Origin: Bacteroidota bacterium
Lineage (GTDB): Bacteria; Bacteroidota; Rhodothermia; Rhodothermales; Bin80
Length of the DNA stretch: 45,239 nt
NCBI GenBank assembly: GCA_026709335.1
Contig: JAPOTE010000062.1
Span: 1 to 45,239 of the forward strand
Reading direction: 5' to 3'
This document shows positions 1 to 45,239 of the stretch, piece after piece (the first letter of the stretch is position 1; every line of letters begins with the position of its first letter). Under the pieces are notes generated by a model. The model was not told the DNA's origin. It saw only the letters and a program-made list of their open reading frames with translations, and did no database searches. The translations under genes and the position numbers were made by a program.

Positions 1-122
1 CAGATCTGAACGCGTCTGCAAATATCTTGGCCTCCGGGATTGGGGCTACTGGACGCGGGAGGGGCGTTTCCGTTAGGAACCCCATTGATCCGTCAAATGG
101 ATACGGTTACTCACGTATATAA
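1..122 (+). CDS. C-terminal end of a TnpB-like RNA-guided nuclease (partial, cut by window edge)
   Basis: Reading from base 3, an open frame of 39 codons ends at TAA 120-122. It begins DLNASANILASG and goes on with a Gly/Arg-rich tail. Asp-x-Asn-Ala-x-x-Asn-Ile is the usual last RuvC motif of IS200/IS605 and IS607 accessory TnpB proteins, where the Asp is catalytic, and a short variable tail normally follows. The rest of the gene lies outside the window, so intactness cannot be judged. The stop is only 12 bases before the glycogen phosphorylase start, so no complete transposon right end fits between the two genes. An alternative frame from base 2 ends at TAG near 96 and shows no recognisable motif. 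Confidence 0.6.
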   Translation, partial: DLNASANILASGIGATGRGRGVSVRNPIDPSNGYGYSRI

Positions 123-134
123 TTCCCATAAATA

Positions 135-2711
135 ATGATTCCCAAACCTGTACGTATTTTCACCAGTACCCCCTCTCTGCCTTCATCATTAGAGAGATTA
201 CAAGAACTGGCCTACAACGCTCGTTGGGCCTGGGATGATGACACTGTTGCCCTCTTCCAAAGGCTGGATGAAGAACTCTGGAACAGTTCTGGGCATAATC
301 CGGTGTTGATGTTGACACAACTGCCTGTATCTCGGCTGGAAGAACTTGCCAAAGATGAAGGCTTTGTCGCTCACCTCAACGAAGTGTGTGCTTCCTTTGA
401 CACCTATATGAAAGCGGACTCAACCTGGTATTCCCGCACACACAAAAACAATGGATTGCTGACAGCATATTTTTCAGCAGAATTTGGGGTTACAGAGTGC
501 GTTAAAATTTTCGCAGGAGGGCTTGGTGTACTTGCGGGTGACCATCTCAAGAGTGCCAGTGACCTTGGTATTCCAATAGTGGGCGTTGGCTTGATGTATC
601 AGCAGGGATATTTCAGCCAACATCTGGACGCAGACGGCTGGCAGAAAGAATCACATGTAGAGAATGATTTTGCCAACCTGCCGCTGATTCTCGAACATGA
701 TTCAAACGGCACGCCACTACAGGTAAGCGTTGAAATCGGTGAACGAACTGTATTTGCCAGAATCTGGCGACTACAGGTCGGACGAACTCCTCTTTACTTA
801 CTTGACACCAATTTCAATGCCAATGAGCATGATGAGGATCGAAATTTGACAGATTATCTCTATGGAGGGGGAAATGAACTTCGGATCCGACAAGAAATTA
901 TGCTCGGAATCGGAGGGTATCGAGCCTTACAGCTATTGGGAATCAAACCTCAGGTATTTCATCTGAATGAAGGCCACTCCGCTTTTCTGACATTGGATCG
1001 GACCAGTCAGTTGATGCAGGAACATAGTCTGTCTTTTGAAGAGGCTCGAACCGCTACTGCCGCAAGTGTTGTCTTTACTACGCATACTCCTGTTGAAGCA
1101 GGCCATGATCGATTTCCACCTGAATTGATGGACCGATACATGCTATCCTATGCTAAAAAATCACTGGGCCTGGATCGCCGTGAATTTATGGCACTTGGAA
1201 GGGAAGACCCAGACCAGGAGGAGGAATTTTTTGGGATGACAAAGCTCGCACTGCGTATGAGCAGCGCATGCAATGGAGTCGCCAGATTACACGGAGAAGT
1301 CAGTCGAGCTATGTGGCAAAACCTCTGGCCCTCCTTACCGGAAAACGAAGTCCCCATTGGCCATGTAACCAACGGAATTCACATATCATCCTGGATTTCC
1401 AGCTCACTGAAGCGGCATATTGATCGCTATGTTGGACCTCGCTGGCGAGAAGAAACGATCACCAAATCTCAATGGATGCATGCTGAGCAAATACCTGATG
1501 ATTTGCTGTGGCACATGCATTTTGCATGTAAAGAGCATCTAATCTTACAGGCACGTCGATCTCTGCAATCCCGACTGCTTCGACTTGAGGCACCTGCGAA
1601 AGACATTGCCCAGACAAAAACAATTCTTGACCCAAATGCTCTGACCATCGGGTTTGCCAGAAGATTTGCTACCTACAAACGCGCGAGCCTGTTTCTCAGG
1701 AATCTCGAGAGACTTACAAAGATTCTCACCAATCCTGCCTACCCGGTTCAGATCATTTTTGCAGGAAAAGCCCATCCCCGCGATCAACCCGGCAAGGAAT
1801 TGATCCAGAAGATTGTTGCTGCATCCCACACAGAGGCATTACGCAATCATATCGTTTTTCTGGAAGATTACGACATGGCGATTGCACGTGATCTTGTCCA
1901 GGGTGTGGATCTGTGGCTCAATACTCCGCGACGCCCCAGGGAAGCAAGTGGTACCAGTGGAATGAAAGCGGCGGCGAATGGGGGATTGAACCTCAGTATC
2001 CTGGATGGATGGTGGGATGAAGGTTATGATCCATCAATTGGCTGGTCCATCGGTAGCAGCGAAATCATTGAAAATTCTGACTATCAGGATGAACGGGACG
2101 CCGAAGATCTATATGATAAACTTGAACACGAGATTGTACCAATCTTCTATGAGCGTTCCTCCGAAGGACTACCCCTTGAATGGATTGCCCGCATGAAACG
2201 ATCCATTGCTGTTCACAGTAGCTTCTTCAACACACACCGAATGGTTCAGCAGTACGCCGAACAGGCCTACCTGATTGCCGCCGCTCGTACGAAGGAACTC
2301 TATGCCCGGGACATGGAAGGGGCACGTGCGCTATCTGATTGGGAACAGAAAATAAAAACGGCATGGCCTCACGTTCAGGTCCACGTCCATAAGAATGGTC
2401 CTCAAGGTCAGTTGCAGGTGGGAGCTTCCTTCTCGATCAGGGCTGATGTAATACTGGGCTCTCTCCTGCCCGAGGATGTAGAAGTGCAGTTGTACATGGG
2501 TCTCGTTGCAAATAATGGAGAAATTGTTGATGCAGTCGCCACGCCTATGAAACTGATGAAAGCTGGTGAGCACGATAACATCCACTCATACGAAATCGAT
2601 CACGTCACTTGCAATAGAAGCGGTGCCATCGGATACACAGTCCGCGTTCTCCCAAAACGAGGGAATCACACTCTGCTGCGCTGCTCTCAGCTCATGACTT
2701 GGGCTCAGTGA
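135..2711 (+). CDS. glgP: Alpha-glucan (glycogen/maltodextrin) phosphorylase, GT35
   Basis: An 858-residue cytoplasmic enzyme that releases glucose-1-phosphate from alpha-1,4-glucans by phosphorolysis. The N-terminal ~110 residues match the extra domain (DUF3417) of the bacterial/archaeal GlgP subfamily, with the typical start around NARWAWDDDTVALF. The substrate-site HLNEGHSAF and the PLP-lysine segment EASGTSGMKAAANGG (Lys about 611) are present, as are the TTHTPVEAGHDRF and ATYKR motifs. Length agrees with this subfamily. The ATG follows an A-rich leader (cccataaata) without a clear Shine-Dalgarno, as is common in Bacteroidota-like genomes. The gene converges with the minus-strand gene downstream, overlapping by 7 bases. 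No other glycogen genes are seen here, so storage versus maltodextrin use cannot be decided. Confidence 0.93.
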   Translation: MIPKPVRIFTSTPSLPSSLERLQELAYNARWAWDDDTVALFQRLDEELWNSSGHNPVLMLTQLPVSRLEELAKDEGFVAHLNEVCASFDTYMKADSTWYSRTHKNNGLLTAYFSAEFGVTECVKIFAGGLGVLAGDHLKSASDLGIPIVGVGLMYQQGYFSQHLDADGWQKESHVENDFANLPLILEHDSNGTPLQVSVEIGERTVFARIWRLQVGRTPLYLLDTNFNANEHDEDRNLTDYLYGGGNELRIRQEIMLGIGGYRALQLLGIKPQVFHLNEGHSAFLTLDRTSQLMQEHSLSFEEARTATAASVVFTTHTPVEAGHDRFPPELMDRYMLSYAKKSLGLDRREFMALGREDPDQEEEFFGMTKLALRMSSACNGVARLHGEVSRAMWQNLWPSLPENEVPIGHVTNGIHISSWISSSLKRHIDRYVGPRWREETITKSQWMHAEQIPDDLLWHMHFACKEHLILQARRSLQSRLLRLEAPAKDIAQTKTILDPNALTIGFARRFATYKRASLFLRNLERLTKILTNPAYPVQIIFAGKAHPRDQPGKELIQKIVAASHTEALRNHIVFLEDYDMAIARDLVQGVDLWLNTPRRPREASGTSGMKAAANGGLNLSILDGWWDEGYDPSIGWSIGSSEIIENSDYQDERDAEDLYDKLEHEIVPIFYERSSEGLPLEWIARMKRSIAVHSSFFNTHRMVQQYAEQAYLIAAARTKELYARDMEGARALSDWEQKIKTAWPHVQVHVHKNGPQGQLQVGASFSIRADVILGSLLPEDVEVQLYMGLVANNGEIVDAVATPMKLMKAGEHDNIHSYEIDHVTCNRSGAIGYTVRVLPKRGNHTLLRCSQLMTWAQ

Positions 2712-3490
2712 GTACCGTATTCTTCAAGCGAAGCAAGATCCATCCAATTGGGATCCTCAAATACTGAATCAGGCAGGTCCGGGTAAACTCCGAGATTCGT
2801 GATCGTTCGGATATTTGACTCGTCCTCTACATCTGTTCGGGTATCCGCTAGAAGGATTCCGTCATAGCTTTTATACCCTTCCCAGGTTCCAGTGAAATTG
2901 GGTTCGTCTGCATCAGCATTTGCATAGAAAGACCACTGCTGAACCAGGTTTTTCTCTTTACCTACGTACACGTCATATCCGTTATTCGGCGTGACCCCTA
3001 CACCATCAAACCTTAGAGTCAAAACATATGCTTCCTCACCATTCGCCATTAGCTCTTCCCCTTTATACCCCAGCGTGACTCCCGAATCTTTAAGCTTGTA
3101 TGGCATCATAAGCCAGTAACCTGCATTAATCCAGTCTCTGTGAGCACTAGCAAGATATTCATCCGCATCTACAATCTCATTGCCATTGGTGAAGGCATGC
3201 CCCTCCATGGTATGGATATTCATGAGTACAACCGTACTGTCTCCCTGCCATCGAAATCTACCCGTCCACTTATCCCACACATGATCTTCTCCAAAGAGAG
3301 TCCAGCTCAAGTGACGGACCTGATCCCATGCTGCACGCCCTCCCATGTTTGCCATCACCTGATCTGCAATTTCTATGGCACGAGGATCGGAGGCATCCAT
3401 ATTGAATCCCTCCATCGGGGGATTTGGAGTATCCTGTGCAAACGCCAGGGTTGGCAATAGAAAAACGAAAAGTACGGGTAGATATTTCAT
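2705..3490 (-). CDS. Exported protein of unknown function
   Basis: A 261-residue protein beginning MKYLPVLFVFLLPTLAFAQ, a clear Sec signal peptide with an AFAQ cleavage site. This is why the ATG at 3490 is preferred over the upstream possibility at 3523. The mature part has alternating beta-rich sequence with many Trp/Asp/Gly, for example DQVMANMGGRAAW near residue 45. It resembles the lipoprotein-localisation-factor-like (LolA/VioE-type) folds often annotated as hypothetical in Bacteroidota, but no catalytic motif is visible. The stop overlaps the end of glgP by 7 bases in convergent orientation, so antisense interference between the 3' ends is possible. Function is not assigned. Confidence 0.8.
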   Translation of the reverse strand: MKYLPVLFVFLLPTLAFAQDTPNPPMEGFNMDASDPRAIEIADQVMANMGGRAAWDQVRHLSWTLFGEDHVWDKWTGRFRWQGDSTVVLMNIHTMEGHAFTNGNEIVDADEYLASAHRDWINAGYWLMMPYKLKDSGVTLGYKGEELMANGEEAYVLTLRFDGVGVTPNNGYDVYVGKEKNLVQQWSFYANADADEPNFTGTWEGYKSYDGILLADTRTDVEDESNIRTITNLGVYPDLPDSVFEDPNWMDLASLEEYGTH

Positions 3491-3827
3491 GGTTAGATAT
3501 TTCGCTGGAGTTATAATCTGCACTGAAAATATTATGAGGTGGATCTTGTTCCCGGATCACTTGCATACCAACTATCTTCATGTCCCTGCACATTACAGTA
3601 CAGAGAGCATAGACTTGGATTCCTCCACATACTTGGCAAGGTCCCTAAGTAGTGCCCGTCCAGAAAATACCCAAACGAATTGAACGAAATCTTTGGAAGC
3701 ACTTCTGCTGCCGAATCAGTGATCTCATACTTCGCAGACAGATTTGCCGGAATAACACAATTCCTGTGAATGAAACAAGAAATGAAATAAAAAGTACTGT
3801 ACTGCGGAAATTTATTCAGTAAAAAGT
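3491..3827. other. Divergent intergenic region
   Basis: A 337-base spacer between the minus-strand exported protein and the plus-strand ATPase pair. It must hold the promoters of both. I see no convincing gene; the short frames here have no recognisable motif. The last 50 bases are strongly A-rich before the ATPase ATG and contain the 11-base inverted repeat listed separately. Confidence 0.6.
3793..3803. promoter_or_regulatory. Short inverted repeat upstream of the ATPase pair
   Basis: AGTAC-T-GTACT is a perfect 5+1+5 inverted repeat, 24 bases before the ATG at 3828. Position and symmetry would suit an operator, but an element this short can arise by chance. Confidence 0.25.
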
Positions 3828-5180
3828 ATGAGCAGACAAATTTTTGAGCGATCTCATGTAAGTCGCCTCTTCAAGGAGTTATCAAGAAAGGAGCACACCT
3901 CAATAATAGCCATCAATGGCCCCCGACAGGTGGGAAAGACAACAATTGCTCTTCAGGTCCGCCAAAAGTTGATTAAGTCGAAGATCCCGTGCTGGTATAT
4001 ACCAATGGATGATTTCAATTCTGATGAATCCGACTGGTTTAGAATCAGATCGGATGATGGTAACCTAAGAGTTGGAGGCAATTTTGACGATTCTTTTGAT
4101 ACAGGTACAATTATGGCGGCGGGAGCCTCACCCGATGAACAAATACTTGTCGAAATTTGGAAAGCAGCTCGTCGAGAATCTATGAAGTCAGAGCGGGGAT
4201 TGGTTCTTATGATTGACGAAATCCAAATTATTCCACGCTGGTCAAACATTGTAAAGGGACTTTGGGATACCGACCGAAGGGAGGAGTATCCACTTCAAAT
4301 AGTGATTTTAGGATCTGCCCCCTGGCAATTGATGATCGGGCGGAATGAAAGTCTTGCAGGTCGCTTCGATTCTTATCGAATCACACATTGGTCACTTCCT
4401 GAAATGACCCAAGCTTTTGGGCTCACGATTGAGCAATTTATGTTTTTTGGGGGCTACCCCGAACCCTTCAGGCGTGAACCAAAAGGAATAACGCTACGCC
4501 GGTGGCGAAACTACATTCTTAACTCAATAATGACCCCCGTCATTGAACGGGATATCATGGGACTAAAGCGTATCAATAATCCCGCTCTGATGCATCAATT
4601 GATTGATTTCGCATCACGCTATTCTGGGCAAATTATTTCCTACAACAAGCTGCTGAGCAAACTCCAGGATAAAGGCAATGCAACCACACTGGCAGACTAT
4701 CTAAAATTACTGTCTGATGCAGGCCTGATTGTGGCCCTGGATCAATACTCAAAATCTCCGTACCGAAGCAGAAACAGTTCCCCGAAACTCAACGTTCTAA
4801 ATACGGCGCTCATGACGGCTACATCCGGTTATTCTTTTCATGAGGCACAGGCCGACCGATCCTTTTGGGGACGCATCGTTGAAAGTGCCGTAGGGGCACA
4901 TTTACAGAATACCAAGGATACTGCGACCCACATTCACTATTGGAGGCGCGATAGTGGAAAGTATGAAGTCGATTTCGTCATTTCCCGTGGACCCCATTTA
5001 CTGGGAGTGGAAGTGAAGAGTGGCAATACACAAGCACGTCGAGGTTTGGACGAATTCAAAGCTCGCTCCAAAAATGCCAGAATAATGGAGGTAGGCCCAA
5101 GCGCGAACGCGATCCCATTCAATGAATTTTTTTCGCTTACCGCCGACGAATGGATTGAAGAAAAATGTGTGAGATTGTAA
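3828..5180 (+). CDS. AAA_14-type ATPase with C-terminal DUF4143 (PD-(D/E)XK-like)
   Basis: A 450-residue protein. The P-loop GPRQVGKTT is at residues 31-39 and the Walker B MIDEIQ has D130-E131, followed by ILGSAPW as sensor 1. This order is typical of the ATPase + DUF4143 family. The C-terminal part (about 230-420) is DUF4143-like and ends in a restriction-endonuclease-type core: D382 in YEVDF, then E395 and K397 in GVEVKSG. No signal peptide or membrane segment is seen. Family members are widespread, often horizontally transferred, and mostly of unknown role. The stop lies inside the next gene (16-base overlap), so the two are almost certainly co-translated. Whether it regulates, loads or cuts is not known; a defence or toxin-antitoxin-like role is inference. 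Confidence 0.88.
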   Translation: MSRQIFERSHVSRLFKELSRKEHTSIIAINGPRQVGKTTIALQVRQKLIKSKIPCWYIPMDDFNSDESDWFRIRSDDGNLRVGGNFDDSFDTGTIMAAGASPDEQILVEIWKAARRESMKSERGLVLMIDEIQIIPRWSNIVKGLWDTDRREEYPLQIVILGSAPWQLMIGRNESLAGRFDSYRITHWSLPEMTQAFGLTIEQFMFFGGYPEPFRREPKGITLRRWRNYILNSIMTPVIERDIMGLKRINNPALMHQLIDFASRYSGQIISYNKLLSKLQDKGNATTLADYLKLLSDAGLIVALDQYSKSPYRSRNSSPKLNVLNTALMTATSGYSFHEAQADRSFWGRIVESAVGAHLQNTKDTATHIHYWRRDSGKYEVDFVISRGPHLLGVEVKSGNTQARRGLDEFKARSKNARIMEVGPSANAIPFNEFFSLTADEWIEEKCVRL

Positions 5181-8100
5181 AGCGTTCCGTAAGTCTGATT
5201 AAACCAGAAAGCGATGAACGTTGCAAAAAACCTGATTTAACATTAAGTGATTTCAAATCTGCTCCTGGCTATGTGCTTCTGGGAGAGCCCGGGATGGGAA
5301 AGAGTACCGAGTTTACAGCGGAAGCTAAACGAGTTGGAGCTCCAGATCCCATATCTGCCCGAGAATTCATCAAAGCAAGCCCAAAGCAGATAAAGGATCC
5401 CATTTTCATTGACGGCCTTGATGAGACGCGTGTCGGTGTCGGAGATCCAAAATCAGTGATAGACACAATCATTGCCCGTTTAAAGGCCTTAGGTAGCCCC
5501 CAATTTCGTTTGTCGTGTCGCTCTCTCAGCTGGTTGGGAACCGGAGTAGACCAGAAAGCACTTAATTCTCTTGCTGGCCTAGAAGAAATCCCGGTAATGC
5601 GACTGAATGCACTGAACTACGACAATATTTGGAAGATTATCTCTGCACACAATACCAATCCGGAAGAATTCATTCGGAATGCCCGTGAGTATAATATGGA
5701 CTTCTTTCTCAGCAACCCACAATTACTCACCTTTCTACTCAAATCCGTAAGGAATTGCAGATGGCCAAGCACCCCCAAGAAGGCCTTTGAGAATGCTTGT
5801 ACGGAACTGGTAAGGGAGCGAAATAGCGAGCAACGTGACGCACATTCATCCTCAGCATTGCCCACCCAAAAATCCATTCTCAGTGCGGCTGGACAGCTTT
5901 TCGCGCTCATGTTGATTACAAATAAGGCGGGGTGGTCAACAGAAGCTACGGAAGATCACGAGGTTCTCTCTCTGAGGGATTTCGATACTGAGGATTGTTT
6001 TGTATTTCGCGAGGCATTTAACTCAAGACTATTTAAAGACGGCCCTTCTTACCGAATTCCAATCCACCGGCTCACAGCAGAGTTTTTGGGCGCCCGATAT
6101 CTGGATGAGAAAATCCGGAACGGCGTGAGTGTTCGGCGTATCTTCGCTCTTCTCACGGGATATGATGGGGCTCCGTTTCCCGACCTTCGTGGGCTCACTG
6201 CCTGGCTCGCAGCCTTCAACCCTCAAACAAGAGCGATTTTGATTCATGCAGATCCCATTGCCCTAGCATTCAACGGAGACACAAGTGATTTCAATCCCGG
6301 AGAGCGGAAAAATCTATTTGTGAACCTTGGCCGTTGCACTGATCTGGCTGATGCATGGCCTTCTGAATCTGCTCTTGGTGCTTTGGCAGGCACCGAGGGG
6401 ATATCATTTATCTGGGAGTTAACGAAGTCGCCAGAACGATCGGAGAACAAACAAATACTAGTTCATCATCTGCTTCGCAGCGTTTCACAGATTCATTCCG
6501 GAATGGAAGTGAACGGGGTAGGCATCGCCGAAAACCAATCCGAGATTGATCGCAATAATCTGATAGAGATCATTTATGACCCCAGTTGGGAAGATTATAT
6601 CCGCTGCGAAGCACTTCATGTATTAGATCGAGTACTCGTCGACAATCCACGTCATGGCTCCATTTTTAGAGGGCTTCTCACGGATATGAAGGAAGATCGC
6701 CTGACAGATATCAGAAATGATCTGAGAGGCATCCTGCTGAATCAAATGTATCCGGAGGAATTGCAGCCCAAAGAAGTGTGGGATTACTTAATAGACGGAA
6801 TGGTTCCATTCCGATATAATGCCTACTTGGAGTTCTGGGATCAGTTAATTGATAGATCATCGGAAAGCCAAATCAAAGAACTACTCGATTCACTGTGTGA
6901 TCAGGCTTCCGAAATAATCCCGAGGCTAGTGAACCATAGAGCATCTAATGTTGTGCTCAATCTCGTCGTCCAAGGCCTGAATTTGTTTGGAGATAGATTA
7001 TCCATACCAGACCTTCATCGCTGGTTCAATTTAGTCAAATTGGACGTTCAATCACTTCAGCTGATTCCGATACTTAGCTTCCTTGAACAGGGTGATCGGA
7101 CAGTTGGCCAAGCGAATGCAGCGATCCGCGATTGGTTGGGCAAACGTGAAAAAGCTCGACGTACACTCATTGAATATGATCTGATCGTGCAGGAATCAGA
7201 AATAGAGCCTAATGCTGCGGCAGGTCTAAAGTTCGTTGGAACGAATGTCTCCGTTGATTTTCGTTCCTGGTGTCTTCGACGCGCATCAAACCTTTGGGAC
7301 ACAAACCCCAAGGTGGCTGAGAGGCTCGCATGGTGGTCTGTTTTGGACCAGAAAGGATGGGAACAACCACTATCTGACGACGAGATAGCAAAGATCGTTT
7401 CGGGTATCCCAGGTCTACGCGAATGGAACCGGAAGAGGCTGGATAATAGGGCCAAACAGAAGCGGGAGGATATCAATCGGGGAAAAGAACGCAAGCAATC
7501 AATAGAGAATCCCCCTAAACGAAATCATGAATGGCTGGAACATATTCGTCGACAAAAACCCGAATTAAAAAATGGAACCTGCCCACCTTCGCTACTCCAC
7601 CATCTTGCTCAAAAATACTTTGATGGCTTGACTACCGAAGAGAGAGATTCGAAGAGCCACTTGGTGTCCTATCTGAATGATGACCTGAGCCTCGCGGAAG
7701 CGACACTGGCAGGATTTCGTAGCCTGTTGGATCGTGATGGCATACCGAACCTCGATAAGATTGCCCAACTCCATGAGGCTCGACGGATATCATACTTTAC
7801 GTTGCCTTTTCTCGCGGCCATGGAAGAAGAAAAAGAAGATCTGTTGAGCCGCATGTCTGAAGACCAGAAGAGAAGGGCTCTCGGATTTTACCTTATTGCG
7901 AACCTGCCCCGTCATTGCATTGATCCCGCAACCAATTCCCTTGTCCATTTCAATCACATCCCGTTGTGGTATGAATATGCTCTTAACCACTACCCTAAAG
8001 TCGTTGCCGATGCACTGATCTCGGTCCATAATGCAAGTGTTCGAGCCAAAACCCCACCGAATCAGCACCTGTATGACCTAGCTTTTGACATCAAATACGC

Positions 8101-9331
8101 TCACGTAGCCACGTATGCTGTGAGGCATATGTTCACAGTTTTTCCGACCAGATGTGTTGGGCATCAATTGGAATCTCTTCGCGTGGCCCTGTGGAGCGCT
8201 ATTATGGCAGGAGGCATGTCAATCACAGAATTAAAGAAGCTTGTCTTGAAGCGACTGAACCGTATTAGTATGGACTTAGGTCAGCGAGCTCAATGGCTCT
8301 GTGCAGGGCTTTTTGCATCGAGAGATCAGTGTCTCCCACTACTGGAGGACTTCCTCTCCGCAGGCCGTGAATCTCGCATACATTATGTATTTGAATTTCT
8401 CGTTCCTGGCGGAGGTAAGCGTTCCATCTTGGAAGATGTAACCAAATGGAATTCTCGAGAACTTACCCAACTAATCCGAGCATTAGGAAATCGGCTTCCC
8501 TGTCCAAATTTTTCTGAAGGACTCCGCCTGATTGGCGATCAGGATTTTGATAGCCGTGAATATAAATTCTCTCTCGAGCGATGGCTTCAGGTACTCACCG
8601 AACGTATTGACGACGAGGCGGTGAAGGTACTTTCTTCGCTAGTTACGGAGCCAACCCTGGCTGCCTGGAAACCGGAAATCACCCGTGCACAGCAGGAGCA
8701 AGGCCGCAGGTGGCGAACAACCAAACGATTTGATCTCAGCTTGGAAGAAGTTCAGAGATCTCTCCAAGGTGGACATCCTGTAAGTGTTGCAGACCTTGCC
8801 GCTCTTACAACAGATGTCTTGGAGGAATTGACAAACCATATACGCAATTCCTCAACCAATGACTGGCAACAATACTGGGAACGAGATCCATCATCTCCTA
8901 ACAAATACGGAAAACCCAAGCATGAGAATGATTGTCGAGATATATTACTCTCAGGTTTAAATCTAAAACTTGAAGTTTTTAATGTTAATGCGTCACCTGA
9001 GCCGCAATATGCGGGAGAAAAGAGAGCAGGTATTCTTGTATCCTACGGCTTGAATTTCGTGGTTCCCGTGGAGATTAAAAAGAATCAGAGTATCGATATT
9101 TGGCGTGGGATTCCTGAGCAACTCGTTAAAAAATATACTCGGAATCTGAAAACTGAAGGCTACGGTATCTATGTGGTACTCTGGTTTGGTGCCGAGTACA
9201 TGAAAATTGTAGCACCACAGGGAGGGTTCCCAAAAAATCCTCAAGAGCTGAAGAGTTTACTGAAAAAGCATCTCAATCCCATTCTCAAAGAAAAAATCCA
9301 TGTCATCGTCATTGATGTAAGTCGTAAATAG
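5165..9331 (+). CDS. Large NACHT/STAND-like NTPase with helical repeats and C-terminal PD-(D/E)XK-like domain
   Basis: A 1388-residue protein whose ATG lies inside the end of the preceding ATPase gene. The P-loop GEPGMGKST is at residues 40-48 and the Walker B IFIDGLDET at 80-88. The hhhhDGLDE form, followed by LSCRSLSW, is the signature of NACHT-like STAND NTPases. The long middle (about 300-1200) is helical and Leu/Trp-rich, resembling HEAT/ARM-type sensor repeats, with a Lys/Arg/Glu-rich stretch near 760-790. The last ~130 residues contain VPVEIKKN (E1303, K1305) and GYGIYVVLWFG, like a nuclease of the PD-(D/E)XK fold; the acidic residue expected about 14 positions earlier is Gly1289. Unlike Avs proteins, the NTPase is at the N-terminus and the possible effector at the C-terminus. 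An antiphage role is inferred from architecture and neighbours. Confidence 0.82.
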   Translation: MCEIVKRSVSLIKPESDERCKKPDLTLSDFKSAPGYVLLGEPGMGKSTEFTAEAKRVGAPDPISAREFIKASPKQIKDPIFIDGLDETRVGVGDPKSVIDTIIARLKALGSPQFRLSCRSLSWLGTGVDQKALNSLAGLEEIPVMRLNALNYDNIWKIISAHNTNPEEFIRNAREYNMDFFLSNPQLLTFLLKSVRNCRWPSTPKKAFENACTELVRERNSEQRDAHSSSALPTQKSILSAAGQLFALMLITNKAGWSTEATEDHEVLSLRDFDTEDCFVFREAFNSRLFKDGPSYRIPIHRLTAEFLGARYLDEKIRNGVSVRRIFALLTGYDGAPFPDLRGLTAWLAAFNPQTRAILIHADPIALAFNGDTSDFNPGERKNLFVNLGRCTDLADAWPSESALGALAGTEGISFIWELTKSPERSENKQILVHHLLRSVSQIHSGMEVNGVGIAENQSEIDRNNLIEIIYDPSWEDYIRCEALHVLDRVLVDNPRHGSIFRGLLTDMKEDRLTDIRNDLRGILLNQMYPEELQPKEVWDYLIDGMVPFRYNAYLEFWDQLIDRSSESQIKELLDSLCDQASEIIPRLVNHRASNVVLNLVVQGLNLFGDRLSIPDLHRWFNLVKLDVQSLQLIPILSFLEQGDRTVGQANAAIRDWLGKREKARRTLIEYDLIVQESEIEPNAAAGLKFVGTNVSVDFRSWCLRRASNLWDTNPKVAERLAWWSVLDQKGWEQPLSDDEIAKIVSGIPGLREWNRKRLDNRAKQKREDINRGKERKQSIENPPKRNHEWLEHIRRQKPELKNGTCPPSLLHHLAQKYFDGLTTEERDSKSHLVSYLNDDLSLAEATLAGFRSLLDRDGIPNLDKIAQLHEARRISYFTLPFLAAMEEEKEDLLSRMSEDQKRRALGFYLIANLPRHCIDPATNSLVHFNHIPLWYEYALNHYPKVVADALISVHNASVRAKTPPNQHLYDLAFDIKYAHVATYAVRHMFTVFPTRCVGHQLESLRVALWSAIMAGGMSITELKKLVLKRLNRISMDLGQRAQWLCAGLFASRDQCLPLLEDFLSAGRESRIHYVFEFLVPGGGKRSILEDVTKWNSRELTQLIRALGNRLPCPNFSEGLRLIGDQDFDSREYKFSLERWLQVLTERIDDEAVKVLSSLVTEPTLAAWKPEITRAQQEQGRRWRTTKRFDLSLEEVQRSLQGGHPVSVADLAALTTDVLEELTNHIRNSSTNDWQQYWERDPSSPNKYGKPKHENDCRDILLSGLNLKLEVFNVNASPEPQYAGEKRAGILVSYGLNFVVPVEIKKNQSIDIWRGIPEQLVKKYTRNLKTEGYGIYVVLWFGAEYMKIVAPQGGFPKNPQELKSLLKKHLNPILKEKIHVIVIDVSRK

Positions 9332-9492
9332 TCGTCACGAGGAGTAGATTATTTAGATCTTATACGAGAATAATATTTAAACCTTCCCCTCTTGGTATAG
9401 GATGAAAAACTCCATGTACATCCAAAAGCAAATAATCATTAGACAGTCAAGGGCTCCCACTAGCCCAGTTTCGTCCGTCAAGTTCAAGATCT

Positions 9493-9519
9493 TCCGGAGT
9501 CATTTAATGTGACTCCGGA
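9493..9519. terminator. Perfect 10-bp hairpin after the NACHT gene
   Basis: TCCGGAGTCA (9493-9502) pairs with TGACTCCGGA (9510-9519) across a 7-base loop. It lies about 160 bases after the NACHT gene stop and 57 bases beyond the 3' end of the minus-strand relic, so it could end transcription from either side. No U-tract follows on either strand, so a processed 3' end or a mobile-element remnant is also possible. The rest of 9332-9575 shows no gene. Confidence 0.4.
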
Positions 9520-9575
9520 GCGGTGATTGCTTTTGGTGGATTCTCTGTTCTGCGCTGTTTTCTTTGATTGTTCTC

Positions 9576-9905
9576 TCAGATTAAGACGGAATTTTTTAGT
9601 TTGTTCACCTCCTCTTTTAACCCTTTCAATACCGGGTAGCGTTTTTTCACTGTTGCCATATCATAGCCTGAAAGTTCGGAAACACGATTCATGGCCCAGA
9701 AGATTGTTCTGTAATCATCATCCTCTACTGCAAATTTTGAAACTTTGCGCTTTTATCTCGGGCTTGTATCTTTCTACAACTTTGCCGAATAATATCTCTT
9801 CAACAAGGCGTTCCCAACTTCCTCTTAAATCTGAATAAATGAGACTCCAAGCTCTTTGACCCGAAGAAAATCGGTCGACGAGATTCTCGAAAAAGTTGGG
9901 CAAGC
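9576..9905 (-). pseudogene. Frameshifted C-terminal relic of an AAA-type (AAA_13-like) ATPase
   Basis: Two adjacent minus-strand frames join into one familiar C-terminus. The first, down to about 9740, reads SDLRGSWERLVEEILFG and VVERYKPEIKAQSFK. The second, one base out of phase, reads FAVEDDDYRTIFWAMNRVSE and ends VLI at TGA 9578-9576. Together they look like the last ~110 residues of large AAA ATPases of the AAA_13 type, many of which are defence-linked; they often carry a WERLVEEVLFNGVV-like segment. The slip is in the run read as tttcaaaatttgc, where one extra A would explain it. No P-loop part survives. Family identity is from memory of the motif and is moderately certain. Confidence 0.5.
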
Positions 9906-10044
9906 AGAATAGGCTTTGGTTGCAACTTCAAAAAAATGAACGGGGTTGTTGTATACTTACAGCCATCTTCTGCCGATTCAACAACACTCCGTAATGGCAA
10001 GAAGCTTTGATCAACCTTCTTGCCGTCTCTTTCATATTTGACCC
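9906..10044. other. Unassigned stretch between relic and GLPGLI gene
   Basis: A minus-strand open frame (9800-10084, 94 codons) spans this stretch and overlaps the GLPGLI 3' end by 40 bases. Its sequence, for example KKVDQSFLPL and TTTPFIFLKL, looks protein-like but matches nothing I know. It may be further decay debris of the ATPase relic or part of a lost gene. Confidence 0.3.
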
Positions 10045-10839
10045 TTACATAGCACTCCTTATAGCCTTTCTCGCGATTTCCCATTTCCTTTGATTCTCGG
10101 CCGTGACATTTTCTATGTATCGTATGTACTTCGCTGGTGTAACTGACTCACCAGAAACGGGTGACGTAATCGTACTGGGAGTGACTGTTATATCAACTTC
10201 CTCAGCGGCATAAACCTCTCCAGAGTTGACGTTGGTCACCATTAGAATGAGACCGGGTAAGCCGTGAAATAAGCCAGGGCCAGCTTGCACCGGGATATCG
10301 GCGGTAAACCAAGCCTCTATTGAGCCAAGCTCTGACTCGGATGTCGCCTTCATTACACGGTAGCCCAGATAAACTCGTTCGCTTCCAGGTTCAAGCTTCC
10401 ACGACCACGATGGTAGTGTATCCTCAACCAGAAAATGTCGTTGGTAAAACTTTCTGGACTCAGTTAGTCGTCCCTCTGCATACCCAATGTACGTGGAGTC
10501 AACAAATTCCCAACCTATGTCCGCGCCATCTTCCGTCCTCTTTCCAGGTATATATTCTTCATCAATAGATGGATGCATAAGTGAACGCTCAGAATCAAAG
10601 TATAGAGTCCTCGCAATCGTTAAATGCGTGTCATCAAGAGTAATAACCTCACTACCAAAGAGCTCATTCATGGCCTCTGCCGACTGATCCGTGGGTAGCG
10701 AAAATAGAGCGCGGGTATGGCTATATCTGACCGTTCCGTGCTGTGCCTCGACGGTAACTGGATACAGCAGAACAAACAGCACTAAGCCAGCCCAGGCAGG
10801 GTGAAAAATCAACCCTTCACGACGGATCTTACAACCCAT
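10045..10839 (-). CDS. GLPGLI family exported protein
   Basis: A 264-residue protein. The ATG at 10839 is chosen because it gives MGCKIRREG followed by a hydrophobic stretch and a VEAQ cleavage site; the frame stays open upstream to 10980. The sequence contains the family signature GLPGLI at about residues 193-198, within GPGLFHGLPGLILMVTN, and the usual IEAWFTADIPVQAGP lead-in. GLPGLI proteins are periplasmic, beta-rich and largely restricted to Bacteroidota and relatives; their function is unknown, with frequent linkage to TonB-dependent transporters. The start overlaps the end of the small exported protein upstream by 11 bases, so they form a two-gene unit. The C-terminus (RKWEIARKAIRSAM) is within the family's usual range. 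Confidence 0.87.
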   Translation of the reverse strand: MGCKIRREGLIFHPAWAGLVLFVLLYPVTVEAQHGTVRYSHTRALFSLPTDQSAEAMNELFGSEVITLDDTHLTIARTLYFDSERSLMHPSIDEEYIPGKRTEDGADIGWEFVDSTYIGYAEGRLTESRKFYQRHFLVEDTLPSWSWKLEPGSERVYLGYRVMKATSESELGSIEAWFTADIPVQAGPGLFHGLPGLILMVTNVNSGEVYAAEEVDITVTPSTITSPVSGESVTPAKYIRYIENVTAENQRKWEIARKAIRSAM

Positions 10840-11179
10840 CGTAACAAACCATCGCAGTATTGCCGTTTTTTTCGTCTCTATACTCACGCCAATTATCACA
10901 TTCATAGCCGGCCAGACAGTCAACAAACTCCAATTTTTCAGACCTGCTCGCGTCACCAGGCAAGATACATACAGGGACAATTCCCGCCGCAGGTGTTAAC
11001 AGGTGTGGTGCATTATTGGTGATAGTCAAGTCTCGACCTTGGTGCGTCGTTGTAGGAATGGTCAGTGCATCAATCTCAATATTTGAGGGTGAAGGAACGG
11101 GTTGATGCAATATGAAAAAGCCAGTGCTCACGATAAACACGGCAAGAATTGAAATAAAAAGTAATGATGATGTACGCAT
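10829..11179 (-). CDS. Small exported cysteine-containing protein
   Basis: A 116-residue protein starting MRTSSLLFISILAVFIVSTG, an N-terminal signal peptide or anchor. The mature part has four cysteines (VPVC, FVDC, YECD, MVCY), which suggests disulphides outside the cytoplasm. No family is recognised. It overlaps the downstream GLPGLI gene by 11 bases and is probably co-translated with it. It resembles in plan the small exported protein at 41244-41516, which also has four mature cysteines and precedes a beta-propeller lipoprotein; they may belong to a shared class of peptides, but sequence identity is not obvious. Confidence 0.6.
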   Translation of the reverse strand: MRTSSLLFISILAVFIVSTGFFILHQPVPSPSNIEIDALTIPTTTHQGRDLTITNNAPHLLTPAAGIVPVCILPGDASRSEKLEFVDCLAGYECDNWREYRDEKNGNTAMVCYDGL

Positions 11180-12073
11180 TTTGATTTGGGGTTAGGTTAA
11201 GAGTGACAAACGAATCCCAATATATAAAAATAATATTACATTTTCCTGTCGGAGATTGAAACCTGAAATTTGAGCGATAGATCTGCTGGCTGAGGTGGCT
11301 AAGAAAGCTCTCTATCATTCACGTAAGTGGAAACAGGTTCATCAAAACGAGATAGATTTTCCAATTTGGACTGCTTTTGGATGCTCTCGGAGCACGTAAA
11401 CTTCGTTTGATCACATCTTAGTACTCTAGAATAATGCGAGATTTGACTCGCAAGGTGTAAAAATCACAGGAATAGTATCAGTGCTACCACTAAAAAGAGC
11501 GAGGGGATGTAAAAAACAACGAAATAACAATTTCCAGGCCAGATTCCTTGAAAAATGACAATCCATTCAGAACCCTCTCTTCTGGCATACTTATGATAGC
11601 GCTGAGCATAAAGCGGCGGCCGATCTCGTTGATTTAATCGGCGATAAAAAGACACCATGTGCCCCGGAGGCGTTCGGCGGCATTCTGCATCCAGCACGTC
11701 TCAATCCGCTTCTGCTAACTCGGCCGCTTCCAGAGTAGTGCCAGGAACAGTACGCAGTAGAATGGATCGAGCAGTGCACCCAGTGGAGCCCCCGAAAACC
11801 CGGTGGCTTCGAACCACAACAGGTAGACAAGTGCACTTCGGAGCTCGCTCACCTCGCGTTGCATGATGGCCATGGAATACGCCATTGTGCCATAATCCTC
11901 GCCCATACGTTCCCGAGGTATGCAAAATGTGTGTACTGTTAAGATGATACACTTCTTTCCTTTGATCAAGTCATCCAATGCCAGTAATCATCTATACGGA
12001 ATAGTTGTGGATTGTATATTTCCCAACCAATCCATCTGAATTAAGTTTGATTTCCTGGACCAATCACAAAGCC
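11180..12073. other. Poorly coding region
   Basis: Nearly 900 bases without a confident gene. The minus strand holds two short frames with hydrophobic segments: one at 11464-11658, listed separately, and one at about 11715-11978 that reads MGEDYGTMAYSMAIMQREVS and ends in a hydrophobic stretch LLDPFYCVLFLALLW. The 11.65-11.87 kb part is locally GC-richer than its flanks. This may be a decayed membrane-protein gene split by a frameshift near 11.7 kb; otherwise I see nothing in it. The last ~80 bases precede the S9 peptidase and should contain its promoter. Confidence 0.4.
11464..11658 (-). CDS. Possible small membrane protein (uncertain)
   Basis: A 64-codon frame from ATG 11658, starting MVSFYRRLNQRDRPPLYAQR and ending with a hydrophobic segment (VVFYIPSLFLVVALILFL). 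A basic N-terminal half followed by one membrane helix is plausible for a tail-anchored protein, but there is no homologue I recognise. It could equally be the 3' part of a decayed longer gene whose 5' part is in another frame at 11715-11978. Confidence 0.25.
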   Translation of the reverse strand: MVSFYRRLNQRDRPPLYAQRYHKYARREGSEWIVIFQGIWPGNCYFVVFYIPSLFLVVALILFL

Positions 12074-14398
12074 ATGACTGTAAAGAGTATTCCCTTTCTT
12101 TTCCTTCTTCTTTTTTCCATTGAAGCGAATTCACAAATCTCCGTTACCGAAGAAGATTATGCGCGCGCAGAATCCATGCTTCGGTCCTCAACCGGTCAAA
12201 TGGTGTACCACACTACGATACGCCCCAACTGGATGGGGGACGGCCGTTTTTGGTATACCCACTCCACGCCAGAGGGATCGGAATTGACTCTTGTTGATCC
12301 GTCCCGCGGCGAGCACAATCCCTTGTTTGATCATAATCGGATGACGGAAGCGATATGGGCTTACCTGGAATCCTCTGACAATGAAGTGGATTTTTCAAAA
12401 TTTTCGTTTAATCACGAAACAGATCAGATCCAATCATCGGGTGGAAAAAATGGATATATGACCTGTAATATTCAAACCTATATCTGCGAACCAGTCGATC
12501 TGAAAAAAACCTTCCAAACGTGGACCAGTGCAGCACTTTCTCCTGACGGGAACTACGAAGCATTCCGAAAAGACCATAACCTCTGGATCCGCACGGTCGC
12601 GACCGGTGAAGAAGAGCAACTAACCTTTGATGGTGAAAAGGATTTTGGATATTCTACCAATAATGCGGGCTGGATCCGTAGTGACCTCCCGGTTCTTCTT
12701 TGGTCACCTGACTCAAAAAAGATTGCAACATTTCAACATGACGGACGCGGTGTCGGTGAAATGCATATGATTTCAACCGAGATTGGACGGCCTGAACTGG
12801 AGTCATGGACCTACCCACTTCCCCAGGACAGCACTGTGTTTATGATCCACCGCGTGGTGATTGATATAGATGAAGGAAAAATCGTCCGACTTGACATGCC
12901 ACCGGATTATCACCGTGGAACGACTACGGATCATATTGCAGATTGGGATGGCACATTCCTGGATGTACGCTGGAGTCAGGACAGCCAGCAGTTGGCCTTT
13001 GTCTCGTCATCTCGCGACCATAAGGATGCCTGGCTCAGAATTGCCGATGCTCAAACTGGAAAAGTGAGGGATGTTCTCCATGAACATGTCCCCACCTACT
13101 ATGAATCTGGCGTTGGTGCCGAAAATTGGCAGGTGTTTTTTGAAACGAATGAAGTCCTTTGGTATTCTGAACGCTCTAACTGGGGACATCTTTACCTGTA
13201 TGATCTCATGACAGGAGATCTCAAACATCAAATTACCGACGGGAACTGGGTTGTCCTTCAGCTGCGCCATTTCGATCTGAACGAGCGAATGCTCTATCTG
13301 ACCGGTGCAGGCCGAGATGGTCCTGATCCGTACTTTCATTATTTGTACCGAGTCGATATGGATAGTGGTGAGATGGAATTACTCACACCGGAAGTCGGTC
13401 ATCACGTTGTTTCCTTCTCTCCGGAAAAAAACTATATCCTGAACTCCTGGTCCCAACCGAATATTCCTCAGCAACATGTCATCCGTACTCTTGACGGGAA
13501 GATTGCATTAGACCTGGGAAAAGCGGATATCTCAGAACTTCTAGCCACTGGTTGGCAACCGCCTGAACCATTCTCAGTCAAAGCAAGAGATGAAGAGACC
13601 GACTTGCATGGACTTCTGTATAAGCCCAGCAATTTTGATCCTTCCAAAAGTTACCCCGTGCTTAACTACATCTACCCCGGGCCTCAGAGTGGAAGTGTAG
13701 GAACGAGAAGTTTTGTACCTGCCCGTAGCGATAAGCAAGCACTGGCAGAACTGGGATTCATTGTTGTTGAAGTAGACGCTATGGGGACGCCTGGTCGCTC
13801 CAAGTCCTTCCATGATGCCTACTATGGCAACATGGGGGACAATGGACTGCCCGATCAAATCACCACCATCCGTCAACTCGCAACCCAAAACCCCTGGATG
13901 GACATGGATCGGGTTGGTATCTGGGGGCATTCCGGGGGAGGGTACGCATCCACCGGTGCCATTCTGCGATACCCCGATTTTTACAAAGTTGCAGTCAGTG
14001 GTGCCGGAAATCACGACAATCGTAATTATGAGGACGATTGGGGTGAAAAATGGCAAGGGCTCTATGTGGAAAACCCGGACGGAACTACAAATTATGACAA
14101 TCAATCCAATATCCTACTCGCTGCAAATCTTGAAGGTAAGCTCCTTCTTGCACATGGGCTCATGGATGATAACGTACCCGCATCCAACACTCTCTTATTG
14201 GTGGAAGCACTGGTAGCGGCCAACAAAGATTTTGATCTGGTGGTGTTCCCGAATGAGGGGCACGGATTCGGGGCAGCTCGAAACTACTGGATGCGTCGCA
14301 GATGGGACTACTTTGTGGAACACCTTCTGGGAACTGTTCCTCCCAAAGAATTTGAATTTGGTCGCGAGCGGGTTCGGGTTGCCAAACCCACCGGGTGA
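12074..14398 (+). CDS. Exported S9 family peptidase (DPP-IV-like fold)
   Basis: A 774-residue protein. ATG 12074 begins MTVKSIPFLFLLLFSIEANS, a signal peptide; codons further upstream in the frame lack a good start. The N-terminal ~530 residues form the DPPIV_N beta-propeller (several LxWSPDSK-like blades). The C-terminal ~240 are the alpha/beta-hydrolase domain with GHSGGG (Ser620), HGLMDD (Asp698 or 699) and NEGHGF (His730) as the triad. The double-Glu motif that anchors the substrate amino terminus in true DPP-IV is not visible where expected after TFDGEKDFGY, so strict dipeptidase specificity is doubtful. It probably degrades peptides in the periplasm. The next gene starts 4 bases after its stop. 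Confidence 0.9.
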   Translation: MTVKSIPFLFLLLFSIEANSQISVTEEDYARAESMLRSSTGQMVYHTTIRPNWMGDGRFWYTHSTPEGSELTLVDPSRGEHNPLFDHNRMTEAIWAYLESSDNEVDFSKFSFNHETDQIQSSGGKNGYMTCNIQTYICEPVDLKKTFQTWTSAALSPDGNYEAFRKDHNLWIRTVATGEEEQLTFDGEKDFGYSTNNAGWIRSDLPVLLWSPDSKKIATFQHDGRGVGEMHMISTEIGRPELESWTYPLPQDSTVFMIHRVVIDIDEGKIVRLDMPPDYHRGTTTDHIADWDGTFLDVRWSQDSQQLAFVSSSRDHKDAWLRIADAQTGKVRDVLHEHVPTYYESGVGAENWQVFFETNEVLWYSERSNWGHLYLYDLMTGDLKHQITDGNWVVLQLRHFDLNERMLYLTGAGRDGPDPYFHYLYRVDMDSGEMELLTPEVGHHVVSFSPEKNYILNSWSQPNIPQQHVIRTLDGKIALDLGKADISELLATGWQPPEPFSVKARDEETDLHGLLYKPSNFDPSKSYPVLNYIYPGPQSGSVGTRSFVPARSDKQALAELGFIVVEVDAMGTPGRSKSFHDAYYGNMGDNGLPDQITTIRQLATQNPWMDMDRVGIWGHSGGGYASTGAILRYPDFYKVAVSGAGNHDNRNYEDDWGEKWQGLYVENPDGTTNYDNQSNILLAANLEGKLLLAHGLMDDNVPASNTLLLVEALVAANKDFDLVVFPNEGHGFGAARNYWMRRRWDYFVEHLLGTVPPKEFEFGRERVRVAKPTG

Positions 14399-14402
14399 TC
14401 TC

Positions 14403-16106
14403 ATGCGATACCTGCCCGCATTGGTGCTTCTGGTTTGTGGATGTGTACAACAGGCCGACCATGATCTGATCCTCCGCGGTGGAACCATCTATGACGGTTC
14501 AGGAAATATCCCCTACGTCGCAGACATTGCCATAGATGAAGATCAGATAGCAGCGATTGGTGATCTTGCAGATGTGAAGGGAACCAAAGAACTTCATGTC
14601 GAAGGCCTGGCAGTTGCCCCTGGATTCATCAACATGCTGAGCTGGGCTACCGAAAGCCTGATTAATGATGGAAGATCCCTGAGTGATCTGAGCCAAGGTG
14701 TGACACTGGAAATCTTCGGAGAGGGGGTTTCCAATGGTCCACTGAATGAAGATATGAAGGAGGAGATGTGGGGCTATATCGTAGCAGATACAGGATCTGA
14801 AGAGGAGGCTGCCAAACTCATGGGCGGAACGGAAATCCCCTGGACAACACTGGACGAATATCTGTCGTTCCTTGAATCGAAAGGGGTCTCCACGAATGTT
14901 GCATCTCTCATCGGTGCAGCAACCGTCCGGCAATATGTACTCGGCAAACAGAATCGCGCCCCCACTTCTGAAGAACTCAGGCGCATGCAAGAGCTGGTCC
15001 GAGAAGCGATGACCGATGGAGCGCTTGGAATTGGCTCTGCCCTGATCTATGTTCCGGGCACGTTTGCAAGTACAGAGGAATTAATCGCTTTGGCCGAGGT
15101 GGCAGGAGAATTTGATGGTGTATACACATCGCATCTGCGGAGCGAAGGAGCCCGCTTGCTGGAATCGGTTGAAGAGCTTATCCAGATTACACGTGAAGCC
15201 AACGTACGCGGACACATTTATCATCTGAAAGCGGCAGGAAGAAATAACTGGCACAAGATGGATTCGGTGATCCAGCGAGTCAATGAAGTTCGTACGCAGG
15301 GACTTGAAGTAACAGCTGACATTTATACCTATATTGCTGCTGCAACCGGGCTTGATGCAGCTATGCCCCCGGACGTCCGGGAAGGCGGCATGATGGCATG
15401 GCATGCACGCCTTCAGGATCCAGCCGTCCGAGCCAGAATGGAAACAGAATTGATGAATCCTTCGGACGAATGGGAAAATCTGATGCTCGAGGCAGGACCC
15501 GAAAATGTGATGCTCACCGGATTCCGTAATGAATCTCTTCGCCAATACATGGGAATGAGGCTTACCGAAGTCGCCAAACTGAGAGGTACCTCCATCCCTG
15601 CAACCATAATGAATCTGATTATAGAAGATACGAGCAGGATAGGAACAGTTTATTTTTTAATGGATGAGTCGAATGTGCGAAAGAAACTTCAGCAGCCTTG
15701 GGTTGCGATTGACTCAGATGCACGGTCCATTGCACCTGAGGGGTACAACCTGAATTCGATGGTTCATCCTCGCGCCTACGGCTCTTTTGCCCGGCTGCTT
15801 GCCAAATATGTGCGTGAAGAACAGGTGATTCCCCTGAAAGAAGCAATCCGACGGATGACATCATTGCCGGCATCGATCTTATCAATTGGTGAAAGAGGGT
15901 TGCTCGAAACTGGATATTTTGCAGATATTGTCGTCTTTGACCCCGACTCAATTCAGGATCATGCCACATTTGAAGACCCCCATCAACTTGCTACGGGAAT
16001 GCATTATGTATTTGTGAATGGAGTCATGGTACTCGACCATGGACAACATACCGGCGCCATGCCTGGCCGTGTTGTCAGGGGATCGCGCATACAAGCCCAT
16101 GACTGA
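14403..16106 (+). CDS. D-aminoacylase-like amidohydrolase lipoprotein
   Basis: A 567-residue protein from ATG 14403 (MRYLPALVLLVCGCVQQ); VCGC looks like a lipobox, so it is probably a lipoprotein. The body matches N-acyl-D-amino-acid deacylases: DLILRGGTIYDGSG at the start, TSHLRSEGARLLESVEELI, IYHLKAAG, and HPRAYGSFARLLA near the C-terminus. The first metal motif is altered: after APGFI there is NMLSWA instead of the usual D-x-H-x-H. Together with SDSDARSIAPEG-like variation this suggests a divergent subgroup with a different metal site or substrate. The ATG follows the S9 peptidase stop by 4 bases, and its end overlaps the carboxylase start by 8 bases, so it is the middle gene of an operon. 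Activity on D-amino-acid amides is family inference. Confidence 0.85.
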   Translation: MRYLPALVLLVCGCVQQADHDLILRGGTIYDGSGNIPYVADIAIDEDQIAAIGDLADVKGTKELHVEGLAVAPGFINMLSWATESLINDGRSLSDLSQGVTLEIFGEGVSNGPLNEDMKEEMWGYIVADTGSEEEAAKLMGGTEIPWTTLDEYLSFLESKGVSTNVASLIGAATVRQYVLGKQNRAPTSEELRRMQELVREAMTDGALGIGSALIYVPGTFASTEELIALAEVAGEFDGVYTSHLRSEGARLLESVEELIQITREANVRGHIYHLKAAGRNNWHKMDSVIQRVNEVRTQGLEVTADIYTYIAAATGLDAAMPPDVREGGMMAWHARLQDPAVRARMETELMNPSDEWENLMLEAGPENVMLTGFRNESLRQYMGMRLTEVAKLRGTSIPATIMNLIIEDTSRIGTVYFLMDESNVRKKLQQPWVAIDSDARSIAPEGYNLNSMVHPRAYGSFARLLAKYVREEQVIPLKEAIRRMTSLPASILSIGERGLLETGYFADIVVFDPDSIQDHATFEDPHQLATGMHYVFVNGVMVLDHGQHTGAMPGRVVRGSRIQAHD

Positions 16107-17643
16107 TCATTTTTCAGAACTGGAACGCCGGCGTCAGGCAGCCATACAGGGAGGTAGCCAATCCCGGATTGACCGGCAGCATGAACGAGGCAAACTTACC
16201 GCCCGCGAGCGGGTCACGGTTCTTCTTGACGAAGATTCTTTTGTGGAACTTGGACAGTTGGTGCAACATCAATCCACTGACTTTGATCTTGCAGATCAGC
16301 GCCCGCCCGGAGATGGGGTCATCACCGGATATGGGACAGTTCATGGCCGTCTGGTATATCTGTATGCTCAGGATTTTACAATTTTTGGAGGGTCGCTGGG
16401 GCGTGCACATGCCTCCAAAATCGTTCAAGTACTCGACCTTGCACTCCAGAATGGAGCGCCGGTCATCGGATTAAATGATTCAGGGGGAGCACGTATTCAG
16501 GAGGGGGTGGTCTCACTAGGGGGCTATGCAGATATCTTCCTTAAAAATACATTGGCGTCAGGAGTTATACCGCAGATTTCAGCAATCATGGGCCCGTGTG
16601 CAGGTGGGGCCGTTTACAGCCCGGCGATTACCGATCTTGTGTTTATGGTACAGGGAACCAGCCACATGTTCGTAACCGGGCCTGACGTGGTTCATGCGGT
16701 CACACAGGAAGAAGTCACCGCCGAAGACTTGGGAGGAGCAGCAACGCACTCGGAACGCAGTGGGGTGGCGCATGCGGTATACCAGAATGACATTACCTGT
16801 CTGGAAGCGATTCGAACCGTGCTGAATTATCTACCACAAAACTGTGAAGAACAAGCTTCAATGGATACTGCCTTCCAGCCTCCTACAAGCCATATGGAAG
16901 ACCTGAACACTCTGGTTCCCCATAACCCCAACAAACCGTATGATATGCATGACGTCATCCGTTTGCTGGTAGACAGAAGTTCGTTCTTTCCTATTCATGA
17001 CGGCTTTGCGCGGAACCTGATCTGTGGATTTGCACGGATTGGAGGGCATGCAGTAGGGCTCGTAGCCAACCAGCCTGCACACCTGGCAGGAGTCCTGGAT
17101 ATTGATGCTTCCGTTAAAGGGGCTCGCTTCGTCCGATTCTGTGATGCGTTTAACCTTCCGATCGTCACACTTGAAGATGTCCCTGGATTTTTACCCGGCA
17201 CGGATCAGGAATGGCGTGGAATCATTCGCCACGGAGCAAAATTACTCTATGCTTTCTGTGAAGCGACCGTCCCGAAAATTACGATTATCACCCGAAAGGC
17301 CTATGGGGGAGCCTACGACGTAATGAGTTCAAAACATATACGCGGGGACCTGAACTACGCATGGCCCGGAGCAGAAATTGCTGTGATGGGTGCTAAAGGA
17401 GCTGTCAGAATCCTACACCGAGCTGCGCTAAAAAATGCAGAAGATCCTGCATCGCTTGAGGAAGAATTCTCCCGCGATTATCAGGAACGATTTTCTAACC
17501 CGTATATCGCTGCCGAGCATGGATACGTCGACGAGGTCATCTATCCGAATGAAACTCGCGAACGCCTCATCAGGGGGCTTGCAATGCTCCGTAACAAGAT
17601 CCTGACAAATCCAAGGAAAAAACACGGAAACATGCCCCTTTAG
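16099..17643 (+). CDS. pccB: Acyl-CoA (propionyl-CoA) carboxylase beta subunit
   Basis: A 514-residue carboxyltransferase. ATG 16099 lies in the overlap ATGACTGA with the preceding stop and gives MTDHFSELERRRQAAIQGG, the normal family start. Motifs include GKLTARERVTVLLDEDSF, DFTIFGGSLG, the first oxyanion hole around NDSGGARIQEGV, GPCAGGAVYSPA, the second site VPGFLPGTDQE and GGAYDVMSSKH. These fit PccB-type subunits that move carboxylate from biotin to propionyl- or other acyl-CoA, giving methylmalonyl-CoA. The biotin carboxylase/carrier subunit is not in the window. The operon partners are secreted peptide-degrading enzymes; propionyl-CoA from amino-acid breakdown would be a logical link, but that is inference. 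Confidence 0.92.
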   Translation: MTDHFSELERRRQAAIQGGSQSRIDRQHERGKLTARERVTVLLDEDSFVELGQLVQHQSTDFDLADQRPPGDGVITGYGTVHGRLVYLYAQDFTIFGGSLGRAHASKIVQVLDLALQNGAPVIGLNDSGGARIQEGVVSLGGYADIFLKNTLASGVIPQISAIMGPCAGGAVYSPAITDLVFMVQGTSHMFVTGPDVVHAVTQEEVTAEDLGGAATHSERSGVAHAVYQNDITCLEAIRTVLNYLPQNCEEQASMDTAFQPPTSHMEDLNTLVPHNPNKPYDMHDVIRLLVDRSSFFPIHDGFARNLICGFARIGGHAVGLVANQPAHLAGVLDIDASVKGARFVRFCDAFNLPIVTLEDVPGFLPGTDQEWRGIIRHGAKLLYAFCEATVPKITIITRKAYGGAYDVMSSKHIRGDLNYAWPGAEIAVMGAKGAVRILHRAALKNAEDPASLEEEFSRDYQERFSNPYIAAEHGYVDEVIYPNETRERLIRGLAMLRNKILTNPRKKHGNMPL

Positions 17644-17688
17644 CATGTATGTTTTGGAACCTCTCGACCATGATAACTATTCCACACG

Positions 17689-17710
17689 CAAATAAATAGC
17701 AATTTATTTG
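17689..17710. terminator. AT-rich hairpin after the pccB operon
   Basis: CAAATAAAT (17689-17697) pairs with ATTTATTTG (17702-17710) over a 4-base loop, 45 bases after the stop of the carboxylase gene. The stem is weak and only AT-rich sequence follows, so this is a tentative terminator. Confidence 0.3.
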
Positions 17711-17827
17711 TATTATTGGTTTATATCTTTAATTCTAACATTCCAATATTTGAAACCTTATGGTTTTTTCCGAGAATAAGCTTTATGTTATAGAACATCT
17801 CTATTCATCAATAGACTTCACACTGTG

Positions 17828-19795
17828 ATGAAAAAACTGTTTCTGATCTTATTTACCACGATAATGTTTGTGGTTACACCTTGTATCGCTCAACAATTGA
17901 TGCCACCTCAGGCAATTCCGGCAGAAGACCTGAAGGGATATGATCAATATTATTCCGTGATGGAGGACTATGGAGATCCGGAAGAGGCATTGACGGAAAA
18001 GCAGATTATGAACCGGATTAGCCGGGCCTATCTGCTACAGTCTCGCATCATCAAGGCAAAAACCGCCGCAGATTGGCGCTCTGCCGAATATTATTTGGAT
18101 CAGGCAATGTCCGAGGTGAGCGTTTTGACCAATCAATCAAGTTTTATCAATGAACCTCAGTTCAGGGAACTTTTCAGAACGATTGTAACCGAACATGAGG
18201 CTTTTTTCGGCACAGATCCGGATGAGCGCAGGGAGTATGGATCCATTTTTGCGCTCCGCAATGCCATGTTTGATGTGCAGGCGCAGGTGGAGAATCCCAT
18301 GGCCAAGGCTACCAGTCTACCTGACATTGAGCCCGTGGCTACAACTGTGCATATGACACAGAATCGGGCGGTGGAGGAAACAATTCAATGGCTGTTAACG
18401 AGTCGCAGAGAAACCGTCATCCGATGGATGGATCGTGCAGACACATATTTCCCGATGATTGAGCAGATCTTCAAGGAAGAAGGAATTCCTGATGAACTGA
18501 AATACCTTGCCGTCGGTGAAAGCGGATTGAATCCTCGTGCACGCAGCAGTGCAAATGCGGTCGGGATGTGGCAATTTATGGCTGCAACAGGCCGAGGGAT
18601 GGGGCTTCGTATTGACAACTATGTGGACGAACGTATGGATCCGGTCAAGGCAACGCGCGCAGCTGCCCGCCACCTTAAAGAGCTCTACGAATACTATGGA
18701 AATGATTGGCATTTAGCATTGGCCGGATATAATTGCAGCCCCCGGTGTATTCGACGTGCAGTCTCTCGCGCTGGCGGTACGATGAAAAACCCGCCCTCCT
18801 ATTGGACAATCTCCAGATATCTACCTCGTCAGACAGCGGGTTATGTCCCCCAGTTCATCGCATTTGCTCTCATCATGTCCAATCCGGCTGATTTTGGATT
18901 GCCTGCACGCTCCAATGGACCAGAGTTCGCCTATGATGAAATTAGAGTCAATGGAATTCTGAGCCTGAAAACAGTTGCGAAGATGGTTGGGACTTCCATC
19001 GATCGGATCGAATATTTGAATCCGGAACTTCGGCGGGGAAGCCTGCCATCGGACAGGTCAGCCTATCCCCTACGAATTCCCCTGAATACCTCTGCCCGTT
19101 TTGCAGATGCGTTTGAGAATCTTCCGGATGAGGAAAAGATTACACCCGGAGAGCACCGTGTACGTAGAGGGGACAATCTCGGAAAAATCGCCAAACGATA
19201 TGGTGTGAGTGTCAAGGCACTCCAGAATGCAAATGGCCTGAGGAGAACGGTCATTCATCCTGGACAGATGTTAGTGATTCCTGGCCTGGCAGGTGGAAGG
19301 ATGGCAACGCTTGAGATTGCCGGAGCCAGAACCGTCGCTTGGGGAAGCCGGATCAACAAACCCATCGTTTTCGACGAAAAAATTGCTGAAAATGCACGGA
19401 AAATCCCGGTTAAGGTTGCAAATAGAACCACAACCAATTCCTCTAGATCGAAAACGAGCCCCTCTACGAGTTCGTCTGCATCAACGAGTGCACCAACAAG
19501 ACAGACGAATCAGGTTCACAAGGTTCGACGCGGCGACACACTCTCGGAGCTTGCAGGTAAGTATGGAACAAGTGTTCGAGCAATCCAGCAAGCAAACGGA
19601 CTTCGCGGTTCCAAAATCAAGCGTGGCCAAACCTTAAAAATTCCGACTGGCCGCACCGTGTATACTGTTCGACGAGGAGACAGCCTCGCAAAGATTGCCA
19701 AAAAATACGGGACCACTGTCCGAAATATCAAGGCAGTAAATAATCTGCGGTCTAACACCATTCACCCAGGCCAAAGACTTTCAATCAGTCTCTGA
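17828..19795 (+). CDS. mltD: MltD-type membrane/periplasmic lytic transglycosylase with three LysM domains
   Basis: A 655-residue protein. ATG 17828 (MKKLFLILFTTIMFVVTP) gives a signal peptide ending CIAQQ. The SLT (GH23) domain spans about 200-340 with catalytic Glu about 231 in AVGESGLNP, then GMWQFMAATG and LALAGYN. Three LysM peptidoglycan-binding repeats lie at about 443-485, 563-605 and 611-655, separated by a Ser/Thr-rich linker (about 530-560). The usual YNAGPGRVRRAI motif reads YNCSPRCIRRAV, placing two cysteines in the active-site loop; this may be a lineage variant and could form a disulphide. The enzyme cleaves murein into 1,6-anhydromuropeptides during wall growth. The gene appears to be transcribed alone from the AT-rich region at 17711-17827. 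Confidence 0.92.
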   Translation: MKKLFLILFTTIMFVVTPCIAQQLMPPQAIPAEDLKGYDQYYSVMEDYGDPEEALTEKQIMNRISRAYLLQSRIIKAKTAADWRSAEYYLDQAMSEVSVLTNQSSFINEPQFRELFRTIVTEHEAFFGTDPDERREYGSIFALRNAMFDVQAQVENPMAKATSLPDIEPVATTVHMTQNRAVEETIQWLLTSRRETVIRWMDRADTYFPMIEQIFKEEGIPDELKYLAVGESGLNPRARSSANAVGMWQFMAATGRGMGLRIDNYVDERMDPVKATRAAARHLKELYEYYGNDWHLALAGYNCSPRCIRRAVSRAGGTMKNPPSYWTISRYLPRQTAGYVPQFIAFALIMSNPADFGLPARSNGPEFAYDEIRVNGILSLKTVAKMVGTSIDRIEYLNPELRRGSLPSDRSAYPLRIPLNTSARFADAFENLPDEEKITPGEHRVRRGDNLGKIAKRYGVSVKALQNANGLRRTVIHPGQMLVIPGLAGGRMATLEIAGARTVAWGSRINKPIVFDEKIAENARKIPVKVANRTTTNSSRSKTSPSTSSSASTSAPTRQTNQVHKVRRGDTLSELAGKYGTSVRAIQQANGLRGSKIKRGQTLKIPTGRTVYTVRRGDSLAKIAKKYGTTVRNIKAVNNLRSNTIHPGQRLSISL

Positions 19796-20057
19796 TCATT
19801 CATTGGCTCCGCTTGATTCTCATTGATCTCCTTGAGTTCTGCGGAAAATTCAGACGACTTCCGCTAGCTACAATTGTTGCGCGGCCGTGTATTGGAGCTC
19901 TGAACCAATGAAACAGGATGGTGTACGCTCTACCTGCCTGTCATTTCGTTGCACCGTTCTATCTTCTAGACGTTCAATGTAAATGGTGGCCGGGAAGAGA
20001 TGATTCATCTCTTTTGACGGTTCACATCTGAATTCCTGATCAAAAACTCTCCAGCCG

Positions 20058-22619
20058 GTGGCTCCTTGGGTCGTACTTAAATTCGGTGGCACCAGTGTCT
20101 CGTCAAGAGCTCACTGGGATACGATTGCCCGTATTATCGAAAATCACAGAAAGCGTGAGGAACGTGTCTGTATAGTATGCTCAGCTGCATCCCGTGTCTC
20201 ACGCACACTGGAAAAGCTGGCAGATGCTGCATTGTCCGGAAACTATGTAGAGCCTCTAAAAGCGATTCAATCTCGGCATCTAACACTTGCCAGAGAAATG
20301 GAACTCGATGGGGAATCTTTACTCCGGGAGTTGCTTCGGGAATTGGAGCGACTCAGCTATGGTGTTTCACTCACCCGGGATGCAGGGCCCGCATTGCATG
20401 CACGGGTTCTGTCCATGGGAGAGCTCATGCTTACAACGCTCGGGGCAGCATTTTTGAATGCCCAGGGAATTCAGACGCGCTGGATGGATGCGCGTAAGCT
20501 CTTGAAATCAACCCCTGTACCCCGAATTCTGCCGCACGAAGAGTTTCTTTCCGCTCAATGCAATCATGAGCCTGACCCTGATCTCCAGCAAATTGAGGCA
20601 GATATCTTGATTACACAGGGTTTTATTGCCAGCGATATGTCCGGAAGAACCGTTCTGACCGGTTGGGGGGGCTCCGATACATCTGCTGCCTACTTTGCAA
20701 GTAAGCTGGAGGCGGTGAGGCTGGAAATCTGGACAGACGTCCCCGGGATGTTCACGGCGAACCCTGGACACGTTCCAGGTGCGCGCCTCCTGAAACAGCT
20801 TGAATACAATGAAGCTCAAGAACTTGCCAGTTCCGGGGCCGAAGTGCTTCATCCTCGTTGCATAGAGCCCCTCCGCCCCCAAAAAATTCCCCTCCATGTG
20901 CGATCTACGGCGAACCCAGACCTGACCGGAACCATCATTAGTGCAGACATTGACAGCTATGGAGCCCAAGTCAAAGCGATCGCTGCTCGTACAGACCTGA
21001 CCTTGATTGCAGTAGAAACTCCTCGCATGTGGCATTCCGTGGGATTTTTGGCCAAGGTCTGCCAAGTATTTGAGCACCATGGGCTATCCATCGGAATGGT
21101 TGCCACTTCGGAAACAAACGTAACGATTTCCATTGACTCCGTATATGGCTTTTCCCTTGATGACTCCACTATTACAGATCTTCTGGATGATCTGAATGAG
21201 TTTTGCCAGGCACAATGCATTCGAGATTGTGCCGCCGTCAGCATGGTTGGGCGCAATATCCGTAGCGTCCTGCATGAGCTTGGTCCTGCTCTCGAGGTCC
21301 TCGATGAGCAACAGCTCTATCTGGTGACACAGGCAGCAAGTGACTTGAATTTCACATTCGTCGTTGAGAACGCTCATGCGCAGAGGTTAACCACAAAACT
21401 ACATAGTCAAATCTTTGGACAAATTGGTCCGGACCATCTCTTCGGCCCGACCTACCGGGAATTGTTTGAAAGCGCCAAAACTTCATTGCCGATTCCCTGG
21501 TGGGAAACGCGGCGCTCGAAACTGCTTGAACTGGCCTCCGAAACCTCTCCCTGTTATGTGTACAACCTGGAGAGCCTGCATGACACGGTCGCCCGCATGA
21601 AAGTGCTCCAGAGTGCCAATCGCTGCTTTTATGCCATGAAGGCATGCTGGAATCCTCAGGTATTGCAGACTCTTTATGATTGCAACATCGGATTTGAATG
21701 CGTCTCGCCCGGGGAGCTACGTTATATCTGGGAGCTTTTCCCTGACATCGACCCTGACCGGATTCTGTTTACTCCCAACTTTGTTCCTCGGGAAGAATTC
21801 GTTCTGGGATATGAGCTCGCAGGACATGTCACAGTTGGGAACGTGAGAGCTCTGGAGCTTTGGCCGGATGTCTTTGCAGGCCGCGCTCTTACGCTTCGGG
21901 TTGACCCCGGGGATGGACGAGGGCATCACAAGCATGTGCGTACGGCAGGCACGGCTTCAAAATTCGGGATTGACCCGGGAAGCTTGGCACTCATTCAAGA
22001 GATGTCATGCAAACATGATTTTCGGGTTACGGGCTTGCATGCACACGTTGGGAGCGGAATTTTAACCCCGGATACATGGAGCTCTACCGCTTATGCACTG
22101 GCTTCCATTGCCGAAATGTTTCCGGAGGTTGCACATCTGAATGTCGGCGGAGGCTTTGGAGTTCCAGAGAAGCCTGGCGCTGTCCCGCTCAATCTGGAGA
22201 TTCTCGAAGAGAGCCTTCAGCAGTTTCACGAAGCCTACCCGCAATTTGAGTTATGGATTGAGCCCGGAAGATACCTGGTTGCGGAAAGCGGTGTACTTCT
22301 GACCCGTGTGACACAAATCAAGCAAAAAGGGGTCATGCACTATGTGGGGGTGGACACTGGCATGAATTCCTTGATCCGACCCGCACTCTATGGATCTCAC
22401 CACCGTATTGTCAACCTGACTCGGCTCCATGCTGCCCCTGCCATCACTGCAGATATTGTTGGCCCTATCTGCGAAACCGGCGATATTATTGGACGCGCAC
22501 GCAGACTTCCTGAGACCAGTGAGGGGGATATCCTGCTGGCGGCTATGGCAGGCGCATATGGTCGGGTTATGTCTTCCAACTACAACATGCGCGAGCCGGC
22601 AACTGAAGTGGTTCTTTAG
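20058..22619 (+). CDS. lysAC: Bifunctional aspartate kinase / diaminopimelate decarboxylase
   Basis: An 853-residue fusion holding the first and last steps of lysine synthesis. Residues 1-450 are aspartokinase: VVLKFGGTSV at 5-14, GWGGSDTSAAYFAS, and ACT domains (VETPRMWHSVGFLAKV, SMVGRNIRSV). Residues about 475-853 are a fold-III decarboxylase: YAMKACWNPQ with PLP-lysine K528, GLHAHVGSGI, HLNVGGGFGVPE, IEPGRYLVA and GPICETGDII. GTG 20058 is taken as the start because the kinase motif begins four codons later, as in other aspartokinases; no closer ATG exists. The 262 bases upstream show no recognised lysine riboswitch and no gene. Fusions of this kind are known in Xanthomonas and some other groups. 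It converges with the K+ channel gene with a 4-base overlap. Confidence 0.95.
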   Translation: MAPWVVLKFGGTSVSSRAHWDTIARIIENHRKREERVCIVCSAASRVSRTLEKLADAALSGNYVEPLKAIQSRHLTLAREMELDGESLLRELLRELERLSYGVSLTRDAGPALHARVLSMGELMLTTLGAAFLNAQGIQTRWMDARKLLKSTPVPRILPHEEFLSAQCNHEPDPDLQQIEADILITQGFIASDMSGRTVLTGWGGSDTSAAYFASKLEAVRLEIWTDVPGMFTANPGHVPGARLLKQLEYNEAQELASSGAEVLHPRCIEPLRPQKIPLHVRSTANPDLTGTIISADIDSYGAQVKAIAARTDLTLIAVETPRMWHSVGFLAKVCQVFEHHGLSIGMVATSETNVTISIDSVYGFSLDDSTITDLLDDLNEFCQAQCIRDCAAVSMVGRNIRSVLHELGPALEVLDEQQLYLVTQAASDLNFTFVVENAHAQRLTTKLHSQIFGQIGPDHLFGPTYRELFESAKTSLPIPWWETRRSKLLELASETSPCYVYNLESLHDTVARMKVLQSANRCFYAMKACWNPQVLQTLYDCNIGFECVSPGELRYIWELFPDIDPDRILFTPNFVPREEFVLGYELAGHVTVGNVRALELWPDVFAGRALTLRVDPGDGRGHHKHVRTAGTASKFGIDPGSLALIQEMSCKHDFRVTGLHAHVGSGILTPDTWSSTAYALASIAEMFPEVAHLNVGGGFGVPEKPGAVPLNLEILEESLQQFHEAYPQFELWIEPGRYLVAESGVLLTRVTQIKQKGVMHYVGVDTGMNSLIRPALYGSHHRIVNLTRLHAAPAITADIVGPICETGDIIGRARRLPETSEGDILLAAMAGAYGRVMSSNYNMREPATEVVL

Positions 22620-23440
22620 TGTTGGTGGAATTTATGCCCGCAGTGCTTGCAAAAAGCTGCTCCTTTCTCCAGTCTGGTCTCCCTGCAACGAATGCATGGA
22701 GTACTCCTTTTAAAATTCCGATCTGAAGAAAGGCTGATAGACATCACGATAATCGCATACCCAATCACCATAACCATTGCAGCCATGAATTTCCCTATGG
22801 GAGTCTGAGGAGATATATCTCCATATCCAACGGTCGTAAGTGTGACCACAGCCCAGTACATACTCAGAGGAATACTCTCGAATCCATTCTCGGGCCCTTC
22901 AATGAGATAAATCATGGATCCCAGCATCGTTACCAGAAGAGATAGCGCCAGTACGAACACCCATATACGTTGCCAACTTTCCCGAAGAAGATAGAGAAGA
23001 TGAATCCCCGCTCTGCTATACTGAACCAATTTCAGAACCCGAAACACACGAAGTAAACGCAGGATCCGAATGACGATTAAAGCCTGTGCCCCCGGGATCA
23101 CCAAACTCAGATACGTTGGAATCACTGCAACCAAATCGACCACCCCAAAAAAACTTCGGGCATACCCCGCGTGATCACGGGAACAATACAGACGCAGGAT
23201 ATACTCAACGGTAAAGATGACCGTGAATCCCCATTCAAGGGCGATCAACAACGTCTGATGTTGCATCCTGATCCGGTCAATACTCTCAAGCATAACCGCA
23301 ACTACACTGGCTACAATCAGGAGAAAAAGAACGATATCACTTCCACGTCCCAGAGGTGTGGTGGATTCAAACAGGATCCGATTCAGGAATCCCCGACGTG
23401 CTCCCCATGAAGGAGGGTTATTGTTTGATTCTTCGTACAC
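22616..23440 (-). CDS. Voltage-gated potassium channel with C-terminal zinc ribbon
   Basis: A 274-residue inner-membrane protein. Six transmembrane segments are visible from about residue 35 to 240. S4 is Arg-rich (IRILRLLRVFRVLKL, about 124-138) and the pore has the K+ selectivity filter TVGYGD at 204-208 with TLT in front. This is the Kv-like bacterial channel plan. After S6 there is a short soluble tail with CIRC (249, 252) and CKHC (264, 267), a probable zinc ribbon, rather than the usual RCK/TrkA-N domain. The gene is the last of a minus-strand run; its start overlaps the Nudix gene by 23 bases. Gating by metal or redox through the ribbon is speculative. Confidence 0.9.
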   Translation of the reverse strand: MYEESNNNPPSWGARRGFLNRILFESTTPLGRGSDIVLFLLIVASVVAVMLESIDRIRMQHQTLLIALEWGFTVIFTVEYILRLYCSRDHAGYARSFFGVVDLVAVIPTYLSLVIPGAQALIVIRILRLLRVFRVLKLVQYSRAGIHLLYLLRESWQRIWVFVLALSLLVTMLGSMIYLIEGPENGFESIPLSMYWAVVTLTTVGYGDISPQTPIGKFMAAMVMVIGYAIIVMSISLSSDRNFKRSTPCIRCRETRLEKGAAFCKHCGHKFHQH

Positions 23441-23978
23441 TTCGCAGATACAATTCGTAATGATAGAGAGCAGCGATAATTATCCCGTGCCGAAGCGTTC
23501 CAGCAGTGACCAAGTCCGGAATTCTGGATGGATCGATCAGAACTGAGTCAATATCCTCAGCAGCATCCAGTTCCCGCTCACCGGTGGGAGTCACATCTTT
23601 TGCCAGAAAAAAATGGCACCGATTCGTCAGGATTGCAGGATTTGGAGACATAGTCCCCAATGGGACAAGGTCATCGGCAATATAACCGGTCTCTTCGCGC
23701 AATTCACGTGCTGCAGCTTCCTTGGGGGTTTCGTCTGGATCAATGACTCCACCCGGTAATTCCAACTCAATGGCTGCTGTTCCGGGCCGCCACTGTTGAA
23801 TACAAACCAGTTTTCCCTCCGGGGTTACGGGAACGACTGTGGTCCAATCCGTTGTTTCAAGAACAAAAAAGTTATGGTCCAAGCCGGTTCTTGGAGATTC
23901 GCAGGTATCCTGCCGGACCTTGAAAATTTTGTAATCTCCACAATCCCGACTCTCTTTACATATCCATGGATTCCCCAT
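23418..23978 (-). CDS. Nudix hydrolase, ADP-ribose pyrophosphatase-like
   Basis: A 186-residue cytoplasmic protein with a complete Nudix box at about 76-98: GGVIDPDETP followed by EAAARELREETGY, matching G-x5-E-x7-REUxEExGU. The preceding VCIQQWRPGTAAIELELPGG is like ADP-ribose pyrophosphatases, where the hydrophobic-EQ/RPG segment binds the nucleotide sugar. ATG 23978 is preferred, but a GTG at 23984 that overlaps the stop of the oxygenase gene is also possible. It sits between the oxygenase (2-base gap) and the channel gene (23-base overlap), so it is co-transcribed. The substrate cannot be fixed from the sequence. Confidence 0.9.
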   Translation of the reverse strand: MGNPWICKESRDCGDYKIFKVRQDTCESPRTGLDHNFFVLETTDWTTVVPVTPEGKLVCIQQWRPGTAAIELELPGGVIDPDETPKEAAARELREETGYIADDLVPLGTMSPNPAILTNRCHFFLAKDVTPTGERELDAAEDIDSVLIDPSRIPDLVTAGTLRHGIIIAALYHYELYLRSVRRIKQ

Positions 23979-23980
23979 GC

Positions 23981-25153
23981 TCACTCTGATTCAGATTCAA
24001 TCAATGCCCCAATTTCAATCATCATCTGTAGGAGCTTAACTACATCCTGAACTCCAAGATAGGGCTTCAGGGACTCAAAATTAAGGATTTTTGATCCGGT
24101 TAACAACTGTGCAAATGGTTTGAGATCGCTTTTAAGCGATGTTTCGACTCCAAAAACATAGACATGAATCTTGTCATCAATTTCTCGATAGACCATGCAT
24201 CCCGGTGTCAGTCGCCGCAGATTGCCCCCTTTCCGAAGTTGAATCCGGATTTCATCTGGAGAGGGGACAGGATAGATTCCCACAGGCCATCGTTCTCGAA
24301 CGGGTTCTGTGATTGCCTTACAAAAAATCCGTTCAAGATAGTTGCGATCCTCCGTGAGTAATCGCAATTCACTCTGAAACCAGTCAAGCTGTGCATCGCC
24401 GATTCGGCCGGGATCCACCATCTCGGATTCGTCCAGAGGCTTGGCTCCTTCGGGCTTCCATTTCAGTCGATTTGCCATCTGTAAAAAAGTAGCACCAAAT
24501 ATCCTTCCCTCGGGCACCTTAAACCCAATACTTGCTGTGATGCATTCCCCCTTTGCAATCCCCCAATGCGGAATATTAGGTGGGAGATACAGAACATCTC
24601 CAGGTTTTACAATGTATTCCTGATCAGGATGAAACTCTTCCAGAACCTGGATTTCCTGATCCTCCATCATTGCCCGATCCTCCACGATTGGGCTGGATTC
24701 AATTTTCCAGTTTTTCTCTCCACTGATCTGAACAAGAAATACATCGTAGCTGTCCACATGTGGTCCGGCGCTCCCCTGCGCAGTTGCGAAACTAAGCTGC
24801 ACATCATCGAGCCGCCAGTTCGGGATGAATCGAAATTGCTCGAGCAGTTCATGCATCGAGTCAAACATCCACTCAGTATTCTGTATCAACAACGTCCAAT
24901 GAGAAAGCTCCAACAAGTCATCCAGTTCCTTGCTGTCAAATGGACCTTCGTAAAGCTCCCATGAATTAAATTCTACATCTTCGCGGATCAGACGAGAATC
25001 AAACTCGGAGTTACATGCCAAATCAAAGAGGTCGCTCCGACGGATTGGAAAGTCAAATTCTCTGAAGGCTTTCGGAAGAATCAATGGGCGTTTTTCCCAG
25101 TACTCGGATGCGAAGGTTTCCAACGGTAACTGATTCGAGAATGGAAATCTCAT
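23981..25153 (-). CDS. roxA: Cupin/JmjC-type ribosomal protein hydroxylase (RoxA/YcfD-like)
   Basis: A 390-residue Fe(II)/2-oxoglutarate oxygenase. The iron ligands read H132-x-D134 in GPHVDSYDVFL and H196 in IPHWGIA. The N-terminal start (QLPLETFASEYWEKRPLIL) and SGEKNWK are typical of YcfD/RoxA, which in E. coli hydroxylates an arginine of ribosomal protein L16. The C-terminal ~180 residues correspond to the dimerisation and winged-helix parts of the family. The ATG shares one base with the stop of the 55-residue zinc-ribbon gene (TAATG), a sign of coupled translation. The substrate here is inferred, not shown. Confidence 0.87.
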   Translation of the reverse strand: MRFPFSNQLPLETFASEYWEKRPLILPKAFREFDFPIRRSDLFDLACNSEFDSRLIREDVEFNSWELYEGPFDSKELDDLLELSHWTLLIQNTEWMFDSMHELLEQFRFIPNWRLDDVQLSFATAQGSAGPHVDSYDVFLVQISGEKNWKIESSPIVEDRAMMEDQEIQVLEEFHPDQEYIVKPGDVLYLPPNIPHWGIAKGECITASIGFKVPEGRIFGATFLQMANRLKWKPEGAKPLDESEMVDPGRIGDAQLDWFQSELRLLTEDRNYLERIFCKAITEPVRERWPVGIYPVPSPDEIRIQLRKGGNLRRLTPGCMVYREIDDKIHVYVFGVETSLKSDLKPFAQLLTGSKILNFESLKPYLGVQDVVKLLQMMIEIGALIESESE

Positions 25154-25320
25154 TAGAATATCAGTTTTATCAGTTCAAACACAGGCCAGAGCAAAAGCAG
25201 TGCCATAACCCAGGCCATGAGAACTCGGCTTCGGGTTTGCCTTGGAAACTCATAGCCGCAGTACGGGCATTCCCTCAATCTACGCTCAACTTCCAAAGCA
25301 CAGGACGGGCATTCTTCCAT
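25153..25320 (-). CDS. Small zinc-ribbon membrane protein (55 residues)
   Basis: ATG 25320 opens a 55-codon frame: MEECPSCALEVERRLRECPY, then CGYEFPRQ, then a single hydrophobic helix (VLMAWVMALLLLWPVFELI). Two CPxC pairs (CPSC and CPYC) make a short zinc ribbon, so this looks like a tail-anchored protein with the ribbon facing the cytoplasm. The stop TAA shares its last base with the ATG of the oxygenase gene (TAATG), which strongly supports it as real. It heads the minus-strand cluster oxygenase - Nudix - K+ channel; the channel also ends in a zinc ribbon. The function is unknown. Confidence 0.75.
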   Translation of the reverse strand: MEECPSCALEVERRLRECPYCGYEFPRQTRSRVLMAWVMALLLLWPVFELIKLIF

Positions 25321-25426
25321 TTTTCACAGACAAGATTGGCGTGTCAACGCGCTCCCTTACCTGTACGTTCATGGAACAGGTTTAGGTTTTGAGCTTACAC
25401 GATTAGTTCATTCTTTTATACTTGTT

Positions 25427-26017
25427 GTGCTGATTGATACTCCAATAGTAACGCTCCCGGTTTTGGAGGCTTCGAAACCTGTCGAAATCACCATCGCTAC
25501 CCCCGGTCATTTTCGATTCGCAGAAGAAATCTGTGATCTGATCAAAACGGCTGCTGCACAGCGGGGAACCGGGATTGCCGAACGTGATCCCGCATATATT
25601 CGTACGAAAATGAGCGAAGGAAAAGCAGTCATTGCCCTTGGTATAGATAACCAGGTAGCAGGCTTCTGCTATATTGAGACATGGGATCATGGAAAATATG
25701 CCGTCAATTCTGGCCTAATCATCTCTCCTGATTTTCGGAGACAGGGACTTGCAAGACGGATCAAACGTCGAGCCTTTGAACTTTCAAGAGAACTCTACCC
25801 CGAAGCCAAACTTTTTGGAATTACAACCAGTCTTGCGGTAATGAAAATTAACTCGGATCTGGGATACAAACCGGTCACCTTCAGCGAACTCACCGATGAC
25901 GATGAGTTCTGGCAGGGATGCCAAAGCTGTCCCAACTATGACATTCTCCAGCGGATGAAGCGTAACATGTGTCTTTGCACAGGAATGCTCTACGATCCAG
26001 AAGCTTCCCCAGAATAG
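25427..26017 (+). CDS. GNAT N-acetyltransferase (possible N-acetylglutamate synthase type)
   Basis: About 196 residues. The acetyl-CoA-binding motif is SPDFRRQGLARRIKR; before it comes GFCYIETWDHGKYAVNSGLI. The C-terminal part (LAVMKINSDLGYKPVTFSEL, then EFWQGCQSCPNYD and CLCTGMLYDP) is like the stand-alone acetyltransferase found next to argG in many Bacteroidota, proposed to make N-acetylglutamate for arginine synthesis. No arg gene is in this window, so that role is uncertain. The start is not clear: GTG 25427 is the first candidate and the next ATG would cut into the domain. PriA begins 9 bases after its stop. Confidence 0.8.
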   Translation: MLIDTPIVTLPVLEASKPVEITIATPGHFRFAEEICDLIKTAAAQRGTGIAERDPAYIRTKMSEGKAVIALGIDNQVAGFCYIETWDHGKYAVNSGLIISPDFRRQGLARRIKRRAFELSRELYPEAKLFGITTSLAVMKINSDLGYKPVTFSELTDDDEFWQGCQSCPNYDILQRMKRNMCLCTGMLYDPEASPE

Positions 26018-26026
26018 CGCCGGGAT

Positions 26027-28495
26027 ATGTCGCGCGCGATTAGTGTTGCTCTTCCGATCCCCGTGGACAAGTTGTATTCCTATGAGCTGCCTGGCGAGCT
26101 AGATGGATCTGTTGGGGTTGGATCCCTGGTTCTGGTTCCAGTACGAAAGCGTACCTATACAGGCATTGTCACTGAACTGGATGTGAAGGTTCGTGAAGGT
26201 GTTCAACTCAGAACCGTGCGGGCGGCTGTGAGCGGCGAGCCTCTAATCAATTCTGAAATCCTTCGACTGACCCGCTGGATCTCGCAATATTATGTGTGCT
26301 CGTGGGGAGAAGCTCTCAATGCGGCACTGCCAGCGGGAATTCAGACCAAAGAGCGGATCGTCTATTATCTGGCTTCTGAATCCGCTGCGGACTGGAGAGG
26401 GATTTCTCCCGAGCTGCAGGTGCACCTGATCAAACACCGAAAAACTACACCTGCCAGGCTGAAACGTATTGGGCTTCGGATCCCGGAGCAGGAGATTACA
26501 AAAGCGGAGTCACAGGGGGCTCTACGGCGGATCATCGAGCTGCAAGATCCAACCGTCGGCACCATGACCGGAAAATTTCTCTCCTTTAAACCCGCATTCA
26601 AGACCAGTGCATCCTTGCGTGACCTGATCCCTCAATTTCGCGGAGTTAAACAGAAAGAACTGATCAAAGAGTTGATCAATTCTCTGGATTCCGGAGAGAG
26701 CGAACCTTCGCTGAAAGAGATTCGGAAGGCCTGTGATGCGAACCTGCAAACTTTCAAATCCCTGGAAAAGCGGGGAATTTTTTCGATCGTTCAAAAGAAT
26801 GTCTACAGGATCCCTGAGTGGATGAAATCCAAAGACCTTCCCACCAGCACGGCACCTGAATTTCATCCATATCAGGCCGAAGCGGTGAAGGCGATCAGAG
26901 ATGCGGTGAATACCGAAACCTTCCAGACATTTGCACTTCACGGCGTAACCGGAAGCGGCAAAACCGAGGTCTATTTATCCTCTCTGGAAACGGTTTTCTC
27001 CCTCAACAAGACGGCCATTGTACTTGTACCGGAGATCTCTCTTACCCCGCAAACGGTCCACCGTTTTCGGAGCCGCTTTGGTAATACCGTAGCTGTACTT
27101 CACTCCCGTATGGCAAAAGGAGAGCGCCACGATGTCTGGCAGCTCATTCGAGCAGGCCGTTATCGCGTGGTCATCGGACCGAGATCTGCTGTCTTGGCTC
27201 CTGTAAAAAATCTTGGGTTGATTATCGTTGATGAAGAGCATGACAGTTCCTATAAACAGGGAGAGATGGCCCCTCGCTACCATGCCCGTGATGTTGCCGT
27301 CATGCGTGCAATGAAAGCTGAGTGTGTCTGTGTCCTCGGATCTGCTACCTTATCACTTGAAACGCTGGTCAATGCCAACCAAGGCAAATACACCCTTTTG
27401 TCCATGCCGGATCGTGCCCCTGCCAAGGGGCGCTCGGCCGTCACACTTCCCTCCATTCAAATCATTGACCTTTGCCACGAACGTGAAGAAAATGGACTTG
27501 ACGGTCCTTTGTCTGAACCTCTGATCCAAGCGATCAAAAAACGACTCAATCGGAACGAGCAGGTCATTCTCCTTCAGAATCGTCGTGGTTACGCGCCAAT
27601 TCTTGAATGCCAGAACTGTGGTTTTGTACCGCAATGCGTCGCCTGCAGTGTTTCGATGACCTACCACCAAGGCGACCAGCGATTACGGTGTCATTATTGT
27701 GGCTATTCAAGCCCGGTCCTTGTTAGCTGCCCTAAATGTGGTGCATCAGCATTTGCTCCGATCGGGGCTGGAACTCAGCGTGTCGCAGAAGAACTCGGGG
27801 AGTTGTTCAGGACGGCCAAAATTCTTCGAATGGACCGTGACAGTACACGAACCAAAGATGCACATCATGAAATTCTGAGTGCGTTCGCAGACGGAAAAGC
27901 AGATATTTTGATTGGAACTCAGATGGTTGCCAAGGGCCTTGACTTCGGTCGCGTCACGCTGGTGGGAGTGATCAACTGTGATTTGGGGCTTCGACTACCC
28001 GACTTTCGGAGTGAGGAGAGAACCTTTCAGCTTCTCATGCAGGTGGCCGGGCGCGCTGGACGAGCGGATCTTCCCGGAGAGGTATTATTGCAAACCAAGC
28101 GCCCATTTCATCCAATCTTTTCCTTCCTGCAAGCGCATGATTTCAATGGGTATGCTCAACGTATGATGCAGGATCGACAAAACCTTCTCTACCCTCCATT
28201 CGGGCGTATTGCCGGAATCCAGATACGGGGCGCTCCGAAGCCTGCTGTCCAAAAACTCGCATATGACTGGAGAAGCCTGCTATTGGATCAACTACCTTCC
28301 ACCGTTACGGTATTGGGGCCTGAGCAGACTTATATTGAGCGTGTGGAGCATCAATATCGATACTTCCTGATCATCAAGGCACCGAAAACGTATTTTGATC
28401 TACAACAGCATCTACGTACAATTCTCAAAATTTCCCCTTCAACCGGGCGTGATATTCATGTCTCTGTAAATATTGACGGACTTGAACAAATTTGA
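26027..28495 (+). CDS. priA: Primosomal protein N', replication restart helicase
   Basis: An 822-residue superfamily-2 DNA helicase. The N-terminal 3'-OH binding domain starts ISVALPIPVDKLYSYELPG. Walker A is GVTGSGKTEVYL (about 306), Walker B DEEH (402-405), and the motif III-like VLGSATLS follows. A zinc-binding insertion from about residue 528 has C-x2-C pairs (CQNC, CVAC, CHYC, CPKC). The helicase end has GTQMVAKGLDF and QVAGRAGRAD. Length and order match the family. PriA reloads the replisome at stalled forks. It follows the GNAT gene closely and precedes the SRP RNA. Confidence 0.95.
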   Translation: MSRAISVALPIPVDKLYSYELPGELDGSVGVGSLVLVPVRKRTYTGIVTELDVKVREGVQLRTVRAAVSGEPLINSEILRLTRWISQYYVCSWGEALNAALPAGIQTKERIVYYLASESAADWRGISPELQVHLIKHRKTTPARLKRIGLRIPEQEITKAESQGALRRIIELQDPTVGTMTGKFLSFKPAFKTSASLRDLIPQFRGVKQKELIKELINSLDSGESEPSLKEIRKACDANLQTFKSLEKRGIFSIVQKNVYRIPEWMKSKDLPTSTAPEFHPYQAEAVKAIRDAVNTETFQTFALHGVTGSGKTEVYLSSLETVFSLNKTAIVLVPEISLTPQTVHRFRSRFGNTVAVLHSRMAKGERHDVWQLIRAGRYRVVIGPRSAVLAPVKNLGLIIVDEEHDSSYKQGEMAPRYHARDVAVMRAMKAECVCVLGSATLSLETLVNANQGKYTLLSMPDRAPAKGRSAVTLPSIQIIDLCHEREENGLDGPLSEPLIQAIKKRLNRNEQVILLQNRRGYAPILECQNCGFVPQCVACSVSMTYHQGDQRLRCHYCGYSSPVLVSCPKCGASAFAPIGAGTQRVAEELGELFRTAKILRMDRDSTRTKDAHHEILSAFADGKADILIGTQMVAKGLDFGRVTLVGVINCDLGLRLPDFRSEERTFQLLMQVAGRAGRADLPGEVLLQTKRPFHPIFSFLQAHDFNGYAQRMMQDRQNLLYPPFGRIAGIQIRGAPKPAVQKLAYDWRSLLLDQLPSTVTVLGPEQTYIERVEHQYRYFLIIKAPKTYFDLQQHLRTILKISPSTGRDIHVSVNIDGLEQI

Positions 28496-28517
28496 ATTAA
28501 GGAACCGTCCTGACCTC

Positions 28518-28638
28518 GAAGGGTAGACAGTGCCTGAAGGGTGAGTCCCGTACGGTCAGCTCCCTCTGAACCCCGTCAGGGCCGGAAGGCAGCAGCGGTA
28601 GGAGGTCGTAGCGACGCGATGCGGTCAGCTTACCCTTC
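28518..28638 (+). ncRNA. ffs: Signal recognition particle RNA (4.5S-like, small bacterial type)
   Basis: The conserved SRP domain IV is clear: cccGTCAGGgCCGGAAGGCAGCAgcggta at 28571-28600, with the GGAA tetraloop and the AGCAG internal-loop strand. Outer pairing gaagggta (28518-28525) with taccctt-c (28631-28638) closes a hairpin of about 120 bases. The ends are estimated from this pairing. This RNA binds Ffh and brings ribosomes with signal-carrying chains to the translocon; the translocon gene yajC comes right after it. A T-rich stretch (cttctttgtttt) follows and may help end the transcript. Confidence 0.92.
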
Positions 28639-28670
28639 TTTGTTTTAGCAATCCTTTATCTCATTTATCC

Positions 28671-28985
28671 ATGGACTGGTATTTTATTTATTTACTTCAG
28701 AATGCTCCAGGCCCCTCAGGCCTTGGAGGGCTCGGCTTTTTTTTGCCGCTCATTCTCATCTTCGTAGTATTCTACTTTCTTATCATCCGACCTCAGCAAA
28801 AGCGTGAGAAAAAACGCAAGGCAATGATTGAGGCGATCAGGAAGGGAGACCGAGTGGTCACAGCTGGCGGAATTCACGGAAAGGTTCATCAAGTGGAAGA
28901 CGGTGCGACCAGCGTCTTGCTGGATGTCGATGGAGGAGTCAAACTTCGTATTGAAAAACAATCCATCGCCAGCGTCAAAGAGTAA
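28671..28985 (+). CDS. yajC: Sec translocase accessory subunit YajC
   Basis: A 104-residue inner-membrane protein. One transmembrane helix ([20 protein letters not shown]) is followed by the family mark [13 protein letters not shown] and a small soluble domain: [19 protein letters not shown] and [18 protein letters not shown]. YajC associates with SecDF-YidC and SecYEG. It starts 32 bases after the SRP RNA and stops 10 bases before ribBA. Confidence 0.95.
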
Positions 28986-28995
28986 GTATACCTGA

Positions 28996-30255
28996 ATGGA
29001 TACTCCAGGTACAGACGCATTTGACTCAATTGAGTCTGCCATTAAGGAGATTCGCGGTGGCCGCCTGATAATTGTCGTGGATGACGAGGACCGCGAGAAC
29101 GAGGGCGACTTTGTAGGAGCGGCGACAACGATCACACCGGATCTGGTGAATTTCATGGCCCGTGAAGGCCGCGGGTTGATCTGCACTCCGATGACCGCAG
29201 AGCGCGCTGCATCGCTTGAATTGAACCTGATGGTTGAGGAGAATACAAGTCTTTACAGCACCCCTTTTACAGTATCTGTCGATTATAGTCATGGAACTTC
29301 TACGGGAATCAGCACAGCTGACCGCGCCGCAACCATTCGGGCACTCGCAGATCACACATCCCGGGCAAATGACTTTGCCAGGCCGGGCCATGTATTTCCA
29401 CTCATTGCCCGCGAGGGGGGAGTGCTGAGGCGAACCGGACATACGGAAGCAACCGTTGATCTTGTCCAGCTGGCTGGCTTGCCTCCTGTCGGAGTGCTCG
29501 TCGAGATCATGAATGTGGATGGTACGATGGCACGAACTCCCGAGCTTTTAAGGATTGCACGGGAGCATGAAATGAAAATCATTACCATCAGTGCTCTGGT
29601 TGCCTACCGTATGGCACAAATCTCTCTCATCAAGCGTGTGGCATCTGTACGACTTCCGACCCAATATGGTACATTTAATCTGACTGCCTACGAAGATGCA
29701 TCCAACGGAGATGTTCACCTGGCTCTGTGTATGGGTTCCTGGACATCAGACGAGCCTATATTAACCCGTGTCCACTCTCAGTGTGTGACCGGGGATCTGT
29801 TTGCATCCCTTCGATGTGACTGCGGAGATCAGTTGCATACAGCAATGCGACGGGTTGCCGTTGAGGGAAAAGGCGTCGTGCTGTACATGAAGCAGGAAGG
29901 ACGAGGAATTGGCTTGTTGAATAAGCTGCGAGCCTATCAATTACAGGACCAGGAAGGACTTGACACAGTTGAGGCCAACCTGGCCCTTGGGTTTGACGTG
30001 GATCACCGGGACTACGGCATTGGCTGTCAGATCCTTCGTGACCTGGGAATACGCAAACTGAGATTAATGACGAACAACCCGACCAAGCGCGTTGGCCTGG
30101 ACGGATACGGATTGGAAATCATTGAGAGTATCCCTATTGAGGTTCCAGCCAACCAGGAAAATGCAGCTTATCTGCGTACGAAGCGAGATCGTATGGGACA
30201 TATCCTGCCTAGCCTTGACTCCCAGTCATCCAAGCTTGCCGGGCGAAAACTGTAG
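28996..30255 (+). CDS. ribBA: Bifunctional 3,4-dihydroxy-2-butanone 4-phosphate synthase / GTP cyclohydrolase II
   Basis: A 419-residue riboflavin enzyme. The RibB half (1-~205) has [24 protein letters not shown] and the [20 protein letters not shown] segment. The RibA half (about 210-419) has the zinc site [40 protein letters not shown] and the [10 protein letters not shown] end. Both halves look intact, so it should make both riboflavin precursors from ribulose-5-phosphate and GTP. No FMN riboswitch is seen: only 10 bases separate it from yajC. Confidence 0.95.
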
Positions 30256-30281
30256 AACTCTGCTTGAACATGGTGGTGACG

Positions 30282-30298
30282 GCGTGATCTTTTCACGC
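30282..30298 (+). terminator. Weak hairpin after ribBA
   Basis: GCGTGA (30282-30287) pairs with TCACGC (30293-30298) over a 5-base loop, 27 bases after the ribBA stop. It is followed by aaaatct rather than a U-tract, so it is only a possible terminator. Confidence 0.3.
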
Positions 30299-30307
30299 AA
30301 AATCTAA

Positions 30308-30390
30308 GGAGGTTTCCATCAATAAAAGGGATTCATGCCGTACTTCAATATTGAAAAGATTGCTCTGGCTCTTACGCTTCTGAAACCTCC
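30308..30390. repeat. Separated 9-bp inverted repeat with internal palindrome
   Basis: GGAGGTTTC (30308-30316) and GAAACCTCC (30382-30390) are perfect complements, 65 bases apart, and flank the palindrome TTCAATATTGAA (30344-30355). The block sits between ribBA and the GGT-like gene. It could be a folded leader of the latter or chance; no known riboswitch core is recognised. Confidence 0.3.
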
Positions 30391-30503
30391 CCATTTAATG
30401 AACTAAGATTTTAACCGTATTTTGGAGCATTCCTCGCTCTGAGATATCTTCATTGTTCGAGCCTCGCTCTCCACTTTCATTGCTTAGCATTATTATTCTA
30501 CAC

Positions 30504-32336
30504 ATGCTCCTTCGCCGAATCCAACTCGTACTCCTGTGCTGCTTCGCCGTAATGTCTACCCAAGCGCAACGCACAGCAAAACCCGTGCTACACGGACGAC
30601 ACTGGGTAGCAATCACCGGAAAGCCATTGGGGGCCACGGCAGGCGCCATGATCTTTGCAAAAGGAGGAAATGCTGTTGACGCCGCATGTGCCATGCTTGG
30701 AGCTACCAGCACTATGTGGGACGTGTTGAGTTGGGGCGGAGAAACACAGGCACTCATCTATGATCCCAAACAGAAAAAAGTGCTGGGCATCAATGCACTG
30801 GGAGTGGCTCCCACCGGAGCAACTACCGAGTTCTTCAAGAACCAGGAACTGAACTATCCCCCGGAATACGGCCCTCTGGCAGCGGTTACTCCCGGCACCC
30901 CGGGAGGATTAATGGTCATGCTCGCCGAATATGGCACGCTTAGCCTCAAAGATGTCCTGGAACCAAGCATTCAGATGGCCGAAGGATACCCTATTGAGCA
31001 ATCTGCTGTACGATCCATCGAAATTCACGCCGAGCGAATCGCTGGCTGGCCTTACTCAAAATCAGTTTATTTACCCAACACCACTGATAAGAACCAGGCT
31101 CCCAGAGAAGGACAACTTTTCGTTCAAACCGACTTGGCGGAGACACTGCGCAAGCTCATCGAAGCAGAATCTGATGCACTGGAAGCAGGAAAATCGCGGA
31201 AGGAAGCTATTTATGCTGCCTATGATCGCTTTTACAGAGGTGACATCGCCGCAGAAATCGTACGCAGTACCCAGGAACAAGGGGGATTGATTTCTATGGA
31301 GGATCTTGATCAATGGCAGGTACATATAGAGGAGCCGGTCATGACCGATTACAAAGGAATCCAGGTGTACAAGTTGACATCATGGGTCCAGGGGCCTGTT
31401 ATGCTTCAGGCTCTGAATATGCTGGAACCCATGGACCTGAAAGGAATGGGCTACAACAGCACCCGCTATATCCATGCCCTCTATCAAGTAATGAGCCTGG
31501 CGTTTGCGGATCGGGACTTTTACTACGGCGACCCCTATTTCCCTCCTGCAGAGCCCATGGAAGGACTCCTGTCCAAAGAATATGCACAAGCACGGGTAGC
31601 AACCATCAACTGGGATGAAAATGATCCGGCAATCAAGCCGGGAGACCCGTATCCGTTTCAAGGAGAAGAAAACCCTTATCTGCATTACCTGGATCAGTGG
31701 TCAGCAGATACAGAAGAATATGGAAGCAAGGATTCCTATGAATCCGATTTTTACATGGGAACCACCTCTATTCAGGCTGCTGACGCGGAAGGCTGGGTTG
31801 TATCCATCACGCCAAGTGGTGGTTGGATCCCTGCAGTGATTGCCGGAAATACTGGTGTGGGACTAAGCCAGCGAATGCAGAGCTTTGTCCTCGATCCCGC
31901 TGAAAACCCGTACAATTTACCTGAACCGGGTAAACGCCCACGCGCAACCCTGACACCGGGAATGGCGCTTAAAAATGGCTCGCCCTACCTTTCGTTTGCA
32001 GTTCAGGGCGGCGATAGCCAGGATCAGAATTTACTACAGTTCTTTCTGAACATCGTCGAATTCAACATGAACGTACAGGAAGCGGTCGAAGCAGCGAACA
32101 TCAACAGCTTCCAGATGCGAGGCTCCTTCGGAGATCATGAGATCCGCCCCGGACGCCTTCTGCTCCACAACCAAATCCCTGACTGGATCCGGCGTGACCT
32201 TCGAAATATGAAATACAGCTTGACATTCAGTGCCCGTACCAGTGGACCAATTACTGCCATTGAGTTTGATCGGAAGCAGGGAACTATGTGGGGTGGTGCA
32301 AGCGATCATGGAGATGACTATGGCATTGCGTGGTGA
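30504..32336 (+). CDS. Divergent exported gamma-glutamyltransferase-family protein
   Basis: A 610-residue protein. ATG 30504 is chosen because it gives MLLRRIQLVLLCCFAVMSTQ, a signal peptide. The body follows the Ntn-hydrolase GGT plan: GGNAVDAACAMLGATST, AAVTPGTPGGLMVMLAEYG, TDYKGIQVYKLTSWVQGPVM and RPRATLTPGMALKNG. The autocleavage site reads G-T420-T421-S422, so the nucleophile threonine is kept, but the next residue is Ser instead of His in the usual GTTHxS. The loop after it (GGWIPAVIAGNTGVGL) differs from classical GGTs (GSGVVVPGTGI). It probably self-processes and cleaves gamma-glutamyl or related amide bonds in the periplasm; the substrate is unknown. Confidence 0.87.
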   Translation: MLLRRIQLVLLCCFAVMSTQAQRTAKPVLHGRHWVAITGKPLGATAGAMIFAKGGNAVDAACAMLGATSTMWDVLSWGGETQALIYDPKQKKVLGINALGVAPTGATTEFFKNQELNYPPEYGPLAAVTPGTPGGLMVMLAEYGTLSLKDVLEPSIQMAEGYPIEQSAVRSIEIHAERIAGWPYSKSVYLPNTTDKNQAPREGQLFVQTDLAETLRKLIEAESDALEAGKSRKEAIYAAYDRFYRGDIAAEIVRSTQEQGGLISMEDLDQWQVHIEEPVMTDYKGIQVYKLTSWVQGPVMLQALNMLEPMDLKGMGYNSTRYIHALYQVMSLAFADRDFYYGDPYFPPAEPMEGLLSKEYAQARVATINWDENDPAIKPGDPYPFQGEENPYLHYLDQWSADTEEYGSKDSYESDFYMGTTSIQAADAEGWVVSITPSGGWIPAVIAGNTGVGLSQRMQSFVLDPAENPYNLPEPGKRPRATLTPGMALKNGSPYLSFAVQGGDSQDQNLLQFFLNIVEFNMNVQEAVEAANINSFQMRGSFGDHEIRPGRLLLHNQIPDWIRRDLRNMKYSLTFSARTSGPITAIEFDRKQGTMWGGASDHGDDYGIAW

Positions 32337-32580
32337 TTTGTAAGGCCGGTGCATGTATCATAGGGTTGACTGTAGAACACCGAATCTTACTGGAATCAGA
32401 GGTGTACTTCATTATACTCGAGAAAATGACGCAAATCGACATCCTTTCCAGTAGCTTTTCCAGCAAAGCTGTTTCAGGGGCTATTTGATCTACTGACGGA
32501 GATTTCAATTCACCTGAATTCCCCGCACATCTACAAATGCAATGACATTCAGGCAAACATACAGGTAATGGAGTACTCGC

Positions 32581-32841
32581 CTAAAACATTTCTATACTGA
32601 TTTGTAGATCGTCGGTGTCCAATTCAATAGCTCTGTGATCGTCGCGCAAGCGAAAATCTTTAATACTGTCCGGTAAAAACTCCCTCGGAGTGTTCATCTG
32701 GAAAAGTGTGTCAGCGACGACATACCAGTCCTCGGTTGTCAGGTGTACGACAGCTTCCTTACCAGTGGCAACCATTGGAGCATATTGTAAAACTTTATTC
32801 AGGTGCGTAATGCCCTGTTTCTGGTGCAAATTTGGATCCAT
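32581..32841 (-). CDS. Hypothetical 86-residue protein
   Basis: The frame from ATG 32841 has coherent, soluble sequence (LNKVLQYAPMVATGKEAVVH, then TTEDWYVVADTLFQ) and an acidic end LDTDDLQISIEMF. No signal, membrane segment or known motif. It is isolated in a 794-base gap between the GGT-like gene and thyA, and nothing else convincing is in that gap apart from the hairpin before thyA. It could be real or a fortuitous frame. Confidence 0.45.
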   Translation of the reverse strand: MDPNLHQKQGITHLNKVLQYAPMVATGKEAVVHLTTEDWYVVADTLFQMNTPREFLPDSIKDFRLRDDHRAIELDTDDLQISIEMF

Positions 32842-33008
32842 CTGCTTATATCTTAGGTGATTGTTCTTCTAACGCGCATCAACCTAAAATACCCAAAGTA
32901 ATGCTGTTCTATACAGTTTTTCAGAAAAAATTTCTGTCAGCTTGTGTTGATTATTTTTGTGAGCCGACGGAAGCAGGTATAGATTGATGAAAAATCACAC
33001 AAGATTTC

Positions 33009-33043
33009 CTTCTCTGGAACGGATTGTGATCGCTCCAGAGAAG
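33009..33043. promoter_or_regulatory. 10-bp hairpin upstream of thyA
   Basis: CTTCTCTGGA (33009-33018) pairs perfectly with TCCAGAGAAG (33034-33043), loop 15 bases, ending 88 bases before the thyA ATG. A T-rich stretch (ctatttttca) lies about 10-25 bases further on. As the nearest upstream plus-strand gene ends 670 bases away, this may lie in the thyA leader and act as an attenuator, or be an operator. Confidence 0.35.
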
Positions 33044-33130
33044 AGGCTTATGCCCTATTTTTCATTATGAATTTACGGAGCGTCCCGCCCTTTGATTCGT
33101 AGAACTTAACTCGTAAAAGAGTCTTTCCTA

Positions 33131-34024
33131 ATGCATCTTTACTTGGACCTGTTGCGTTATGTTATGGAGAATGGGATGGAGCGCCGTGATCGCACAGGTA
33201 CCGGAACGATCAGCGTTTTCGGATACCAGATGCGCTTTCCTCTGCAGGATGGATTTCCAATTTGTACGACCAAACGTGTATGGTTCAGAGGTTTGGCCTG
33301 TGAGCTCCTCTGGTTCCTGTCCGGCTCCACGAATATCAAGCCACTGGTGGATCAGGGGATTTCAATATGGACTGCATGGCCACTCAAGAATTATCTGCAA
33401 CATCGGAACCTTCACGTACCGTCGTCTGACTCAGAGGAGTGGGCAAAATGCCTTGAAGATTTTGAAAACCTGATTCGCAACGAGCGGGGATTTGCAGATG
33501 CATGGGGAGATTTAGGACCTGTATACGGGAAGCAATGGCGTTCCTTTTGCGATGTGGATCAAATTACATCTGTTATTGACTCCATACGAGAGAATCCATG
33601 GAGCCGCCGACATATCGTAAGTGCCTGGAACCCGAAAGAATTGGATCTGATGGCACTTCCTCCGTGTCACATGTTCTTTCAGTTCTCTGTGATCGCTGAC
33701 CGGCTCTCCTGCCATCTATATATTCGGTCAAATGATCTCTTTTTGGGTGCTCCATTCAATATTGCTCAGTATGCTCTCTTAACACACCTGATCGCACATC
33801 AGACAGGACTTCAGCCGGGAGATCTGATTTACACAATCGGAGATGCACACATCTATCTGAACCATCTTGGTCAGGTGACAGAGCAATTGAAGCGAGAGCC
33901 CTACCCGCTCCCTGAACTGCAAATTCTCAGAAAACCCGCTACACTGTTTGATTATTCGTATGATGACTTTAATCTCATCAAATACAGATATCATCCGGCA
34001 ATCAAAGCTCCGGTAGCTGTCTAA
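33131..34024 (+). CDS. thyA: Thymidylate synthase
   Basis: A 297-residue cytoplasmic enzyme that methylates dUMP to dTMP with methylenetetrahydrofolate. Motifs: [56 protein letters not shown], and the catalytic Cys179 in [17 protein letters not shown]-type region QLPY-equivalent [20 protein letters not shown]. Somewhat longer than E. coli ThyA (264) because of an insertion at about 95-120. It makes dihydrofolate, which FolA, three genes on, recycles. Confidence 0.95.
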
Positions 34025-34050
34025 CCGCTTTCCTGAAACATGATTTTACC

Positions 34051-35058
34051 ATGACATCACGGAGTTCCGGCGAACAGCGAAAGGCTCTTCTACAGGATAT
34101 ATATCAGGAAAACCTAAAACTGTTGGGGCGACCATCTCCTGAGCCACGAAAGAAGACAAAACGAACGGCAGCCCTACTGATTTTATCTCTCATGATCGGG
34201 GGTCTCCTCTTTGTAGGTGTGGGCCTGGAGCAGATGAAGCAGCCTGTCCCTGACGTTCCCTCTGAGCAATTTCTTTCTCCCGAACAGAAAGTCCGCACTT
34301 CTCTCAACAAGATTCCAGATCTTGAACCCGACGATAAAAACCCTCTCCTTTCAAGCGTTTATGGGCTGAATGTGCGAACCATTGCCATCGATCCTGGACA
34401 TGGTGGTTATGATCCCGGTGCAATAGGGCAAGCCGATTTAACCGAAAAAACGCTGACGCTGGATCTTGCTCTTCGACTGGAACGAAGGTTGAAAGCACAT
34501 GGGTTGAATGTGATTCTCACCAGATCACAAGACATCAATGTAAGCCTCCGGGAAAGAGTCGAATATGCAAAAGAGCAACAGGCAGATCTGTTTGTATCCA
34601 TTCATGTCAATTCATTACCCGTGGACACGATTGCATTTATTGAAACGTTTTACTTTAGCCCACGCGCGGACGCACGAATAGAACGCCTGGCTGCCCAGGA
34701 AAACATTAATTCAGGCTACAGTTTTGGTCAATGGCAAAATGATTTTGAAAAAATCAATCGGACCTTAAAAATAGAAGAGAGTCGCCACCTGGCAACATAC
34801 ATTCAGAGGGAGATGGTATCGCATATGAGAAAATTTAACCCAAATCTCCAGGATTGGGGGGCTCGTTCTGGTCCGTTTATGGTTTTGATGAATGCAGGTG
34901 TTCCAGCAGTTTTGGCTGAAGTAACCGCAATTTCGATGCCCGAAGAAGAGCAGCGCCTCTTGAATATTGAATACCGGGAACAGCTTGCTATTGGACTTGA
35001 GTCTGGAATTCTCGCGTATATTTCCGAGAAGAGAAATACTCAAATAACAACGGATTAG
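34051..35058 (+). CDS. N-acetylmuramoyl-L-alanine amidase (Amidase_3), membrane-anchored
   Basis: A 335-residue wall hydrolase. After a basic cytoplasmic N-terminus there is one transmembrane helix (about 40-58, LLILSLMIGGLLFVGVGLE). The Amidase_3 domain starts near 108: zinc ligands H117 in IDPGHGGYDPG, E132 in LTEKTL, H185 in SIHVNS; catalytic E290 in VLAEVTAIS. No AMIN or SPOR domain is present. It cuts the amide between MurNAc and the stem peptide, as in cell separation. It lies between thyA and the MamK-like gene, 5 bases before the latter, so the two are co-transcribed; a wall-cytoskeleton link is possible. Confidence 0.92.
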   Translation: MTSRSSGEQRKALLQDIYQENLKLLGRPSPEPRKKTKRTAALLILSLMIGGLLFVGVGLEQMKQPVPDVPSEQFLSPEQKVRTSLNKIPDLEPDDKNPLLSSVYGLNVRTIAIDPGHGGYDPGAIGQADLTEKTLTLDLALRLERRLKAHGLNVILTRSQDINVSLRERVEYAKEQQADLFVSIHVNSLPVDTIAFIETFYFSPRADARIERLAAQENINSGYSFGQWQNDFEKINRTLKIEESRHLATYIQREMVSHMRKFNPNLQDWGARSGPFMVLMNAGVPAVLAEVTAISMPEEEQRLLNIEYREQLAIGLESGILAYISEKRNTQITTD

Positions 35059-35063
35059 TTAGT

Positions 35064-36089
35064 ATGCCACGCAGTTCTATCCCATCAAACAACATTCTGT
35101 ATATCGGGATTGACCTAGGAACATCGCGAAGCGCCATTGCTGCCAGTAATGGCAAGCGAAGATGGATCCATAGCTATGTGGGCTGGCCTCGAGATTTTGT
35201 TGCGCGGAGGATGCTGAAGCAAGATGTTCTTATCGGCAGAGATGCTATTGAACACCGAAACTCTGTCAACCTTGTCCGACCACTTGAACATGGCGTCATC
35301 AAAGATGGAGCTGACAAGGACGAAAAAGCTGTCCGTGAACTCGTCAGCCATTTGATTGATCTTGTACAGCCGGAAGAAGGGCAGAAAATTTACGCCGCTG
35401 TTGGTGTACCTGCAGAAGCCCTTCGCATCAACAAGTTGGCGATCCGTAATGCTATTGGAGAATGGGCCGACACACTCATGCTCGTGTCGGAACCCTTCGC
35501 CGTTGCATACAGGCTCGGAGCCCTCAACAACACCTGTATTATCGACATCGGTGCAGGAACTGTTGACTTCTGCGTGATGCATGGAACGGTGCCCGGCGAG
35601 GAAGATCAGCGTTCACTACGCACAGGTGGAGACCATGTAGATGAACAACTTTTAAATTTATTGTCGGAACGTTTCGTACAGACTCCTTTCAGCGTGACAT
35701 TTGCACGTGAACTCAAAGAAAAATATGGAAGTGTGTCCGGTGCTTCTGATCGGATTAAAGTTCGACTCCCTATTGCAGGGAAATTTGAAGTACACGATCT
35801 TACCGAAGAAGTCTGGAGATCCTGTGAATCAATGATTCCTTCCATTTCGGAAACTCTCATTGATTTACTGAGCAGCTATGAGCCAATGCTTCAGGAACGG
35901 ATCCGACATAATATCTACCTTGCAGGAGGTGGGAGCCAGATTCATGGACTGGCAAAAGCAATCAGCTTCGCACTGGAAGAATATGGACAATTCACGATTA
36001 CTCCTATTCAAGATCCGCTGTTCAGCGGTGCCGAAGGCGCTTTGAATCTAGCGGAAGACATGCCACAAGAATATTGGGAAAACATGTGA
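35064..36089 (+). CDS. MamK-like bacterial actin
   Basis: A 341-residue actin-fold ATPase. Phosphate-1 loop: GIDLGTSRSA at 15-24; phosphate-2: IIDIGAGTVDFC at 159-170; adenosine motif: YLAGGGSQIHGLA at 285-297. It is closer to MamK than to MreB: it shares SYVGWPRDFVARRML, VGVPAEALRINKLAIRNAIG, VSEPFAVAY (E143), MHGTVPGEEDQ and the ending LAEDMPQEYW, which parallels MamK. E143 and D161 fall at the positions of MamK catalytic residues. MamK filaments organise magnetosomes in magnetotactic bacteria, but MamK-like actins also occur in other bacteria with unknown roles. No other mam gene is in the window. It sits 5 bases after the amidase gene and its stop overlaps the folA start. Confidence 0.87.
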   Translation: MPRSSIPSNNILYIGIDLGTSRSAIAASNGKRRWIHSYVGWPRDFVARRMLKQDVLIGRDAIEHRNSVNLVRPLEHGVIKDGADKDEKAVRELVSHLIDLVQPEEGQKIYAAVGVPAEALRINKLAIRNAIGEWADTLMLVSEPFAVAYRLGALNNTCIIDIGAGTVDFCVMHGTVPGEEDQRSLRTGGDHVDEQLLNLLSERFVQTPFSVTFARELKEKYGSVSGASDRIKVRLPIAGKFEVHDLTEEVWRSCESMIPSISETLIDLLSSYEPMLQERIRHNIYLAGGGSQIHGLAKAISFALEEYGQFTITPIQDPLFSGAEGALNLAEDMPQEYWENM

Positions 36090-36619
36090 CCCGCCCGCTG
36101 GTGATTATCATCGCTGCACTGGCACAAAAAAATCGCTGCATTGGACGTGATACACGCCTTCCTTGGCATGTTCCGAGTGATCTGCGACGCTTCAAGCGAC
36201 TCACGTATGGTTCACCAATGATTATGGGACGAGTCACATGTGAAGGGCTGATTCGTGATTTTGGAGGCCCTTTACCTGGAAGGGAAATATTTGCATTGAC
36301 CCGCGACTCTAATAGAAAAATCCATCCTGACATCCAGATCTGCCCATCACTGGAGTCAGCACTGGATCATGTGAAAACTGCTGCAAAGGTGTTTATCGCC
36401 GGTGGTGCCACGATTTATCAAGAGGGGCTAAAATTTGCCGATCGGCTTGAGTTAACTCTCATTGATGGTGCATATGAGGGAGACACCTTTTTTCCTTCCT
36501 ATGAGCACCTGATCGGGACTGAATTCGCTCTTAAGAAAGAAGATCCACACCAAGGATTTTCATTTGTTACCTATGATCGAATTCAGCCGCCGAGGAAAAC
36601 TGCTGCCCCACGGATGTGA
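36086..36619 (+). CDS. folA: Dihydrofolate reductase
   Basis: A 177-residue enzyme reducing dihydrofolate with NADPH. GTG 36086 is taken as start: it overlaps the TGA of the actin gene as GTGA, and the domain begins at once (VIIIAALAQKNRCIG). Motifs: LPWHVPSDLRRFKRLT with acidic Asp32 (E. coli Asp27), PMIMGRVTCEGL, and the NADPH loop VFIAGGATIYQ. The short upstream TTG at 36074 is less likely. With thyA nearby, it closes the folate cycle for thymidylate synthesis; the amidase and MamK-like genes lie between the two. Confidence 0.92.
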   Translation: MTRPLVIIIAALAQKNRCIGRDTRLPWHVPSDLRRFKRLTYGSPMIMGRVTCEGLIRDFGGPLPGREIFALTRDSNRKIHPDIQICPSLESALDHVKTAAKVFIAGGATIYQEGLKFADRLELTLIDGAYEGDTFFPSYEHLIGTEFALKKEDPHQGFSFVTYDRIQPPRKTAAPRM

Positions 36620-36649
36620 AGTCGTTAAGGTGCCGAAACGATATCCATC

Positions 36650-37810
36650 CTATCCAGCCGGAAGATTATTCGCAGCCGCTTTAGCGATCACCTCCTCATA
36701 GTAACCTTCATACTGGGCAACGATTGCATCTGTATCGTAGTTGCGAACCACATATTCTCTGGCAGCTTTGGCCATCTGCGAATGTAGCGCATCATCGGTT
36801 AGAATCTTCATGCATGCTTCAGAGAATGCCTCAATATCTCCAACTGGACACAGATATCCTGCTCCGCTTCCCTCAACCAATTCTGGTAACCCCCCGATGT
36901 CACTGCATACAACCGGAACATTACAGGCCATAGCTTCCAAAGGAGCGAGCCCAAACGCTTCGGATCCACTCGTAAGCAGAAACAGATCTGCAATAGACAA
37001 AATCTCCTGGATTGGATCCTGTTTACCCAGAAAACGAACTGCATCCTGAATTCCAAGATCGCGCGTCAGTTGCTCTACATTTGAGCGATCCGGACCATCT
37101 CCAACCAGAAGTAATTTCCCAGATACACCTTGCTGCAGAATCTGATGAAAGGTTTTTACGACATGAGGGACATTCTTTACACGTCGAAAATTGGAGATAT
37201 GCAGAACCACTTTTTGATCTTCCTCCCCGCAGATCGCCTTCTTGAAGTGTTGCTTTTGCAGGCGATAAAAATTATTCGTATCAATAAAATTTGGAATTAC
37301 TTTTATGGGAACCTCAATATCAAATGCATCATAGGTTTCCTGCCTCAAAAAGTTAGAAACCGCTGTAACCCCGTCTGATGCGTTAATGGAATAGGTTACC
37401 ACAGGAGTATAGGATGCATCCTGCCCGACAATCGTAATGTCAGTTCCGTGCAAGGTGGTTACGACTGGAATTGAGCGTAATTGCTTTTCTAGAATATCAC
37501 GAGCGAGCACGGCACTGGTGGCATGAGGAATTGCATAATGGACGTGAAGTAGGTCCAACCCCTCATGTTTGGCGACATCTACCATCTTACTTGTGAGCGA
37601 GAGCGCATACGGCGGAAAATCAAAAAGAGGATATCGATTGACACTGACTTCGTGAAAGCATATATTTTCCGTAACTTTGTTGAGGCGGAAGGGTAAAGAG
37701 TACGCAATGAAGTGTATTTCATGACCTCGAGCGGCAAGTGCTCTGCCGAGTTCGGTGGCAACGACCCCACTTCCGCCATAAACTGGATAGCAGGTAATTC
37801 CGATTCGCAT
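36650..37810 (-). CDS. bshA: N-acetyl-alpha-D-glucosaminyl L-malate synthase (bacillithiol synthesis)
   Basis: A 386-residue GT4 glycosyltransferase. ATG 37810 gives MRIGITCYPVYGGSGVVATE, the standard BshA opening; the frame runs on upstream without support. Further marks: GHEIHFIAYSLPFRL, HVHYAIPHATSAVLAR, TTLHGTDITIVG, NFRRVKNV, and the GT4 E-x7-E region SEAFGLAPLEAMAC. BshA joins GlcNAc from UDP-GlcNAc to L-malate, the first step to bacillithiol, a small redox thiol. bshB and bshC are not in the window. It is divergent from the outer-membrane gene, 52 bases apart, with a small hairpin GGGGG-AAA-CCCCC (37835-37847) between. Confidence 0.93.
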   Translation of the reverse strand: MRIGITCYPVYGGSGVVATELGRALAARGHEIHFIAYSLPFRLNKVTENICFHEVSVNRYPLFDFPPYALSLTSKMVDVAKHEGLDLLHVHYAIPHATSAVLARDILEKQLRSIPVVTTLHGTDITIVGQDASYTPVVTYSINASDGVTAVSNFLRQETYDAFDIEVPIKVIPNFIDTNNFYRLQKQHFKKAICGEEDQKVVLHISNFRRVKNVPHVVKTFHQILQQGVSGKLLLVGDGPDRSNVEQLTRDLGIQDAVRFLGKQDPIQEILSIADLFLLTSGSEAFGLAPLEAMACNVPVVCSDIGGLPELVEGSGAGYLCPVGDIEAFSEACMKILTDDALHSQMAKAAREYVVRNYDTDAIVAQYEGYYEEVIAKAAANNLPAG

Positions 37811-37862
37811 AATTAAAATAATATTGTAGTTTCCGGGGGAAACCCCCACAACCAGTAAACGC

Positions 37863-38507
37863 ATGATTGCACTCTTATTCTCCAGAATTGGAGTACACCG
37901 CCTATGTGCCGCTTTTTTCATTGGATTTCTCCTTGTCCCTGCAGCAACTGCTCAAACCTTCGGGGTAACCATAGGTAGCAATTTTCAGCGGCTGAGTGAT
38001 ATTACTCTCAATGAACTGGAAACCAGATTCGAGAGTCAAACCGGATGGCATGCCGGGGCCTGGATTGAGTTCCCACTCGGCCCCGCAGGTCTGCGGATCG
38101 GTGGACGATATATGGATGCTGGAAAATTATTCTCAGGACTACGGGAAAACAACTCTTCCGTCAGAGATAACTTTGATGTGTCTCTGATAGAACTCCATTT
38201 GCTACTGCGCCTGGGGTTGCCTTCGCCAGTCGTAAGTCCCCATGTCTTTGCGGGGCCGGTATTTCGGATTCCCTCCGGAAACGACAAGGAAATCAGTGAT
38301 GATCTGAAAATTCTTTCCTATGCAGGCGAGATAGGAGGCGGGCTGAAAATTGATCTAGGGCCAATCAGCCTGTTGCCTGAAATTGCCTATGTGTTTGGAA
38401 TCACCCGTTTTATCGAGAATGAACTCATCCTTAATTTGATCTCCTCACAGGTAGGAGATCCTCAAAGGCTGAATACGGTTATGATTCGCGTATCGATCGG
38501 TCTATAA
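37863..38507 (+). CDS. Outer-membrane beta-barrel family protein
   Basis: A 214-residue protein with a signal peptide (LCAAFFIGFLLVPAATAQ). The mature part has regular amphipathic beta strands (FGVTIGSNFQRL, GLRIGGRYMDAG, VSLIELHLLLRLGL, ending VMIRVSIGL), as in PorT/OmpA-like 8-strand barrels of Bacteroidota. The final residue is Leu after alternating hydrophobics, fitting BAM recognition. No enzyme motif is seen. The function is unknown. Confidence 0.78.
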   Translation: MIALLFSRIGVHRLCAAFFIGFLLVPAATAQTFGVTIGSNFQRLSDITLNELETRFESQTGWHAGAWIEFPLGPAGLRIGGRYMDAGKLFSGLRENNSSVRDNFDVSLIELHLLLRLGLPSPVVSPHVFAGPVFRIPSGNDKEISDDLKILSYAGEIGGGLKIDLGPISLLPEIAYVFGITRFIENELILNLISSQVGDPQRLNTVMIRVSIGL

Positions 38508-38555
38508 TCAGACGACCAAAAACAGATCGACTCTTAATTGGAGGTGAATCTGACC

Positions 38556-39209
38556 TCACCTGAGGCCTGCATAAAAACGAAACCTGCGCTCATCCAATCG
38601 GATATTGCGTTGAGGATAGACTGGATCTGCGTCTCCCACCCAATCGGGGGGGAGTTCCGGGTCGAGCATGGATTGCTCGCTGTAAAAATGGCGTACATTG
38701 GAAGAAAACGGACGTAGGCGATCGTCGGCATGGCGGATATAGAAAGCCAGTGCTAAGGTTTTCTGCCACCCCGGGATCTGTGTGGTTTCCACTAGGCTCG
38801 TATAGTAATTCAGCTTAGGTTGACCTGGTAGAAAAGCACTGAATTGAGCGGGGGCCAATACACACTCGCGATAAGAATTGCACCCATGAAACTTTGTATG
38901 TAGGCGGTTCCGGACAATCCAGCCAATTAACTCCTGTTCGTCATGTCTCTTACTTTCAGAAAACATTGCACGTGCGAGCCACAAAGTCTCTTCATCAATA
39001 TTTCCCACATATTCCGGCTTAATTGCCCAAGGATTTTGGAGAACGGAATATGTATCCTGGTAGGAAGGAGTTGAAAGAGGCGGTGGTGAAATAGCCAGAA
39101 AACTGCTTATTCCAAGCGGAGGTGCAAATACAACCAGACTCGGAACTACGAATGCAAGCAGAATTCCGATCGTACCACCCCAACAACATTGTTTCAATCT
39201 TGTACACAT
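38556..39209 (-). CDS. SleB-like cell-wall hydrolase (Hydrolase_2 family), anchored
   Basis: A 217-residue protein with an N-terminal hydrophobic segment (about 10-45, with GILLAFVVPSLVVFAPPLG). The domain from about 65 resembles SleB/CwlJ hydrolases: LWLARAMFSESKRHDEQELI, IVRNRLHTKFHGCNSYRECV and APAQFSAF, the last being the family's QFS motif. Catalytic Glu would be in SESK. These enzymes cut murein glycan strands; in non-spore-formers the role is housekeeping. The assignment is by motif shape, moderately sure. It is divergent from pdxB, 92 bases away. Confidence 0.65.
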   Translation of the reverse strand: MCTRLKQCCWGGTIGILLAFVVPSLVVFAPPLGISSFLAISPPPLSTPSYQDTYSVLQNPWAIKPEYVGNIDEETLWLARAMFSESKRHDEQELIGWIVRNRLHTKFHGCNSYRECVLAPAQFSAFLPGQPKLNYYTSLVETTQIPGWQKTLALAFYIRHADDRLRPFSSNVRHFYSEQSMLDPELPPDWVGDADPVYPQRNIRLDERRFRFYAGLR

Positions 39210-39301
39210 ATCTGCTTCGGACTGAAATGATTAATTTCCCTTGCGGGGAAGAGTAATACCCAATCGAACTACCCTATACGTAATTTCCCTCTATAGGATA
39301 C

Positions 39302-40435
39302 ATGCTGTCTATCGTGGCCGATTTGAACATTCCGTGTGTGTATGAAGCCTTTTCATCTATAGGAAATGTACATGTACTGGATGCCGAATCCATATCTGCT
39401 GAGACTTGTTCGGGGGCTGATATACTTCTGGTTAGAAGCGTAACCAAGGTCAATAAGCATCTTCTGGAGCAGAGCCAAGTGACATTTGTAGGAACTGCCA
39501 GTGCCGGATTTGATCATGTAGACCAACCTTATTTACAGGAACGGGAAATTCAATTTGCACACGCCCCGGGATCAAATGCCGTATCTGTTGTAGAATATGT
39601 ACTGACTGCGCTGATTCGATTCAGTACCCTAAGCGCACGTCCATTAGATGGACTTACCATGGGAATTGTCGGATGTGGCAATATCGGAGGACGCCTTGCG
39701 AAACGGGCGCCCGTTTTTGGGCTGAAGGTTCTCTTAAATGACCCTCCACTTGCAAAGGGTGGAAATCCCGGCTATGTAGATCTGGACAGAATCTTGTCGG
39801 ATTCGGACATTCTCACCTTACACGTCCCCAGAGCACCGGACACCTATCATCTCATCGGAGATAGAGAACTTCAGAGTATGAAGTCGGGCGCATGGCTCGT
39901 GAATGCCGCAAGGGGTAATGTGGTTGATAACCAAGCTCTCAAACAGGCACTGATTACGGGCCGAATCGGCCACAGTGCCCTAGATGTATGGGAAAACGAA
40001 CCATGCCCTGATCTTGACTTGCTCCAGCGGGTTACGCTCGCAACTCCGCATATTGCCGGACATTCTGTGGATGGAAAACTACAGGGAACGATTATGCTCT
40101 ACAATGCAGTAACTGAGCATTACGGGATCAGGCCAAACTGGGACTACGAGCAATTACTGTGTCAAAATTTACCGGACCCGATTGAATTTGAACCGAAAAT
40201 TGAGCCGAACTGGCTGGATGCAGTGTCAAGACGTTTATATGACATCGATGCAGATGACGCACGTATGCGGGACAGCTTGCTTTCGCATCAAGCCAATACA
40301 GCCGAGGCCTTCCGCCAACTCCGACGTACCTACCCTCCTCGACGCACCTTTCATAGACATCGAATTGCCAATACTCCTTCACCTTATCTCCACATTGTAC
40401 GTGACGGACTTTGTGTTTCAGATGTGGAGAGGTAG
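39302..40435 (+). CDS. pdxB: 4-phosphoerythronate dehydrogenase
   Basis: A 377-residue D-2-hydroxyacid dehydrogenase of DXP-dependent pyridoxal-phosphate synthesis. The start MLSIVADLNIPCVYEAFS and ADILLVRSVTKVNKHLL are PdxB-like. The NAD site is GIVGCGNIGGRLA (about 121-133). The catalytic trio is R204 in NAARGN, E233 in WENEP and H250 in PHIAGHS, where the GHSVDGK ending is typical of PdxB. The C-terminal dimerisation part (about 285-377) is shorter and diverged from E. coli. The gene appears to be alone. Confidence 0.9.
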   Translation: MLSIVADLNIPCVYEAFSSIGNVHVLDAESISAETCSGADILLVRSVTKVNKHLLEQSQVTFVGTASAGFDHVDQPYLQEREIQFAHAPGSNAVSVVEYVLTALIRFSTLSARPLDGLTMGIVGCGNIGGRLAKRAPVFGLKVLLNDPPLAKGGNPGYVDLDRILSDSDILTLHVPRAPDTYHLIGDRELQSMKSGAWLVNAARGNVVDNQALKQALITGRIGHSALDVWENEPCPDLDLLQRVTLATPHIAGHSVDGKLQGTIMLYNAVTEHYGIRPNWDYEQLLCQNLPDPIEFEPKIEPNWLDAVSRRLYDIDADDARMRDSLLSHQANTAEAFRQLRRTYPPRRTFHRHRIANTPSPYLHIVRDGLCVSDVER

Positions 40436-40466
40436 TATAGCAGCCCGTGGATAAAGTCAAATAAAT

Positions 40467-40892
40467 TTAGATAGCAATTTTTGATGCTGACTTTGCATGA
40501 TCTGACAGACAAATTGATAGATAAAATGTGCTAAAAGCAATGATTTTGAGCGTATTGGGAGCCGTACGCGCGTCCAGCATTGCGCTGGTGGTCAGTTTGC
40601 TGGCAGGGGCCAGGACACGAACCGCAACCATGCCGAGAACCAGCCGGCGAAAGCGCGAATTCCGGGGCGCAATGATCGCAGCCATCTTGAGTTGCTTCAT
40701 CACCCCCAAGACTGCCGCTACATGTCCATGGGGCTTATTGCTCCGAATCTCGAAGACTTCTTTGATGGACTTGACGGCAGTGCCTCCCCGGAAGAGAATT
40801 TTGAGTCCTTCAATGATAGGATTCGGGAACCCGGTAATATTGGCGATGGTGTTTTTGATGATTTTATCTCCGTCTCGTAATGAATTTACCAA
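40467..40892 (-). pseudogene. Truncated IS1634-like transposase relic
   Basis: A 141-codon frame whose middle is familiar: SLRDGDKIIKNTIANITG, EIRSNKPHGHVAAVLGVM, and RLVLGMVAVRVLAPASKL followed by TARTAPNTL-like sequence. This is the N-terminal third of IS1634-family transposases (consensus-like REGGKVKxRTLANLSKLP, SLPHGHVAAVLGTL and RVIAPxSKLATAR). The homology ends abruptly near 40530 and the DDE part is missing; the true 5' end seems frameshifted just upstream, where NEYF-like residues are in another frame. The opposite-strand frame over the same bases is a shadow. No terminal inverted repeats or target duplication are seen. Confidence 0.6.
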
Positions 40893-41243
40893 CCACCAGA
40901 CCCGAAATACTCGTTCTCAGGCCAAAAAATCAGAATAAAAAAACAGATATGCCTAGAAAAACGGGGGAAGTTCAGATACATCTGTAAAAATCCCTCGCTT
41001 TACAGCACGTTTCATGATGTCGAGCGCCATCGTTCAACTCACACGGAGTCACTGGATCCCGTTGATATATTAGTCGAGTCCTGCAAACAGTCGTTCCCCT
41101 GGCCTCAGAACTGTTGATGAACCTACTGGACAGAGCATGGCACGAATATTGCACGCATGTCAACAGACCAGTGATTATTCAAGAATTATGTACATTGGAC
41201 ACTCATTTACATTCATACATTAACATAAAACAAGGTTCTTAGA
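40893..41243. other. Intergenic region before the exported-peptide operon
   Basis: Some 350 bases between the transposase relic and the 90-residue gene. I see only short, non-conserved frames. The AT-rich stretch at about 41180-41240, with repeated acattcatacatt-type sequence, is the likely promoter zone of the operon. Confidence 0.5.
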
Positions 41244-41516
41244 ATGAAAGATAAAATTATTCGTCTAACCGCGGGGATTTGTCTGATTGCTATGTTTGGT
41301 ACGGTGGCATATATCGGAGGCTTGGCTACGCATTCTGTCTTTGCCCCATCTGATGTGATTGCGGCGGAAGAAGAGGCACGCTGCGAAAACAATGTTTGTA
41401 TTAAAAACTGGCGGGGCAAGAAAAAATGTAAAATACCAGTGGGGATCCTCAATCAGGATGTCAATTGCTTGAAGAAGGGGGGTGTACGAGTTATAGTTGT
41501 TGACGATAATGGCTAG
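41244..41516 (+). CDS. Small exported cysteine-containing protein
   Basis: A 90-residue protein starting MKDKIIRLTAGICLIAMFGT, with a hydrophobic core and a likely signal cleavage after about residue 40 (APSDVIAAEEEAR). The mature part is short, basic, with four cysteines (RCENNVC, KKC, VNC). In plan it resembles the NVEALA-type short exported proteins that accompany beta-propeller genes in Bacteroidota, but I do not see the defining NVEALA motif. It is the first gene of the operon: the propeller ORF is open from its last codons and the chosen start is 25 bases after its stop. Confidence 0.65.
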   Translation: MKDKIIRLTAGICLIAMFGTVAYIGGLATHSVFAPSDVIAAEEEARCENNVCIKNWRGKKKCKIPVGILNQDVNCLKKGGVRVIVVDDNG

Positions 41517-41541
41517 GTTAGTTCACAGGAAGATGGTTCCA

Positions 41542-42741
41542 ATGTGCTGTTATCTCCCGAAGAGGTATAGTGGCTTATATGTGTTATTCCTGCTTATGAT
41601 ATTCCTCTCTTGTTCCTCTCAAAAGGATCATGACGAGGAGCAGTCAGATTCAGGCGTACTTCACCCCACGGAAGAAAATATCCCAGTCATCACTGATTCT
41701 CGGTTTCTCTTGCATGAGGAAAAACCTGCGGAGGCGAAACCTTTTCTGGACATATCCGGTGGGAACGGACATTTGATAGGGATCATGGAAGGCCCGAGTG
41801 CGGAAATGATCGGAGATATAGCGGATGTAACTATCAGTAAGGAGGCGCTCTATTATGCTGATAGTGAATACGGTGAGGTGCGAATCTATGATCAGTTCGG
41901 TTCTTTGATGAGTACAGTTGGCTCTCCTGGGCCCGGCCCGGGAGAGTTCCAACAGCCTTACAAGCTGTCCGTTACGGACGACGGCGAGATATTGGCTGTA
42001 TTAGACCAAGGTACACGAGTTCAGGTGTTCCGACAGCAGGATTCTACATATACACTGGGATATACGTTTCGTGTACCGGATTCTTTCTATGGTGGAGATA
42101 TCTGTGTGATGAACGATCACGTATACACACTCGGGCTATCTGTCTCAGAAGAGTTGGATGGAATCATTCATAAGTACACCATTTCGGGAGAGTATGTCAC
42201 ATCGTTTGGAGCGATCTACAAGACATCCTTCGAGTTACTCCGCAGGATGTTAGCTCCAGAAGGAAGCCTCGGGTGTAATGAGAAGCATAGTGTGGTAGGC
42301 CATGTGAATGACAATATTCCTGTTCTTACGGGATACACGGATACAGGCTCTCTTATGTGGCAGGTTAAATTTGCTGACCTTAATCCTGCAAAGATAGAGG
42401 AGGGGGTAACTTCTGAAGGAGCGCCTTCGGTAACTAGACGAGAGCCCAAAAAGGGTGATAGCGGGGGAATCCTGTTATTATCGAATACAGAAGATTCGTT
42501 TCTTTTTACCTATGACACTATTTTTGACTTTGACAGCTTAACTGAGGCTCCTAGTGGCACACGGCACTATTTCAATGTAGATGTGCAGACCGGTCAGGGA
42601 AGTTATCTGGGTCAGAATGCTGATATTGATCTCTACGAATATCCCATATTAGTAGCACTTGATGCGGAGCGTGCTTACACGATGGCATTTAATCCGTTTC
42701 CCCAATTCGGGATATACCCGCGCAAGGAAGTGCTGCCATGA
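41542..42741 (+). CDS. 6-bladed beta-propeller lipoprotein
   Basis: About 399 residues. ATG 41542 has AGGAAG nine bases before it and leads to a lipoprotein signal, LYVLFLLMIFLSCSSQ, with lipobox FLSC. The mature part has NHL/6-bladed-propeller blades: IADVTISKEALYYADSEYGE, VRIYDQFGSLMSTVGSPGPG and PGEFQQPYKLSV, the classic F-D-x-G-x-G-PGEF-xxP form. Such proteins are common in Bacteroidota as exported solute- or peptide-binding partners without known enzyme activity. The end overlaps the next gene as ATGA. Confidence 0.82.
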   Translation: MCCYLPKRYSGLYVLFLLMIFLSCSSQKDHDEEQSDSGVLHPTEENIPVITDSRFLLHEEKPAEAKPFLDISGGNGHLIGIMEGPSAEMIGDIADVTISKEALYYADSEYGEVRIYDQFGSLMSTVGSPGPGPGEFQQPYKLSVTDDGEILAVLDQGTRVQVFRQQDSTYTLGYTFRVPDSFYGGDICVMNDHVYTLGLSVSEELDGIIHKYTISGEYVTSFGAIYKTSFELLRRMLAPEGSLGCNEKHSVVGHVNDNIPVLTGYTDTGSLMWQVKFADLNPAKIEEGVTSEGAPSVTRREPKKGDSGGILLLSNTEDSFLFTYDTIFDFDSLTEAPSGTRHYFNVDVQTGQGSYLGQNADIDLYEYPILVALDAERAYTMAFNPFPQFGIYPRKEVLP

Positions 42742-43382
42742 AAGATTCACCGACACTTCTGCGTAATCGCGCGTTGGTTGGAGGAATTGTTTTCATTACC
42801 ATTATCGCTTTTGTGGCAGGTGTCGCAGACATCTTTCCTCTTCCAGAAATAGATGTTCGTTGGCCCAAAAGTACGGCGATATTAGATCAATACGTGCCTG
42901 ACAATCATGTCAAACGGGGGCGGGAGCTTATGATGGTGTATATAGGCTCTTCGGCATGTGAGTATGCTAACCTTGCGGAGGTACCCAAACTGATAGAACG
43001 CACAAAGCTGCTTTTGCAAAAGAAGGCACACGAAAGGGGAATGCTGTTTTCTACGATGGGCATATCGATTGATTGGAATACAGAAAATGGAGTGCGACAT
43101 CTAGCCAAAATGGGGCGTTTTGACGAGATCACAACGGGGAAGAATTTGCAGGGTATGGGGGCCTATCAATTTGTGTGAGGTGCTTTGTCGGACGAAGCTT
43201 CTACCCCGCAAGTGCTTGTCGTTACACGCATGATTGATGCTCCTTCCGACGAACACCCCCATCAATCCTATCATGTATCCAAGGCAAACTTACTCACCCG
43301 TAAAGCTGGGGTTACGGCAATTTCCGCCTGGTTTGACCGAGGCTCTCCGCTCCCCCTAGATTTACTTGAACTTGAGCAATAA
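42738..43382 (+). pseudogene. Membrane-anchored thioredoxin-like protein with an in-frame TGA
   Basis: ATG 42738 overlaps the propeller stop (ATGA). One frame runs 146 codons to TGA 43176-43178 and then 67 more codons to TAA 43380-43382 without a phase change. Before the stop: a membrane helix (LVGGIVFITIIAFVAGVADI), a thioredoxin-like strand-loop MMVYIGSSACEYAN (one Cys only) and ISIDWNTENGVRHLAKMG. After it: ASTPQVLVVTRMID, which looks like the cis-Pro strand of the same fold. The stop replaces a residue between GAYQFV and GALSDEAST, most simply a Trp (TGG to TGA). The short product would lack the cis-Pro loop, so this is probably a fresh pseudogene, a sequencing error, or readthrough. Confidence 0.7.
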
Positions 43383-43419
43383 AAGGAGGCTATGAGCATT
43401 GAGAAAGTCGGAACGTGAT

Positions 43420-43710
43420 GGTGCCTGCGAACCTGTTTTAGGCTTTGATAGGCCAAGTTTGCCATGAAAATGTTGTGGCCCATTCCAATGACTTGTATAC
43501 TTGCCCAGTGTTCTTTGCCAACCCCCTCTGGAACCAGATCTTGCGGTAGTCCCGCAGGTTCTTGTGATCATCACCGCCGAATGCATGCTCGATCGTGGCT
43601 CATATGTAGTTGATCTTGCGGTTAAATATATATTCGCGCAGGTGAGCTTTCCGCATCATTCCCTCATATCAGCTCTTGATCAAAGAGTGCAGCACTTCAT
43701 ATATGTCGAG
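43420..43710 (-). pseudogene. Decayed transposase C-terminal relic
   Basis: Minus-strand frames carry MRKAHLREYIFNRKINYI, TGA, then ATIEHAFGGDDHKNLRDYRK and RGLAKNTGQVYKSLE; a frame step later comes MGHNIFMANLAYQSLKQVRR. The order (IEHxFG, RDYRKI, RGL, NTGQ, then MGHN) is like the last part of a DDE transposase. Two in-frame TGA codons and one frameshift make it inactive. The two stops look like former CGA codons. The exact IS family is not fixed. It starts just after the thioredoxin-like gene and ends at the hairpin at 43715. Confidence 0.45.
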
Positions 43711-43714
43711 TAGT

Positions 43715-43752
43715 TTGTAGGGGCTCTGTGCCTTCGCATAGAGCCCCTACAA
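43715..43752. terminator. Very stable 16-bp hairpin
   Basis: TTGTAGGGGCTCTGTG (43715-43730) pairs with CATAGAGCCCCTACAA (43737-43752), one G-U-type mismatch, loop CCTTCG (a stable tetraloop core). It lies between the transposase relic and the convergent Sel1 gene end, so it could be a two-way terminator or an IS end/REP-like unit. No U-tract follows on either strand. Confidence 0.6.
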
Positions 43753-43811
43753 CTAGCTATCTGTGTCTCGGTAGATTCCAGCTTCGAACTGTGTGCGAAT
43801 ATGTTCATCTA

Positions 43812-45083
43812 CTACCTGTAGATGCTAATTAATTCGAGATTGGTTATTGCATCGGCATGTCCCTGTTCTGCGGCTAATTGATACCATTTCGCAGCTCTCT
43901 GCCAATCCTGTGGTACTCCAAATCCATTCGCATAGAGAAATCCGAGATTGAATTGTGAACTGGCATGCCCCTGTTCTGCGGCTAACTGGTACCATTTCGC
44001 AGCTCCCTGCCAATCCTGTGACACTCCAAATCCATTCGCATAGAGAAGTCCGAGTCTGAATTGTACCTGAGCATGTCCCTGTTCTGCAGCACGGTGAAGC
44101 TCCTCTATTTTGGGTCGGGCGGCGGCCATAGGCGGCTCCACTTCTGCATGATTTGCTGATACAGTGACCTCATCGTCCTTGGGTTCAGATGCCGTCAAAG
44201 GTTGCTCTTTTTGAGCCAAGTTCTGGGCACGGGCCCTTTCTCTGTCGCTCATCAGGGATGCAATACGGTTACGTCTTACCACTGCAAGGTCACGGTAAGT
44301 ATTATCCTTATCCGATGCTACGGCAAGACTAAACCACAGGTATGCTTGGACGTAATCCAGCGGCACTACGGATCCCTGCTCGTATATAAATCCGAGTTTG
44401 ATCTGCGCTTCAATATGTCCCTGATTTGCAGCCAATCGATACATTTTTACGGCCGAAGGATAATCTTGCGGCACACCATAACCCCAATAGTACATGAATC
44501 CACGAGCATACAGTACCTCGGCATGCTCGGTTGACGAATGGTACTCTCTCAAAACCGTCTGCGACTCATATGGTATATCTAAATCGTCATTAAAGCGTAT
44601 TAATTCGATTTCAGCTTGTGCATCAGCATGTCCCTGCTCTGCGGCTAATTGATACCATTTCGCAGCTCTCTGCCAATCCTGTGACACTCCAAATCCTCCA
44701 TTCGCATAGAGACGTCCGAGATTGAATTGTGAACTGGCATGCCCCTGCTCTGCGGCTAACTGGTACCATTTCGCAGCTCTCTGCCAATCCTGTGACACTC
44801 CAAATCCATTCGCGTAGAGAAATCCGAGTCTGAATTGTGCCTGAGCATGTCCCTGTTCTGCGGCTAATTGATACCATTTCGCTGCTCTCTTATGACTTAG
44901 CTCTACGTATCTGCCATTAAAGTATAGTGATCCAAGACTGGCTTGCGCTTCCACATCTCCCTGTTCTGCAGCATGGCGGATCTCATCAACCCTAGGTTGG
45001 GCGAACGTCAAAGGAGCCCAAGTGAAGAACAGTATCAAGGCAGTTGTCATAGATGAGATGAATCTTGCACTCTGCTTCCTCAT
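43812..45083 (-). CDS. Exported Sel1-repeat protein
   Basis: A 423-residue protein from ATG 45083 (MRKQSARFISSMTTALILFF), with a signal peptide ending LTFAQ. About nine Sel1 (TPR-like, 36-residue) repeats follow in two blocks, with AAEQGHAxxQFxLGxLYANG and GVSQDWQRAAKWYQL units, separated by a central part with a diverged unit (GYGVPQDYPSAVKMYRLAAN) and an acidic/Pro-Ala linker (TASEPKDDEVTVSANHAEVE). Sel1 proteins are protein-protein adaptors. One repeat has an extra Gly (YANGGFGV). The tandem units are nearly identical in DNA, so the number may vary between strains. It is transcribed towards the hairpin at 43715-43752. Confidence 0.9.
   Translation of the reverse strand: MRKQSARFISSMTTALILFFTWAPLTFAQPRVDEIRHAAEQGDVEAQASLGSLYFNGRYVELSHKRAAKWYQLAAEQGHAQAQFRLGFLYANGFGVSQDWQRAAKWYQLAAEQGHASSQFNLGRLYANGGFGVSQDWQRAAKWYQLAAEQGHADAQAEIELIRFNDDLDIPYESQTVLREYHSSTEHAEVLYARGFMYYWGYGVPQDYPSAVKMYRLAANQGHIEAQIKLGFIYEQGSVVPLDYVQAYLWFSLAVASDKDNTYRDLAVVRRNRIASLMSDRERARAQNLAQKEQPLTASEPKDDEVTVSANHAEVEPPMAAARPKIEELHRAAEQGHAQVQFRLGLLYANGFGVSQDWQGAAKWYQLAAEQGHASSQFNLGFLYANGFGVPQDWQRAAKWYQLAAEQGHADAITNLELISIYR
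43843..44066 (-). repeat. Tandem 108-bp Sel1 DNA units, C-terminal block
   Basis: The block CGCAGCTCT/CCCTGCCAATCC recurs at 43890 and 43998, exactly 108 bases (36 codons) apart, and the following CTCCAAATCCATTCGCATAG is identical in both. Confidence 0.85.
44623..44920 (-). repeat. Tandem Sel1 DNA units, N-terminal block
   Basis: The same CGCAGCTCTCTGCCAATCC block recurs at 44661 and 44772, 111 bases apart: one unit of 108 plus a 3-base insertion (CTC within aatcctccattcg) that adds the extra glycine. A third, more diverged unit precedes it. Confidence 0.85.
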
Positions 45084-45239
45084 GACTTCTCCATGTTGTT
45101 TAGTTAGTGCTTGCCAGAGGAGCAATATAACCCCAGTTTGTCATTTTCTGGCTCTACTGAGCTTTGTGTGGTTTAAGATCTAAACCTCCGCAGAAAAAGA
45201 GAATTGCGACTCTGAAGTTTTCAAATTTTCTGTATCCTC

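Follow-up and report, generated by a model that had tools for sequence, protein, structure and literature searches.

A MamK-type actin encoded in the window (the whole stretch of 45,239 nucleotides that was analyzed) is paired throughout its distribution in the Rhodothermales with a membrane-anchored murein amidase, and the cytoplasmic tail of this amidase bears a conserved motif that co-occurs with the actin. This motif, which the sequence-only reading had missed, is the most informative element of the system. The best explanation, and one that we hold to have slightly more for it than against it, is that a MamK-type filament docks the tail motif and positions or activates the amidase. The fixed actin-amidase pairing and the confinement of the tag to actin carriers suggest, more specifically, that the filament directly positions the wall hydrolase. 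On these comparative grounds, we regard it as evenly balanced whether the actin filament directly carries and places the wall amidase via a short cytoplasmic docking peptide, which would make the latter a cytoskeleton-tethered murein hydrolase.

Table 1. Features of the actin-amidase locus, with a syntenic locus lacking the actin; positions are those of the window unless another contig is named.
Feature	Position	Strand	Basis or remark
thyA	33131..34024	+	Thymidylat_synt by Pfam; near the actin in families f1, f12 and f14 only
Membrane-anchored N-acetylmuramoyl-L-alanine amidase	34051..35058	+	Amidase_3 (PF01520), 151.5 bits against a cut-off of 27; directly upstream of the actin
Candidate docking motif, amidase residues 10-23 (RKALLQDIYQENLK)	34078..34119	+	Conserved within an otherwise unconserved tail
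Amidase transmembrane helix (approximate)	34165..34221	+	Hydrophobic stretch; helix 37-53 in a low-confidence model
MamK-family actin-like ATPase	35064..36089	+	341 aa; NF040964 profile, MamK structures, tree grouping
folA	36086..36619	+	DHFR_1 by Pfam; beside the actin only in the window's family, f1
Actin-less syntenic amidase locus of G012 (L150)	G012:C88, 6993-7910	+	Motif missing, insert region shortened

Family placement and distribution of the actin

The sequence-only reading had recognized a MamK-like actin in this gene, and profile, structural and phylogenetic comparisons all bear it out. The NCBIfam MamK profile NF040964 matches the window ORF with 383.7 bits (E 6.6e-115) over positions 1-329 of its 335, slightly short of the 400 bits set as the curated cut-off. 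Of the 34 carrier genomes, 18 reach that cut-off, with 19 matches among them (G033 only when its neighbors are included in the frame), and the remaining matches score 371-398 bits. The BeeR profile (NF053558) gives 173.9 bits, under its cut-off of 530, and the MreB models reach at most about 76 bits (75.8 for NF010539, under its cut-off of 293). Among solved structures, MamK (5ljw/5jyg) is likewise the best match with ~263 bits, against 126 for BeeR and 49 for MreB, and residues 8-340 of the window actin are colinear with it. The window actin shares 39% identical residues with Magnetospirillum MamK, 32% with BeeR and 26% with the MreB of its own genome, for which we take the second actin-type match of that genome, found at a separate locus (G000:C118); over the 34 orthologues, the corresponding values are 36-42%, 32-37% and, again with the MreB of the window genome, 22-28%. 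The MamK residue is retained at 78 positions in at least 33 of the 34 orthologues, including G19, T20, E143, D161 and D168. E143 and D161, singled out earlier, align with the same residues of MamK under the same numbering, and the two further stretches that had been picked out by eye, EYW near the C-terminus and VGWPRDF, align with the QYW and VGYPKDV of MamK, respectively.

A phylogeny had been proposed as a check; the tree of the actin with MamK, BeeR and MreB includes 16 of the 34 orthologues, one MamK and one BeeR, the last two both on long branches. In it, the orthologues group with MamK with support of 93/95, and BeeR and MreB fall apart from them. With long branches and a single MamK in the tree, the Rhodothermales clade could be either the sister group of MamK or a branch within it. 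Matches from plasmid records were set aside: the 15 listed of 27, at 24-28% identity, are MreB-type wherever they are annotated.

The actin is carried by 34 of the 114 Rhodothermales genomes, with scores of 371-423 bits, and every other match remains at or below 89 bits. Among 394 evenly sampled Bacteroidota, the carriers are exclusively Rhodothermales; a class-level survey gives the same picture, and a contig search for relatives returns only close Rhodothermales relatives (MAGs labelled Rhodothermales, Rhodothermaceae or Bacteroidota). When the actin is mapped on an MreB tree, its distribution requires nine changes, seven of which are forced by well-supported branches, each being a gain or a loss. 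One carrier, G091, has two copies. Its two amidase-actin loci lie on one contig in opposite directions (G091:C91, 102544-103536 and 130035-131027) and have equal scores, perhaps reflecting an assembly artefact.

The context had also been read as probably non-magnetotactic, and searches with three mam families, MamH, MamL and MamA, agree with this. MamH was not found in the window's own genome. MamL is not found over the cut-off in 14 carriers, with one match of 22 bits in G022, and MamA yields in the 14 carriers only TPR noise far below the cut-off, the same as in control genomes. With MamH and MamL not found and MamA matched only by TPR noise, these searches give no indication of a magnetosome island, and the carriers are apparently non-magnetic. 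Hence, although MamK is the nearest characterized relative, we consider it highly improbable that the protein serves magnetosomes or is left over from a magnetosome island since lost: in addition to these search results, its neighbor is always the amidase, and the actin gene is intact and conserved across the order.

The upstream amidase and its cytoplasmic motif

In every one of the 34 loci, the amidase gene lies directly upstream of the actin gene and has the same orientation. The distance between them ranges from small overlaps up to 366 bases, the two often overlapping or almost touching, and this operon-like pairing persists through at least seven well-supported gains or losses. The 5-base gap reported for the window is correct, with the amidase stop ending at 35058 and the actin ATG beginning at 35064, as is the GTGA overlap with folA, where the actin TGA (36087-36089) lies over the folA GTG (36086-36088). 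As for the amidase-MamK-folA order, whose conservation had been proposed as a check, its amidase part holds in all loci and its folA part in the window's family only. The remaining neighbors vary, with thyA, folA and bshA in f1 and EF-G and a DNA polymerase III subunit in f5. Being local to one family, the folA coupling carries little functional weight, and both folA and thyA were rejected as functional partners, being local neighbors only. Elsewhere in the window, the reverse-strand segment 38556-39209 has, by eye, the look of a SleB-type cell-wall hydrolase, with no Pfam match.

As read from the sequence, the amidase begins with a short tail, basic and cytoplasmic, which is followed by a single transmembrane helix and then by the catalytic domain in the periplasm; this orientation is assigned by the positive-inside rule. 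The residues H117, E132, H185 and E290, which we take to be the zinc ligands of the Amidase_3 family, are invariant in 22 aligned rows. The amidase profile matches across the regulatory insert region, with profile positions 117-339 covered in the match to AmiA (8c2o) and 119-334 in that to AmiC (4bin). This long form of the amidase attains 360-468 bits only in actin-carrying genomes; elsewhere the scores are at or below 167, save in G012 with 224. The two AlphaFold models are of low confidence (mean pLDDT 55 and 51) because the alignments are shallow.

The sole conserved part of the amidase tail is a motif with the consensus [RK]xx[IL]LxxVYE[DE]NxR. Across 18 representatives, the column entropy of its key sites is 0-1.6 bits versus mostly 2.5-3.4 in the rest of the tail. 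The conserved motif sites 0, 1, 4, 5 and 8 fit a single helical face, and a helix is predicted at the motif in a low-confidence AlphaFold model. A profile made from the first 25 residues of the amidase and run against the 114 genomes matches only the amidase, one gene per genome except in G091 with its two loci, with E-values from 4e-11 to 2e-4, and in genomes with neither gene it gives nothing better than E 0.025. The motif is confined to the actin carriers and one draft, G102, where it sits at a contig end, the contig breaking inside the gene, and no actin is assembled. The G101 amidase is truncated ahead of the motif. In G020 and G092, the motif lies at the end of another contig, as would be expected if the amidase gene were broken. 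In G022 (L069), the tail holds the motif twice, as ILRAVYEENRR and VLRGVYETNRA; the chance of a comparable pattern in a random 45-residue stretch is about 1 in 100,000. A similar string, VYEENIRRAS, occurs in L158 (G000:C76, reverse strand) within a long protein that appears MgtE-like by eye and is conserved in the genus; we judge it to be a chance match because this protein is hydrophobic and absent from the motif-profile matches.

Co-occurrence, coupled loss and a candidate docking mechanism

The actin and the motif-bearing amidase agree in their presence or absence in 113 of 114 genomes (Fisher p 3e-28, uncorrected for relatedness), and the distances among the actins correlate with those among the amidases at 0.88, or 0.78 once regressed on MreB distances. 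Adjacent genes can be gained or lost jointly without mutual binding, and only the motif loss in G012 bears on the motif itself. This genome, which belongs to the window's family, retains the amidase, folA, bshA and the following window genes in the same order, with the actin missing between the amidase and folA. Its amidase has lost the motif and kept the transmembrane helix and the catalytic domain. This coupled loss is known from G012 alone, which sits on a long branch.

The simplest reading of these associations is that the motif would be the site where the actin holds the amidase. A different reading is that the two proteins act in one process, such as division or wall growth, as a co-inherited operon without contact, with the motif binding some other cytoplasmic protein or the membrane surface. 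Neighboring genes are indeed often gained and lost together, and we allow this a minor but real chance; however, the motif is missing in the searched actin-less genomes bar the contig-end case, it was lost with the actin in G012, and a third partner would need a matching distribution. The same association data would also fit an actin that is an FtsA-like or EutJ-like ATP switch, which, rather than forming a long filament, would activate or inactivate the amidase by binding its tail. The actin does show weak matches to the FtsA and EutJ models but is far nearer to the polymerizing MamK and BeeR than to either of them, and we accord the switch a small chance.

Under the favored filament-docking reading, the following picture can be drawn. 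Since the actin belongs to the MamK family, we infer that it forms filaments, most likely polymerizing in the cytoplasm with ATP. The filament, or an assembled form of the actin, would scaffold one client, the upstream-encoded membrane-anchored murein amidase, whose short cytoplasmic helix (RxxILxxVYEENxR) would dock on it, with the adjoining transmembrane helix crossing the inner membrane. The presumed effect of this binding is that the periplasmic zinc amidase would cut peptidoglycan where the filament sets it, perhaps at the division site or the side wall. The AmiA/B/C relatives split daughter cells; hence, division is our first guess for the site and side-wall remodeling the second. The earlier suggestion of a filament with a different job, perhaps in wall remodeling, thus survives in part: a MamK-like actin with a non-magnetosome job linked to the wall is supported by the phylogeny, the mam genes not found and the universal amidase, but the coupling to folA that had been brought in alongside is local.

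Comparison with known systems

MamK is known for one job, in magnetosome chains, and its non-magnetosome relatives BeeR and Bbp have been reported yet are unexplained. The Rhodothermales actin, with its fixed partner, candidate binding peptide and natural coupled loss, makes it directly testable what a MamK-type actin does where there are no magnetosomes. It shares with MamK the closest profile and structures, full-length colinearity and the 78 near-invariant positions, E143 and D161 among them. It differs in occurring without the three searched mam families and in being partnered by a murein amidase instead of by an adaptor of the MamJ type.

BeeR is described as a MamK-related actin of Verrucomicrobiota, bacteria without magnetosomes, with an unexplained function and an N-terminal extension of 30-50 residues (PMC11929497). 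The actin described here resembles it in being a MamK relative outside magnetosome-bearing bacteria and differs from it in its identity and sub-cut-off profile score, given above, and in being without such an extension: GIDLG begins after 14 residues in the window actin and mostly after 11-19 in the orthologues. Bbp, a MamK relative of non-magnetotactic bacteria, is reported mostly from large Desulfobacterota and Gammaproteobacteria, with inclusion limited to at least 65% similarity to the Ca. Electrothrix gigas Bbp (PMC10580974). This likeness raises the possibility that the Rhodothermales actin has its own role in cell size or shape, as Bbp of big bacteria, and that the amidase is a separate wall-trimming factor. 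We see only a slim chance of this, in that the Ca. Electrothrix gigas cluster, as described there, combines Bbp with a hypothetical and a Kelch-like gene and no amidase (PMC10580974); the two actins are here set side by side by description only. In the open-licence literature searched, a link of a MamK-type actin to wall cutting through an amidase is not described, though an earlier mention elsewhere is possible; the one paper matched for MamK together with such an enzyme and peptidoglycan, a locust transcriptome study, is unrelated judging from title and abstract.

On the side of the enzyme, the match to AmiA and AmiC extends over the catalytic domain with its regulatory insert region. The AmiA, AmiB and AmiC enzymes of E. 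coli are periplasmic, whereas the Rhodothermales amidase is tethered by a transmembrane helix and has the conserved cytoplasmic motif. The combination of an actin with the cytoplasmic part of a membrane protein also recalls, by analogy only, MreB with RodZ, where a cytoplasmic actin is bound by such a part and guides wall work. In the system proposed here, the candidate client would be the hydrolase itself, held via a short peptide, and the actin is of the MamK type instead of MreB. If true, the docking of the amidase on a MamK-type filament would connect a cytoplasmic actin directly with a wall hydrolase, a link that can be checked by simple binding and localization tests.
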